Shown here: piece after piece, positions 1 through 45,588 of the stretch | Layout of the letters: each line of letters opens with the position of its first letter | How positions within the stretch are numbered: position 1 is the stretch's first letter | DNA from: an uncultured Proteiniphilum sp. | GTDB lineage: Bacteria; Bacteroidota; Bacteroidia; Bacteroidales; Dysgonomonadaceae | DNA: 45,588 nucleotides | Direction: 5' to 3' | Assembly: GCA_927407015.1 (NCBI GenBank) | Contig: CAKMJT010000053.1 | Coordinates: 1 to 45,588, forward strand | Translations under genes and position numbers: made by a program | The notes under the pieces: model-generated | Seen by the model: only the letters and a program-made list of their open reading frames with translations | Databases searched by the model: none | Told to the model about the DNA's origin: nothing

Positions 1-85
1 AGCAATCCGAAGCGGGAAATATGATACAGCGGCACACCTTGAGCGGCTGGGGCAGCTGAGAGAAGCAATCAAAAAACGCAAGTTA
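1..85. repeat. 85-bp perfect inverted repeat, left copy (partner 405-489)
   Basis: Positions 1-85 are the exact reverse complement of 405-489. In the plus direction this copy encodes the last residues of the DUF6371-like protein (ending AIKKRKLN then stop), while the partner copy encodes the same residues on the minus strand. The match may continue to the left of the window. The 319-bp segment between the copies carries one small gene. Confidence 0.95.
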
Positions 86-368
86 AATTAATGGTCAATA
101 CATTAAAGCCTTCCGCTTCGTTTTCTCTCAAATCATCAATGCTTACCGCCTGTAATGTGGGTAAAATGAATTTTGCCAAATCCAGCATGAATTTCAAACG
201 ATCTTTCGCCTCTAATGAATCTAAATCGCTCTGCATCTGTGGTAAATTACTCTGAACCAGCTGTTTAAATGCTTCTCTCACCTGGCTGCTGGCTTTATTA
301 GGCACTCCTTCCCGGCTGCTCATCTTCCCTGCCATTGTCGCTAAATCTTTGTTTTTGAATCCTCCCAT
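69..368 (-). CDS. Small hypothetical protein of the mobile element (99 aa)
   Basis: I do not recognise this protein with certainty. It is short, charged and helical. Its N-terminus (GGFKNKD, then a REGVPNKAS stretch) recalls small phage or element proteins that begin with a basic GRPxGxxNK-like segment. The ATG lies 12 bases after the stop of the upstream primase-like gene, so the two are probably cotranscribed. The last residues are read from the left inverted repeat at 1-85, so the C-terminus (ending TCVF) may not be native and the original gene may have ended differently. Confidence 0.6.
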   Translation of the reverse strand: MGGFKNKDLATMAGKMSSREGVPNKASSQVREAFKQLVQSNLPQMQSDLDSLEAKDRLKFMLDLAKFILPTLQAVSIDDLRENEAEGFNVLTINLTCVF

Positions 369-380
369 AATCTAAAATTT

Positions 381-1685
381 TTAAGATGTTAAACTAACAT
401 TATGTAACTTGCGTTTTTTGATTGCTTCTCTCAGCTGCCCCAGCCGCTCAAGGTGTGCCGCTGTATCATATTTCCCGCTTCGGATTGCTCGGATTGCACC
501 CCTCACGTATCTGTCCGGCTCGCAAATAGTGTATTTGTCTGTAATATCCATCGGGTGATCGGGCATCTTTACGCTGGTAAACCACCTCTCCAGTTCATCA
601 GCTTTATTATTGATGACCTCCTGCATTGGCGATACCTGCGATGCCGGTGTCGGTGTCTGCGATGCCTGTGTCGGTGCCTGCTGTATCGTTTGGGGTGATG
701 TGGCTATCTGCCTTATAAGATAATCGGCAATATCCAAACCGTTCTCCTTCTCCTCATCTGTCGCGATCCTCTCCAGAATATCAGATACAACAATCTTGCA
801 ACCATATACCCGCCGGATCTCGGCGGCTCTCCTGCTCCATTGCACAAACGCGGTGGGTCGGGTGGGGAGTTCCTTGCTTAGGTCGGGAAATAGGATCACC
901 GATCTCCCCTTCAGTGCTGAGGATTTGTCAAGGGTTAAACCATTGATGTTGCCGGCTGCAATCCAAATGTATTGCGGCATCATCACGCTTGCAATTACTG
1001 CCGTTTTCTCTGACTCCACGATCGCGATTGTACTATCTGGTTGCGATGACAAAAGATGTTCACCAAAATAACACTGTCTCAAATTGAAATCCTGCGGCAC
1101 CGATCCCGCTCTTTTCAGCTTGTTATGCACCCAGTCAATGGCACCGCTTGCATTGTGTACCCGCTTGCCTGTGGCGGGGTCGTATTGCATGATCTTGCCA
1201 GTACGCACCTTCTCATCTATATCAATCTGCCAGAATATAACATTCCCGCTTTTGGTGGATCCTAATTTGTATCTCTCGCATACCTCATCGATTGATTGGT
1301 TTAAACCATTGATATTTTCAAACAGATCCCTCAGGAATTGAACAAAATCGCTTTTGGTGCCCAGTGATCTGCTCATATACTCAGCCGGAATCAAACCTGC
1401 TGCCTTCGGTGTTGCCTGCATCATCGGTGGTCGGTGCGCGGTGGGTCGTACCGGCACCATCTCGCGCGATGCCTGTGTCGGTGGATTGTCAATGAAATAC
1501 TGTTTCGGGGTGTAATGATAGCCACACGAATTGGCGTGATTGCACATCCCCACCATCCGGTTAATAGGTTGGTTGGTGTCTCCATCAAGGTATAATGTAA
1601 ATGAATTGCTCTTTTCACATTTTGGGCACGTTTTCCGGCTATCTTTGCCAGTGTATCGCTGCAAGTATGGCTGTTTATATCTCAT
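381..1685 (-). CDS. DUF6371-like zinc-ribbon/Toprim-like primase protein (434 aa)
   Basis: The N-terminus has a zinc-ribbon pattern: CPKC near residue 21, then two further Cys before GYH near residues 48-57. The middle (about residues 215-265) holds an acidic VESEKTA motif and a later LFPDLS segment, as in Toprim-type primase domains. A low-complexity Gln/Thr/Pro-rich linker (about 335-360) precedes a short helical C-terminus. Proteins of this type in Bacteroidota elements are annotated as DUF6371 and sit next to RepA-like helicases, as here. The likely role is priming or initiating replication of the element. The last 28 codons lie in the 85-bp inverted repeat, and the neighbouring 127-bp gap is rich in iteron-like repeats. 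The family name is from memory and the function is inferred. Confidence 0.65.
   Translation of the reverse strand: MRYKQPYLQRYTGKDSRKTCPKCEKSNSFTLYLDGDTNQPINRMVGMCNHANSCGYHYTPKQYFIDNPPTQASREMVPVRPTAHRPPMMQATPKAAGLIPAEYMSRSLGTKSDFVQFLRDLFENINGLNQSIDEVCERYKLGSTKSGNVIFWQIDIDEKVRTGKIMQYDPATGKRVHNASGAIDWVHNKLKRAGSVPQDFNLRQCYFGEHLLSSQPDSTIAIVESEKTAVIASVMMPQYIWIAAGNINGLTLDKSSALKGRSVILFPDLSKELPTRPTAFVQWSRRAAEIRRVYGCKIVVSDILERIATDEEKENGLDIADYLIRQIATSPQTIQQAPTQASQTPTPASQVSPMQEVINNKADELERWFTSVKMPDHPMDITDKYTICEPDRYVRGAIRAIRSGKYDTAAHLERLGQLREAIKKRKLHNVSLTS
405..489. repeat. 85-bp perfect inverted repeat, right copy (partner 1-85)
   Basis: This copy lies inside the 3' end of the primase-like gene. It is the reverse complement of 1-85 with no mismatch; the match breaks at 404 against 86. 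Confidence 0.95.
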
Positions 1686-1701
1686 TATCAGTGTATTGAT
1701 T

Positions 1702-1820
1702 TGGTTTAATATGGTTTAAACCATAGTTTTAAACTTAACCTCAATGTTTGGTTTAGTTTAGTTTAGCCCCCTATATATAGGGGCATACTAAACCATACGG
1801 TTAAACCATAGATTAAACCA
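1702..1820. repeat. Iteron-like TGGTTTA/TAAACCA cluster with two palindromes (candidate origin or operator)
   Basis: Seven copies of the heptamer TGGTTTA or its complement lie here: TGGTTTA at 1702, 1712 and 1749, and TAAACCA at 1717, 1789, 1802 and 1814. Two form the 16-bp perfect palindrome TATGGTTTAAACCATA (1710-1725). A second perfect palindrome, CCCCTATATATAGGGG, lies at 1768-1783, and a TTTAG triple repeat precedes it. The field fills the gap between the RepA-like ATPase gene and the primase-like gene. Iterons beside a replication helicase are typical of plasmid-type origins; autoregulation of the primase gene is the alternative. Confidence 0.6.
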
Positions 1821-2970
1821 TTGAGTAAATAGTAGTATTTCCTTTTGGCTTCCATTTAATCAACTTCTCATTTTTGAAATACGCAATGAAATCTTTCGCT
1901 TTATTGGTACCTATCCCATACGCATTTCTTATGGCACTCACGAAATCGCCACCTCTCATTTCAATCTCATTGGCAAACATCCTCCCCAGTATGTCAGTAT
2001 GCTGATCGGAATCCCAGTCGGTCGGTTTGACAATTTTCTTTTTGTCGGTTTTCATCCTCAGTGCATCCGCATCACCCTCAGATAATATGTAAGGCAATCC
2101 ATCCTCAATTCCGAATACTATCGATGCCGGCTCTTTGTCGCGGGTGGCTATTGGTGTGATCTCTGAGTAATCCTCATTTCTCTCAAGCTTGTTCACACCC
2201 AGCACCGCCAGTGATTTGTTCATCAGTTCGGTGCCAACGTGACCACGCGCGTTATTGTCTCCCTTGTTCATATGCAGCACGCAGCAAATGTGAATCATCT
2301 GTTCAGTGCTCCATTTCATCAGCTTGCTGGTTATCATTGTCGCCTGCTCCTCATCGTTGATCGATGTGATAAGGTCTCGAATCCCATCGATCACCACAAA
2401 CCCCAGATCGGGTGTGTTGCGGATGATATGCTCAATCACCAACAACCTCTCGGCTGGTGCATAGGGTCGCAACGTATATGCATGGAAATTGGGCAGATCA
2501 TCGCCCTTGTAATCTTTATCCAGAATCCCATATACTCGCCTTGCACTCATTTTTGAGTAATACTCACTCTGCTCCGTATCAATGTAGACAACAACGCTCT
2601 TATCATCCGGTAATTCACCGCGAATCCTGTCGCCTACCTCAATATCTCCCACCATCGCCGCCAGAAGTAAATCAGATGCAAATGTCTTTCGGCTCTTTGC
2701 CTTTCCTATTACTGTAGAAATATCACCCAGTGCCAACACCGGCTCACCATCAATCCACAAACAATGTGGTGGCTTCTCGGAATCCGCTTTCAAATCCATT
2801 TTTGATGATTGGGCAATCTCTTTCACCACCTCATCAGGTAGCTGCGGGATCGGCATCCCTGCGGGTTGATATGGTGCCATTGGCGGGGCTGTATGCTGTC
2901 TCCCCAACTCCTGTTCCAGCTGTGCAATATCTGCCCGCAGAACGTCTGTAAATCCGTTGTTATCTGCCAT
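1813..2970 (-). CDS. RepA-like AAA/RecA-fold ATPase, probable replicative helicase of the element (385 aa)
   Basis: A P-loop is seen as IGKAKSRKT at about residues 86-94, and a Walker B strand as FVVIDGIRDLI at about residue 190. A later LHMNKGD...RGHVGTE segment fits the conserved motifs of RepA/DnaB-like (AAA_25 type) hexameric helicases. The C-terminal ~70 residues look like a winged-helix unit (NAYGIGTNKAKDFIAYFKNEKLI). The start ATG overlaps the end of the upstream gene by 11 bases. It probably unwinds the element's origin together with the primase-like protein encoded downstream. A general NTPase role cannot be excluded. Confidence 0.75.
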   Translation of the reverse strand: MADNNGFTDVLRADIAQLEQELGRQHTAPPMAPYQPAGMPIPQLPDEVVKEIAQSSKMDLKADSEKPPHCLWIDGEPVLALGDISTVIGKAKSRKTFASDLLLAAMVGDIEVGDRIRGELPDDKSVVVYIDTEQSEYYSKMSARRVYGILDKDYKGDDLPNFHAYTLRPYAPAERLLVIEHIIRNTPDLGFVVIDGIRDLITSINDEEQATMITSKLMKWSTEQMIHICCVLHMNKGDNNARGHVGTELMNKSLAVLGVNKLERNEDYSEITPIATRDKEPASIVFGIEDGLPYILSEGDADALRMKTDKKKIVKPTDWDSDQHTDILGRMFANEIEMRGGDFVSAIRNAYGIGTNKAKDFIAYFKNEKLIKWKPKGNTTIYSMV

Positions 2971-3352
2971 AGCTGTTGCGGTTTTTTGGTAAATTTTTCT
3001 GTCGGGAATTACGCACCTCCAAATAGTATGCCTTGTGACCGGTGACCTCGCAGAAGTCCAGCCCCCAGTAATAAATCAATCTCCTTTTGTTCAATCTTAT
3101 TACCGAATGTCTCACCCGCTGGCAGCTGTATGCATCACCCAGCATCGCGCATATCATTTTCGTTGTGCAGCTTTTTTTGAGCAACACGCCGTAAACCTGT
3201 CTGTCCAGATGATCGCTTGCCGATATTGTGGTTTTTCGGCTTTTATGCTTCTCATTATAAAGATATTTGCTATCTTTGTGCTGCCCCCTTATATTGAATT
3301 TTGCGCCCTGCATCGGTTCCCGCCGGTGGGGGCGTTGTTTATTTTCGCTCAT
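2960..3352 (-). CDS. Hypothetical basic protein of the mobile element (130 aa)
   Basis: I do not recognise the family. The protein is rich in Arg and Lys. After about residue 55 it has a segment that could form a winged helix (SASDHLDRQVYGVLLKKS, then RHSVIRLNKRRLIYY), which suggests DNA binding. The open frame extends to 3421, but the ATG at 3350-3352 is preferred: it follows the stop of the upstream HTH gene by one base and has a GGGAGGG purine tract upstream. Its 3' end overlaps the ATPase gene by 11 bases, so the three genes look like one operon. Confidence 0.6.
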   Translation of the reverse strand: MSENKQRPHRREPMQGAKFNIRGQHKDSKYLYNEKHKSRKTTISASDHLDRQVYGVLLKKSCTTKMICAMLGDAYSCQRVRHSVIRLNKRRLIYYWGLDFCEVTGHKAYYLEVRNSRQKNLPKNRNSYGR

Positions 3353-3353
3353 T

Positions 3354-3707
3354 TTATGCCCTCCCTTTTCTACGTGCATTTTCAGCCACTGTGTTTGTGA
3401 TCTCATCACCTCCGGTGGCATCGTTGCCGATCAGTCTCTTGCTGATCCACTGATCCAGTTCATTCACGTCAAAGAGGATTTTTCGCTCCCCAAACCTGCT
3501 AAATGGTATGGTGCCTGCCATTGTGTGTTTGTACATTGTTGATTTTGAAATAGGGTAGCCCTGCTCATTCAGATAAATCAAGGCTTCATCGATATTCATT
3601 TTCAACTTACGTGCCGGCTCGGCTGTCGCTTCGGCTTTCATATTTGCCGCAACCTGTTTCAGAAGAACTTCCAGATCATCGCGTTTCAATACAACTAAAT
3701 TTTCCAT
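3354..3707 (-). CDS. HTH (excisionase/HTH_17-like) DNA-binding protein (117 aa)
   Basis: Residues about 37-92 read MNIDEALIYLNEQG, then ISKSTMYKHTMAGTIPFSRFGERKILFD, then a DQWI helix. This is the usual layout of the excisionase/MerR-like helix-turn-helix family (HTH_17). An N-terminal helix (about 5-33) may dimerise. Such proteins in integrative elements act as excisionase (directionality factor) or as repressor of the replication operon. The gene heads the operon that continues into the basic protein, the ATPase and the primase. A TATCTTTG -7 element lies just upstream (3736-3743) and an array of ATATCGC half-sites sits at 3786-3846. Confidence 0.75.
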   Translation of the reverse strand: MENLVVLKRDDLEVLLKQVAANMKAEATAEPARKLKMNIDEALIYLNEQGYPISKSTMYKHTMAGTIPFSRFGERKILFDVNELDQWISKRLIGNDATGGDEITNTVAENARRKGRA

Positions 3708-3735
3708 CTTGCTATTTTTAAGAATTTGTATATAG

Positions 3736-3743
3736 CAAAGATA
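3736..3743 (-). promoter_or_regulatory. Bacteroidota-type -7 element of the HTH-replication operon
   Basis: On the minus strand this reads TATCTTTG, a full match to the Bacteroidota -7 consensus TAnnTTTG, about 29 bases upstream of the ATG at 3707. I see no convincing -33 TTTG at 19-21 bases further upstream. Confidence 0.5.
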
Positions 3744-3785
3744 ACCTACGGAAAGCTGCTAAATGCATAAAAATCAATACATTAC

Positions 3786-3846
3786 GCGATATTAAAGGAT
3801 ATCGCACTATATCGCGGATATTGAAAATCAGTTAGTTATAATATCG
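3786..3846. promoter_or_regulatory. ATATCGC inverted/direct repeat array (candidate operator or recombination accessory site)
   Basis: GCGATAT (3786-3792) and ATATCGC (3799-3805) form a perfect 7-bp inverted repeat with a 6-base spacer. ATATCGCGGATAT follows at 3809-3821 as a second imperfect palindrome, and ATATCG recurs at 3841-3846. The array lies directly upstream of the HTH gene's promoter, in a 228-bp gap with no gene. It may be bound by the HTH protein. Confidence 0.5.
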
Positions 3847-3879
3847 TATCCCTGTTTCGGTATCGGTTAGGTATTGACA

Positions 3880-3912
3880 AATAAAAAAGGCAATCAAATT
3901 AATGATTGCCCT
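3880..3912 (-). terminator. Intrinsic terminator after the 250-aa gene
   Basis: Read on the minus strand, GGCAATCA (3910-3903) pairs with TGATTGCC (3896-3889) around a 6-base loop, and a run of six T follows. It lies 24 bases past the stop of the gene at 3936-4688. Confidence 0.75.
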
Positions 3913-3935
3913 TGTTAATGCATAGAACATCAGTA

Positions 3936-4688
3936 TTATATCTTCTCGAATTGTTCCAGAATTTCATTCATTGAATTTTCATCTGCGGATTGTTCATTTC
4001 TTTTTCTGTTTGTGGGCAGCTTCATTTTCTGCCCCTTTATATCCAGAAAATAGTGTTCGACTGTTCTCAGCATCTCGGCATCAGTGCCGCATTTAATCTT
4101 TGAGAGTAGATCGCGCAAACATTGCTTGTTTCCCACACACCATTTTATTTTTTTAAATTTCTCTCCCATCAAGGGTGCTCCACCAAAAGCAAAACGGAAA
4201 TTTTGATAGTCCTCATCTTTTCCGATAAATCCCTTATCCTTCAATTCCGCATATAAGAAACGTTGTTCTTCTCCTCTGAGCAACCGCGTTAATGGTTTCA
4301 GCTTGCCGCCTTGCAGACTATCGATCCCAGCTAACAACTTTGACTCATCTCTGCTCACCTCCTCCAGCTGTGATTTGTATCTCTCTATCTCCACCGCTAC
4401 CCGCCTTGTGTGGTATTCATCATACGTCTCATTACCCAAAACATCAGTACGCAGATTGTATGACATCTTGTGACCATAGCCAAACGCTTCATCTATTTCA
4501 TTCTCTAAATATGATCTTTTCTTTGCCGCATCATCTTTGATCACCCCCCTCAATCCATTGATGAAGTCCTCAGGATTGTAGAATAGATCACGCTCAGCCA
4601 TTTTCATTTTTCGCTCGAAATACCCAGCAATCTCATCATCATTCGATGGTACATTTGCGATTATATCGAAGTAGTTAATATCACCCAT
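3936..4688 (-). CDS. Hypothetical element protein, coiled-coil then conserved C-terminal domain (250 aa)
   Basis: I do not recognise a named family. Residues about 20-135 are charged and helical (EIAGYFERKMKMAERDLF, then VEIERYKSQLEEVSRDE), consistent with coiled coil. The C-terminal part (about 150-215) contains FRFAFGGAPL, IKWCVGNKQCLRDLL and VEHYFLDIKG, an arrangement I associate with accessory proteins next to integrases in Bacteroidota elements. The gene follows the integrase by 24 bases in the same direction and ends at its own terminator, so it is probably cotranscribed with int. Confidence 0.6.
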   Translation of the reverse strand: MGDINYFDIIANVPSNDDEIAGYFERKMKMAERDLFYNPEDFINGLRGVIKDDAAKKRSYLENEIDEAFGYGHKMSYNLRTDVLGNETYDEYHTRRVAVEIERYKSQLEEVSRDESKLLAGIDSLQGGKLKPLTRLLRGEEQRFLYAELKDKGFIGKDEDYQNFRFAFGGAPLMGEKFKKIKWCVGNKQCLRDLLSKIKCGTDAEMLRTVEHYFLDIKGQKMKLPTNRKRNEQSADENSMNEILEQFEKI

Positions 4689-4712
4689 ATCAATTTCTTT
4701 TTAATGGTTGTG

Positions 4713-6128
4713 TCATCCGGTTATCGCGATGCTGTTTATCGTGTTGTACTGCTTCTGTGGGTTCATCAGCTTCGAATTGATCTCACGTCTTTTTTTGGGT
4801 GTCGGGTTGTTATATCCGGCTGTGACATTTTTCGCAGTGCTGTGTCCGACCATCTGCTTAACGAATATCTCACTGATATATAGTTCACTTATAAGGTGCG
4901 TAACATAGCTGTTGCGCGCGTATGCCGTTGATAGGTTCCCATCCAAGCCCAACTGTGCCGCGATGACCTTCAGTGCGTTATTCAGCGGGATCAATCCCAG
5001 ATTGATAGCTTTTTTGATTTGGCTCTCATTCTTATCCAGCCGATCAATGCCGTTCAGTATTGGGAATATATAGCCCTCCTGTCGGTCGTTCCCATGCCTG
5101 TTGATGATCTCCATCATCGGGGGCAGTAAGGGTGCGTAAATAGGCTGTGGGCTTCCCTTCTTGCCGGTGTCTCTGGTTTTCTTTCTGATAAACTTTATTT
5201 CTCCTGTTGCTGAGTCAATATCCCTGTATTGCATCCGGCAAAGATCACCAAAGTTCAAACCATTGCAGTAAAACATAAATACGAAAATATCCCTCGCGAA
5301 TATCAATGAATGATTGTCGCTCTGAAAATCCTCTATCTTCCAAATGTCCTCTATCGGCAACGCGATGTTTCGTCTGCTTCCCTCTGGTATTTGGTATTTG
5401 TTCTCTCCAAAGGGATATTTGTTTCCAGTCAAATACGGATCATCACCCTTGTTATTGATGATCGCTCTGAGGGTTCTCATATAGATCCCAATCGTTGCGT
5501 TTTCTATGCCTGTTTCAGCCCAGAAGTTCTCACAATCGTTTAAAAACTTAACCGTTATATCATCGAAGTAAATATCGGCGGTAACGCTCAAAACATTCTT
5601 GCCCCTTGTGTTGTACTTCTTATTGATACAATCATCGATGAACAGTTCTTTCGCCGCCTTGCTTCTCAATCCCTTGTAGTGTTTAAACCTCATCAGTGCC
5701 TTTATCGTTGATAGGTAAACCCCAGCATTGCCCACCTTGTATGCATCGCTCAGGGTGGCTATCTTTGAGTTAAACGCATCATTTACGGTGGTTATATCCG
5801 ACCGCCCAAGCTTGCGGTTCAGTGCATCAAAAGAGAAATTTCCCGCCAGTTCTCTGATAATCGGTTTGAGGGTGTCATTAAAATATTTCGTCAGATCATC
5901 TTTGAGTTCTTTCAGATGTTTCGCATTTCCATTGGCAAAATCCTTTTCATTTGCATTATCGAACACCTCCCAATCCTTTCCGTTCAGCATCTTTCCAGAT
6001 GAATAATAAACCCTCTGCCGCCTGTATGTAATGCACCACCTCAGGGGGCAATCACCCTCAGCATCCCTTTTGCGAACATCGCGCATCAGGTATGCTGTTA
6101 GTTCATTATTAGAATAGTAAATCTTCAT
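4713..6128 (-). CDS. Tyrosine recombinase (integrase) of the element (471 aa)
   Basis: It integrates and excises the element at an att site. An N-terminal arm-binding region and a SAM-like core-binding domain (about 90-250) precede a catalytic domain with CNGLNFGDLCRM near residue 287, YARNSYVTHL near 402 (second Arg), VGHST near 430 and the nucleophile Tyr in AGYNNP near 438. The first canonical Arg seems to be replaced (LN where LR is usual), as known for IntDOT-type Bacteroides recombinases. The gene lies 221 bases from the tRNA-Gly 3'-half at 6349-6391, the usual position of an integrase beside its att site. A decayed relative lies at 28666-28806. Confidence 0.9.
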   Translation of the reverse strand: MKIYYSNNELTAYLMRDVRKRDAEGDCPLRWCITYRRQRVYYSSGKMLNGKDWEVFDNANEKDFANGNAKHLKELKDDLTKYFNDTLKPIIRELAGNFSFDALNRKLGRSDITTVNDAFNSKIATLSDAYKVGNAGVYLSTIKALMRFKHYKGLRSKAAKELFIDDCINKKYNTRGKNVLSVTADIYFDDITVKFLNDCENFWAETGIENATIGIYMRTLRAIINNKGDDPYLTGNKYPFGENKYQIPEGSRRNIALPIEDIWKIEDFQSDNHSLIFARDIFVFMFYCNGLNFGDLCRMQYRDIDSATGEIKFIRKKTRDTGKKGSPQPIYAPLLPPMMEIINRHGNDRQEGYIFPILNGIDRLDKNESQIKKAINLGLIPLNNALKVIAAQLGLDGNLSTAYARNSYVTHLISELYISEIFVKQMVGHSTAKNVTAGYNNPTPKKRREINSKLMNPQKQYNTINSIAITG

Positions 6129-6218
6129 ATCAAAATAGTTAAATTGTAAATATCAACCACGCCCAATTTGGAACACACAATGCAACACCGGATCACCATA
6201 GAACACGTAAATCACACA

Positions 6219-6226
6219 CAAATATA
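6219..6226 (-). promoter_or_regulatory. -7 promoter element of the integrase gene
   Basis: The minus strand reads TATATTTG, a full match to TAnnTTTG, about 90 bases upstream of the integrase ATG. No clear -33 element is seen. Confidence 0.4.
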
Positions 6227-6348
6227 ATGGTAAAAAATGATTAAATGAAAAGTAATGAAAGAAAGTTATCCGCATAAAAGGTTAAAAGCAAGTTATATAT
6301 AAAATATTGGGATAAAAAAGGAAAATAAAAGAAATGTTAAATCAGGGG

Positions 6349-6391
6349 TTTCCCAAGCTGAGGGTCGCGAGTTCGAGTCTCGTTTGCCGCT
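6349..6391 (+). other. attachment site: 3' half of tRNA-Gly(CCC)
   Basis: The sequence runs from the anticodon loop TTCCCAA (6350-6356, anticodon CCC) through the 3' anticodon strand GCTGA, variable loop, T arm (GCGAG, TTCGAGT, CTCGT), acceptor strand TTGCCGC and discriminator T. The 5' half of a tRNA is missing: the bases before 6349 do not pair with GCTGA and no GCGGCAA acceptor strand is present. This is the expected direct-repeat scar left when an element integrates into the 3' end of a tRNA gene. The intact tRNA should lie beyond the left edge of the window. Confidence 0.85.
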
Positions 6392-6402
6392 CACACAAAT
6401 TC

Positions 6403-6440
6403 AAGCACATATCGGTTTACACCGGTGGGTGCTTTGGCTT
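6403..6440 (+). terminator. Hairpin after the tRNA-Gly 3' end
   Basis: AAGCAC (6403-6408) pairs with GTGCTT (6429-6434), with an inner stem CGGT/ACCG (6413-6416, 6421-6424), followed by GGCTTTT. It looks like the original terminator of the tRNA-Gly gene, which would place the pre-insertion downstream flank to the right of the att copy. Confidence 0.55.
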
Positions 6441-6747
6441 TTAGTCTGATAAAGCTTGTTTATAAGATTTCAATTTTCAATGTTCGAATAGGGGAGGTTA
6501 CATAAAGAATAGCCTACAACCACATGAAAATAATTCGCTGAATCCGATTGAGTCGTAAATCACAAACGTCAAGTGATCCTGATTCGTACCATATCAATTC
6601 TTCAATCAATGATGGATATCAATCATTATTTTCTCCGCTCTTTCTTTTAATTATTGATTATATTACGTACTTTTGAAAGAGGTACGCAAACGATATCGAT
6701 GGCGCAATAATTTTGTCATGAATAGGGGAATATCTTTTCTCTATTTA
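6441..6747. other. AT-rich gap before the BREX operon
   Basis: No gene is supported here. The segment is AT-rich. TACTTTTG at 6668-6675 matches TAnnTTTG and could be a second start point for the BREX transcript, but it lacks a -33 partner and lies 168 bases from the brxA ATG. Confidence 0.4.
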
Positions 6748-6790
6748 TGTCACAAGTTGTCATTTATCTATTATTTCTTTGCTATCTTTA
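6748..6790 (+). promoter_or_regulatory. Candidate BREX promoter and operator
   Basis: TATCTTTA at 6783-6790 matches 7 of 8 positions of TAnnTTTG. A TTG at 6757-6759 could serve as -33, although the 23-base spacing is a little long. The -33 region is covered by TGTCACAAGTTGTCA (6748-6762); closely related sequences recur at 17114-17144 and 24986-25000. The brxA ATG follows 52 bases after the -7 element. Confidence 0.4.
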
Positions 6791-6842
6791 AGATACTTTC
6801 AGTTATTTGACAGTAAGTCCTTTATTCATATTTAATTCAGCT

Positions 6843-7472
6843 ATGGCCAATTCTACATACACAGGCTCTTTCTCTGCCGGAAGCCTGTTTCACAAAGAAA
6901 CAAATGCACTTCTTCCCTTGCTACGCTCTGTGAACTCCCAGGCCTTATTAAAAAAGGAAATTCAGCAAAATGATTTACTGAAGATCAATTCCGAAAGTTC
7001 TCGGAAAAGAACTGTATCGGAAATTGTAAAACGCTTTAATCACACGGAGAATTCTTTTTGGGACTACTATATAAATCGCAACGAAGAAGAACAAAAAATA
7101 CTCCTTTTCTTCCAATGCTTGAAGGTTTACAGATTAATGTTCGATTTTCATTTCAACGTTACTGTAAAACAGTGGAATTCTTCAACACCCCTGGTAGAGC
7201 CATACTTATATCAAATGGAACTCAATGAAATTGCAGGTAGGGATGAAAAGGTCTATAACTGGTCGGATCTGACCAAAGCAAAAGTGATTTCTGTTTATAT
7301 ACGAATACTGAAAGATATTGATATGTTAGATCCTAAAAGTCTTCGGTTAAAATCATTAAGTTCTGACCTACACTTTTTTTCATATTTTATCAAAATTAAA
7401 GAAGCATGGTTCTTAGATGCGTGTTTGCTTAACGCTCAAATGAAAAAACAAATAATTGAAAGTGCCTTATGA
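6843..7472 (+). CDS. brxA: BREX protein BrxA (DUF1819), 209 aa
   Basis: First gene of the BREX operon. The N-terminus (TYTGSFSAGSLFHKETNALLPLL) has the SFTAGGLLxxE-like opening typical of BrxA/DUF1819, and the length is normal for the family (about 200 aa). BrxA is a small DNA-binding component of type 1 BREX; its exact role is not settled. The frame is open from a TTG at 6807, but the ATG at 6843 fits the family start better. It overlaps brxB by the four bases ATGA, which implies translational coupling. Confidence 0.85.
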   Translation: MANSTYTGSFSAGSLFHKETNALLPLLRSVNSQALLKKEIQQNDLLKINSESSRKRTVSEIVKRFNHTENSFWDYYINRNEEEQKILLFFQCLKVYRLMFDFHFNVTVKQWNSSTPLVEPYLYQMELNEIAGRDEKVYNWSDLTKAKVISVYIRILKDIDMLDPKSLRLKSLSSDLHFFSYFIKIKEAWFLDACLLNAQMKKQIIESAL

Positions 7473-8077
7473 ACATGACTATTGAACAATTATATCATAA
7501 AATGGAAGACAAATCCTTTCAGGATACTACCACCGGCACGTTGTTTTATAATGTGTATATATTTCAATATCCTGCTGAAGACGAATACGAGATATGTAAG
7601 CAGATAGAAACGTTCAAAACAAGATTAAAAAGACCCAGTAATAATTTAGACATTCTTACACTCAATATCTTCGACGAATTTTGTGCCTTTCTATACAATA
7701 AGCCATTTGGCAAAAACCCATCTTTGTTAGAATACCTGAAAAAGAAAGAATTGGATGATCCTAAGGCAGTTAACGATACACTGATACGGAATGCCGAGGA
7801 TAAGGGCTTTTTTGCATGGATCGATAAACGTATCAGGGAACATTTGAACAAAGCAAATGAACTCACAAAATCATTTGTATATCTTTATGGCTTTGGTCAG
7901 ATTTACCCTTACTTACGCACAAACACTTTCTTGTCGAATTTTGAACGTTACAATCACGGTGAAGAATACAAGATCATTGTCTTTTATCCCGGGAAAGCAA
8001 AAAAAAATAGTTTTAGCCTTTTTGGCATCATGAAAGACCAGCATACCTATCGTTCCATACATTTAATTAACGAGTAA
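7469..8077 (+). CDS. brxB: BREX protein BrxB (DUF1788), 202 aa
   Basis: The position between brxA and brxC, the length of about 200 aa, and the conserved pattern match BrxB/DUF1788: ILTLNIFDEFCAFL, then VYLYGFGQIYPYLRTNTFLSNFE, then IVFYPGK. The YGFGQIYPYLR segment near residues 138-148 is the clearest family signature. BrxB is essential for type 1 BREX defence but its biochemical role is not known. The start overlaps brxA by 4 bases, and the brxC start follows after 26 bases. Confidence 0.9.
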   Translation: MNMTIEQLYHKMEDKSFQDTTTGTLFYNVYIFQYPAEDEYEICKQIETFKTRLKRPSNNLDILTLNIFDEFCAFLYNKPFGKNPSLLEYLKKKELDDPKAVNDTLIRNAEDKGFFAWIDKRIREHLNKANELTKSFVYLYGFGQIYPYLRTNTFLSNFERYNHGEEYKIIVFYPGKAKKNSFSLFGIMKDQHTYRSIHLINE

Positions 8078-8103
8078 TTTTCTTACGCTATAATACCAGA
8101 ATC

Positions 8104-11100
8104 ATGAGATTAGCTGACATTTATAAAAAACTGATTAATCGTATTATCAATCCGGCTGTTGTGGCTCAGGACAGAACACAGGACACAATTGATATTGAAA
8201 TTGATGAATATGTGTTTACCGATGAAATTATCAACAGCTTATACAAAGTGCTGCTGGCCATCAAAGACAAGGATAAGGTAAGTAAAACGGGTATTTGGCT
8301 CAATGGTTATTATGGTTCCGGGAAATCTCACTTTCTCAAATACGTGCACTATTGTATTGATCCCAGTACAAGAGATAGAGCTTTCGGTCGTCTCATACAG
8401 GCCATCATAGACCGTGATTATTTAAAGCACCCGGATAGCAGGATTACAATGAACAATGCTGAAATCAATGAATTGAAAAGATGGTACGACCAGGCCGAGA
8501 TTGATGACGTGCTTTTTAATGCGCAGGATGTCTCAAAAGCCAACCGCGATAATACAACATTCACCAACATTTTTTTCAAGATGTTCAATCACAGTCGTGG
8601 TTACAATGCCTATAACATTCCATTGGCTCTGCTTTTTGAAAAATATCTCGACAACAACGATGCCTTTGAACAGTTTAAGGAAAAGCTGGAAAAGGAGGAG
8701 GGATTCGTGTGGGAGAATGATGCTGCCGATGTTGTAAGCAACGAGCTCGACACTGTCCTCAGAGTGGCAAAAAAATGTGTGCCGACTCTCGATACCGAAG
8801 CGCTGAAGGCTACTTTGCTAAACCCCGATAGTTACCACATCGACACTCGGAAATTCGCGAATGAGATAAAAAACTTTTTGGCCGCCAAAAACGAAAATTA
8901 CCGCTTTATTTTCCTGGTCGATGAAGTCTCTCAATTTGTGAATACAAATAGTGAAGTTTTACTTGACTTGCAATCGGTGATTGAAAACCTGAGCCTGACT
9001 TGCAACAGGCAAGTATGGGTTACCTGTACAGCCCAGCAAACTATTGATTCGGTTATTGCCGACACCGGTATCACGTCGGGTGATGATCGGTATGGTAAAA
9101 TTATGGGACGCTTCGAAACGCGCGTCTCCATGGAAAGCACCGATCCGGCATACATTACCCAAAAAAGAATTCTGGAAAAGAAACCTACCGCTGAACTTGA
9201 ACTGAAAAAAATGTTCCGGGAGAACAAGGATGCTATCCTGAACCAGTTCAACATGGGGCACGAACTGTACAAAAGTTACCGAAACGAGGAGGACTTTCTG
9301 CTCTCCTATCCGTTTGTACCCTATCAGTTCAAACTTATTTCGAAAGTCTTCGACGCTTTTCAACAACTCGAATATGTTGTTGTTGAAGTAAAGGACAACG
9401 AACGTTCCGTATTAAAAATTACCCATGAAACAGCCAAACAGAATAGTGAACTGGAATTGGGCGCGTTTATCCCTTTCGATGCTTTCTTCAATCAAATGTT
9501 TCGGCAAAATCTGATACACAAAGGCTCAAAAGCCATTAATCCCGCCTTGGAACTGAGTTTTGTGAAAAGTGATCTTTTTGCACAACGGGTTGTGAAGCTG
9601 TTATTCATGATTTCAAACCTGATGGAAAGTGACCGACTCAATTTCGGTTCTTCGCTCGACAACCTCACATTGCTGATGATGAACAGGATTGATGAAAACA
9701 AGCTTCAATTGCGGAATAACATTGAAAGAGTACTTCGCCAGTTAATCGAAAGCAATATTATACGCGAAGAAAACAACAATTACTATTTCTATAACGAAGA
9801 TGAGGTGGAATTATCGACCCTTATTGCGAATACCACCCCGGGTACCGAATTTATGGCCGACGAAATGAAGGCAATTCTTTTCAGTTGGTTGAAAGTCGAT
9901 AACAAAGAGCGCTATGCCGGGAACGACTTTAAAGTGATTGCCAATATCGATGGCAAAAATTATCTTGGCAATAACGGAGATATTACAGTCTCTTTCGCAA
10001 TCACCGACCAGCAGGACGCCACTATCAAAAGCCTGAATAATCCTTCCAATTCGGTCGTATTCTGTTTGAATGAATGGTTCAAAGAAGATATTGATCTAAA
10101 ACAAGACTTTTTGTGGTATTGCCGGGTCGAAAAGTATATCAAAAGCAATCAGCAATATGCCACTGAAGCGCGCAAGCAATCCATTGATAATTTCAAAAGT
10201 CGCAATGCCGATATTTTGGCCAATAAAATAAAACCGGTCATTCAGCGCAGATTTGCAGAATCTCGATTTATTTCGGGAAATACAGTGATAGAACCGAATG
10301 AGATTAATGGTGATGGTGCCGAAAGGTATCATCATGTATTGCAACGTCATCTTGAGAATGTGTACAAATATGCCAAGCTGACTCTTGGGATGCCGCTTAC
10401 GCAGGAAGAGTTGAAACATCGTGCATTTCGTAAGGCTGATCCCAACGATTACAGCGAGGTTCATGAGATGACGGATGCGGAAAATAGGGTGAATGATTTC
10501 ATTACCTACAATGGTAACGAAGCATTATTATCCGATATTATTGATAAATTCAAAGCAGCTCCCTATGGTTGGAAAGATGTAACCATTATATATATTCTCA
10601 CTGAGTTGTTCAAACGAAAACTTAGGGTGTTTACCTACCGTAACCAACCTCGTTTTCCGCTTACTGACTTTGTGAACAAGGGATTGATGTCGGCTGAACG
10701 ACCACTGATAGGCATTACTGCTGTCGAAGGCATTTCCCAGGAATTGATCAACAATGCCATCCAGGCCTGGATGATAATTTTCAACGAGCATATTCCTGCC
10801 ACGGGTGATGGGAACATGCTTTTTGATAATTTGCTTGAGCGACTCAAAAAGTCGAAAGATGATTGGCAAAAGGTGAAGAATGAATATGAAAGTTTTCCTT
10901 TTGTAAAATCTCTCAGTGAGATAACCGATAAGTTGGCTGAGTTGCTGACCATACGTGATCCGAAAAGATTGTTTGAGAATCTGCATAACGATGCGGCTGC
11001 CATGGCAAGCTTGATCGACCGGTGCCGGAGTATCAAAGATTTCGCCGATCATTCTATTATCGATTACAACGAAATAAAACGATACTGCGAAAATAACGAA

Positions 11101-11706
11101 GAGAATTTCCACCAGCTCGACAAGGAAAGCAGTGAAAAGGTGAAACTGATCAAGGAGTTTTTCCATTCCGAAGATCCATCTAACGATTTCAGGACATACA
11201 AAAAAATGCACAAAGAGCTGAAAGATGCCGTAACATCCAAAATTAAAATGCTCAAAGAGGAAACCAGATTGCTGTACGAAAATATTTTCGATCAGTTGAA
11301 CTCGCTCGCCAATGAAAACAATTTAGCTCCGTCCATTTATGCCAATCGTGAGTATAAATTAAAGCAAATTACCGGCTTAAATTCCATCACGGCACTTCAG
11401 CTTATTTTATCTCGTGCAGATGGTTTTTTTGACGATGAAAGGTCAAAAATTCTGTTGGAAGCCCATAAAATGGAACAGGAGCGTAAGCAAAGAGAACAGG
11501 AAAAGAAACGCCGGGAAGATATCGCAAGAGGCAGAGTTCCGAAAACTCCCGATCCTGATATAGCTGCTTCACCACCTGTCAACTATGTACTGCCAAAACC
11601 GAATAAAATCCTTTCTACTGAAACGGAAGTGGAAGATTATATTGACGACATTCGCAAAAAAATGCTCGAGATGATCAATAACAACCAAAAAATTCTGATT
11701 AAGTAA
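8104..11706 (+). CDS. brxC: BREX ATPase BrxC (1200 aa)
   Basis: This is the large ATPase of type 1 BREX (formerly PglY-like). The P-loop NGYYGSGKSH lies at about residues 69-78 and the Walker B-like strand FIFLVDEVSQF at about 267-277. The remaining ~900 residues are mostly helical, and a charged Glu/Lys/Arg-rich helix near 1120-1150 precedes a short C-terminal tail. Its length is usual for the family (about 1200 aa). It acts with BrxB, PglX and PglZ in host methylation and phage exclusion. A strong hairpin terminator directly follows, so transcription may partly stop before the inserted HEPN-like gene and pglX. Confidence 0.95.
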   Translation: MRLADIYKKLINRIINPAVVAQDRTQDTIDIEIDEYVFTDEIINSLYKVLLAIKDKDKVSKTGIWLNGYYGSGKSHFLKYVHYCIDPSTRDRAFGRLIQAIIDRDYLKHPDSRITMNNAEINELKRWYDQAEIDDVLFNAQDVSKANRDNTTFTNIFFKMFNHSRGYNAYNIPLALLFEKYLDNNDAFEQFKEKLEKEEGFVWENDAADVVSNELDTVLRVAKKCVPTLDTEALKATLLNPDSYHIDTRKFANEIKNFLAAKNENYRFIFLVDEVSQFVNTNSEVLLDLQSVIENLSLTCNRQVWVTCTAQQTIDSVIADTGITSGDDRYGKIMGRFETRVSMESTDPAYITQKRILEKKPTAELELKKMFRENKDAILNQFNMGHELYKSYRNEEDFLLSYPFVPYQFKLISKVFDAFQQLEYVVVEVKDNERSVLKITHETAKQNSELELGAFIPFDAFFNQMFRQNLIHKGSKAINPALELSFVKSDLFAQRVVKLLFMISNLMESDRLNFGSSLDNLTLLMMNRIDENKLQLRNNIERVLRQLIESNIIREENNNYYFYNEDEVELSTLIANTTPGTEFMADEMKAILFSWLKVDNKERYAGNDFKVIANIDGKNYLGNNGDITVSFAITDQQDATIKSLNNPSNSVVFCLNEWFKEDIDLKQDFLWYCRVEKYIKSNQQYATEARKQSIDNFKSRNADILANKIKPVIQRRFAESRFISGNTVIEPNEINGDGAERYHHVLQRHLENVYKYAKLTLGMPLTQEELKHRAFRKADPNDYSEVHEMTDAENRVNDFITYNGNEALLSDIIDKFKAAPYGWKDVTIIYILTELFKRKLRVFTYRNQPRFPLTDFVNKGLMSAERPLIGITAVEGISQELINNAIQAWMIIFNEHIPATGDGNMLFDNLLERLKKSKDDWQKVKNEYESFPFVKSLSEITDKLAELLTIRDPKRLFENLHNDAAAMASLIDRCRSIKDFADHSIIDYNEIKRYCENNEENFHQLDKESSEKVKLIKEFFHSEDPSNDFRTYKKMHKELKDAVTSKIKMLKEETRLLYENIFDQLNSLANENNLAPSIYANREYKLKQITGLNSITALQLILSRADGFFDDERSKILLEAHKMEQERKQREQEKKRREDIARGRVPKTPDPDIAASPPVNYVLPKPNKILSTETEVEDYIDDIRKKMLEMINNNQKILIK

Positions 11707-11721
11707 GCAGAGGCAATAAAA

Positions 11722-11750
11722 AAGCCCGATAAAAGTCGGGCTTATTTCTT
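11722..11750 (+). terminator. Intrinsic terminator after brxC
   Basis: AAGCCCGA (11722-11729) pairs perfectly with TCGGGCTT (11736-11743) around a 6-base loop and is followed by ATTTCTT. A terminator within a BREX operon splits it into at least two transcription units unless read-through is strong. Confidence 0.75.
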
Positions 11751-11811
11751 CAGGGAGGACTGGAATGAAAACTCCTAACGGATATATTTTTCAATCGCTG
11801 CCTCCCGTCTT

Positions 11812-13524
11812 ATGTCGTTTTTATCTATAACCTGTGACAAAGATAATACATTTTTTCATGTTATGAACGATTCTTGTAAATATTTTTTCAATAAATCCAT
11901 GGAGCTTCTGCATAGAAAATCCTTTGATACTTATCGTGTTAACCTTCACAACCCTTATACGATCTTTGTTGAATTGTATAAAAGTATTGATAAATTCAAC
12001 AAAAAAAGGATCAAGAACTTTGACCCTACAATAACCTCAATCGTTCAGGAAGCTACTGGTTTTCTCCAGAATTGCTATTTAGATTGCGTTTTTTCTTTTG
12101 ATACTTTTGGAAAAAAACAGGCCGTTACAATACTTGATAATACAACTAAGTCTGATAAGGATGGTAAGAAAAATCGAACTTTGTCCTTGTTATGTAAATC
12201 AATTGAAGTTGAAAATATAGAGTTTAAAAAAAATCTCTTTGTTAAAATTAAATCATTGCTTGTAACTGACGATAAAGCAAACTTTGAACAAATTGATTTA
12301 TACACTTCATGGTTAGTAACTCAATTGATACACCAAGGTTATTCTCGTAAATTCATTCTTGATAGAATACGTAAAAGCAAAACATTCTTAGATAATAATA
12401 GTACTATTGAAATTGTTTTTTCAAAATTAAATACTGTATTTGATAACAATAGAGATGATTATGAAGCAATTTTCAAAATCAAACCTAATTCGGCAGACAC
12501 TTTACTAATAGCTTCAAATCAAATAAACGAACTTGATACCTTTCCTAAAGAATTTGAAAATAAAAGATATATTAGTGAGCGTTTTAAAGAAAGGTCGGAA
12601 GGAGAGAAGTATTTATCCGTTATAATAAATAGTCTTGACTTCTGGTCAGCATTAAGAACTACGTATTTATTGGTGACAGAGACAGTTGAAATAAACTGCC
12701 TTCATGATATTGATAATAAAATAACACTTGACAAACAAGCTTTGATTATCCATTGTAGTTCACGAAGCTACAGGATGGAGTCAATTGAAGAGAATTTAGA
12801 TGGTTTCTATGATTATCAGGAATCTGACTTTGTGCGATTTGTTGAAAATTTTAAAGCATTAAACGGAAGAAGTAACGTAGCTTACGAAAAAATAAGATCA
12901 GCGATAAGATTTTATAAATTAGGGAACGATTCCCAAGAAATTGAGCATAAAATTTTGAATTATTGGATTGGGTTCGAACAATTATTTTCAGCTATTGACA
13001 CCGAAGAAGATTCTATAAATCGCATGAAATCATTTTTCATTGCTATCAATGCTGTGTATTATTGGCAACGCAGAACAACCTATCTTCTAAACAGAGCGGG
13101 TGTAAATTATAGTTTTGAGAATTTTACAAATTCTCAACTTCCTGTTGATCCTCATCCCAACCCTCAGATTCAACACAGATTAGAAAAGTATGTCGTATTG
13201 CTAAATGATAAAAAAGAGCTAAGAGGTTCCATTGAAAAACATATTAAAAGGTTAAATCAACATTTAACACGCATTTACCGTGTTCGCAATGAGTTGGTTC
13301 ACGAAGGTAGAACATCTGTCGATTTGTTCCTTATTGCTGGTCATTTAAGACACTATTTACTCTTTTCTATCGAACAAATAACCAATGAATTAATAGAAAA
13401 TCAAACCCTCGGATGTTTAGATGATGTGTTTGTCTATTTCGAGAACATTCTGGAACGAATTAAGGATGCAAACAACATTAAAGAAATTTTTGAAATCAAG
13501 AAATATACTGGTTACATGGAATAA
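11812..13524 (+). CDS. HEPN-like (Apea-like) accessory protein inserted in the BREX locus (570 aa)
   Basis: I recognise no full-length family. The C-terminal third reads like an Apea-type HEPN domain: a helix ILNYWIGFEQLFSAI near residues 380-395, and RVRNELVHEGR near 489-499 containing RNELVH, an Rx4H motif of HEPN ribonucleases. The N-terminal two thirds are Lys/Asn/Ile-rich and helical without motifs I can name. The gene is clearly more AT-rich than brxC and pglX on either side, and a terminator separates it from brxC, so it looks like a separate acquisition. HEPN proteins in defence loci often act as RNA-cleaving abortive-infection effectors; that role is inference. The ATG at 11812 has no clear ribosome site, and an in-frame Met (HVMNDS) about 17 codons on is an alternative. 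Confidence 0.7.
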   Translation: MSFLSITCDKDNTFFHVMNDSCKYFFNKSMELLHRKSFDTYRVNLHNPYTIFVELYKSIDKFNKKRIKNFDPTITSIVQEATGFLQNCYLDCVFSFDTFGKKQAVTILDNTTKSDKDGKKNRTLSLLCKSIEVENIEFKKNLFVKIKSLLVTDDKANFEQIDLYTSWLVTQLIHQGYSRKFILDRIRKSKTFLDNNSTIEIVFSKLNTVFDNNRDDYEAIFKIKPNSADTLLIASNQINELDTFPKEFENKRYISERFKERSEGEKYLSVIINSLDFWSALRTTYLLVTETVEINCLHDIDNKITLDKQALIIHCSSRSYRMESIEENLDGFYDYQESDFVRFVENFKALNGRSNVAYEKIRSAIRFYKLGNDSQEIEHKILNYWIGFEQLFSAIDTEEDSINRMKSFFIAINAVYYWQRRTTYLLNRAGVNYSFENFTNSQLPVDPHPNPQIQHRLEKYVVLLNDKKELRGSIEKHIKRLNQHLTRIYRVRNELVHEGRTSVDLFLIAGHLRHYLLFSIEQITNELIENQTLGCLDDVFVYFENILERIKDANNIKEIFEIKKYTGYME

Positions 13525-13569
13525 ATTCTAATTCTTGTAACTAAATACTCGTAACTCGAAATAAATTAT

Positions 13570-16500
13570 ATGAACACTTCCGCGCTTAAACGTTTTGCCC
13601 AACAGGCTCGCAACATACTTATTTCAGGGGTAGGTAAACAACTTATCTATTGGGGATACGATCCCGATGCAAAACAATTTACCATTGAACCTCAGCAAGT
13701 CTTTGGTGGGTTGCTTTTTGGCGATAGAATGATCGACGACCCCTCGGTGTACCCCAAATGGCTGGCACTCAAAAAAGCTGTGACTGTCAAAGGCGTAAAT
13801 CAGGTGGTGGAAGAAGCTGCTTATACCTGGTTCAACCGACTGATGGCCATTCGTATTTTGGCAAAGAACAACTACATCGTGCCGCAGTTGGAATATACCG
13901 GTACTGCTACCCGTACGCCTGCAATTGTGCAGAATGCCAAAAGAGGCATAACACCCTTGCTGGATGACGTGCAGCGTAAGATACTTGTTCGTTTACTCGA
14001 CGACGACCGCCTCGAAACAGAACAATTTACGCTGCTTATTACGGCTTATTGCCATCAGAACAAGTTGCTGCAACGCGTTTTCGGGCGCCTCGACGATTAC
14101 ACCGAGTTGCTGTTGCCCGCTGATATACTTGCTGTCAATGGCTTTATCGATCTGTTAAACACTACCGATGCGATTACCGACGACGACTACCGGCAGGTGG
14201 AGCTGATTGGTTGGCTTTATCAGTTTTACATTTCGGAGAAAAAAGACGAAGTATTCAAGAAGTTCAAGAAAAAGAAAAAAGCAGAGGCAGAAGATATTCC
14301 GGCAGCTACACAGATTTTCACACCCAACTGGATCGTGAAATACATGGTGCAAAACACCGTCGGTCGTCTGTGGCTCGACCTCAACCCCGACTCTCCTGTC
14401 CGCGAAACGATGAAATATCTGGTCGAACCAGAGACTAAAGGCTCCTCATCAATCGGGGAGGCTGGCGAAGGGGTTCCCTTAATTTCAGAGGTCGCACAAC
14501 TGAAGCTCCTCGACCCCGCCTGTGGTTCCGGCCACATTCTGGTGGAAGGTTTCGACCTGCTCTATGCCATGTATCGCGAAGAGGGTTATACGGCTGGAGA
14601 ATCGGTACGCTCAATATTTGTGAACAATCTTTTTGGCCTTGACATTGACCAGCGTGCTACCCAGCTTTCAAATTTTGCTCTTTTACTGAAAGCTGCTGCA
14701 AAAGATCGAACCATATTGGACCGTGACCTGCTGCCGCATGTCTATGCCATGCCCGAAAAGGAGGTTTTAACCCGTGAGGAGGTGCTCGAATTTCTGGGCA
14801 ATGCCAATGCCGCTCATGTCGATGCGCTTTACAGCTCTTTGGAATTGATGCAGCAAAGCCAAAACCTGGGTTCAATCATGAAATTCTCATTCTCAGATGT
14901 TGCACGGGATGCTATTATCAAACAAACTGCTGCATGGAAATCGAATTCCGAACTTGATCTTGTGCAGCAAGACCTATGGAAACGGCTTACACCTTACTTG
15001 CAAGTGCTGCAGGTGTTGACGGCAAAATACGAAGCAGTGGCTGCCAATCCGCCGTATATGGGAGGGGGGAATATGAATGATAACCTCAAAGAGTACGTAA
15101 ACACCGAATATCCCAAAAGCAAATCCGACCTTTTCTCCGTATTTATGGAGGTGTGTATGAATTTTTGTCAACCTGCTGCACGTATGGGTATGATTAATAT
15201 GCATTCGTGGATGTTTCTGTCTTCCTTCGAAGCCCTGCGTAAATTCATAATTGAATCGTATTATGTTGAAAACATGTTGCATTTAGGGCCACGTACATTT
15301 GATGAACTAAGTGGTGAAGTAGTGCAGAATACGGCTTTTGTATTACAAAACAATAAATCAGTAAAAAATGGAATATATTTTCGATTAGTTGATGGAGGAA
15401 ATAGTACGGCAAAACAACAAATGTTCTTGAAGGGTGAAAATTGTTACCCCCATATCTCCCAAGCCAACTTCGAAAAAATACCAGGTAGCCCAATTGCGTA
15501 CTGGGTGAGTGAGAGGATAACTAATGTTTTTAGTGAAAAGAAAAGTGTTAAATTTATAGCTGATGCAAAACAAGGGATAGCAACAGGTAATAATGAATTA
15601 TTTTTAAGGTTTTGGAATGAAGTTAACTTTAAGAATATCTCACTCGATACTTCTTCTAATAAATGGTATCCTTATCGAAAAGGTGGTACTAATAGAAAAT
15701 GGTATGGTAACTTTGAGCTTATAGTGAATTATGAAAACAATGGCTATGGTATCAAAAATAATAGGGATAAAGATGGAAATCTTAGATCAAGACCCCAAAA
15801 TCTTGAATTTATATTTAAAAAAGGATTAACATGGTCTTTAACAAATTCAAGTTTTTTTAGCATGCGTTTTGCGCCTGAAAACTCCTTATTTGATGTTAAT
15901 GGAATGACTTTATTCCCTAAAAATGAAGGAATACTATTTTATTTAATTGGCTTATTTAATTCAAAGGTTAGTAATTATTTTTTGAAAATAATTAATCCTA
16001 CGATGACTTTCCAATCAGGAAATATTGAGGATGTTCCTTTTATTTTCAAAAAAACAAACACATTTCAACAAGAATTTAATGTTTCAATTTCCAAATCCGA
16101 CTGGGATTCCCGCGAGACCTCTTGGGATTTTGAAACACACCCATTAATCAAAGCAGAAGAACCCACCTTACAATCGGCTTATCAGGCATGGGAAACCCAG
16201 GGGACGCAGGATTTTTATCAACTGCATGCCAACGAGGTGGAGCTGAACCGCATTTTTATTGATATCTACGGCTTGCAGGACGAACTGACCCCCGAAGTAA
16301 AACTAAAGGACATTACCATTTTGCAGGAGGAGTTGGATACAAAAGCTTTTGGCGAAGCTACCGAGCCTGTCGGTACACTGCCCATAAAGCAGGATGTGGT
16401 GATGCGTCAGCTCATCTCTTACCTGATGGGCTGCCTGATGGGGCGCTACAGGTTGGATAAGCCGGGCCTGCACATTGCACACCCTAATCCCACGGCCGAA

Positions 16501-17094
16501 GAAACGAGTGCTTATACCTACAACAATCACATCTTATCAATAGACGATGACGGCATTATTCCGCTCATGGACAGCTCATGCAGCTTTGCCGATAATGCCC
16601 TGATCCGCCTCAAACACCTGCTCGAAGTGCAATGGGGTGACGATAAACACCTGGTAGAAACCATCAACTTCATGGAAGCTGCACTGGGTAAAGATATGGA
16701 ATCCTATTTGGTAAAAGACTTCTGGAAAGATCATTGCTCACGCTACCAGAAACGCCCTATCTACTGGCTCTTTGCTTCACCTAAAGGTGCATTTCAGGTG
16801 ATTACCTACATGCACCGCATGAACAAATACACCGTCGATAAAATCCGCAGTAAATACCTGCTGGTTCATATCCGTAACTTAGAAAACCAACTTAGCGTGC
16901 TGCAAGCTGACAATGCCTCGCTCAATCGCGAACAGTCCAAACGAATGGATAAAGTCAGATCCGATCTGGACGAATGCCGGGCCTACGACCTTTTACTGAA
17001 AGACGTAGCTGATCACCAGATTGAATTCGACCTCGACGATGGTGTGATAGTGAACTATGCAAAATTTGCTGGAGTGGTTACACCCATTAAGTAA
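13570..17094 (+). CDS. pglX: BREX adenine-specific DNA methyltransferase PglX (1174 aa)
   Basis: PglX methylates an adenine in an asymmetric motif to mark host DNA as self. An N-terminal helical region (about 1-240) precedes the methyltransferase domain, with motif I DPACGSG at about residue 314, a FGLDID segment near 353 and catalytic motif IV NPPY at about 492. A target-recognition region follows (about 550-840), then a C-terminal helical part with coiled coil near 1100-1150. Length is normal (about 1200 aa). The segment at roughly 15240-16090, which covers the recognition region, is much more AT-rich than the rest of the gene, suggesting a swapped specificity cassette. A 45-base AT-rich gap separates it from the HEPN-like gene. 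Confidence 0.95.
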   Translation: MNTSALKRFAQQARNILISGVGKQLIYWGYDPDAKQFTIEPQQVFGGLLFGDRMIDDPSVYPKWLALKKAVTVKGVNQVVEEAAYTWFNRLMAIRILAKNNYIVPQLEYTGTATRTPAIVQNAKRGITPLLDDVQRKILVRLLDDDRLETEQFTLLITAYCHQNKLLQRVFGRLDDYTELLLPADILAVNGFIDLLNTTDAITDDDYRQVELIGWLYQFYISEKKDEVFKKFKKKKKAEAEDIPAATQIFTPNWIVKYMVQNTVGRLWLDLNPDSPVRETMKYLVEPETKGSSSIGEAGEGVPLISEVAQLKLLDPACGSGHILVEGFDLLYAMYREEGYTAGESVRSIFVNNLFGLDIDQRATQLSNFALLLKAAAKDRTILDRDLLPHVYAMPEKEVLTREEVLEFLGNANAAHVDALYSSLELMQQSQNLGSIMKFSFSDVARDAIIKQTAAWKSNSELDLVQQDLWKRLTPYLQVLQVLTAKYEAVAANPPYMGGGNMNDNLKEYVNTEYPKSKSDLFSVFMEVCMNFCQPAARMGMINMHSWMFLSSFEALRKFIIESYYVENMLHLGPRTFDELSGEVVQNTAFVLQNNKSVKNGIYFRLVDGGNSTAKQQMFLKGENCYPHISQANFEKIPGSPIAYWVSERITNVFSEKKSVKFIADAKQGIATGNNELFLRFWNEVNFKNISLDTSSNKWYPYRKGGTNRKWYGNFELIVNYENNGYGIKNNRDKDGNLRSRPQNLEFIFKKGLTWSLTNSSFFSMRFAPENSLFDVNGMTLFPKNEGILFYLIGLFNSKVSNYFLKIINPTMTFQSGNIEDVPFIFKKTNTFQQEFNVSISKSDWDSRETSWDFETHPLIKAEEPTLQSAYQAWETQGTQDFYQLHANEVELNRIFIDIYGLQDELTPEVKLKDITILQEELDTKAFGEATEPVGTLPIKQDVVMRQLISYLMGCLMGRYRLDKPGLHIAHPNPTAEETSAYTYNNHILSIDDDGIIPLMDSSCSFADNALIRLKHLLEVQWGDDKHLVETINFMEAALGKDMESYLVKDFWKDHCSRYQKRPIYWLFASPKGAFQVITYMHRMNKYTVDKIRSKYLLVHIRNLENQLSVLQADNASLNREQSKRMDKVRSDLDECRAYDLLLKDVADHQIEFDLDDGVIVNYAKFAGVVTPIK

Positions 17095-17113
17095 AATAAT
17101 GAATCCGGTTTTA

Positions 17114-17144
17114 TTGTCACAAATAAATGCTTAATTTGTGACAA
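17114..17144. promoter_or_regulatory. 11-bp perfect inverted repeat after pglX
   Basis: TTGTCACAAAT (17114-17124) and ATTTGTGACAA (17134-17144) are exact inverted copies with a 9-base spacer. It lies 20 bases past the pglX stop and lacks a T run, so an operator is as likely as a terminator. Its TGTCACAA core also occurs upstream of brxA at 6748-6755. Confidence 0.55.
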
Positions 17145-17199
17145 GCTGGGTAAAAAAAGCAATAGCTGATTACAGATAACTGTAAGAAATTAGTTACTT

Positions 17200-17246
17200 A
17201 TTGCAACAACTGAATAAATGTCGCAATTATTTACTATATTTGCGAC
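17200..17246 (+). promoter_or_regulatory. AbiE promoter with overlapping operator
   Basis: TATATTTG (17235-17242) fully matches the Bacteroidota -7 consensus. GTCGCAA (17220-17226) and TTGCGAC (17240-17246) form a perfect 7-bp inverted repeat whose right arm overlaps the -7 element. ATTGCAAC (17200-17207) is a third half-site with one mismatch. AbiEi antitoxins are known to bind inverted repeats in their own promoter and repress it; this layout fits that model. Confidence 0.6.
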
Positions 17247-17266
17247 GTAATTAAGCAAATAAACAA

Positions 17267-17878
17267 ATGGATAGCCTTGATGATAAAATACTTACAAAAA
17301 TTAAAAAAGCGAAGAGGGGTTCGCTCTTTTTCACCGAGGATTTCCTGAACTTTGGTTCAGCAAAAGCGGTGGCAAAAACCCTGGAGAGATTGACTGTAAA
17401 AGGTGAAATTTCAAGGGTAGCTCGTGGCATTTATGCTCGCCCGGCTCACGATCCTTTGTTAGGTGAATTAAAACCAAGTACCGAAGCGATTGCCAATGCT
17501 ATTCGCAAACGGGACAAAGCCCGCATTATGCCTACCGGTGTATTGGCAATGAATGCATTGGGGCTTTCCTCTCAGGTACCCATGAATGTGGTTTACCTTA
17601 CCGATGGTGCTGCTCGTAAAATTGACTTGGGTAAACGCAAAATTCTTTTCAAAAAATCATCACCTAAAAATCTTTCAGCCATTGGTAAAATTAGTGGGCT
17701 GGTTATTCAGGCATTAAAAGAAATTGGAAAAGGCAATGTTACCGAAAACGAAATACAGCTGATACTTAAGCAACTGGAAAAAGAAGTGCCTTACAGGTTA
17801 GAGCACGATATACGTTTGGCTCCCGAATGGATAAGAATAATCATGCGCAAAGCATTAAAACCGAAAACGGATGAATAA
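17267..17878 (+). CDS. abiEi: AbiEi-like antitoxin/transcriptional regulator (203 aa)
   Basis: An N-terminal winged helix-turn-helix is seen at about residues 8-60 (LFFTEDFLNFGSAKAVAKTLERL, then ISRVARGIYARP), as in type IV AbiEi antitoxins and the related DUF6088 group. A second domain follows (about 75-200) with MPTGVLAMNALGLS and YLTDGAARKIDLG. AbiEi represses the operon and counteracts AbiEii. The stop overlaps the start of the next gene by 8 bases. The pair sits between pglX and pglZ with its own promoter, so it can be expressed separately from BREX. Confidence 0.85.
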   Translation: MDSLDDKILTKIKKAKRGSLFFTEDFLNFGSAKAVAKTLERLTVKGEISRVARGIYARPAHDPLLGELKPSTEAIANAIRKRDKARIMPTGVLAMNALGLSSQVPMNVVYLTDGAARKIDLGKRKILFKKSSPKNLSAIGKISGLVIQALKEIGKGNVTENEIQLILKQLEKEVPYRLEHDIRLAPEWIRIIMRKALKPKTDE

Positions 17879-18908
17879 GTGGCTCGCTATTGCTGATGAA
17901 ACGAAAAGGAATGCATACATTCAAATTGCTGAAAAATCAGGTATGTCTGCATTTGCCGTTGAGAAAGACTGGTGGGTGGTACAAACCTTATCGGTCATAT
18001 TCGGGATGGAAGTTGGGAAACACCTTATTTTCAAGGGTGGAACGTCGCTGAGCAAGGCATGGAAATTGATCGAGCGATTTTCAGAGGACATTGATCTGGC
18101 CATTGACAGGGATTTCTTTGGGTATGATGATGAGTTGACAAAGAAAGAAAGAGGGAGATTGCGTAGAGCATCCGGCATCTATGTGGATACTGTTTTCTTC
18201 AATGAGTTGAAGTCTGGATTTGAAACCAATGGCTTCAACGACTTGAGAATGGAACTGGTACAAGAGATAGAAAGCGATAAAGACCGTACCATTCATATTT
18301 TCTATCCCAATGTAATCCCTTCGCCAGGATACGTGCAACCGAAGATACAACTGGAAATCGGATGTCGTTCGTTGCGTGAACCGTTTACCATGCAGCCTAT
18401 CGCTTCATTGGTCGATGAAAACTATCCCGATAGTGAATTTGCCAGGGAAGCGGTCAATGTGCCAACTGTTAATCCTGAACGGACTTTTTTAGAGAAAATA
18501 TTTCTGCTGCATGAAGAATTTCAACGTCCCGCCGAAAAAATGAGAGTGGATAGGCTTAGTCGTCATCTATACGATGTATACAAACTCTCGGGGAAAGATT
18601 TTGCGGAAAAAGCATTAAGCAACAAGGAATTGTACCAGACAATTGTTGATCACCGTTATAAGTTTAATCGCATTGGGCATATAAATTATAATCTGCACCA
18701 GCCCCAGACCATTAATATGTTGCCGCCACCACAGGTGATGGAAGCATGGAAAGCAGATTATGCAACCATGGTGGAACAAATGATTTATGAGACAAATCCC
18801 CCGACATTCAACGAGCTAATAAGCGGACTAACAAGATTGAAAGAAAAAATAAATTCAATGAAATGGAAATTTGAAATTGAATTTCCAAATCCAATAATTC
18901 CTGATTAG
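17871..18908 (+). CDS. abiEii: AbiEii-like nucleotidyltransferase toxin (345 aa)
   Basis: The DNA polymerase beta-like nucleotidyltransferase signature is clear: IFKGGTSLSKAW at about residues 53-64 and RFSEDIDLAID at about 68-78, giving the GGTS motif and the DxD metal ligands. In characterised AbiEii/MenT enzymes this domain adds nucleotides to tRNA 3' ends and blocks growth. The C-terminal half is helical with a conserved ERTFLEKIFLLHEE segment near 203-216. Length fits the larger AbiEii-type proteins (about 300-350 aa). It overlaps abiEi by 8 bases and is followed by pglZ after 35 bases. Confidence 0.88.
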   Translation: MNKWLAIADETKRNAYIQIAEKSGMSAFAVEKDWWVVQTLSVIFGMEVGKHLIFKGGTSLSKAWKLIERFSEDIDLAIDRDFFGYDDELTKKERGRLRRASGIYVDTVFFNELKSGFETNGFNDLRMELVQEIESDKDRTIHIFYPNVIPSPGYVQPKIQLEIGCRSLREPFTMQPIASLVDENYPDSEFAREAVNVPTVNPERTFLEKIFLLHEEFQRPAEKMRVDRLSRHLYDVYKLSGKDFAEKALSNKELYQTIVDHRYKFNRIGHINYNLHQPQTINMLPPPQVMEAWKADYATMVEQMIYETNPPTFNELISGLTRLKEKINSMKWKFEIEFPNPIIPD

Positions 18909-18943
18909 AATTGACATTGATTCAAATCTTCAAAGCGTATTCC

Positions 18944-21466
18944 ATGTTACAAGATAAAATTATCAGTTATTTCCAACGCAACCCGAAATTGAAAGTCCTT
19001 TTCTTCTTTGATCCTGACGGTACGAACCTGTCTGAGGTGAAGGAGTTGATGCTCGATGATGTTCGGGTGAAGTATTTTCAGCACGATTGGTTCAATGCCA
19101 AACTGGAACTGAATGCCTTGCAGGACAATGAAAAAGTGTTTTTTTACCTGCTCATGGCCTCGCCCCAAAGTCAAACGGATTTCGAAAACTTTCCTCTGTT
19201 GGGTTTGCTTAAAGCCAACAAGGAACTGAAGATGGATGATGTGGCTGGTTTTATGGAGGAGTATCACTTGCAGCCTCATCAGTTGGGTTTGGTAAGACGA
19301 TACATGGAAGAATTGAAATTACACAAGACTCAAAACGTATTGAAACCCTTTCTCAATGCTGCTGGCTTCGACGAAAGGAATGTGCAACAGGGTCTGTTTT
19401 GTTCTTTCCTCGACTTTGGCAAAATGGAAGACTGGGACACCATTTTTGTCCGGTTACTCTCTTACACTCTCCCCAACAAGGAGAGTGAGTTGAAACGCTT
19501 TTTGAAGAAAACATCTGATCTCGGTTTGTTGGATGTGCTGAACAATAAGGTTCGTCAACATTTCGATTGTACCCTCTCGTCTGCTGATTCTTCCGAAATA
19601 ATTGATCTGGTTAAAAGACTCAAATACAACTCCATTGTTCAGGGTCTGGTTACTAAAGAGGCTGATCCTTACAAGGCTTTGAAAGTGAACAACGCCGACT
19701 GTCTGGAAGCAATGAACCGCCTACGCGAGATGGGTTTTAATCACCCTACCATGGGCACTCCTTTTGCAGGGGCATGGGAACTGAATGGATCGGCCATACT
19801 TGAGTCTAAACTGATCGATTTATATGGATTGGACGCCGAATATATCTATCAAACCGATGCTCTGAAATGGGAGATGATCAAAAGAGTGCTCTTTCAGCCA
19901 CCGGGTAACTGGTCGGAAGCCGAAAAAAAACTGGAACAAATCTCTGTTCAGACTCAGGATGAGGGTGTGTTGAAAAATACACTGTCATTCTTACGCTATT
20001 CTATTGGGGTGCTAAGTAAAATAAACAAGGTCTCAAGCTTTATCCTGGATAGACCCGAGGATTATCTGAAACGGTATACCGAAGAATTTTTTCTGATTGA
20101 TTATTATTACCGCAAGGGTGTGTTGTTCTTACGCAATTTGGAAATGGGAGAAACGCCCATTGAAGGAGAATTGGAAAAATTAAAACAGAAAATCGAAAAT
20201 CAATATGCTCGATTTACCTATACGCTCAATCATGAGTGGCTTGCCTGTTTGAGTGCTGTAGGCTACGACTATAAAAAAATTCAGGCTCAGAAACAATATG
20301 ATTTTTTTCAAAACTATGTTTCTCCGCTCAAACAAAAAGTCGCTGTCATCATCAGCGATGCGCTGCGTTACGAAGTGGCGCATGAACTGGTCAATGAACT
20401 GCATAAGGACGATAAGAATGTTTCTGAATTATCTTTTCAATTGGCTTCAATCCCATCCGAAACCTCTTTCGGCATGGCAAACCTTTTACCGGGTAAAAGT
20501 TATGTGTATGATGGGGAAATAACTATTGATGGGGAAAAAACAATGAGCTCCAACCGGGATAAAATTCTCAAGAAGCATTCCCCAACCTATCAGGCGGTTA
20601 GTTTTGAAAATATCCTTAACGGAACAAAATCATCGAACAGGGAATTGTTTAAAGCCGAAGTGGTCTATATCTATCATGATACAATCGACAAGGAAGGTCA
20701 CAGCGGTAACGAACGGAAAACATTCAACGCCTCACAGGAAGCAATTGCCGAACTTACCAGGATGGTGAAAAATATTCAGGGCGGATTCAATGTGAATAAG
20801 GTCATTGTCACTTCCGACCATGGTTTTATTTACAATGACACCGATATGGATGAAGCGGACAAGAACCAAATGGGGGATTGCACGATGACCGAAGCAAGTG
20901 CCAGGCATTACATCACCAACGAAGATCCTGATATATCAATAGGTCATAAAATTTCATTGTTCAAAACGACGAAGTATCAGGAGGCATTTCAGGTGATTAT
21001 TCCCGATTCGGTGAACCGTTTCAAAAAGCCCGGATCACGCTATCGCTTCACACACGGGGGAGGAAGCTTACAGGAATTAGTTGTGCCGGTGATTGTCAGC
21101 TCTCGCAAAGAGGAAAAAATTCAACGGAAAGTGAACACGATGTTGTTGAGCCGTAATTTATCCGTGGTCTCAAACAATCTCAAAATTCAATTGGTACAGG
21201 AGAATCCGTTGTCGGCGAAGGAAAAAGAAAGAACGGTTGTGATCGCTATTTACAGCAACGATGAGGTGGTTTCCAACAAAGTTCAATTGCTGCTCAATTC
21301 TACCAATGAGCTGCCCTCTGAGCGTATTTTTACCGTTTCTTTGTCTCTCAATACCAAAGTGGCTGAAACTTTGCTCAAATTGAAAATATACGATAAAGAT
21401 GATCTGCTCAATCCGTTGATGGAGGAAATTGTAAAAAATAATACCTTAATTGAAAGGGATTTCTGA
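18944..21466 (+). CDS. pglZ: BREX alkaline-phosphatase superfamily protein PglZ (840 aa)
   Basis: The C-terminal half holds the PglZ domain of the alkaline phosphatase superfamily: VIISDALRYEVAHEL near residue 468, YIYHDTIDKEGH near 575 and VTSDHGFIYND near 622, which give the predicted metal ligands (Asp, His, Asp-His). The N-terminal half (about 1-400) is helical, as usual for type 1 PglZ. Length fits (about 830-870 aa). PglZ is a required BREX component thought to act as a nuclease or phosphodiesterase. The frame is open from a TTG at 18911, but the ATG at 18944 (MLQDKII) is the likelier start. brxL begins one base after the stop. Confidence 0.93.
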   Translation: MLQDKIISYFQRNPKLKVLFFFDPDGTNLSEVKELMLDDVRVKYFQHDWFNAKLELNALQDNEKVFFYLLMASPQSQTDFENFPLLGLLKANKELKMDDVAGFMEEYHLQPHQLGLVRRYMEELKLHKTQNVLKPFLNAAGFDERNVQQGLFCSFLDFGKMEDWDTIFVRLLSYTLPNKESELKRFLKKTSDLGLLDVLNNKVRQHFDCTLSSADSSEIIDLVKRLKYNSIVQGLVTKEADPYKALKVNNADCLEAMNRLREMGFNHPTMGTPFAGAWELNGSAILESKLIDLYGLDAEYIYQTDALKWEMIKRVLFQPPGNWSEAEKKLEQISVQTQDEGVLKNTLSFLRYSIGVLSKINKVSSFILDRPEDYLKRYTEEFFLIDYYYRKGVLFLRNLEMGETPIEGELEKLKQKIENQYARFTYTLNHEWLACLSAVGYDYKKIQAQKQYDFFQNYVSPLKQKVAVIISDALRYEVAHELVNELHKDDKNVSELSFQLASIPSETSFGMANLLPGKSYVYDGEITIDGEKTMSSNRDKILKKHSPTYQAVSFENILNGTKSSNRELFKAEVVYIYHDTIDKEGHSGNERKTFNASQEAIAELTRMVKNIQGGFNVNKVIVTSDHGFIYNDTDMDEADKNQMGDCTMTEASARHYITNEDPDISIGHKISLFKTTKYQEAFQVIIPDSVNRFKKPGSRYRFTHGGGSLQELVVPVIVSSRKEEKIQRKVNTMLLSRNLSVVSNNLKIQLVQENPLSAKEKERTVVIAIYSNDEVVSNKVQLLLNSTNELPSERIFTVSLSLNTKVAETLLKLKIYDKDDLLNPLMEEIVKNNTLIERDF

Positions 21467-21467
21467 T

Positions 21468-23528
21468 ATGGTACTAAAAGAAAAGATTCTCACTCACTTC
21501 GAGGGAAAAGTGGTGCGTAAAGACTTGGCTACAATCGTTAAAGGCAATTTACCGGTCCCTACTTATGTGATTGAATATTTACTGGCTCAATATTGTGCAT
21601 CGGACGATGAACAACTCATCGCCGATGGCATTGAAAGTGTAAAGGATATTATTCGCAATAATTATGTGCACAGGGCCGATGCCGAGAAAATTAAAGGTCG
21701 TATCAGGCATCACGGCCGTTTCAGGATCATCGACAAGGTGAAAGTACAACTGAACGACAAACTGTTAAACCAGTATGAGGCTGACTTTGAAAATCTGGGT
21801 ATCAAAAATATTCCTATCAGCGATGCTGATGTACAACGAAATCCCAAATTTCTGAGTGGAAACGGCGTGTGGAGTATATTGACTCTGCTCTACGACCATG
21901 CTGACACTGCAAAATTAAGATGGGGGATTGAAGACATAAAACCCATTCAGATTTCAGCGGTCAACATCGATGAGTTCATCGATAATCGCCGGCATTTCAG
22001 TACCGACGAATGGATTGATCTACTGGTTCATTCTATCGGTCTGAAACCCGAAATACTGAACAGAAGGGGCAAGTTTATTCAGTTGTCACGTCTGCTGCCT
22101 CATATCGAGAATAATTACAACTTCATGGAGTTGGGCCCCAAGGGAACGGGTAAAACACACATTTTTCAAGAACTTTCTCCTAACGGGGTGTTGGTTTCGG
22201 GGGGGGATGTGACCTCAGCTCGCCTCTTTGTAAAACATTCCGGGAACAAGGAAATCCTTGGCTTAATCGGCTATTGGGATGTAGTTACCTGGGACGAATA
22301 CGAACACCAGCCGGGTAAGAAAATCGATCCAACAATGATTGAGACCATGCAAAATTATCTGGCCAATAAATCATTCAACAGGGGTGGTGCTACACATGAA
22401 GCTACCGCTTCCATGGCTTTTATTGGCAATACGAAACACACGGTTCCTTACATGCTCAAGAATACGCATCTATTCGAATCAATACCCGATGCATTCATCA
22501 AAGGAGCTTTTCTCGATCGTATTCACTATTACAGCCCGGGGTGGGAGGTACGGGTACTCAAAAAAACATGGTTTAGCGACGGATTTGGTTTTATTTCGGA
22601 CTATTTAGCAGAATTGTTGCACGAGCTGCGTAAACAGGACTTCTCTCCGTTGATGAATCAATATGTAAAATTTGACAACTCTCTTTCCGAACGCGATCAC
22701 AACGCGATTCGTAAAACATTTTCAGGTTTGATGAAACTCATTTATCCCGATAAGAATATCACAAAGGAAGAAGCGTTGGAGTTAATCGATTTTGCAGTGG
22801 AAGGGCGTAAACGGGTAAAAGATCAACTTTATATTATTGACGAGACATTCCGGGCAGAACCTGCACTTTTCAGTTATACTGTCATTCCCGATGGGGAGGT
22901 TGTGTCCGTTGAAACGCTTGAACGTTTAGCCAGTCAGGGGTTATTTCAACCTCTTAAACCTGAATCTGAAGATGATGCTGATACTGATGTAGAAGATAAA
23001 AATGCTGTTAATGAACAGGAAGTAAAAACAAAGCGGCCAAGAATTCAACCCTCACCTCAGGTTAAAAATATTACGGTTCGCGAAAATCAATCTGGTATCT
23101 CATACCAGATGTTATTTGGCGATTATGTCAAAGGTGCTACTCAAATAACCATTGAAGATGCATACATCCGATTTCCTTATCAAATCAAGAATCTGATTGA
23201 ATTTTTAAGTTTGATCGCGCAGCAGAAAGAAATTGATGCCGATGTTAAAGTGAATCTTGTGACATGGAACACCGATGAGTATATTCCGGATTCAATAGAT
23301 GCTTTCGATGAAATAAAGGAATCGGTTGCCGAGATTGGTATTGACTTCAACTACGAATTCAAGAATATCCACGACCGTAAAATCTCCACCGATACTGGCT
23401 GGGATATTATGCTGGGTAGAGGGTTGGATATTTTCGAGCCTCGCAAAGGCTACTCGATTGAGGAGTTCTTGCAGGAACACCGTAAGTGCAAAGCTTTTTC
23501 AATTACCTATGTCAAAAATAACAGTTAA
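21468..23528 (+). CDS. brxL: BrxL-type AAA+ ATPase with C-terminal MIT_C-like domain (686 aa)
   Basis: Residues about 1-460 match the BrxL ATPase: an N-terminal helical domain, P-loop MELGPKGTGKTH near 218-229, then WDVVTWDEYEH and IETMQNYLANKSF segments. I see no Lon protease active-site serine motif (GPSAG-like) or Lys partner after it. Instead, an acidic linker (about 500-530) leads to a domain with SYQMLFGDYVKGA, ITIEDAYIRFPYQIKNL, IHDRKI (near 634) and GWDIMLGRGLDIF (near 643). That series reads like the MIT_C domain (phospholipase-D-like fold), as in eukaryotic MITD1. So it probably keeps the BrxL motor but has a different effector or binding end. The ATG at 21468 follows the pglZ stop by one base. 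Confidence 0.85.
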   Translation: MVLKEKILTHFEGKVVRKDLATIVKGNLPVPTYVIEYLLAQYCASDDEQLIADGIESVKDIIRNNYVHRADAEKIKGRIRHHGRFRIIDKVKVQLNDKLLNQYEADFENLGIKNIPISDADVQRNPKFLSGNGVWSILTLLYDHADTAKLRWGIEDIKPIQISAVNIDEFIDNRRHFSTDEWIDLLVHSIGLKPEILNRRGKFIQLSRLLPHIENNYNFMELGPKGTGKTHIFQELSPNGVLVSGGDVTSARLFVKHSGNKEILGLIGYWDVVTWDEYEHQPGKKIDPTMIETMQNYLANKSFNRGGATHEATASMAFIGNTKHTVPYMLKNTHLFESIPDAFIKGAFLDRIHYYSPGWEVRVLKKTWFSDGFGFISDYLAELLHELRKQDFSPLMNQYVKFDNSLSERDHNAIRKTFSGLMKLIYPDKNITKEEALELIDFAVEGRKRVKDQLYIIDETFRAEPALFSYTVIPDGEVVSVETLERLASQGLFQPLKPESEDDADTDVEDKNAVNEQEVKTKRPRIQPSPQVKNITVRENQSGISYQMLFGDYVKGATQITIEDAYIRFPYQIKNLIEFLSLIAQQKEIDADVKVNLVTWNTDEYIPDSIDAFDEIKESVAEIGIDFNYEFKNIHDRKISTDTGWDIMLGRGLDIFEPRKGYSIEEFLQEHRKCKAFSITYVKNNS

Positions 23529-23595
23529 ATATTTTCATCATCGATAATCTGCTTATCTGGCTGATCGCCTTGTTTTGGCTGATCCGGATAAATCC
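23525..23595 (-). repeat. Relic of a small acidic-tailed protein gene, copy 1
   Basis: On the minus strand this encodes GIYPDQPKQGDQPDKQIIDD plus a few residues and a stop. It closely matches the tail of the 46-aa protein at 25607-25747 (GIDPDQPNQDDQQDKQIIDD). The DNA at 23536-23595 and 25624-25683 is about 80% identical in direct orientation. No start codon precedes the frame, so it is a fragment. It abuts the brxL stop codon exactly. Confidence 0.75.
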
Positions 23596-23949
23596 CTATC
23601 GCAGCGGTTAACCCCAATTGAAAATCTGGGATTCTCTTATTGCAATTAGCCTATTTGTTTGTTCCGGAAAATAATGAATAGCAAAGTTCTTTTTAAAAAC
23701 ACCTGTTTTTACGGGTACACCTGTTTTAGGCTACATTGTAAACTTCTGTCGCCAGACTCATGTCAAGAGGCCATCTCTTTGTTTATTATGAGACGGCCTC
23801 CCGGACTACAAGATTTTATACCTCATAACCAATTACTACCGGGCCAATTTTGAAGTCCTGTATCCGGCTTCTGCCGGCATCTTTCTTTCTAAATTTGGTT
23901 CATTTTGGTAATTTCCAGTGCCCTATGCAATTTGTCGGGAAACCATTAC
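23596..23949. other. Intergenic region after BREX with a hairpin and a short direct repeat
   Basis: No gene is supported. ACACCTGTTTT occurs twice (23699-23709, 23717-23727). GAGGCCATCTC (23767-23777) and GAGACGGCCTC (23790-23800) form a stem with one mismatch between the convergent brxL and lipoprotein genes, which fits a transcription stop, but there is no T run. Confidence 0.5.
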
Positions 23950-24798
23950 TCATCGGACATCTTGGTAAGGTATTGAGCTACTTTTATCTTCTTTCAAATC
24001 GTTCAGCACCTTTGCTATTTGTGTTTCTGGTTTTATTGAAATGCCAGTACGTTCGTTTTTTTGTATTTTTTCGTTAGAAAGAATAGGATCAATATTTAGA
24101 AGCCTTGTTGCATTGGCTGTTGATGATGCTTCTCCGTTATATTCTGTATACGCGACATACACATAACTATTATCTTCAGAAGCCGAAACCAATACAATCA
24201 TATCTTTTTCCGGTGAAATCAATCCTGCACTCAATGCACCAGTTTGTGCCACGGGGATATATCTTTCTAACAAGAAATCAGCTATTACACTCGTGATATT
24301 AGACAAAGTCTCAAATAGGAACATCGACATTTTCAACTTGCTGTTTTCAAAAGAGTATCCATAAATTACATTCGAATTGTCAATTCTTTTCTGAACGGCA
24401 AAACCATTCTCCAGATTAATAAACTGTTCACCGGACCCTACTTTCGCTTTTACAGTTGCGTAATCTTCACCAAAACCTAAATATGGTTCAGGTAAATAAT
24501 TGATTATTGTTTTAACTTCAACATTAGCCGTTGCAGTTTCATTCAATGAAGTAACTAAAATTGATGTTTTACCCCTGACATTTCCCTCTACTACTCCGTC
24601 GTCCGAAACTGAAGCAATTAGCGGATTTTGAGATTTAAAAGTCAATTCTCCGGGGTTGTGCTCAACGATCAACTCTTCTGTATTTTCACGGAACAATACC
24701 AGTTCGTTGTTTTTAATACTTAACGGAGGCTTACTATCTTCCTTTGAACAACTAAGAATGAAAAGTAACACAATTAATAATAAATAAATCTTTTTCAT
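23950..24798 (-). CDS. Secreted lipoprotein with Ig-like (BIG2-type) N-terminal region (282 aa)
   Basis: The signal peptide MKKIYLLLIVLLFILSC ends in a lipobox (ILSC at about 14-17), so the protein is exported and lipidated. Residues about 25-95 have the beta pattern of bacterial Ig-like domains (NPLIASVSDDGVVEGNVRGKTSI). The rest (about 100-282) has no motif I can name; it mentions repeated aromatic strands such as DNSYVYVAYTEYNGEA. The function is unknown; a surface-binding role is plausible. It has its own TATCTTTG promoter element and is not part of the BREX operon, which ends convergently. Confidence 0.8.
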   Translation of the reverse strand: MKKIYLLLIVLLFILSCSKEDSKPPLSIKNNELVLFRENTEELIVEHNPGELTFKSQNPLIASVSDDGVVEGNVRGKTSILVTSLNETATANVEVKTIINYLPEPYLGFGEDYATVKAKVGSGEQFINLENGFAVQKRIDNSNVIYGYSFENSKLKMSMFLFETLSNITSVIADFLLERYIPVAQTGALSAGLISPEKDMIVLVSASEDNSYVYVAYTEYNGEASSTANATRLLNIDPILSNEKIQKNERTGISIKPETQIAKVLNDLKEDKSSSIPYQDVR

Positions 24799-24833
24799 TT
24801 TGACTTTTTTTAGTGATATCTATGAGTAAACAT

Positions 24834-24841
24834 CAAAGATA
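24834..24841 (-). promoter_or_regulatory. -7 promoter element of the lipoprotein gene
   Basis: The minus strand reads TATCTTTG, a full TAnnTTTG match, about 36 bases upstream of the ATG. A TTTG lies further upstream at about 24-base spacing. An imperfect operator-like repeat, TTGACA/TGTCAA (24852-24868), sits between them. Confidence 0.5.
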
Positions 24842-24869
24842 TTTTACAATATTGACAGGTTTTGTCAAA

Positions 24870-25361
24870 ATGAAAAAAATATAAATACTTTACAGGCTTG
24901 ATGGATCAATCGCGTAGATTTAATGCTAAATAATGCCATAAAATTAGAATTAGCAAAATCTTATTTTAAAGAAATTGATGAATATTGACAACTTGTGTCA
25001 TCCGTCTAATTAATTTTCTCTGCACACGGAGACAATCTACTCCTCTGTAAAATTCTCTGTAATGTGGAGACAATTCCTAAGATCCTTGTCAGACCATCCG
25101 GAGCAAATAGTTTGTATACGGTTATCAGATAGCCTGATGATGATTTGTTGTTTTATAAAATGTCCAGTTTATCTACATATAAACTGGACATATTTATGTC
25201 GTTTCCCCTCATCATGAAGTCTGTAAATAGCAGAATTCAATATACATACAATCGATTTGTTTAGTAAGAATAGGTTTTCACCTATACCGACTTTACTGTG
25301 GAGGTGATTCAAAAAAAGCGGTCATTAAATCTTCAACCATAGACAGCTGTATTTATTGACC
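24870..25361. other. Gene-free region with a 12-bp perfect hairpin and operator-like palindrome
   Basis: No gene is supported. TGACAACTTGTGTCA lies at 24986-25000 and is, read on the other strand, nearly the same as the site upstream of brxA. TGTCCAGTTTAT (25161-25172) and ATAAACTGGACA (25179-25190) are exact inverted copies around a 6-base loop. TTCTCTG followed by GGAGACAAT recurs twice near 25015-25075. Confidence 0.6.
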
Positions 25362-25550
25362 TTACGGCTGGCTCTGCTGATTGTCCTGGTTGAGGATCAA
25401 CTTCATTTCTTTTTCCACGGTCGGATAACCTCTCTTTTGCCTCATTTCATTTTCGGCTTTCAGATTTCTCTGCTCATCTTCATCTCCATTTTGTGCTGCT
25501 TTCATGGTGTTTAGCCACATGATTGCGCTGAATTTGTCCATTGAATACAT
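25362..25550 (-). CDS. Small charged hypothetical protein (62 aa)
   Basis: No recognisable family. It is hydrophilic, with a central KAENEMRQKRGYPTVEKEM segment that probably forms a helix. It is the last gene of the minus-strand group that starts at 28069. The MDKF Met three codons inside is an alternative start and resembles the MDKR start of the next small gene. Its place in the cluster, not its sequence, is the reason to call it. Confidence 0.45.
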   Translation of the reverse strand: MYSMDKFSAIMWLNTMKAAQNGDEDEQRNLKAENEMRQKRGYPTVEKEMKLILNQDNQQSQP

Positions 25551-25606
25551 CTTTGTTATTATTAAGGTGTTTTTTTATCTGTATTAATGGATTCGAACTA
25601 TTTGAG

Positions 25607-25747
25607 TCACATTTTCTTTTCCTCATCATCGATAATCTGCTTATCTTGCTGATCGTCTTGGTTAGGTTGATCAGGGTCGATTCCTTTAGCTTTTGCCATA
25701 GCCCTGAGCATTAAATCCATTTTTGTTAAAGTGTTCCGTTTGTCCAT
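25607..25747 (-). CDS. Small acidic-tailed hypothetical protein (46 aa)
   Basis: This short frame begins MDKRNTLTKMDLMLRAMAKA and ends in a very acidic, Gln/Asp-rich tail (DDQQDKQIIDDEEKKM). It lies 22 bases downstream of the PLD-like gene in the same direction. The existence of a related fragment at 23525-23595 with mostly conservative changes supports it being a real gene. No family is recognised. Confidence 0.55.
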   Translation of the reverse strand: MDKRNTLTKMDLMLRAMAKAKGIDPDQPNQDDQQDKQIIDDEEKKM

Positions 25748-25769
25748 TTTTCATATATTATTAATTGTT

Positions 25770-26207
25770 TCAAACTTCTACTGTCTCAATACCTTTGCCG
25801 AAAGAAGCCAACTGTTTCAACCTGACAATACTCATCGGATCTGCTCTCACCGCGTTGATGGTCTCTTTATCTGCAGGAATCAGCGATCTCGACTCAATGA
25901 ACAGATAATACCCCTTGTCGTAAACGATGATAAATGATATGCGGTTGTCTTTCAGAGTTTTGATTTCAACACCTTCCTTGATAAGCAGTTCGATGGAATT
26001 GAACTCTCCGTAACCCTGTCTGAATGTCTGGGCATCAAAATCTACCAGGATATGGATGCCTATTTTCTTTTCGTTGGCACGATGGATCGACAATATCGCA
26101 TCAGCGATCTCCCGATGAAACAGGGGCATCGAAACGAAAAGCTCTTTTTTTGTTGATTTGATGATATTTGCTAAATCATTTTGTGTAAGTGATTCAAAGT
26201 ATTTCAT
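25770..26207 (-). CDS. Phospholipase-D-like fold protein without HKD motif (145 aa)
   Basis: The strand-helix order matches one half of a PLD-like domain: STKKELFVSMPLFHREIADAIL (about 18-39), KIGIHILVDFDAQTFRQGYGE (about 48-68), LLIKEGVEIKTL (about 73-84), then ISFIIVYDKGYYLFIES (about 88-104). The catalytic HxK(x)4D motif is absent, so it is probably a binding or regulatory version. It stands between the VWA gene (80 bases upstream) and the 46-aa gene. The family call is by pattern and could be wrong. Confidence 0.55.
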   Translation of the reverse strand: MKYFESLTQNDLANIIKSTKKELFVSMPLFHREIADAILSIHRANEKKIGIHILVDFDAQTFRQGYGEFNSIELLIKEGVEIKTLKDNRISFIIVYDKGYYLFIESRSLIPADKETINAVRADPMSIVRLKQLASFGKGIETVEV

Positions 26208-26287
26208 GTAATTTTTTTAATTGTTATTATTGTCGGAAGAGCTGCATTATGAAAAGTCCTTATTTTAAGTTCTCCCCGATTATTCAT

Positions 26288-26932
26288 TCAATCCTCATCT
26301 TTTCCCAGATCACACATGAAATCATTCCACATGCTGTTTTGATCTTTATCCGAATCTGCCATCCTGAACCGTACCGTATGGTCTGAGATCACATCAAATT
26401 TCTTTTTCATGTCCATCTTTTTCGATGAAACCTTGTGTCTGAGTCCAAGTGTATCGGCATCAGCAAAATTTTCCAGGTCAGCACCCAGATAAATGAACTG
26501 CCATTTTTCACTTTCTTCGAGCTTCTGGATCATCTGCTTTACTTTTCTGGTTTCATATTCTCTCGACGCGTTTTCCTGACCGTCGGTGATGATGACCATC
26601 ATCACCATCGATGCCATATGTTCTCTTTTGGAATATTTGGCTTGATTCTCGATATCGGTGATTGCATTCCCTATGGTATCATACAAAGCCGTGAGACCAC
26701 CGGGAGCATAATCCCCGCTGGTCAATGGCCGAATCTTTTCAATGGGCAGATCATTCAGAATCCGACTCCAGTAACTGTTAAACTTGTACAGAGAGACGGT
26801 GATCTTACCCTGGTGCTGTAATTTCTGTTGTTCGATGAAATTGTTGAATCCGCCTATCACATCAGATTCCGTTCCCTGCATGGATCCGCTTTCGTCAATC
26901 ACGAAAATGATTTTCAAATAATTCTCTTTCAT
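26288..26932 (-). CDS. Von Willebrand factor A domain protein (214 aa)
   Basis: The protein is a single VWA domain. The MIDAS metal site is visible as DESGS near residues 13-17, the Thr in the GGLTALYD segment near 78-85, and TDGQEN near 112-117. There is no signal peptide, so it acts in the cytoplasm. Such stand-alone VWA proteins usually bind partner proteins, often ATPases or tellurium-type stress proteins. Here the partner is unknown; the obvious candidates are the adjacent 357-residue and PLD-like proteins. A TACATTTG promoter element and a TTCACAAGCCTTGTGA palindrome lie upstream. Confidence 0.88.
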   Translation of the reverse strand: MKENYLKIIFVIDESGSMQGTESDVIGGFNNFIEQQKLQHQGKITVSLYKFNSYWSRILNDLPIEKIRPLTSGDYAPGGLTALYDTIGNAITDIENQAKYSKREHMASMVMMVIITDGQENASREYETRKVKQMIQKLEESEKWQFIYLGADLENFADADTLGLRHKVSSKKMDMKKKFDVISDHTVRFRMADSDKDQNSMWNDFMCDLGKDED

Positions 26933-26960
26933 ATCTTTGCTGTTCTAAATGTTTGTGCAG

Positions 26961-26968
26961 CAAATGTA
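26961..26968 (-). promoter_or_regulatory. -7 promoter element of the VWA gene
   Basis: The minus strand reads TACATTTG, a full TAnnTTTG match, 28 bases upstream of the VWA start codon. The palindrome at 26995-27010 lies about 26 bases further upstream. Confidence 0.5.
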
Positions 26969-26994
26969 TGTTTATTAACCACCGAGCGGGGAGT

Positions 26995-27010
26995 TTCACA
27001 AGCCTTGTGA
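26995..27010. promoter_or_regulatory. Palindrome TTCACAAGCCTTGTGA, copy 1
   Basis: This 16-base near-perfect palindrome lies 62 bases upstream of the VWA start codon and covers the last codons of the 357-residue protein. An identical 16-base copy lies upstream of that protein's own gene (28144-28159). Two identical palindromes in matching positions suggest one regulator for both genes. Confidence 0.6.
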
Positions 27011-28069
27011 TCCGGAGGGTTGCTCCTGGATGACCAGCTCCCTGTCAAGAGTGATTTTCTTGGGTGTACCCCGCTCTCCTGTGATGTGGTAGTTTTCCGC
27101 AATCTCTTTCGATACGTTTCTCAGGAATGCGATTCTTATCAGGGAACATTTCTCATTTACCGAGTTGTCGTACGGGTCGGTCATTCGTATGATACTTTCC
27201 CTGGCTTTATCAGGACTCTCACGAAGTGTGATGTTTTTGTATAAGTTCATCAGCTCTGCCCGGTAGGAGGGCAACTCTTTGAAAAGGATGCCTTCCGGGT
27301 GTTTCAGGAACAACAGGTAGAGGGCTTTCGACAATGGACTCATCTTCACCTCTTTCATTTCATAATCCATCAGGTAGATCTTGTAATCTTGTGTGATTCT
27401 CATGCGACTCAGTTTGCGGGTTGTTTTTTGTAGCTCTTCAAGGAATTCAATCAGTTTCGACAGGTATCCCGCTTCTTGCAACTTATTGATACTTTCCATG
27501 AGATCTCCTGGAACTTTGAATGCAATCCTGTCGAAATTTGCGTCTGCAAGGTCATTTCCATATTCTTCTCCCGCTTCTTCAGAAAATATGCCGGAGATAG
27601 TATCATCCCCCATGCTGAACATGATGTTGGAATCTTGCTCCTCAAGGATTTCATGCTTTTTTCTTATCCATTCTATTTTTTCGAGAATTGCATCAATCTG
27701 TTTGGACAGATGTTCAAGGGTGATCTCACCCGAAGAGGATTCGAGTTCAAAACCATGCCCCTCATCTTCCGTTTGATAGATGTAGACAAATGCCGGTCTA
27801 TCGGTAATGATGTCGTATTGCTTTTTGATTTGGTGAGTAAGCTCCCTTAGATCAGCATCAGCGTAATTGCCTATGTAAGGGTGATTGTAAGACATCATAC
27901 TCTGAAAACCCTTATCCAGGAGTAGCTTTGGCAGATAAATAAATGTTATCCCGGCCTCTTTCCTGAATCGATTGTGAATGAATGAATAATTTTTAGCGAT
28001 AGCCTGGTTAAATGGATCATCGTCACCGGATGTAAGGTAAATGATCGCTTCTGATTCGTATGGATGCAT
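26996..28069 (-). CDS. Hypothetical protein with conserved Bacteroidota C-terminal domain (357 aa)
   Basis: No named family is recognised. The N-terminal part (about 1-120) has alternating strands and helices (EAIIYLTSGDDDPFN, ITFIYLPKLLLDKGF). The middle is acidic (about 120-180). The C-terminal part (about 235-350) carries MSPLSKALYLLFLKHPEGILFKEL, then DPYDNSVNEKCSLIRIAF and YHITGERGTPKKITLDRELV, a block I associate with hypothetical proteins of many Bacteroidota, possibly a winged-helix-like unit. It heads the five-gene minus-strand group with the VWA and PLD-like genes. The palindrome at 28144-28159 lies upstream of its start. Confidence 0.7.
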   Translation of the reverse strand: MHPYESEAIIYLTSGDDDPFNQAIAKNYSFIHNRFRKEAGITFIYLPKLLLDKGFQSMMSYNHPYIGNYADADLRELTHQIKKQYDIITDRPAFVYIYQTEDEGHGFELESSSGEITLEHLSKQIDAILEKIEWIRKKHEILEEQDSNIMFSMGDDTISGIFSEEAGEEYGNDLADANFDRIAFKVPGDLMESINKLQEAGYLSKLIEFLEELQKTTRKLSRMRITQDYKIYLMDYEMKEVKMSPLSKALYLLFLKHPEGILFKELPSYRAELMNLYKNITLRESPDKARESIIRMTDPYDNSVNEKCSLIRIAFLRNVSKEIAENYHITGERGTPKKITLDRELVIQEQPSGSQGL

Positions 28070-28143
28070 AGTGTAATTAGATTAAGAAGCTATAAAGTTA
28101 GGATAATTTTGTTTCTAACCGGTGGAAATCCTCATTTGATTAC

Positions 28144-28159
28144 TTCACAAGCCTTGTGA
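28144..28159. promoter_or_regulatory. Palindrome TTCACAAGCCTTGTGA, copy 2
   Basis: Identical to 26995-27010 and located 75 bases upstream of the start codon of the 357-residue protein. A weaker -7 element, TAACTTTA on the minus strand (28093-28100), lies between the palindrome and the gene. Confidence 0.6.
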
Positions 28160-28226
28160 AAGTTGATGGGATGATCCACTATAAGATACTTTTGTCGTAA
28201 ATATTTCGTACCCTTTAAAATTAAGA

Positions 28227-28559
28227 ATGATGGTAAAGTATTGTTTTAATTACAGCGATTTTGTGACTGCAATGAAACTTGTCAAACAGATTGGGAAACC
28301 TCTAGGGAAACCATTATCGAAAAAAACTCGTGTTGCGATAACCAAGGAAAATGAAAAACTGTGTTCGTTAAAAGTATCTGCATTGAATCAGTTAATTGAT
28401 GCAGAGATCACAGGAAATGGGACCATTGAAATCTCAATTATTCTTCTGTTGAAAATATTATCAACCTACAAAGGATCAAAAATTTTCACAATCGAAGCTA
28501 TTTCTGATACCCAGTCCCTGATTAACGGAACATTTAAAATTAATACAATAAACTATTAA
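28227..28559 (+). CDS. Short protein resembling domain I of the DNA sliding clamp (110 aa)
   Basis: The strand-helix order follows the first domain of DnaN: FNYSDFVTAMKLVKQIGK near residues 7-24 (the clamp helix), LCSLKVSALNQLIDAEI near 46-62, then GNGTIEISIILLLKIL near 63-78, KIFTIEAIS and a final strand GTFKI. A normal clamp has three such domains and about 370 residues, so this would be a lone domain. The resemblance is by eye and identity is low. It lies divergent from the VWA group and next to the integrase relic. The ATG at 28230 is an alternative start. Confidence 0.45.
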   Translation: MMVKYCFNYSDFVTAMKLVKQIGKPLGKPLSKKTRVAITKENEKLCSLKVSALNQLIDAEITGNGTIEISIILLLKILSTYKGSKIFTIEAISDTQSLINGTFKINTINY

Positions 28560-28665
28560 TGCAGACAGGTTTTCAAGTGTATCAATACCACGTAATGAAT
28601 TTCACTTATTCAATCGATCTTTATATAAGCATATTAATTGTAAATTTATAACAATAGATGATATC

Positions 28666-28830
28666 TTATTTTATAGTTATGTACTTCTTCTCTGGATTCA
28701 ACTGCCTCGAATTGATCTCTAGTCTCTTCTTCGCAGTCAGGTTAACATAGCCGGCCGTGACGTCTTTCCTTGTGCTGTGTCTGACCAACTTTCGGACTAC
28801 GATCAAAACTGTCTTAATAATTGCAACCCA
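28666..28830 (-). pseudogene. Relic of a tyrosine recombinase C-terminus
   Basis: The minus strand encodes VRKLVRHSTRKDVTAGY followed by VNLTAKKRLEINS and RQLNPEKKYITIK then a stop (28666-28668). This aligns with the end of the intact integrase at 4713-6128 (VKQMVGHSTAKNVTAGY, PKKRREINSKLMNP). The His-Ser-Thr box and the nucleophile Tyr are kept, but the rest of the catalytic domain is missing: upstream of about 28806 the similarity fades. It is the dead integrase of a second, older element in the same orientation. Confidence 0.88.
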
Positions 28831-29073
28831 AAGACCTGGATACGTTGACTTTTTTCGAGGGACCTTCGCCTGACATACGAGGGTGCCACTCCGTTATTAT
28901 ACGGAGAGGTTATGGAGTGGGTATGGAGTGGTATAAGCCCAATACCTGTCCAGATGAGAGGCAATACTCACCCTGTTCTTTTCACGGCTGTTGCAGATCG
29001 AATAGGAAAATAAATATCATCTGATGCAACATATTCGTTTGTTGTGCATCTATTAGATATAATGAATCATCTG
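28831..29073. other. Gene-poor gap after the recombinase relic
   Basis: No gene is supported. I looked for a second copy of the tRNA-Gly 3' half here and did not find one. GATGCAACA near 29023 and TGTTGTGCATC near 29039 form an imperfect stem upstream of the small lipoprotein gene. Confidence 0.4.
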
Positions 29074-29376
29074 ATGAAACGAATCATGTATTTACTATTC
29101 TTCATTATTCCCTTTATTGCCGGCTGTGAAAAGGAAAACAGCCTGGATCTGCATTACCTACAGGTAAGAGAGGTAGCATGGAATTCGCTTAGCAGCCAGG
29201 AAAGAGCCACGGTGATCACCGACTGGAAGAAGGCAACGGTTACCGGGACATCGTATCAGGAGAAAAGTGCCTATTCCGTCACGTTCAACACCCGCGATGA
29301 TGCCTTGCTGGGGCCAATCATCGTCTATGTAGATGCAAAAACGTTTGTAGTAATCGGGCAAGGATTAAGAGCATAG
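29074..29376 (+). CDS. Small lipoprotein (100 aa)
   Basis: The signal peptide MKRIMYLLFFIIPFIAGC ends in a lipobox with Cys at about residue 18. The mature part (about 80 residues) contains the segments AWNSLSSQERATVITDWKKA and FNTRDDALLGPIIVYVDAKTFVVIGQGLR, an arrangement of one helix and several strands. No family is named with confidence; small periplasmic proteins of this type are common in Bacteroidota. The frame is open from a GTG at 29044, but the ATG at 29074 gives the proper signal peptide. A terminator follows directly. Confidence 0.75.
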   Translation: MKRIMYLLFFIIPFIAGCEKENSLDLHYLQVREVAWNSLSSQERATVITDWKKATVTGTSYQEKSAYSVTFNTRDDALLGPIIVYVDAKTFVVIGQGLRA

Positions 29377-29390
29377 AAGATAGATATGTC

Positions 29391-29414
29391 TCCCCGGTGG
29401 GGAAATCTTTTTTT
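29391..29414 (+). terminator. Intrinsic terminator after the small lipoprotein
   Basis: TCCCC (29391-29395) pairs with GGGGA (29399-29403) around a 3-base loop, followed by AATC and a run of seven T. Confidence 0.75.
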
Positions 29415-29774
29415 GTATCCCTGCAAATAAAAGGGGTGAAATCGTCACGCGATTCACCCCATCATGAAAAAAGAATAGTGTAAGCTTATTACGTCATTTA
29501 TGTTAACTCAGAAAAATACCGGTATGTTCAGGAAGTGTCGTTTTCGTTACCGGTATATTTCCTGTAGATTGAAGTCTTCTGGACTTGTGAGCTCCTACTG
29601 AACAGTCCCTGCATCTCTTCCTGTTCAGTGGGACTGGAATAGGAAGAAATTCATCTGGTCCTGACCCTGGGAATCGTACATCTATTCTCCTACGTAAAGG
29701 AGAAAACCATTAATTTATAGCCTACTTAGCTAAATTATACGATTTCCCGAAATTTACGCGCATTCATTAATCCG
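29415..29774. other. Gene-free region with several hairpins
   Basis: No gene is supported. A long stem with one bulge lies at 29433-29460 (GGGGTGAA with TTCACCCC). ACTGAACAG (29597-29605) pairs with CTGTTCAGT (29621-29629). TTCTCCT (29685-29691) pairs with AGGAGAA (29698-29704). A small RNA or untranslated leader is possible, but I cannot support one. Confidence 0.5.
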
Positions 29775-30233
29775 TTAAAGTGAATCTCTCAGCGCTTTGA
29801 TCCTGTCGTGTGAAAATTTGATTTCCGATTGTTGCCGGGAAATAACAGCTTTCTGTTCTAACGTGAGGTCCTCATACCGAAGTGCGTCTTCATACGCATG
29901 GAGTGCGGCATCCTCTCCATTTTCACAATTGTCGAGGATTACCTTTCGATCGCTGCCCGAGAAAAATGCCTTCACATCCATCCAGGCACGGTATATTTTT
30001 CCCGTCAAATTGGTTCCGTCTGGCGTTGTCCCTCCGAGGCGCGTTAGCAGCGTAATCAATTCTGACCGGAAAAGAGTGCTTTGGTCTATCCGCTCTGTGA
30101 AGAGCACCCTCAGATCACCGTCACTATCAGCCAATTCTTCAATGGCCTTCTGATAACCGTCGATCCTGTCATTATTGATTAAAATAAGATCACTTAAAAT
30201 CTCAATCTGTTGTTCAAATTTTTCCATAATCAT
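29775..30233 (-). CDS. PA2169-family four-helix-bundle protein (DUF2383), 152 aa
   Basis: The length and helical pattern fit the PA2169/DUF2383 ferritin-like group: EILSDLILINNDRIDGYQKAIEEL near the N-terminus, FRSELITLLTRLGG near 55-68, the short GKIYRAWMDVKAFFSGSDR near 80-98 and a final CENGEDAALHAYEDAL helix. The function is unknown. Such genes sit in stress-type clusters, as here beside topoisomerase IB and CsbD. A second Met two codons inside (30227) is equally possible as start. Confidence 0.85.
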   Translation of the reverse strand: MIMEKFEQQIEILSDLILINNDRIDGYQKAIEELADSDGDLRVLFTERIDQSTLFRSELITLLTRLGGTTPDGTNLTGKIYRAWMDVKAFFSGSDRKVILDNCENGEDAALHAYEDALRYEDLTLEQKAVISRQQSEIKFSHDRIKALRDSL

Positions 30234-30405
30234 TCCTTTTTTTTATGTTTGAAAATAAAACTAATTGAATGTCCGGACATTTTTGTAACAAAATATTTTT
30301 TCAGATTGTTCATGGATGAACAAAAAACGGTCATTTTTCTCGCATCACATACGTGCATGATAACACATATCTACTTATTTTTGAGTGATTTTTCAGATAG
30401 CCGGA

Positions 30406-31524
30406 TTACAAAGGTGTTTGTCCTTTTTCCAAAAGAGAAAGCAACAGCTTCTCTTCCTTCGTAAGCTCTGTATTGTGGTCTTTTTCACCGAAGGCATCAC
30501 TTGTGTCCCGCAAGTCGTGGAGGGTACCATCCTCATACATGCTGATGATGAGCGGATGAACATAATATTTCCTGCATACCGAACGGGTGTTTCCCAGTAA
30601 TGACGCTACTTTGTCGAGTGTCTCCACTACTTTATTCCTGATCTCCATCTTCGTTTCTAAAGGACCGGCTTCCAGAAATAACAGAAAGGCATTGACCGTA
30701 CCGGCCCAGGTACGGAAATCTTTCGAGGTAAAATCTGCCCCACCGATTTTCCTGATGTAGGTATTTACCATGCCCGAATCGATAGTTTGCCGTTGACCTT
30801 CTTCATCATAATACTGAAATAATACCTTGCCGGGTATCTCTTTGCAGCGTTGCACAATGTTCGCCAGCCTGCGATCGCGCAGACTGATATCGTGATAAAC
30901 ACCTTTCTTGCCCTTGAAGGATAAACGAAGGGTATGCCCCTTGATATCGATATGCCTGTCCTTAAGTGTGGTGAGGCCGAAGGTTCCATTCAGTTTTTCG
31001 TAGACATGGTTCCCCACCCTGATGTTGGTACTCTCCATCAGGCTTACCACAGCAGCCAGTACTTTCTCCCGGGGTAGTCCTCTGCGAGCCAGATCTTTTT
31101 CCACTTGACTCCTGATCTCCGGCAAGGAACGACCGAATCGGATCATACGGTCAAATTTACTGTGGTTTCTCAATGATATCCATGCAGGATGATAGATGTA
31201 TTGCTTCCGTCCCTTCCCATCAAAGCCCGTCACCTGTAAATGACCGTTTTCACGGGGACAGATCCAAACATCTGACCATGCCGGGGGGATAACCAGCCGC
31301 CGGATTCTATCCAGTACTTTCTTGTTTATCATTTCTTTTCCGTTCCGGAAATAACGGAAGGTATTACCGTGTTTCTCGCGTGTAATGCCGGGAGTTTCTC
31401 CATCATTCACGTAAACGAGATCGATAGCCTTCGCTGCCTCTGCCGGATGGCTCACTAATGGGCCCATTATCTCCGGAGGCAGTTGATTGATTGTTTTCTC
31501 TGTTGTAACTATTTCTTTCATCAT
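30406..31524 (-). CDS. DNA topoisomerase IB (about 372 aa)
   Basis: A poxvirus/bacterial type IB topoisomerase that relaxes supercoils by a 3'-phosphotyrosine intermediate. Markers are DGETPGITREKHGNTFRYF, then IPPAWSDVWICP, then QVTGFDGKGRKQYIYHPAW in the N-terminal domain. The catalytic domain has LMESTNIRVGN (first catalytic Arg), LSFKGKKG (catalytic Lys), KDFRTWAGT (second Arg) and the Tyr in SVCRKYYVHPLI near the C-terminus. The frame is open up to a GTG at 31614, but the ATGs at 31522-31524 or 31519-31521 give the usual family start. Present in many Bacteroidota with stress genes. Confidence 0.92.
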   Translation of the reverse strand: MMKEIVTTEKTINQLPPEIMGPLVSHPAEAAKAIDLVYVNDGETPGITREKHGNTFRYFRNGKEMINKKVLDRIRRLVIPPAWSDVWICPRENGHLQVTGFDGKGRKQYIYHPAWISLRNHSKFDRMIRFGRSLPEIRSQVEKDLARRGLPREKVLAAVVSLMESTNIRVGNHVYEKLNGTFGLTTLKDRHIDIKGHTLRLSFKGKKGVYHDISLRDRRLANIVQRCKEIPGKVLFQYYDEEGQRQTIDSGMVNTYIRKIGGADFTSKDFRTWAGTVNAFLLFLEAGPLETKMEIRNKVVETLDKVASLLGNTRSVCRKYYVHPLIISMYEDGTLHDLRDTSDAFGEKDHNTELTKEEKLLLSLLEKGQTPL

Positions 31525-31848
31525 GACATGCTTCAGGGGTAAATGATTGTTGATGGACATACTGTACGCTTGTATTTCCCTTCCCGTTAAACCATCCTGT
31601 GGACAAACAATCACAGATCAGGTTTTGTTTTGAAAGTGATTTTGAATTTACAACCACTGCCTACCCTGGCCGGGCTGGTCTTTGCCTTCAGAAAGAGATT
31701 AAGTCGATGGACTGGACTATATCCTATTAGTATTTAATCAGTAAATTCTAATTTAATTTTTTTATTGATTTATACACAAACTTTTCCGGAAAGGATCCCG
31801 TTTAACCCATAGAGTATCAACAAAGAGACTCTGTTAAATTTTTTGGTT

Positions 31849-32046
31849 ATGGATAATTTAAGAATCAAAGGTAAATGGAATCAGTTGAAAGGTCGCCTCA
31901 AACAAGAGTGGGCAGACCTCACAGATGATGACCTGCTGTACGTGGAAGGAGAAGAAGATGAACTGTATGGCAGGCTTCAGGAAAAAACCGGGAAAACAGC
32001 AGATGAACTGAATGATTGGTTCGATAAACAGCTGGATAATTTATAA
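31849..32046 (+). CDS. CsbD family stress protein (65 aa)
   Basis: A short hydrophilic helical protein with the CsbD pattern: [26 protein letters not shown] followed by a [19 protein letters not shown] segment. CsbD proteins are induced in general stress responses; their molecular role is not known. The ATG at 31849 is used because the earlier in-frame start is TTG. Two hairpins follow the stop codon. Confidence 0.9.
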
Positions 32047-32059
32047 CACAATTCCCCCT

Positions 32060-32124
32060 GTCTCCGCAAGGAGACAAAATAAACGGCCTCTTGCATTCAC
32101 CGAATGTGAGGGGTTTTGTTTTAT
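32060..32124 (+). terminator. Tandem hairpins ending the csbD transcript
   Basis: GTCTCC (32060-32065) pairs with GGAGAC (32070-32075). A second stem, CCTC-CATTC with GAATG-GAGG (about 32087-32112), is followed by TTTTGTTTTA, so the second is the likely terminator. Confidence 0.65.
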
Positions 32125-32189
32125 ACACCCTGATTCCTTACATACAGGATGGCGCAGTCAGCGAAAAGAATTTTGTAAAATATAATCCG

Positions 32190-32219
32190 TTTGATACCGC
32201 AAAATTGCCGGATATTTTG
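32190..32219 (+). promoter_or_regulatory. Candidate promoter of the ptb-buk operon
   Basis: TTTG (32190-32193) and TATTTTG (32213-32219) are 19 bases apart, close to the Bacteroidota -33/-7 arrangement with one base missing from TAnnTTTG. The ptb ATG follows about 39 bases later. Confidence 0.4.
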
Positions 32220-32257
32220 TTTATTTGTCAGTAAATTCTTTCAAAATAACAGCTGTT

Positions 32258-33160
32258 ATGATCCGCAATCTGAGTGATCTGATTCAACCATCGGTGCACC
32301 GTCGCCAACGAACGGTAGCTGTTGCTGCTGCTGAGGAGGTGCATCTGCTGAAAGCACTGCAGGAGGCGGTGAAGACGGTGGGTATTACGCCTCTGCTGAT
32401 AGGGAACGGGGAAGTGATCAGGCAGATGGCACAGTCGATTGATTTTGACCTGAGCCACATAGAGGTCGTCGACAACCGGGAGGGAGGGCCTCTCTCCGCT
32501 CGCCTCGCGGTGGAAAAAGTGAAAAACGGAGAGGCGGACATCATCATGAAAGGGTTTGTCAATACCTCCGATTTTCTGAAAGAAGTGCTGGACAGGGAGT
32601 CGGGGTTGCGGACCGATGCGATGATGAGCCATGTGACATTCTTCCAGTCGCCCTTCTACCATAAGATCCTCTGTGTGACCGATGTGGCGATGAATATCGC
32701 GCCCGATCTGGAGGCAAAGGCACAGATCATCCGTAACGCGGTGGAGGCCTGCCGACGTCTGGGAATAGAAAATCCCGGGGTAGCCGTCGTCGCAGCGGTG
32801 GAAAAGGTAAATCCCCTGATGGAGGCGACGGTGCACGCCGCCCTGCTGAAAGAGATGAACAGAGACGGCCGGCTGCAGGGATGTATCGTCGACGGTCCTT
32901 TTGCGGTCGATATCGCGGTGAACAGGGAGGCTGCCCGCCACAAGGGCATCGGCGGGGTTGTGGCCGGCAACTGTGATATCATCCTGGCGCCCGACATCGA
33001 AGCGGGCAACATGTTCTACAAGGCGCTCAACTTCCTGGGAGGAGCCATCTCGGCAGCCGTGGTGATGGGGGCGTCGGTACCGGTGGTGCTGACATCACGT
33101 GCGGATGACGAGCGGAGCAAGCTGCTCTCATTGGCTTTGGCTGCCTACATGGGCAAGTAA
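32258..33160 (+). CDS. ptb: Phosphate butyryltransferase (about 300 aa)
   Basis: It converts butyryl-CoA and phosphate to butyryl-phosphate and CoA, the first step of the kinase route to butyrate. The PTA/PTB family pattern is seen in ADIIMKGFVNTSDFLKEVL (about 86-104), CVTDVAMNIAPDLEAKAQI (about 137-155) and the C-terminal CDIILAPDIEAGNMFYKALNF block. Length is normal for Ptb. The ATG at 32258 (MIRNLSDL) is preferred to an in-frame TTG at 32225. buk follows after 43 bases. It could also accept branched acyl-CoAs, as some Ptb enzymes do. Confidence 0.92.
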   Translation: MIRNLSDLIQPSVHRRQRTVAVAAAEEVHLLKALQEAVKTVGITPLLIGNGEVIRQMAQSIDFDLSHIEVVDNREGGPLSARLAVEKVKNGEADIIMKGFVNTSDFLKEVLDRESGLRTDAMMSHVTFFQSPFYHKILCVTDVAMNIAPDLEAKAQIIRNAVEACRRLGIENPGVAVVAAVEKVNPLMEATVHAALLKEMNRDGRLQGCIVDGPFAVDIAVNREAARHKGIGGVVAGNCDIILAPDIEAGNMFYKALNFLGGAISAAVVMGASVPVVLTSRADDERSKLLSLALAAYMGK

Positions 33161-33203
33161 TGATTGATACGGACTATATCATCACACAAAAAAAAAGATA
33201 CAG

Positions 33204-34283
33204 ATGGGAGCAAATACACGCATTTTAGTGATTAACCCCGGTTCCACCTCCACGAAAATAGCCATCTTCCAGCAGGAGAAGGTGATCTTTCTGAAGACCA
33301 TCAAGCACCCGCCTGAGACGTTGAGTGCCTTCAGGCGGATAACGGATCAGTATGAATACCGCAAGGACATCATCTACGAAGAACTGAAAAGTGCCGATGT
33401 GCAACTGGATACGATTGATGTGGTGATTGGCCGCGGCGGGATGGTGAAGCCGATCGCCTCGGGGGTTTACAGGGTGAATGAGGCGATGAGGACGGACCTG
33501 CTGGAATGCCGCCGGGGAGAGCATGCCAGCAACCTGGGAGGGTTGATCGCCGCCGATATCGCGCAGCTGCTGCCCTCGGCAGAGGCTTTCATCGCCGACC
33601 CGGTGGTGGTGGATGAGTTGCAGCCGCTGGCCCGCTACTCGGGTCATCCGGATTTTGAGCGGACCTCCGTCTTCCACGCGCTGAATCAGAAAGCGATCGC
33701 CCGCACACATGCTAAGTCGATCATGAAGCAATATGAGGAGATGAACCTGATCGTGGTGCATCTGGGCGGTGGTATCACCGTCGGTGCCCATCACAGGGGC
33801 AGGGTGATCGATGTGAACCAGGGACTGGATGGCGACGGCCCCTTCTCACCCGAACGTTCGGGTACGCTGCCCATGGGCGCCTTCCTGAGAGCTGCCTTCA
33901 GCGGGTTGTACCGTTACGATGAGATGGCGGAGATGATTGTCGGCAAGGGCGGGCTGATCGCTTACCTGGGTACCAACGATGCCTATATCGCCGAGCGGGA
34001 AGCCATGGATGGTGATGAGAAATACCGGGAGGTGCTGGAGGCGATGGCCTACCAGGTGGCGAAAGAGATCGGCGCCATGGCTACCGTACTCAAAGGGGAG
34101 GTGGATGCCATCCTGGTCACCGGTGGTATGGCGAACAGTAAATGGATCTGTAATCTGATTATCGAAAGGGTCTACCGGATAGCACCGGTATATCTCTATC
34201 CCGGTCAGGATGAGATGGGTGCGCTGGCAGAGAATGCGCTGCTGGCCGTGAACGGTGAGATAGAGATCAAAGAATACAGGTAG
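33204..34283 (+). CDS. buk: Butyrate kinase (359 aa)
   Basis: It transfers phosphate from butyryl-phosphate to ADP, giving butyrate and ATP. The acetate/butyrate kinase (ASKHA) motifs are clear: VINPGSTSTKIAIF at about residues 9-22, VVHLGGGITVGAHHRGRVIDVNQ near 189-211, FSPERSGTLP near 217-226 and the late VTGGMANSKW adenosine motif near 305. Length is normal (about 355 aa). It is cotranscribed with ptb and its stop codon directly touches the start of the next gene. Confidence 0.94.
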   Translation: MGANTRILVINPGSTSTKIAIFQQEKVIFLKTIKHPPETLSAFRRITDQYEYRKDIIYEELKSADVQLDTIDVVIGRGGMVKPIASGVYRVNEAMRTDLLECRRGEHASNLGGLIAADIAQLLPSAEAFIADPVVVDELQPLARYSGHPDFERTSVFHALNQKAIARTHAKSIMKQYEEMNLIVVHLGGGITVGAHHRGRVIDVNQGLDGDGPFSPERSGTLPMGAFLRAAFSGLYRYDEMAEMIVGKGGLIAYLGTNDAYIAEREAMDGDEKYREVLEAMAYQVAKEIGAMATVLKGEVDAILVTGGMANSKWICNLIIERVYRIAPVYLYPGQDEMGALAENALLAVNGEIEIKEYR

Positions 34284-35468
34284 ATGCATCTTTTTAATCC
34301 CTGGCACGATCTTGCCCTGGCCCATTTCACGCCCAACTACACCCCTCCGGCGTCTGCCGTGCAGATGACGAAGGACCTGGCCGTATTACCCGTCTGGTAT
34401 GCCGGGGGTGACACCGTGATCGCGGAGGGAACGGTAAACAGGATGTTCGTGGATGAACGGAAAGAGGTGCTGCCTGTCTCCTCTCCGCTGATATCCTTCC
34501 CGGAGATCGCGCTGCATCCGCAGGAGGCAGTGATCCCCTGGGGGTGGAACCCGGCCCTGAGAAAAGAAATGCTGACCCTGGGTGCAGATGTGAATCAGGT
34601 ACCCACGATGGAGGAGCTGCAGCGTTTGCGGGGTTATGCACACCGGCAGCATGCCGTGCAGCTGCTGCGTGAGTTGAAAGCCGAAGAGCCCGGCTATTGC
34701 GGTGAATCATACTATTTTACCCGCATGGAGGAGCTGCTGGCTTTCCTGTCGTCGTCACCCGGCGATAAAGTGCTGAAGATGCCTCTCTCCGGCAGTGGTA
34801 AAGGGTTGATCTGGATATTGGGAGGTATCACCGACAAGCAGGCCGACTGGTGCCGGCGGGTGATGCGGCAGCAGGGTGGGGTGATCGCCGAGCCGGTATT
34901 GCGTAAGGTGCAGGACTTCGCCATGGAGTTTTACCTGGATCAGGGTGCCTGTCGTTTTGCCGGTTATTCCCTGTTCCGTGCTGCAACCTCGGGTGCCTAC
35001 ACCGGCAATGAACTGCTATCCGACCGGCACATAATTGAAAAGCTGTCTCTCTTTTATCCGGCAATAGGGTGGCAGCGCCTGCGTGATTCACTCATCCCGA
35101 AACTTGCCCGGCTGTTTCCCCTCTACCGCGGCTACGCGGGTGTGGACATGATGATCTGTGAGGCCGGCGGGGGTTATGCGGTTCAGCCTTGTGTGGAGAT
35201 CAATATGCGGATGAATATGGGCATGGTGGCCCGTCGTTTCCATGATCAGTTTATGGAGACGGACGCACAGGGGCGCTTTGAGGTGGACTATTTCAGGAAG
35301 CCGGGAGATGCCTGGTCGTTTCATCGGAGAATGGAACAGGCATACCCGCTGGTGGTGGCGGATAAAAGAATCACTTCCGGTTACCTTCCATTGACGCCGG
35401 TCACGGCAGACACCCGCTACACCGCCTGCATCGTGGTTGATCAGCCACCGGGTGTGGGAGGAAGGTGA
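34284..35468 (+). CDS. ATP-grasp-like hypothetical protein in the ptb-buk operon (394 aa)
   Basis: The ATG follows the buk stop with no gap, so the gene is cotranscribed with ptb-buk. No named family is certain. The fold pattern recalls ATP-grasp enzymes: KVLKMPLSGSGKGL near residues 162-175 (nucleotide-binding loop), GGVIAEPVLRKVQDFAMEF near 198-216, and CVEINMRMNMGMVA near 305-318 where ATP-grasp proteins have the EIN metal-binding motif. The N-terminus (MHLFNPWHDLALAHFTPNYTPP) is typical of a group of Bacteroidota hypothetical proteins. A carboxylate-amine ligase activity would follow from the fold; the substrate is unknown. Confidence 0.65.
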   Translation: MHLFNPWHDLALAHFTPNYTPPASAVQMTKDLAVLPVWYAGGDTVIAEGTVNRMFVDERKEVLPVSSPLISFPEIALHPQEAVIPWGWNPALRKEMLTLGADVNQVPTMEELQRLRGYAHRQHAVQLLRELKAEEPGYCGESYYFTRMEELLAFLSSSPGDKVLKMPLSGSGKGLIWILGGITDKQADWCRRVMRQQGGVIAEPVLRKVQDFAMEFYLDQGACRFAGYSLFRAATSGAYTGNELLSDRHIIEKLSLFYPAIGWQRLRDSLIPKLARLFPLYRGYAGVDMMICEAGGGYAVQPCVEINMRMNMGMVARRFHDQFMETDAQGRFEVDYFRKPGDAWSFHRRMEQAYPLVVADKRITSGYLPLTPVTADTRYTACIVVDQPPGVGGR

Positions 35469-35544
35469 GACAGCCGGACAGCCGGCAGCCTGCTCTTCAC
35501 CCGTCAGCAGGGGCAGAATTGCCATCAGCAGGACTGAAACTGCT

Positions 35545-35850
35545 TTACTTTTGTTCGGAAAGCTTTTCAACCAGCTCGGTGGTGGCTGTTTCGGAGTAGA
35601 TGCCATAGGCATTCACCAGTACCCCCTTCAGCCCATGCTGCGCGGAGGAGATGGCATACAGGATGCTCTCGTTATCCAGGTCAGACATCTCCTGAAAGCG
35701 ATGCACCTCGTCGATGGTGAATTCTTCCGGATGAAGCCGCAGCATGTTCTCCGCACAGACGATACAGTCGTTTTCGATATTAAAATTGGCCGTATAGCCT
35801 CTTTTTGCCAAATCGTTGATGGCTTCCGACAATGTGGTATATGTTCTCAT
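35545..35850 (-). CDS. Small conserved Bacteroidota protein (101 aa)
   Basis: It begins MRTYTTLSEAINDLAKRGYTANF and contains DCIVCAENMLRLHPEEFTIDEVHRFQEMSD followed by ILYAISSAQHGLKGVLVNAYGIYSE. Near-identical small proteins in Bacteroides are often labelled phosphoribosylpyrophosphate synthetase by database inheritance; it is far too short for that enzyme and lacks its motifs, so I give no function. The ATG at 35850 is preferred; the frame extends further but overlaps the next gene. It is 32 bases downstream of the dipeptidase gene and probably cotranscribed. Confidence 0.85.
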   Translation of the reverse strand: MRTYTTLSEAINDLAKRGYTANFNIENDCIVCAENMLRLHPEEFTIDEVHRFQEMSDLDNESILYAISSAQHGLKGVLVNAYGIYSETATTELVEKLSEQK

Positions 35851-35882
35851 AACCCTTTTTTTTAGTGAACGAACCATGAGGC

Positions 35883-37256
35883 TTATTGTCTCATTTCCGC
35901 CCTGAAATAATGATAGAATAACGGGATGGTTCTGATCCCGTTGTAGAACTGCTCCAGCGGGAAGTTCTCGTTGGGTGAGTGGATCGCGTCGGACCCCAGG
36001 CCGAAGCCCATCAGCACCGACTTGATGCCTAGGATCTCCTCGAAGGCCGCGATGATGGGGATGCTGCCGCCGGAGCGTACCGGCACCGGCTCCCTGCCAT
36101 AGACCTCCTTGTAGGCTTTCTCCGCCGCCCGGTAGGCTGGCAGGCTGATGGGGCAGACATAGGAGGGGCCGCCGTGCAGGTACTCCACCTTCACCTTGAC
36201 CGACTTCGGAGCAATCGATGTGAAATAACGCACAAACATCTTCTCTATTTTCCGGTGATCCTGGTTGGGTACCAGGCGGGTGCTGATCTTGGCATAGGCT
36301 TTCGACGGCAGCACCGTCTTGGCTCCTTCGCCGGTATAGCCTCCCCAGATGCCGCACACGTCGAACGTGGGGCGGATACCGGTGCGCTCGTTGGTGGTAT
36401 ATCCTTTTTCACCGTAGACCTCTTTCACGTCGAGTGACTTCTTGTAATCCTTCAGCGAGAAGGGTGCCCTGGCCATCAAGTTACGCTCTTTCCGGGAGAC
36501 CTCCACCACATCATCGTAGAAGCCGGGGATCAGGATACGGCCATCGTCGTCGGTCGTCTGCGCGATCATCTTCGCCAGCACGTTGATCGGGTTGGCCACC
36601 GCACCGCCGAAGAGCCCCGAGTGCAGATCGACATTCGGGCCGGTCACCTCCACCTGCCAGTAGGCCAGTCCCCGTAGCCCCGTGGTGATGGAGGGTACGT
36701 CGTGAGCGATCATCGACGTGTCGGACACCAGGATCACATCGGCTTGCAGCATCTTTTGGTGCTTCCTGCAGAATTTGGGCAGGCTGGGTGATCCCACCTC
36801 CTCTTCCCCTTCGATCAGGAACTTGACGTTGCACTCCAGCGTGCCTGATTGCACGAGGTACTCGAACGCCTTGGCATGCATGAACGACTGTCCCTTGTCG
36901 TCGTCCGCACCACGCGCCCATATCTTTCCATCCTTCACCACCGGCTCAAACGGTTTGGTTTTCCAGAGATCGATCGGATCGACCGGCATCACATCCATAT
37001 GGGCGTAGACCAACACGGTGGGTGCTTTCGGGTCGATGAGCTTCTCCCCGTAGGTCACCGGGTTGCCGTCGGTCTCCATCACCTCTGCCCTGTCGGCGCC
37101 GGCAGCCAGCAGGAGCTCTTTCCATTTCTCGGCCGCGCGGTACATGTCGGGCTTGTGCTCCGGCAGCGACGATACGGAGGGAATGCGGATCAACTCGAAC
37201 AGTTCATCCAGAAAACGTTTCTCGTGGGTTTTTACATACTTGTCGATTTCATTCAT
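35883..37256 (-). CDS. M20 family dipeptidase (457 aa)
   Basis: A zinc-dependent peptidase of the M20/CNDP type that cleaves dipeptides in the cytoplasm. Metal-ligand motifs are VYAHMDVMPVD near residue 83, ARGADDDKGQ near 114 and GEEEVGSPSL near 149-158, with VSDTSM near 178 and SGGSIPI plus GSDAIHSPNE near the C-terminus (about 395-430). A lid/dimerisation domain is inserted in the middle. Length is normal (about 450 aa). No signal peptide is seen. Confidence 0.93.
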   Translation of the reverse strand: MNEIDKYVKTHEKRFLDELFELIRIPSVSSLPEHKPDMYRAAEKWKELLLAAGADRAEVMETDGNPVTYGEKLIDPKAPTVLVYAHMDVMPVDPIDLWKTKPFEPVVKDGKIWARGADDDKGQSFMHAKAFEYLVQSGTLECNVKFLIEGEEEVGSPSLPKFCRKHQKMLQADVILVSDTSMIAHDVPSITTGLRGLAYWQVEVTGPNVDLHSGLFGGAVANPINVLAKMIAQTTDDDGRILIPGFYDDVVEVSRKERNLMARAPFSLKDYKKSLDVKEVYGEKGYTTNERTGIRPTFDVCGIWGGYTGEGAKTVLPSKAYAKISTRLVPNQDHRKIEKMFVRYFTSIAPKSVKVKVEYLHGGPSYVCPISLPAYRAAEKAYKEVYGREPVPVRSGGSIPIIAAFEEILGIKSVLMGFGLGSDAIHSPNENFPLEQFYNGIRTIPLFYHYFRAEMRQ

Positions 37257-37371
37257 GTCGGTTCAGTTTTCGTTGGAATTGTGATTCATATTTCATCAGA
37301 CAGCCGGTTTCTCTCCATTGCTTCCGGCGATGAGCCTATGCCGCGTGTACATTCAGTCACGGGCTGTGAAT

Positions 37372-38253
37372 TTACTGCACCCCCCTGACAGGCATCTTCA
37401 GGATGTAGACAGAGGTGCGGGCGGTGATAAAAAGGATATCGCGCTCTTTCCCGCCAAAGCATAGGTTGGAAGGGCTTTCGGGGATTTCGATCTCGCGGAT
37501 CAGCTCCCCTTCGGGTGAGTAGACCCACACCTTACCCATGGTCAGGTAGATGTTCCCCCGGTTGTCGATGGTCATCCCGTCTGAGCCATGTGGTGCAAAG
37601 AATGTTTTGCCGGTCAGTGTGCCGTCGGGCAGGATCTTATACCGCCATATTTTCTTTTCCTCGATATCGGCCACGTAAAGCGTTTTGCCGTCGGGGGTGC
37701 CGATGATGCCGTTGGGTTGTTTGTAGTCGCTGATCACACGGGTGACCACCCCTGCGGGAGTGAGACGGTAGACGCCCCGCACTTCCTGCCCCTCGTGCTG
37801 GCCTTCCGGCCAGTAGTTGCGGTGGTAATAGGCATCGGTGAAGTAGATATCGCCGTTGGGAGCGATCCAGAGGTCGTTGGGACCGTTCAGGTGCTTCCCT
37901 TCAAACTCCTCAAGCAGGACTTTCATCTCTTTTTTGTTGTCGATGAGAATGATCCGGTTCTGCGCATCGGCACAGGCAACCAGCTTGTCGTCCGCGTTGA
38001 CATACAATCCGTTGGACCGTCCGGTACCCTCCAGCCAGAGGGTGATGCCTTCCTTCTCATCCCAGCGGTAGATGCGGTCGTTGGGCTGGTCAGTGAAGTA
38101 AACGCTGCCGTCTTTTGCGACAGCGGGGCCTTCGGTAAAGGTATATCCGGTTCCGATCTTCTCTAATCCTGCATCCTGCGCTATAATGGTGCATTCCTGT
38201 CCGGTCAACGCTCCTGTGAATAACATAAATGCAAGGGTGATGGTTGGTTTCAT
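37372..38253 (-). CDS. Secreted SMP-30/gluconolactonase-like protein (293 aa)
   Basis: A short signal peptide (MKPTITLAFMLFTGALTG) leads to a six-bladed beta-propeller of the SMP-30/gluconolactonase/LRE type. Markers are EGPAVAKDGSVYFTDQPNDRIYRW (about 41-64), LNGPNDLWIAPNGDIYFTDAYYH (about 122-144), QPNGIIGTPDGKTLYVAD (about 178-195) and a DGMTIDNRGNIYLT blade. These supply the calcium-ligand Glu, Asn and Asp residues of the family. It probably opens a sugar lactone in the periplasm, perhaps linked to the Gfo/Idh-type oxidoreductase nearby; the substrate is unknown. Confidence 0.9.
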   Translation of the reverse strand: MKPTITLAFMLFTGALTGQECTIIAQDAGLEKIGTGYTFTEGPAVAKDGSVYFTDQPNDRIYRWDEKEGITLWLEGTGRSNGLYVNADDKLVACADAQNRIILIDNKKEMKVLLEEFEGKHLNGPNDLWIAPNGDIYFTDAYYHRNYWPEGQHEGQEVRGVYRLTPAGVVTRVISDYKQPNGIIGTPDGKTLYVADIEEKKIWRYKILPDGTLTGKTFFAPHGSDGMTIDNRGNIYLTMGKVWVYSPEGELIREIEIPESPSNLCFGGKERDILFITARTSVYILKMPVRGVQ

Positions 38254-38445
38254 ACGTTTATTTGTTATTTCTGTAATCCTCTAAATCTTTGAAGTTACAC
38301 GGTTTTCTGTTTATGCATTACCAGTCTCAATAGGTAAAGGCAAATATATCCATAATTGTTCAATGTGTTATTAGATTTTCTAATGTTGTTCAATACAAGG
38401 ATAGATGGATCTAACTAAAATATTATCATTTATTAAGTTAAATAA

Positions 38446-38477
38446 TTTGAATAATAGGGTAATCCTTCGCAACTTTG
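38446..38477 (+). promoter_or_regulatory. Promoter of the lipoprotein locus
   Basis: TTTG (38446-38449) and CAACTTTG (38470-38477, one mismatch to TAnnTTTG) are 20 bases apart, the normal Bacteroidota -33/-7 spacing. The gene start follows at 38513. Confidence 0.55.
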
Positions 38478-38512
38478 ATATCGTAATTCTATTTTTTTAA
38501 TCGATAAGGAAT

Positions 38513-39743
38513 ATGCAAAAACACACAACTACTTCCGGTTGTCAGTCAGCATCGCCTGAAATTTTGCGTAGCGATTCACGGCTGACCAGATTTCGATTCC
38601 TGCATCTTTCCTGTTTTCTTATTCTCATTGTACTATTTTCCCTGAATGCCTGCAGCAAGGATTTGGACAGCCTTGAAGAAGAGGATATGATGGTTGAGGA
38701 TGTGGAATCTGTTGGATTTTCGGCAATGCGGCCATTTGAGGCCTGGATGATGACCCCCTCAATGGGATCGTGAATATGGAGTCATCAATGAAGTGGATGA
38801 TTATGTACGTTTCTATTGTGGTGATTATGGATCAAGTGGAGGTGTTTATGCTCCACCCCCTTCAACCGGTGGAGGCTCAATCCCGGGGTATACACCACCC
38901 TCTTTCCCTTCCCCGGGATCGTCCGGTGGAAGCACATCGAGTGGTGAATCAGGAGGCAGCAGTTACTCAGGTGGAGCCAGTTACTATGGAGGAGCAGGAT
39001 CAGCAGGCGGGGGAGATCCTTCCCTCGGAGGAAGTGTTGGTGGAGAGGGCAGTAGTTCAGACAACAGTACTCCCGAATTTCCTAATGGAGGCCTGGATAT
39101 TATCCCAAGGCCGGAATACATGAGTGATCCGCAACCGGAGGTACATCCCTTAATCAGGTCACACACGCTGAGCACTTATCAACTCGAATTGTTATTACGT
39201 GCTTTCAATGCTTTACAAGCTGAAGGTTGTATGCAAAAAGCGTTGTACGATGCGTTGCTGGATAGAAATGTGAAGCTGGATTTCGGGATGAAAACGATGG
39301 ATACACCAGCTGGATATGATCCAAGAACCAAGACAATCATATTTAAGGATCAATTGGAGATCAACAGCACAAATCTAAAAGAAGAGTTATTTCATGCATG
39401 GCAAGATGTCTATTATCCTGGCGGTATTACACAGTACCTGAATGTGGGAAAAGTGAATATTGAATTTGAGGCGAAGGTGTTTAATGATATAATTGAAGAA
39501 CGAGATTCAACTTGTTGTTGGGCATTTAGTGAAGCAGATAATTTCCCCACAAATCTGTCTTTTGAATATATAAATTGGATTTATGATATAAGAGATATAA
39601 AAATCAGCCTACAGGATATTGATTATCTGAAGTGGCTGAATTATTTCAATCAGTACAGTACGACATATTCTTCGCCATTTCATAGTAATCTCGGTTCACC
39701 ATTTGCAATTAATGATTTAATAAACTTGTCCGATTGTTATTAA
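38513..39743 (+). pseudogene. Frameshifted lipoprotein with Gly/Ser-rich linker and HExxH-like relic domain (about 410 aa if restored)
   Basis: The first part (38513-38773) encodes a lipoprotein signal with a lipobox (LNACS) and an acidic stretch. The second part, in another frame to 39743, begins with EYGVINEVDDYVRFYCGDYG. Removing one C from the CCCCC run at 38754-38758 joins both frames into MTPQWDREYGVINEV without a stop, so this is a one-base frameshift. The joined protein has a Gly/Ser/Pro-rich linker (about residues 110-195), then a domain with TKTIIFKDQLEINSTNLKEELFHAWQD, where EELFHAWQ resembles a degenerate metallopeptidase motif. It may be a true pseudogene, a sequencing error or a phase-variable switch. 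Confidence 0.8.
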
Positions 39744-39754
39744 AATTGTTGATT

Positions 39755-40267
39755 ATGAAAAAGTATCATTTAATGTTATTAATGTTTGTTCAGATTTTTT
39801 CAGGTCATATTTCTGGCCAAAATTGTATAAAATCCATCTTTGATGTTGAGGTTCGAGAATCTGAATATGGAAGTAGATATGTTGATTATACTAATAAGAA
39901 TTGGGATAATTACCAATCATCTCCCATATTCACATCAAATGAACGATCTGCTCGTGATCTGGTTAACTTTCATTTTATATCCACTACAAAAAAGGATAGC
40001 ATTGAACAGGTGTTGTTTACAAAAGAAGAATTGGATTCTTTAAATAGAGGGATTGCAATTTGCAAAATACATATACCGTCAGGAAAAATTGTATCGGTAT
40101 CATTTTCTATCCCCATTCAGAATAAAGTGGAGAATGGAAAAATGATAAGGTATAAAAATGCAATTGAAAAAAACTTGTTCTTTAATGTGACTCTTTATTC
40201 GGATTTAAAAAAGGAAGGTTATTTGATACAGTCATTCCCAATATTTATATCAAGGAGGAAACAATAG
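39755..40267 (+). CDS. Secreted hypothetical protein, partner of the lipoprotein (170 aa)
   Basis: A signal peptide (MKKYHLMLLMFVQIFSGHISGQ) is followed by a mature domain with DSIEQVLFTKEELDSLNRGIAI, then CKIHIPSGKIVSVSF, and a final SFPIFISRRKQ. The IPSGKIVSVSF strand pair recalls the TonB C-terminal fold (GxVxxxxV), like the TonB-C-like protein at 41093, but the similarity is weak. The ATG at 39755 is chosen because it gives the proper signal peptide; it lies 11 bases after the preceding stop. A decayed copy of this gene lies at 40423-40924. Confidence 0.7.
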   Translation: MKKYHLMLLMFVQIFSGHISGQNCIKSIFDVEVRESEYGSRYVDYTNKNWDNYQSSPIFTSNERSARDLVNFHFISTTKKDSIEQVLFTKEELDSLNRGIAICKIHIPSGKIVSVSFSIPIQNKVENGKMIRYKNAIEKNLFFNVTLYSDLKKEGYLIQSFPIFISRRKQ

Positions 40268-40298
40268 TTTCCTATTTTGAAATATTTCGGGTAAATAT

Positions 40299-40422
40299 TG
40301 AGATAGGGATTTGGATGTGGTTATTTTGGAGGAGCAGGTTCAGGTTTTTCAGGCCTTAATCTATTAAATGGAGTGCAAAAACAGACAACGAGTTCCGGTT
40401 TTCAATCCGAATTGCCTGTGTT
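40299..40422 (+). repeat. Remnant of a second copy of the 38.5-kb lipoprotein gene
   Basis: The stretch from about 40376 (CAAAAACAGACAACGAGTTC and on) matches the first codons of the gene at 38513 (CAAAAACACACAACTACTTC), with the same TTCCGGTT and CGCCT/TGCCT landmarks. Just before it, TTTTGGAGGAGCAGGTTCAG resembles the Gly/Ser linker coding sequence near 38985. The two pieces are fused, so the duplicate has lost its middle. Confidence 0.65.
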
Positions 40423-40924
40423 ATGAAAACAACGATGTTTATCCTGATTTTTTTACAGTTATTCCTAAAATCAGATATTTAGTCAGAACTGTCCTGATGA
40501 TATTTTTGAAATAGAAATTAAGAGCGATACTCCTAACGAAACACTAATTAGCTACAGAGACAAGAACAGTAGCCAATTTATGCACCCTCCTAAATTTGCA
40601 ACTCCGGTAGAAATGGATCGTGCGGTCTTAGTGGAACTCATATCCATACAAAAACTAGACAGCATTGAAAGAGCATTGTTTACAAGTGAAGAATTGGATT
40701 GTTTCCAAAGAGGAATTGCAATTGTCTATATACATATTCCGTCAGGGAGAATCGTTTCGACATCTTTTTATCTTAAAAATAAAGTAGATCTGAATAAACT
40801 AAAGAGCTTGAAAGAAGAATTCGAAAAGAATTTGCATTTTAAGGTAAAACTTGCTGCTGAATTGGAGAAAGAGGGATACTGGGGAAAATCTTTTTGCATT
40901 TTTGTTTCCCGAGACAGGCAATAG
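40423..40924 (+). pseudogene. Decayed duplicate of the 39755 secreted protein
   Basis: A signal-peptide-like start (MKTTMFILIFLQLFLKSDI) stops at a TAG near 40480. One frame over, SQNCPDDIFEIEIKSD continues without a stop to 40924 and ends LEKEGYWGKSFCIFVSRDRQ. The body (DSIERALFTSEELDCFQRGIAI, then YIHIPSGRIVSTSF) is a clear paralogue of the protein at 39755-40267. A frameshift between signal and body breaks the gene. The longest intact frame from an ATG is 40580-40924, which lacks a signal peptide. Confidence 0.75.
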
Positions 40925-41092
40925 CCGATTTTTCATGATTATATTGGAAAGGGAACGCTTTCAACGTGTACCATCCAGGTTTAAAAAAAAGCAGGAAAGG
41001 TCTAAAAGAAGAATTTGGTGTTAATGATTGAAGTATTTATCATCCGGTTGTATTAATAATGTGTTTAATTTCAACGAAATCAATTATAGGTT
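40925..41092. other. Short gap before the TonB-C-like gene
   Basis: AT-rich, no gene supported, no clear promoter of the TAnnTTTG type seen. Confidence 0.3.
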
Positions 41093-41536
41093 ATGAAGTT
41101 TATTTCAACGATTTTATTCACTGCCTGCTTTCTTTTACAAGCAAGCACGATGAAGGCACAATGGGAAACACAGCCTGAGTTCCCCGGCGGACCAGAGGCA
41201 ATGGTTTCCTTTATCGATTCGGTACGAAGATATCCACAAGAAGCAGTTGCCAAAAAAATTGAGGGACGTGTCATCACCAATTTTGTTGTTGAAAAAGACG
41301 GCTCCATTTCTGACATCACGATTGCAAGAGGAGTGGATTCGCTGCTGGATAACGAAGCCAAACGTATTTTCGAAGCCATGCCCAAATGGAAACCTGGCAC
41401 ACAGAACGGGGAAATTGTTCGTGTGAGATTAACTTTACCCATCCCGTTCAGGCTCGGTGAAAACGGTGAGCCTCTTTCCTATAAGGAGGCACTGGATAAA
41501 GCCAGCTCAGAATGGAAGAGAAGGATAAAACCGTAG
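41093..41536 (+). CDS. Secreted TonB C-terminal-domain-like protein (147 aa)
   Basis: A signal peptide (MKFISTILFTACFLLQASTMKAQ) precedes a TonB-C-type domain: PEFPGGPEAMVSFIDSVRRYPQEAVAKKIEGRVITNFVVEKDGSISDITIARGVDSLLDNEA, broken here only for naming, with the YPxxA, GxV and VxxDGxI landmarks at about 45-78 and AKRIFEAMPKWKPG near 102-115. It lacks the N-terminal membrane anchor and Pro-rich arm of a real energy transducer, so it is a soluble periplasmic member of the family. It is the last plus-strand gene of this locus and converges on the oxidoreductase gene. Confidence 0.82.
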   Translation: MKFISTILFTACFLLQASTMKAQWETQPEFPGGPEAMVSFIDSVRRYPQEAVAKKIEGRVITNFVVEKDGSISDITIARGVDSLLDNEAKRIFEAMPKWKPGTQNGEIVRVRLTLPIPFRLGENGEPLSYKEALDKASSEWKRRIKP

Positions 41537-41560
41537 CGTTCAAATTTCTGCGGGAGAAAG

Positions 41561-42841
41561 CTACGGCCGCTGGTACCCTTCGCGGTAGGGTCTGGCCAGT
41601 AGTGCGGCTGCCGCCTCATTGCCGGTGATGGTCTGTAGCTGCTCATCCCACTGCACCCTTCTGTCGGTCTCGTAGGCGATCATCGCCAGCTGCACCGTGG
41701 CGGTGGAGCGGAAGGCATCGTCGATGGTGCAGCTGATCAGCTCCCGGTTGCCGGTTCTCACCGCGCGGATGAACTCAGCCACATGCTCCTCCTGCATACG
41801 GGGGGAGGGGATCTCCATCACCTCCCCCCGGCTGTCGCGGCCCGCCGGCTTCAGCACCAGGCGGTTGTCGGCAGCAAACAGGATGCCCTTCTCGCCATGG
41901 AAGAAGATGCCGTTGTTGTACTGCGGATCGATCTCTCCCGTACCCCAGAGACGGTGATGCCATACCAGTGGCACCTCGTCAAAGAGCATGGTCGCCGTGA
42001 GTGTGTCGGGGGTGTTGGTCTTCCCTTGCAGTGCATGGATGCCTCCCTGTGCTTCAATGGTCGTGGGCATATCGTAACCCATGATGGTGCGCGTGATATC
42101 GATGTTGTGGATGCCCCAGTCCACCAGGTGGCCGTTGCCGTAGGCTTTCTCGAAGCGCCATGACATATGTCCTTTGGAGGGACTGTAGGGAAGCAGCGGT
42201 GCCGGTCCGCACCAGGCATCCCAGTCGAGTGATGCCGGCGGTTCCTGCAGGGTGGTATCGGCAATGGTGGGGTTGTAATGTATCTGCGCTTCTATCTGAT
42301 GCACCTTTCCGATCTTTCCATCAGCGATCAACTCCTTGGCTCTGCTGAACGCTTTGTTCTGCCGCCGCTGGAACCCTATCTGCACGATGTTGCCTGCCTC
42401 ACGGGCCGCCTTCACCATCGCCTTCCCCTCTTCGATATCGTAGGCCAGCGGCTTCTCGCAATAGACCGGCAACCCTTTTTTGCAGGCTGCAATAAACTGA
42501 AGTGCATGCCAGTGTGTCACTGAGCCGATGAGCACTGCTTCGAGGCCACTGATCTCCAGCAGCTCCCTGTAATCACTGAACCCCTGCGGGCGGCTGGACT
42601 GGAGTGATGCCAGCTCGTTCAGGCTGTTTGTCAGGTGTGTGCTATCCACATCGGCCACGGCAATCACTTCGACGCCGCCGGCCTCCAGCGCCGCCTTCGT
42701 GATCACCATGCCGTACCAGCCGCTGCCAATCAGGCCGATCTTCAGCTTCTTGTCACTTGCAAAAAGGGGAGTGGGGAAACCGGTGGCAACGGCTGCCGTT
42801 GCGAGGGAGGATCTTTTGATAAATGTTCTTCGGTTCATCAT
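41561..42841 (-). CDS. Tat-exported Gfo/Idh/MocA family oxidoreductase (426 aa)
   Basis: The N-terminus carries a twin-arginine signal (NRRTFIKRSSLATAAVATG), so the folded, cofactor-loaded enzyme is exported. The Rossmann NAD(P)-binding motif follows (KIGLIGSGWYGMVI near 34-47), then VIAVADVD and the conserved EKPLAYD segment (about 135) that carries the catalytic Lys. The C-terminal domain has GHLVDWGIHNIDITR near 230-245 with the active-site His. It likely acts on a sugar or sugar acid; the exact substrate is not visible. The second Met (42838) is an alternative start. Confidence 0.92.
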   Translation of the reverse strand: MMNRRTFIKRSSLATAAVATGFPTPLFASDKKLKIGLIGSGWYGMVITKAALEAGGVEVIAVADVDSTHLTNSLNELASLQSSRPQGFSDYRELLEISGLEAVLIGSVTHWHALQFIAACKKGLPVYCEKPLAYDIEEGKAMVKAAREAGNIVQIGFQRRQNKAFSRAKELIADGKIGKVHQIEAQIHYNPTIADTTLQEPPASLDWDAWCGPAPLLPYSPSKGHMSWRFEKAYGNGHLVDWGIHNIDITRTIMGYDMPTTIEAQGGIHALQGKTNTPDTLTATMLFDEVPLVWHHRLWGTGEIDPQYNNGIFFHGEKGILFAADNRLVLKPAGRDSRGEVMEIPSPRMQEEHVAEFIRAVRTGNRELISCTIDDAFRSTATVQLAMIAYETDRRVQWDEQLQTITGNEAAAALLARPYREGYQRP

Positions 42842-42921
42842 GAGAGGTTTGTTGTGTCTGTCCTGTTTTATTTTATATCAACATAACAGAGAGATAAAAT
42901 GTTTAGTTTCGAAAAAACGTG

Positions 42922-42929
42922 TAAATTTG
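42922..42929 (+). promoter_or_regulatory. -7 promoter element upstream of the zincin lipoprotein gene
   Basis: TAAATTTG matches TAnnTTTG and lies 75 bases upstream of the start at 43005. No exact -33 TTTG is seen at the right spacing. Confidence 0.4.
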
Positions 42930-43004
42930 CTTGTTAAACAATTTTACCGGGGAATCGGTCCGTAAGATGCATCATCTTCAGCACCCACCCATAAATCAGG
43001 GAAA

Positions 43005-45059
43005 ATGAGAAATATACTATCCCTTATGCTGCTTCTTGCCGGATTGGCGGCATGCAGCACCCAACAGAAAGAGAAAACAACTATGAAGACAGCAGCCTTT
43101 ATCCCGGAGAAGCGCATCACGGAGGTGATCGCACAGCTAACAGACTCCCTCGGCGAGGCTTCCTCCTTCCGCATTGAAAGGGGCGTGAAGCAGGTGGCTG
43201 CCCTCTGGCGCGAGAAGGACGGCACGGAGGATGCGTTCGCACAGTTCTGCCGGTCATCGTTCGTGGCCGACACGGCTCAGCTCTCTTCACTCTTCACCGC
43301 CCTGGAACGCAATTTCGAAGTGCTTGGAGGTTATTTCAACAAGATGGATCTGAAACTGAAGGAGCCGCTGCAGCTGGAGGGCCCCGATATCACCCCGGTG
43401 GATATGCTCTTTGGCAGCTACGATGCCTCGGCGCATCTGACCGACGACCTCTACGACAACAGGATCGCCTTTCTCACGGCACTCAACTTCCCGTTCTACT
43501 CCCTGGAGGAGAAAACAGCCGCAGGTGATGCGTGGACCCGGAAAGAATGGGCCTATGCCCGCATGGGCGACCGCTTTATCTCGCGTGTACCGGCAGCGGT
43601 GCAGCAGCATATCTCGGTGACGACCACCGAAGCCGATGCCTATATCTCCGATTACAACATCTACATGGACCATCTGCGGAACGATGCAGGAGAGCAGCTC
43701 TTTCCCGACAGTATGAAGCTGATCACCCACTGGGGGCTGCGCGATGAGCTGAAGTCGAATTACGCCGACAGGGAGCGGGGACTGGAGAAGCAGCGGATGA
43801 TCTACAGGGTGATGCAGCGCATCATCGACCAGACCATTCCCCGGGAGGTGATCAACAGCGGATCCCACACCTGGAACCCGGCGACAAATGAGATTTTCGA
43901 AAGTGGTAATGCTGTTGCCGGCACACCGGAAGATACCAGGAGGTACGAGGTGTTCCTGCGTAACTTCCATGCCCGGCGTCAGCTCGATGCCTATTCACCT
44001 CATTATCCCACAGAGCTTGACCGGGCGTTCGCCGGCACCATGGAGATCCCGCAGAAGGATGTGGAGGAGCTTTTCAAGCGATTGATCTCCTCCCCGCAGG
44101 TGAAGGAGGTGGCAGCGTTCATCGCATCACGCCTGGGACGTGAGCTGGAACCGTTCGATATCTGGTATAACGGATTTAAGGCCGGTGAGGGCATCCCCGA
44201 AGCGGAGCTGACAGCCCTCACCGCGAAGAAATATCCCAACGCGGCTGCGCTGGAGAAAGATCTGCCCAATATCTTGGTGAAGCTGGGCTGGCCGGCTGAC
44301 AGGGCTGCTGCGATCTGTTCGCTGGTCACTGTCGATGCATCACGCGGTGCAGGTCATGCCTGGGGCGCGGCCATGCGCAACGATGAGGCACATCTCCGCA
44401 CACGCATCGGTGAGGGGGGGATGGATTACAAAGGCTATAACATTGCCGTGCATGAGTTCGGACACAATGTGGAGCAGACCATCACCCTGAACGATGTGGA
44501 TTTCTACTCGCTCAGCGGCGTGCCCAACACCTCGTTCACCGAGGCAGTGGCTTTCCTCTTCCAGAAACGCGACCTGGAGCTGCTGGGGTTGAAGAATCCC
44601 AACCCGGAGGATGCCTGGTATGAAGCGCTCGATGTCTTCTGGTCCTCTTACGAGATCATGGGTGTCTCGCTGGTCGATATACAGGTATGGGAGTGGCTCT
44701 ATGCCCACCCCGATGCCACGGCGGCGCAACTGAAGGAAGCGGTGATCACCATTGCCAAAGAGGTGTGGAACAGTTATTATGCCGGGGTGCTGGGAGGCAG
44801 CGATGAAACGCTGCTCGGCATCTACTCGCATATGATCGATTACCCGCTCTACCTGCCCAACTACCCGATGGGTCACCTGATCAACTTCCAGATTGAACAG
44901 CAGGTGCGGGGCAAGAACCTGGCTGAGGAGATGAACCGGATGTACCTGAAGGGCAGCATCATCCCCCAGCTCTGGATGAGGAAGGCTGTCGACTCACCCA
45001 TCTCCATCGACCCGTTGCTCACCGCAACCAATGAAGCCCTGGAGGCGTTGCAGAAATAG
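43005..45059 (+). CDS. Lipoprotein zinc metallopeptidase with HEFGH motif (684 aa)
   Basis: The signal peptide MRNILSLMLLLAGLAACS has a lipobox with Cys near residue 17, so the protein is anchored in an envelope membrane. A zincin motif lies in YNIAVHEFGHNVEQT at about residues 481-495 (HEFGH, HExxH type), and TSFTEAVAFLFQKRDLELLG about 25 residues on could give the third ligand Glu. The rest is helical with no motif I can name. The size and C-terminal HExxH placement resemble dipeptidyl-peptidase-III-like or M3-like zincins but I cannot decide between them. Substrates are probably periplasmic peptides. Confidence 0.8.
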   Translation: MRNILSLMLLLAGLAACSTQQKEKTTMKTAAFIPEKRITEVIAQLTDSLGEASSFRIERGVKQVAALWREKDGTEDAFAQFCRSSFVADTAQLSSLFTALERNFEVLGGYFNKMDLKLKEPLQLEGPDITPVDMLFGSYDASAHLTDDLYDNRIAFLTALNFPFYSLEEKTAAGDAWTRKEWAYARMGDRFISRVPAAVQQHISVTTTEADAYISDYNIYMDHLRNDAGEQLFPDSMKLITHWGLRDELKSNYADRERGLEKQRMIYRVMQRIIDQTIPREVINSGSHTWNPATNEIFESGNAVAGTPEDTRRYEVFLRNFHARRQLDAYSPHYPTELDRAFAGTMEIPQKDVEELFKRLISSPQVKEVAAFIASRLGRELEPFDIWYNGFKAGEGIPEAELTALTAKKYPNAAALEKDLPNILVKLGWPADRAAAICSLVTVDASRGAGHAWGAAMRNDEAHLRTRIGEGGMDYKGYNIAVHEFGHNVEQTITLNDVDFYSLSGVPNTSFTEAVAFLFQKRDLELLGLKNPNPEDAWYEALDVFWSSYEIMGVSLVDIQVWEWLYAHPDATAAQLKEAVITIAKEVWNSYYAGVLGGSDETLLGIYSHMIDYPLYLPNYPMGHLINFQIEQQVRGKNLAEEMNRMYLKGSIIPQLWMRKAVDSPISIDPLLTATNEALEALQK

Positions 45060-45205
45060 TACAGGTTGATACGTTACAATGCCAAATCCGGCCGCTAATG
45101 CGTGCTGAACATCCTGTAAATCTATTTATTCATAAGACGATAGTGAACTTTAACCGGTATTTTGCTTCACATTGGGAGAAATAATGTAATTTTGCATGCT
45201 GATCA
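45060..45205. other. Gap between the zincin gene and tRNA-Ser
   Basis: No gene is supported. TAATTTTG near 45187-45194 matches TAnnTTTG and could be the -7 element of the tRNA-Ser gene, which starts 12 bases later. Confidence 0.45.
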
Positions 45206-45292
45206 GGAAAGCTGCCGGAGTGGTCGATCGGGCTTGACTCGAAATCAAGTGTACGGGTAACTGTACCGGGGGTTCGAATCCCTCGCTTTCCG
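45206..45292 (+). tRNA. tRNA-Ser(CGA)
   Basis: The acceptor stem GGAAAGC (45206-45212) pairs with GCTTTCC (45285-45291) and the discriminator is G. The anticodon arm is CTTGA-CTCGAAA-TCAAG with anticodon CGA, which reads UCG. A long variable arm (GTACGGGTAACTGTAC) marks a class II serine tRNA, and the T arm holds GGTTCGAATC. The 3' CCA is not encoded. Confidence 0.95.
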
Positions 45293-45458
45293 CAATTAAT
45301 TCATGAACCGCTAATCTAAAGCTCCTATGTGAACTGTGTGGCAACTGTACAATCTCCTGTTATGAGAGGTCACTTCGATTGATTCTATGCGTTTGAGTTA
45401 ATTATCTGTTTTCATTGCAATGCGTCGTTTTAAAAAAAATATTCTCTAAATAGGTATA

Positions 45459-45473
45459 GGCGGTTAAGCCGCC
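45459..45473 (-). terminator. Hairpin at the 3' end of the transposase gene
   Basis: GGCGG (45459-45463) pairs with CCGCC (45469-45473) around a 5-base loop, just past the transposase stop on the minus strand. A T-rich stretch follows further on (45429-45438). It may also be part of the insertion-sequence end. Confidence 0.45.
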
Positions 45474-45476
45474 CAA

Positions 45477-45588
45477 TTATTTATCAGTATTTAAACGCTT
45501 TGGCTCATATTTAACCATCCTTCTTATTAAGGTATCAAAGATAGTCTCCATGTTATTGCGTCTATTGTATCTGAAATGATATTCTTCA
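45477..45588 (-). mobile_element. C-terminal end of a transposase, probably IS1595-like (partial, cut by window edge)
   Basis: The minus-strand frame is open from the right edge and ends at 45477-45479. It encodes EEYHFRYNRRNNMETIFDTL followed by IRRMVKYEPKRLNTDK and a stop. The F-R-(Y/F)-N-R-R block followed by a short helical tail is typical of the end of IS1595/ISXO2-type transposases. Only about 36 residues are visible, so the family is tentative. It lies 184 bases past the tRNA-Ser gene. Confidence 0.6.

Follow-up and report, generated by a model that had tools for sequence, protein, structure and literature searches.

The window analysed here, a stretch of 45,588 nucleotides from an uncultured Proteiniphilum sp. 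(contig CAKMJT010000053.1), holds a type-1 BREX operon in which brxA, brxB, brxC, pglX and pglZ are closed by brxL, as assigned with NCBIfam and PADLOC; all features of the window located below lie on its forward (+) strand. The genes ahead of brxL are brxA (6807..7472; PADLOC BrxA, 1.3e-29), brxB (7469..8077; PADLOC BrxB, 3.7e-45), brxC (8104..11706; NCBIfam NF033441, 685 bits against a cut-off of 400), the BREX-1 adenine methyltransferase gene pglX (13570..17094; NCBIfam NF033452, 1179 bits against 500) and a type A pglZ (18911..21466; NCBIfam TIGR02687, 334.5 bits against 270.35). Between brxC and pglX lies a gene for 570 amino acids (11812-13524) with no match in Pfam or NCBIfam (both at E <= 0.01) or in PADLOC (E <= 0.001), and an AbiEi/AbiEii-like toxin-antitoxin pair (17267-18908; PADLOC, 2.1e-71 and 2.8e-102) sits between pglX and pglZ, inside the operon.

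The final gene, brxL (21468..23528), encodes a protein of 686 amino acids that is matched by the PADLOC BrxL model PDLC02508 over residues 3-684 (860.7 bits) and by TIGR02688 of NCBIfam (516.6 bits against a cut-off of 329.3). Its BrxL_N domain (residues 10-142; 21495..21893; Pfam PF20442, 1.8e-40) is followed by the BrxL AAA+ ATPase domain (residues 153-463; 21924..22856; Pfam PF13337, 3e-117), whose P-loop GPKGTGKTH, taken from the translation, occupies residues 223-231 (22134..22160), with residues 223-229 unchanged across an alignment of 58 sequences. The preliminary description had placed this P-loop near residue 222 and called the AAA+ part a good BrxL match. The N-terminal and AAA+ domains (residues 7-457) can be aligned with the solved BrxL from Acinetobacter, PDB 8emc. 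A linker predicted to be flexible (residues 492-527; 22941..23048; pLDDT <50 in the full-length model) joins the motor to an MIT_C domain at residues 543-683 (23094..23516; Pfam PF16565, 2.7e-41), which covers profile positions 1-142 of 142 and scores 141.2 bits against a curated cut-off of 25. The MIT_C end proposed earlier is therefore real, and the core observation, a BrxL with MIT_C in place of a Lon-type end, is confirmed; a chance match to MIT_C was rejected on the profile match and the structure comparison. As PDLC02508 spans the whole length of a BrxL with this end, a defence library already covered the form by 2023.

The Lon question and the MIT_C pocket

No Lon profile matched the protein, in agreement with the earlier reading that a Lon end is absent: a Pfam search with the whole protein gave no Lon_C at E <= 1, and TIGR02653 (675 positions) aligned to BrxL over its positions 4-454 only, below its cut-off. 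Annotation labels such proteins as Lon protease-like, in keeping with a divergent Lon protease domain as the BrxL end, but the lack of Lon_C and the partial, sub-threshold match to TIGR02653 led us to reject a Lon identity of the tail, and this explanation seems to us vanishingly improbable. None of the 50 listed VIA-align matches of the predicted fold was a Lon structure, which by itself proves nothing. When 10 BrxL relatives were scanned, Lon_C stood at the tail position in 7, MIT_C in 2 and nothing in 1. Moreover, a simple pattern for a GPSxG-like serine motif found none in 44 Lon-type BrxL tails, and passages of PMC10164562 and PMC12839542 likewise describe BrxL without a Lon active site. 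The proposal that this BREX system has a different effector step from protease-bearing BrxL thus stays plausible as regards the step, but its premise that other BrxL carry a protease is not supported by these Lon-type tails; the contrast would be one between a likely nuclease and a catalytically dead Lon-like domain, not one with a protease.

The full-length predicted model of BrxL was poor over residues 220-365 and too poor to place the tail. For the predicted fold of the tail, the closest solved structure is the MIT_C domain of MITD1 (PDB 4a5z, 2ymb), and the tail is predicted to share the phospholipase-D-like fold of the MITD1 C-terminal domain, so that the fold anticipated in the preliminary description is recovered in the model. 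The HxK(x4)D motif of the phospholipase D (HKD) family is not present; in its place the tail has HxR(x4)D, as HDRKISTD (residues 635-642; 23370..23393), and HxR occurs in 80/80 of the named loci compared, which are the best 80 of 588 relatives and hence were selected for likeness to the Proteiniphilum BrxL. Each BrxL-MIT_C chain carries one HxR motif. Within these loci D564, Q572, T599, H635, R637, G644 and W645 are found in 80/80 and N575 in 79/80; the first conserved pocket motif, EDAYIR (residues 563-568; 23154..23171), includes R568 (78/80) besides D564, and in GRGLD (residues 650-654; 23415..23429) R651 and D654 are kept in 77/79 and 79/79 of the loci with a residue there, G650 not being conserved. 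Position 636 is A in 41/80 and D in 39/80, and at position 642 there is D in 62 loci, N in 15 and S in 3. Because position 642 varies, the conserved core is made of the H, R, GRGLD and D-x3-R-x3-Q elements and not of the HRD triad given in print. Across 137 MIT_C domains (136 from two protein searches plus that of Proteiniphilum) R637 is present in all and H635 in 136.

Spread and repeated capture of the MIT_C end

The BrxL ATPase was sought in evenly drawn genome samples of four phyla, the tails being classed with our own profiles (the Lon profile made from 7 Pfam-confirmed examples) and the phylum labels being inferred from the named loci that served as sample centres. The Bacteroidota label was inferred from sample BrxL identical to those of named Chlorobiaceae and Balneolaceae records, and fits GTDB. 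Here PF16565 matched in 22 of 296 genomes, in 19 above the cut-off, and the 32 strong BrxL frames among 38 listed matches comprised 17 with MIT_C (Proteiniphilum included), 10 with Lon, 3 end-less and 2 cut by a contig end. The 249 genomes of Pseudomonadota yielded 10 BrxL, 4 with MIT_C (including the centre genome, chosen for having one) and 6 with Lon, and the 246 of Actinomycetota yielded 17, with 5 MIT_C (again including the centre), 7 Lon and 5 unclear. For Bacillota (249 genomes) there were 37 strong BrxL among 40 matches; 30 of these, taken as loci, gave 1 MIT_C, 21 Lon and 8 short forms, and further BrxL gave 5 Lon (2 weakly), 1 MIT_C in the centre genome and 1 unclassified. The count of BREX loci sharing the form, suggested in the preliminary description, thus finds BrxL-MIT_C to be common and to occur in all four phyla sampled. 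Two genomes (G094, G197) have the MIT_C and the Lon form on separate contigs.

PF16565 also matched in 24 Bacillota genomes, in 3 above the cut-off: a BrxL (G904), a fragment with stops (G927) and a MalK-type ABC ATPase (L215). Most of the other 21 matches fall on profile stretch 58-125, as does L215, and we rejected the weak Bacillota hits as misleading. Plasmids carried MIT_C in 25 of 72,556 records; one of them, from Hymenobacter sp. BRD67 (L233), has BrxL in several short pieces and a separate MIT_C gene and is likely a broken copy. Viral spread of MIT_C is unsupported: 50,697 phage records gave 0 matches, and the four IMG/VR contigs retrieved with a single sequence pattern are all BrxL-MIT_C.

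Beyond BrxL, MIT_C precedes 17 Sel1 repeats in a protein adjoining Mrr-type endonuclease and Eco57I methylase genes (L041:5098-8307, G157), stands behind an N-terminal half of no known family in P0229 and P0247, follows a dynamin GTPase domain as the C-terminal part of a 947-aa protein on the Thiodictyon plasmid pTs485 (L234:5643-8486), and follows an IF2_N domain in a 349-aa protein on the Paenarthrobacter plasmid pYJN5-1 (L235:5440-6489). All five keep H635, R637 and D654, and the dynamin fusion is without R568 and W645. In addition, a protein of 308 amino acids that matches MIT_C weakly (L042:3868-6706, G123; 1.3e-7) adjoins an AAA_15/AAA_21 ATPase gene, and P0072 (1105 aa), for which BrxL, MIT_C and PglZ domains are listed together, is apparently a BrxL-PglZ fusion.

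A tree of the N-terminal and AAA+ part of BrxL was built from 116 rows, made up of 34 of the 80 named loci (hand-chosen for spread) and of sampled genomes, with unclear, cut-off and known repeat rows omitted and two identical pairs remaining. MIT_C appears in three places: a main clade of 57 rows over many phyla, the pair L046/L190 among Lon forms, and the pair L044/L168 among the end-less forms (11 rows), with three changes forced by starred branches. In a tree of 55 hand-picked rows under a mixture model the three places recur and the AU test rejects one common MIT_C clade (p_AU 5e-12), with starred branches forcing two changes only and 81-94 support for L046/L190 among Lon forms. Long branches are flagged in both trees, in the 116-row tree also beside L044/L168. 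These phylogenies support capture of MIT_C by BrxL at least twice, and three captures are likely.

By gene content the L044/L168 loci are type-4-like BREX with methylation: DUF4007 (SspB-like) and an SspC/BrxC-like ATPase occur there together with a DNA methylase and a weak match to PglZ, and the genes scanned include no PAPS reductase. The L046/L190 loci, where a pglX-type methylase and pglZ lie beside brxL, look type-1- or type-6-like. PMC12839542, in the part bearing on this point, gives HKD ends as specific to type 1 and type-4 BrxL as end-less, so an MIT_C end in two type-4-like loci extends the published range. L200 and L201 (G140, G608) are type-4-like BREX loci of this kind, where BrxL-MIT_C and a DNA methylase accompany DUF4007, an SspC-like gene and a weak match to PglZ.

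Kinship with MITD1 and possible role of the tail

The likeness to MITD1 noted in the preliminary description is borne out by a common Pfam family, the best fold match and shared pocket residues, D564, R568, Q572, N575, H635, R637, R651 and D654 being kept in three MITD1 sequences (two mammals), with N at 642. In a 37-row tree of the MIT_C domain, which is unrooted and has no outgroup for the direction of transfer, MITD1 (two mammals) and a single metagenomic protein fall together with the two BrxL L046/L190 (99/95), apart from other BrxL tails, and two non-BrxL tails nest among those other tails. The group of MITD1 with L046/L190 has support of 98/89 with the long metagenomic row left out and the dynamin and IF2_N fusions added, and of 100/99 once odd fusions are omitted. 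Owing to one non-BrxL row inside the main BrxL group, the AU test on the tree with the dynamin and IF2_N fusions did not separate the partner branch of MITD1; with such rows removed, placing L046/L190 with the main BrxL tails was mildly rejected (p_AU 0.024), and placing them with the L044/L168 tails was not (p_AU 0.15). Sloth MITD1 is identical to L190 at 69/141 positions (48.9%) and to L046 at 67/141 (47.5%), against 33.6% for the Proteiniphilum domain and 34.6-40.1% for six other bacterial tails or fusions. The two genomes in which the BREX branch nearest MITD1 was seen are a Chlorobiaceae-like one and one of Bacillota.

We infer that MIT_C is a mobile module that BrxL has acquired repeatedly and that eukaryotic MITD1 has as well. 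That this module is a bacterial anti-phage phosphodiesterase, captured by BrxL at least twice, and that the phospholipase-D-like domain of MITD1 in animals derives from the L046/L190-type BREX branch, is a tentative proposal that we consider rather unlikely; if true, MITD1 would be a domesticated immune effector domain with its active pocket still kept.

In single-motif phospholipase-D nucleases, two half-sites from paired chains form one active site. For the MIT_C end of BrxL we lean, with some reserve, towards a nuclease that would nick or cleave phage DNA while the motor ring holds it: the ring would load onto DNA like the studied BrxL, the tails of two rings would pair so that two HxR half-sites make one active site, and cutting of the DNA would follow. 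This reading is favoured by the conserved pocket, by the nuclease neighbours of the fold and by a ring that binds DNA, as described in part of PMC10164562. Against it, the HKD lysine is arginine in 80/80 named loci and the motif aspartate is N or S in 18/80, and this change from K to R and the loose aspartate, like the occurrence of the domain in MITD1 and with dynamin, leave room for non-catalytic binding of lipid or phosphate, which conservation of the pocket in MITD1, and largely in the dynamin fusion, also suggests.

The tail could accordingly be pictured as a phosphate binder without catalysis that tethers the BrxL ring and phage DNA to the membrane, as MITD1 is said to do: MITD1 is the closest solved structure and keeps the eight pocket residues listed above, the Thiodictyon plasmid protein couples MIT_C to a dynamin GTPase domain, and a 2012 paper on MITD1 reportedly, by its title, has the fold bind membranes. 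The near-invariant residues, however, form the phospholipase-D-like HxR...GRGLD pattern, and the BrxL, Sel1 and IF2_N fusions offer no membrane context; the studied BrxL, moreover, acts on DNA according to the portion of PMC10164562 that deals with it, and we hold such a tether to be possible though not probable. At the same time, PglZ is reported as a BREX nuclease in a passage of PMC12839542, so BrxL need not cut, and MIT_C might only pair two BrxL rings and perform no chemistry while PglZ cuts. In the solved BrxL, as described in PMC10164562, the Lon-like end pairs rings and has no protease motif, and the end-less rows of the 116-row tree are BrxL that have no such part. A pure spacer, however, should not keep H635, R637, D564 and Q572 in 80/80 named loci, nor would one expect the same residues to be common to MITD1 and other fusions, and we regard mere pairing as quite unlikely.

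The way in which BREX stops phage DNA is still debated, as is any action of BrxL itself on that DNA, and a widespread form of BrxL with a conserved phospholipase-D-like pocket offers a clean point-mutation test of BrxL cutting. Furthermore, kinship of a BREX branch with MITD1 would make the MITD1 pocket a testable enzyme candidate, and would add another case in which an animal protein and bacterial immunity have a domain in common.

Comparison with known systems

The BrxL-MIT_C architecture is already in print and common. A BrxL with a C-terminal HKD-endoDNase in type-1 BREX is described in sections of Rakesh and Krishnan 2026 (PMC12839542), which credits Li et al. 2025 (Menshen), and an excerpt of PMC12715929 names PF16565 among BREX-associated Pfams, so the association of PF16565 with BREX has also been published. 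The terms MIT_C, MIT and MITD1 are absent from the main text of PMC12839542. Literature searches on BrxL or BREX with MIT_C, PF16565 or HKD, and on MITD1 with bacterial terms, found no link between MITD1 and BREX; one cancer review has both words, in its reference list only. What is added here is that the tail and the MITD1 domain are the same by sequence, fold and pocket, that BrxL captured it repeatedly, and that it also occurs in type-4-like loci.

As far as the relevant part of PMC12839542 goes, its BrxL-HKD and the Proteiniphilum BrxL both belong to type-1 BREX, have the Lon-like end replaced and carry the HxR(x4)D motif, but the aspartate of its HRD motif is not conserved in the MIT_C tails compared here (D in 62/80). 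The solved BrxL (PDB 8emc; structure paper PMC10164562) has a Lon-like end with no protease motif, whereas the Proteiniphilum BrxL has an MIT_C end. The restriction enzymes SauUSI, NgoAVII and BfiI and the nucleases Nuc and NucT, which have the phospholipase-D fold, show 7-16% identity over the aligned part of the BrxL tail; the tail differs in having HxR instead of HxK and in being joined to a BrxL-type AAA+ motor. MITD1 belongs to the same Pfam family, is the best fold match and has the same pocket residues save for N at 642, but, in the account given in part of PMC9477494, it bears an MIT domain at its N-terminus and takes part in ESCRT-linked cell division; the whole-protein Pfam search of the Proteiniphilum BrxL found no MIT domain at E <= 1, and there the MIT_C domain is carried by an AAA+ motor instead.
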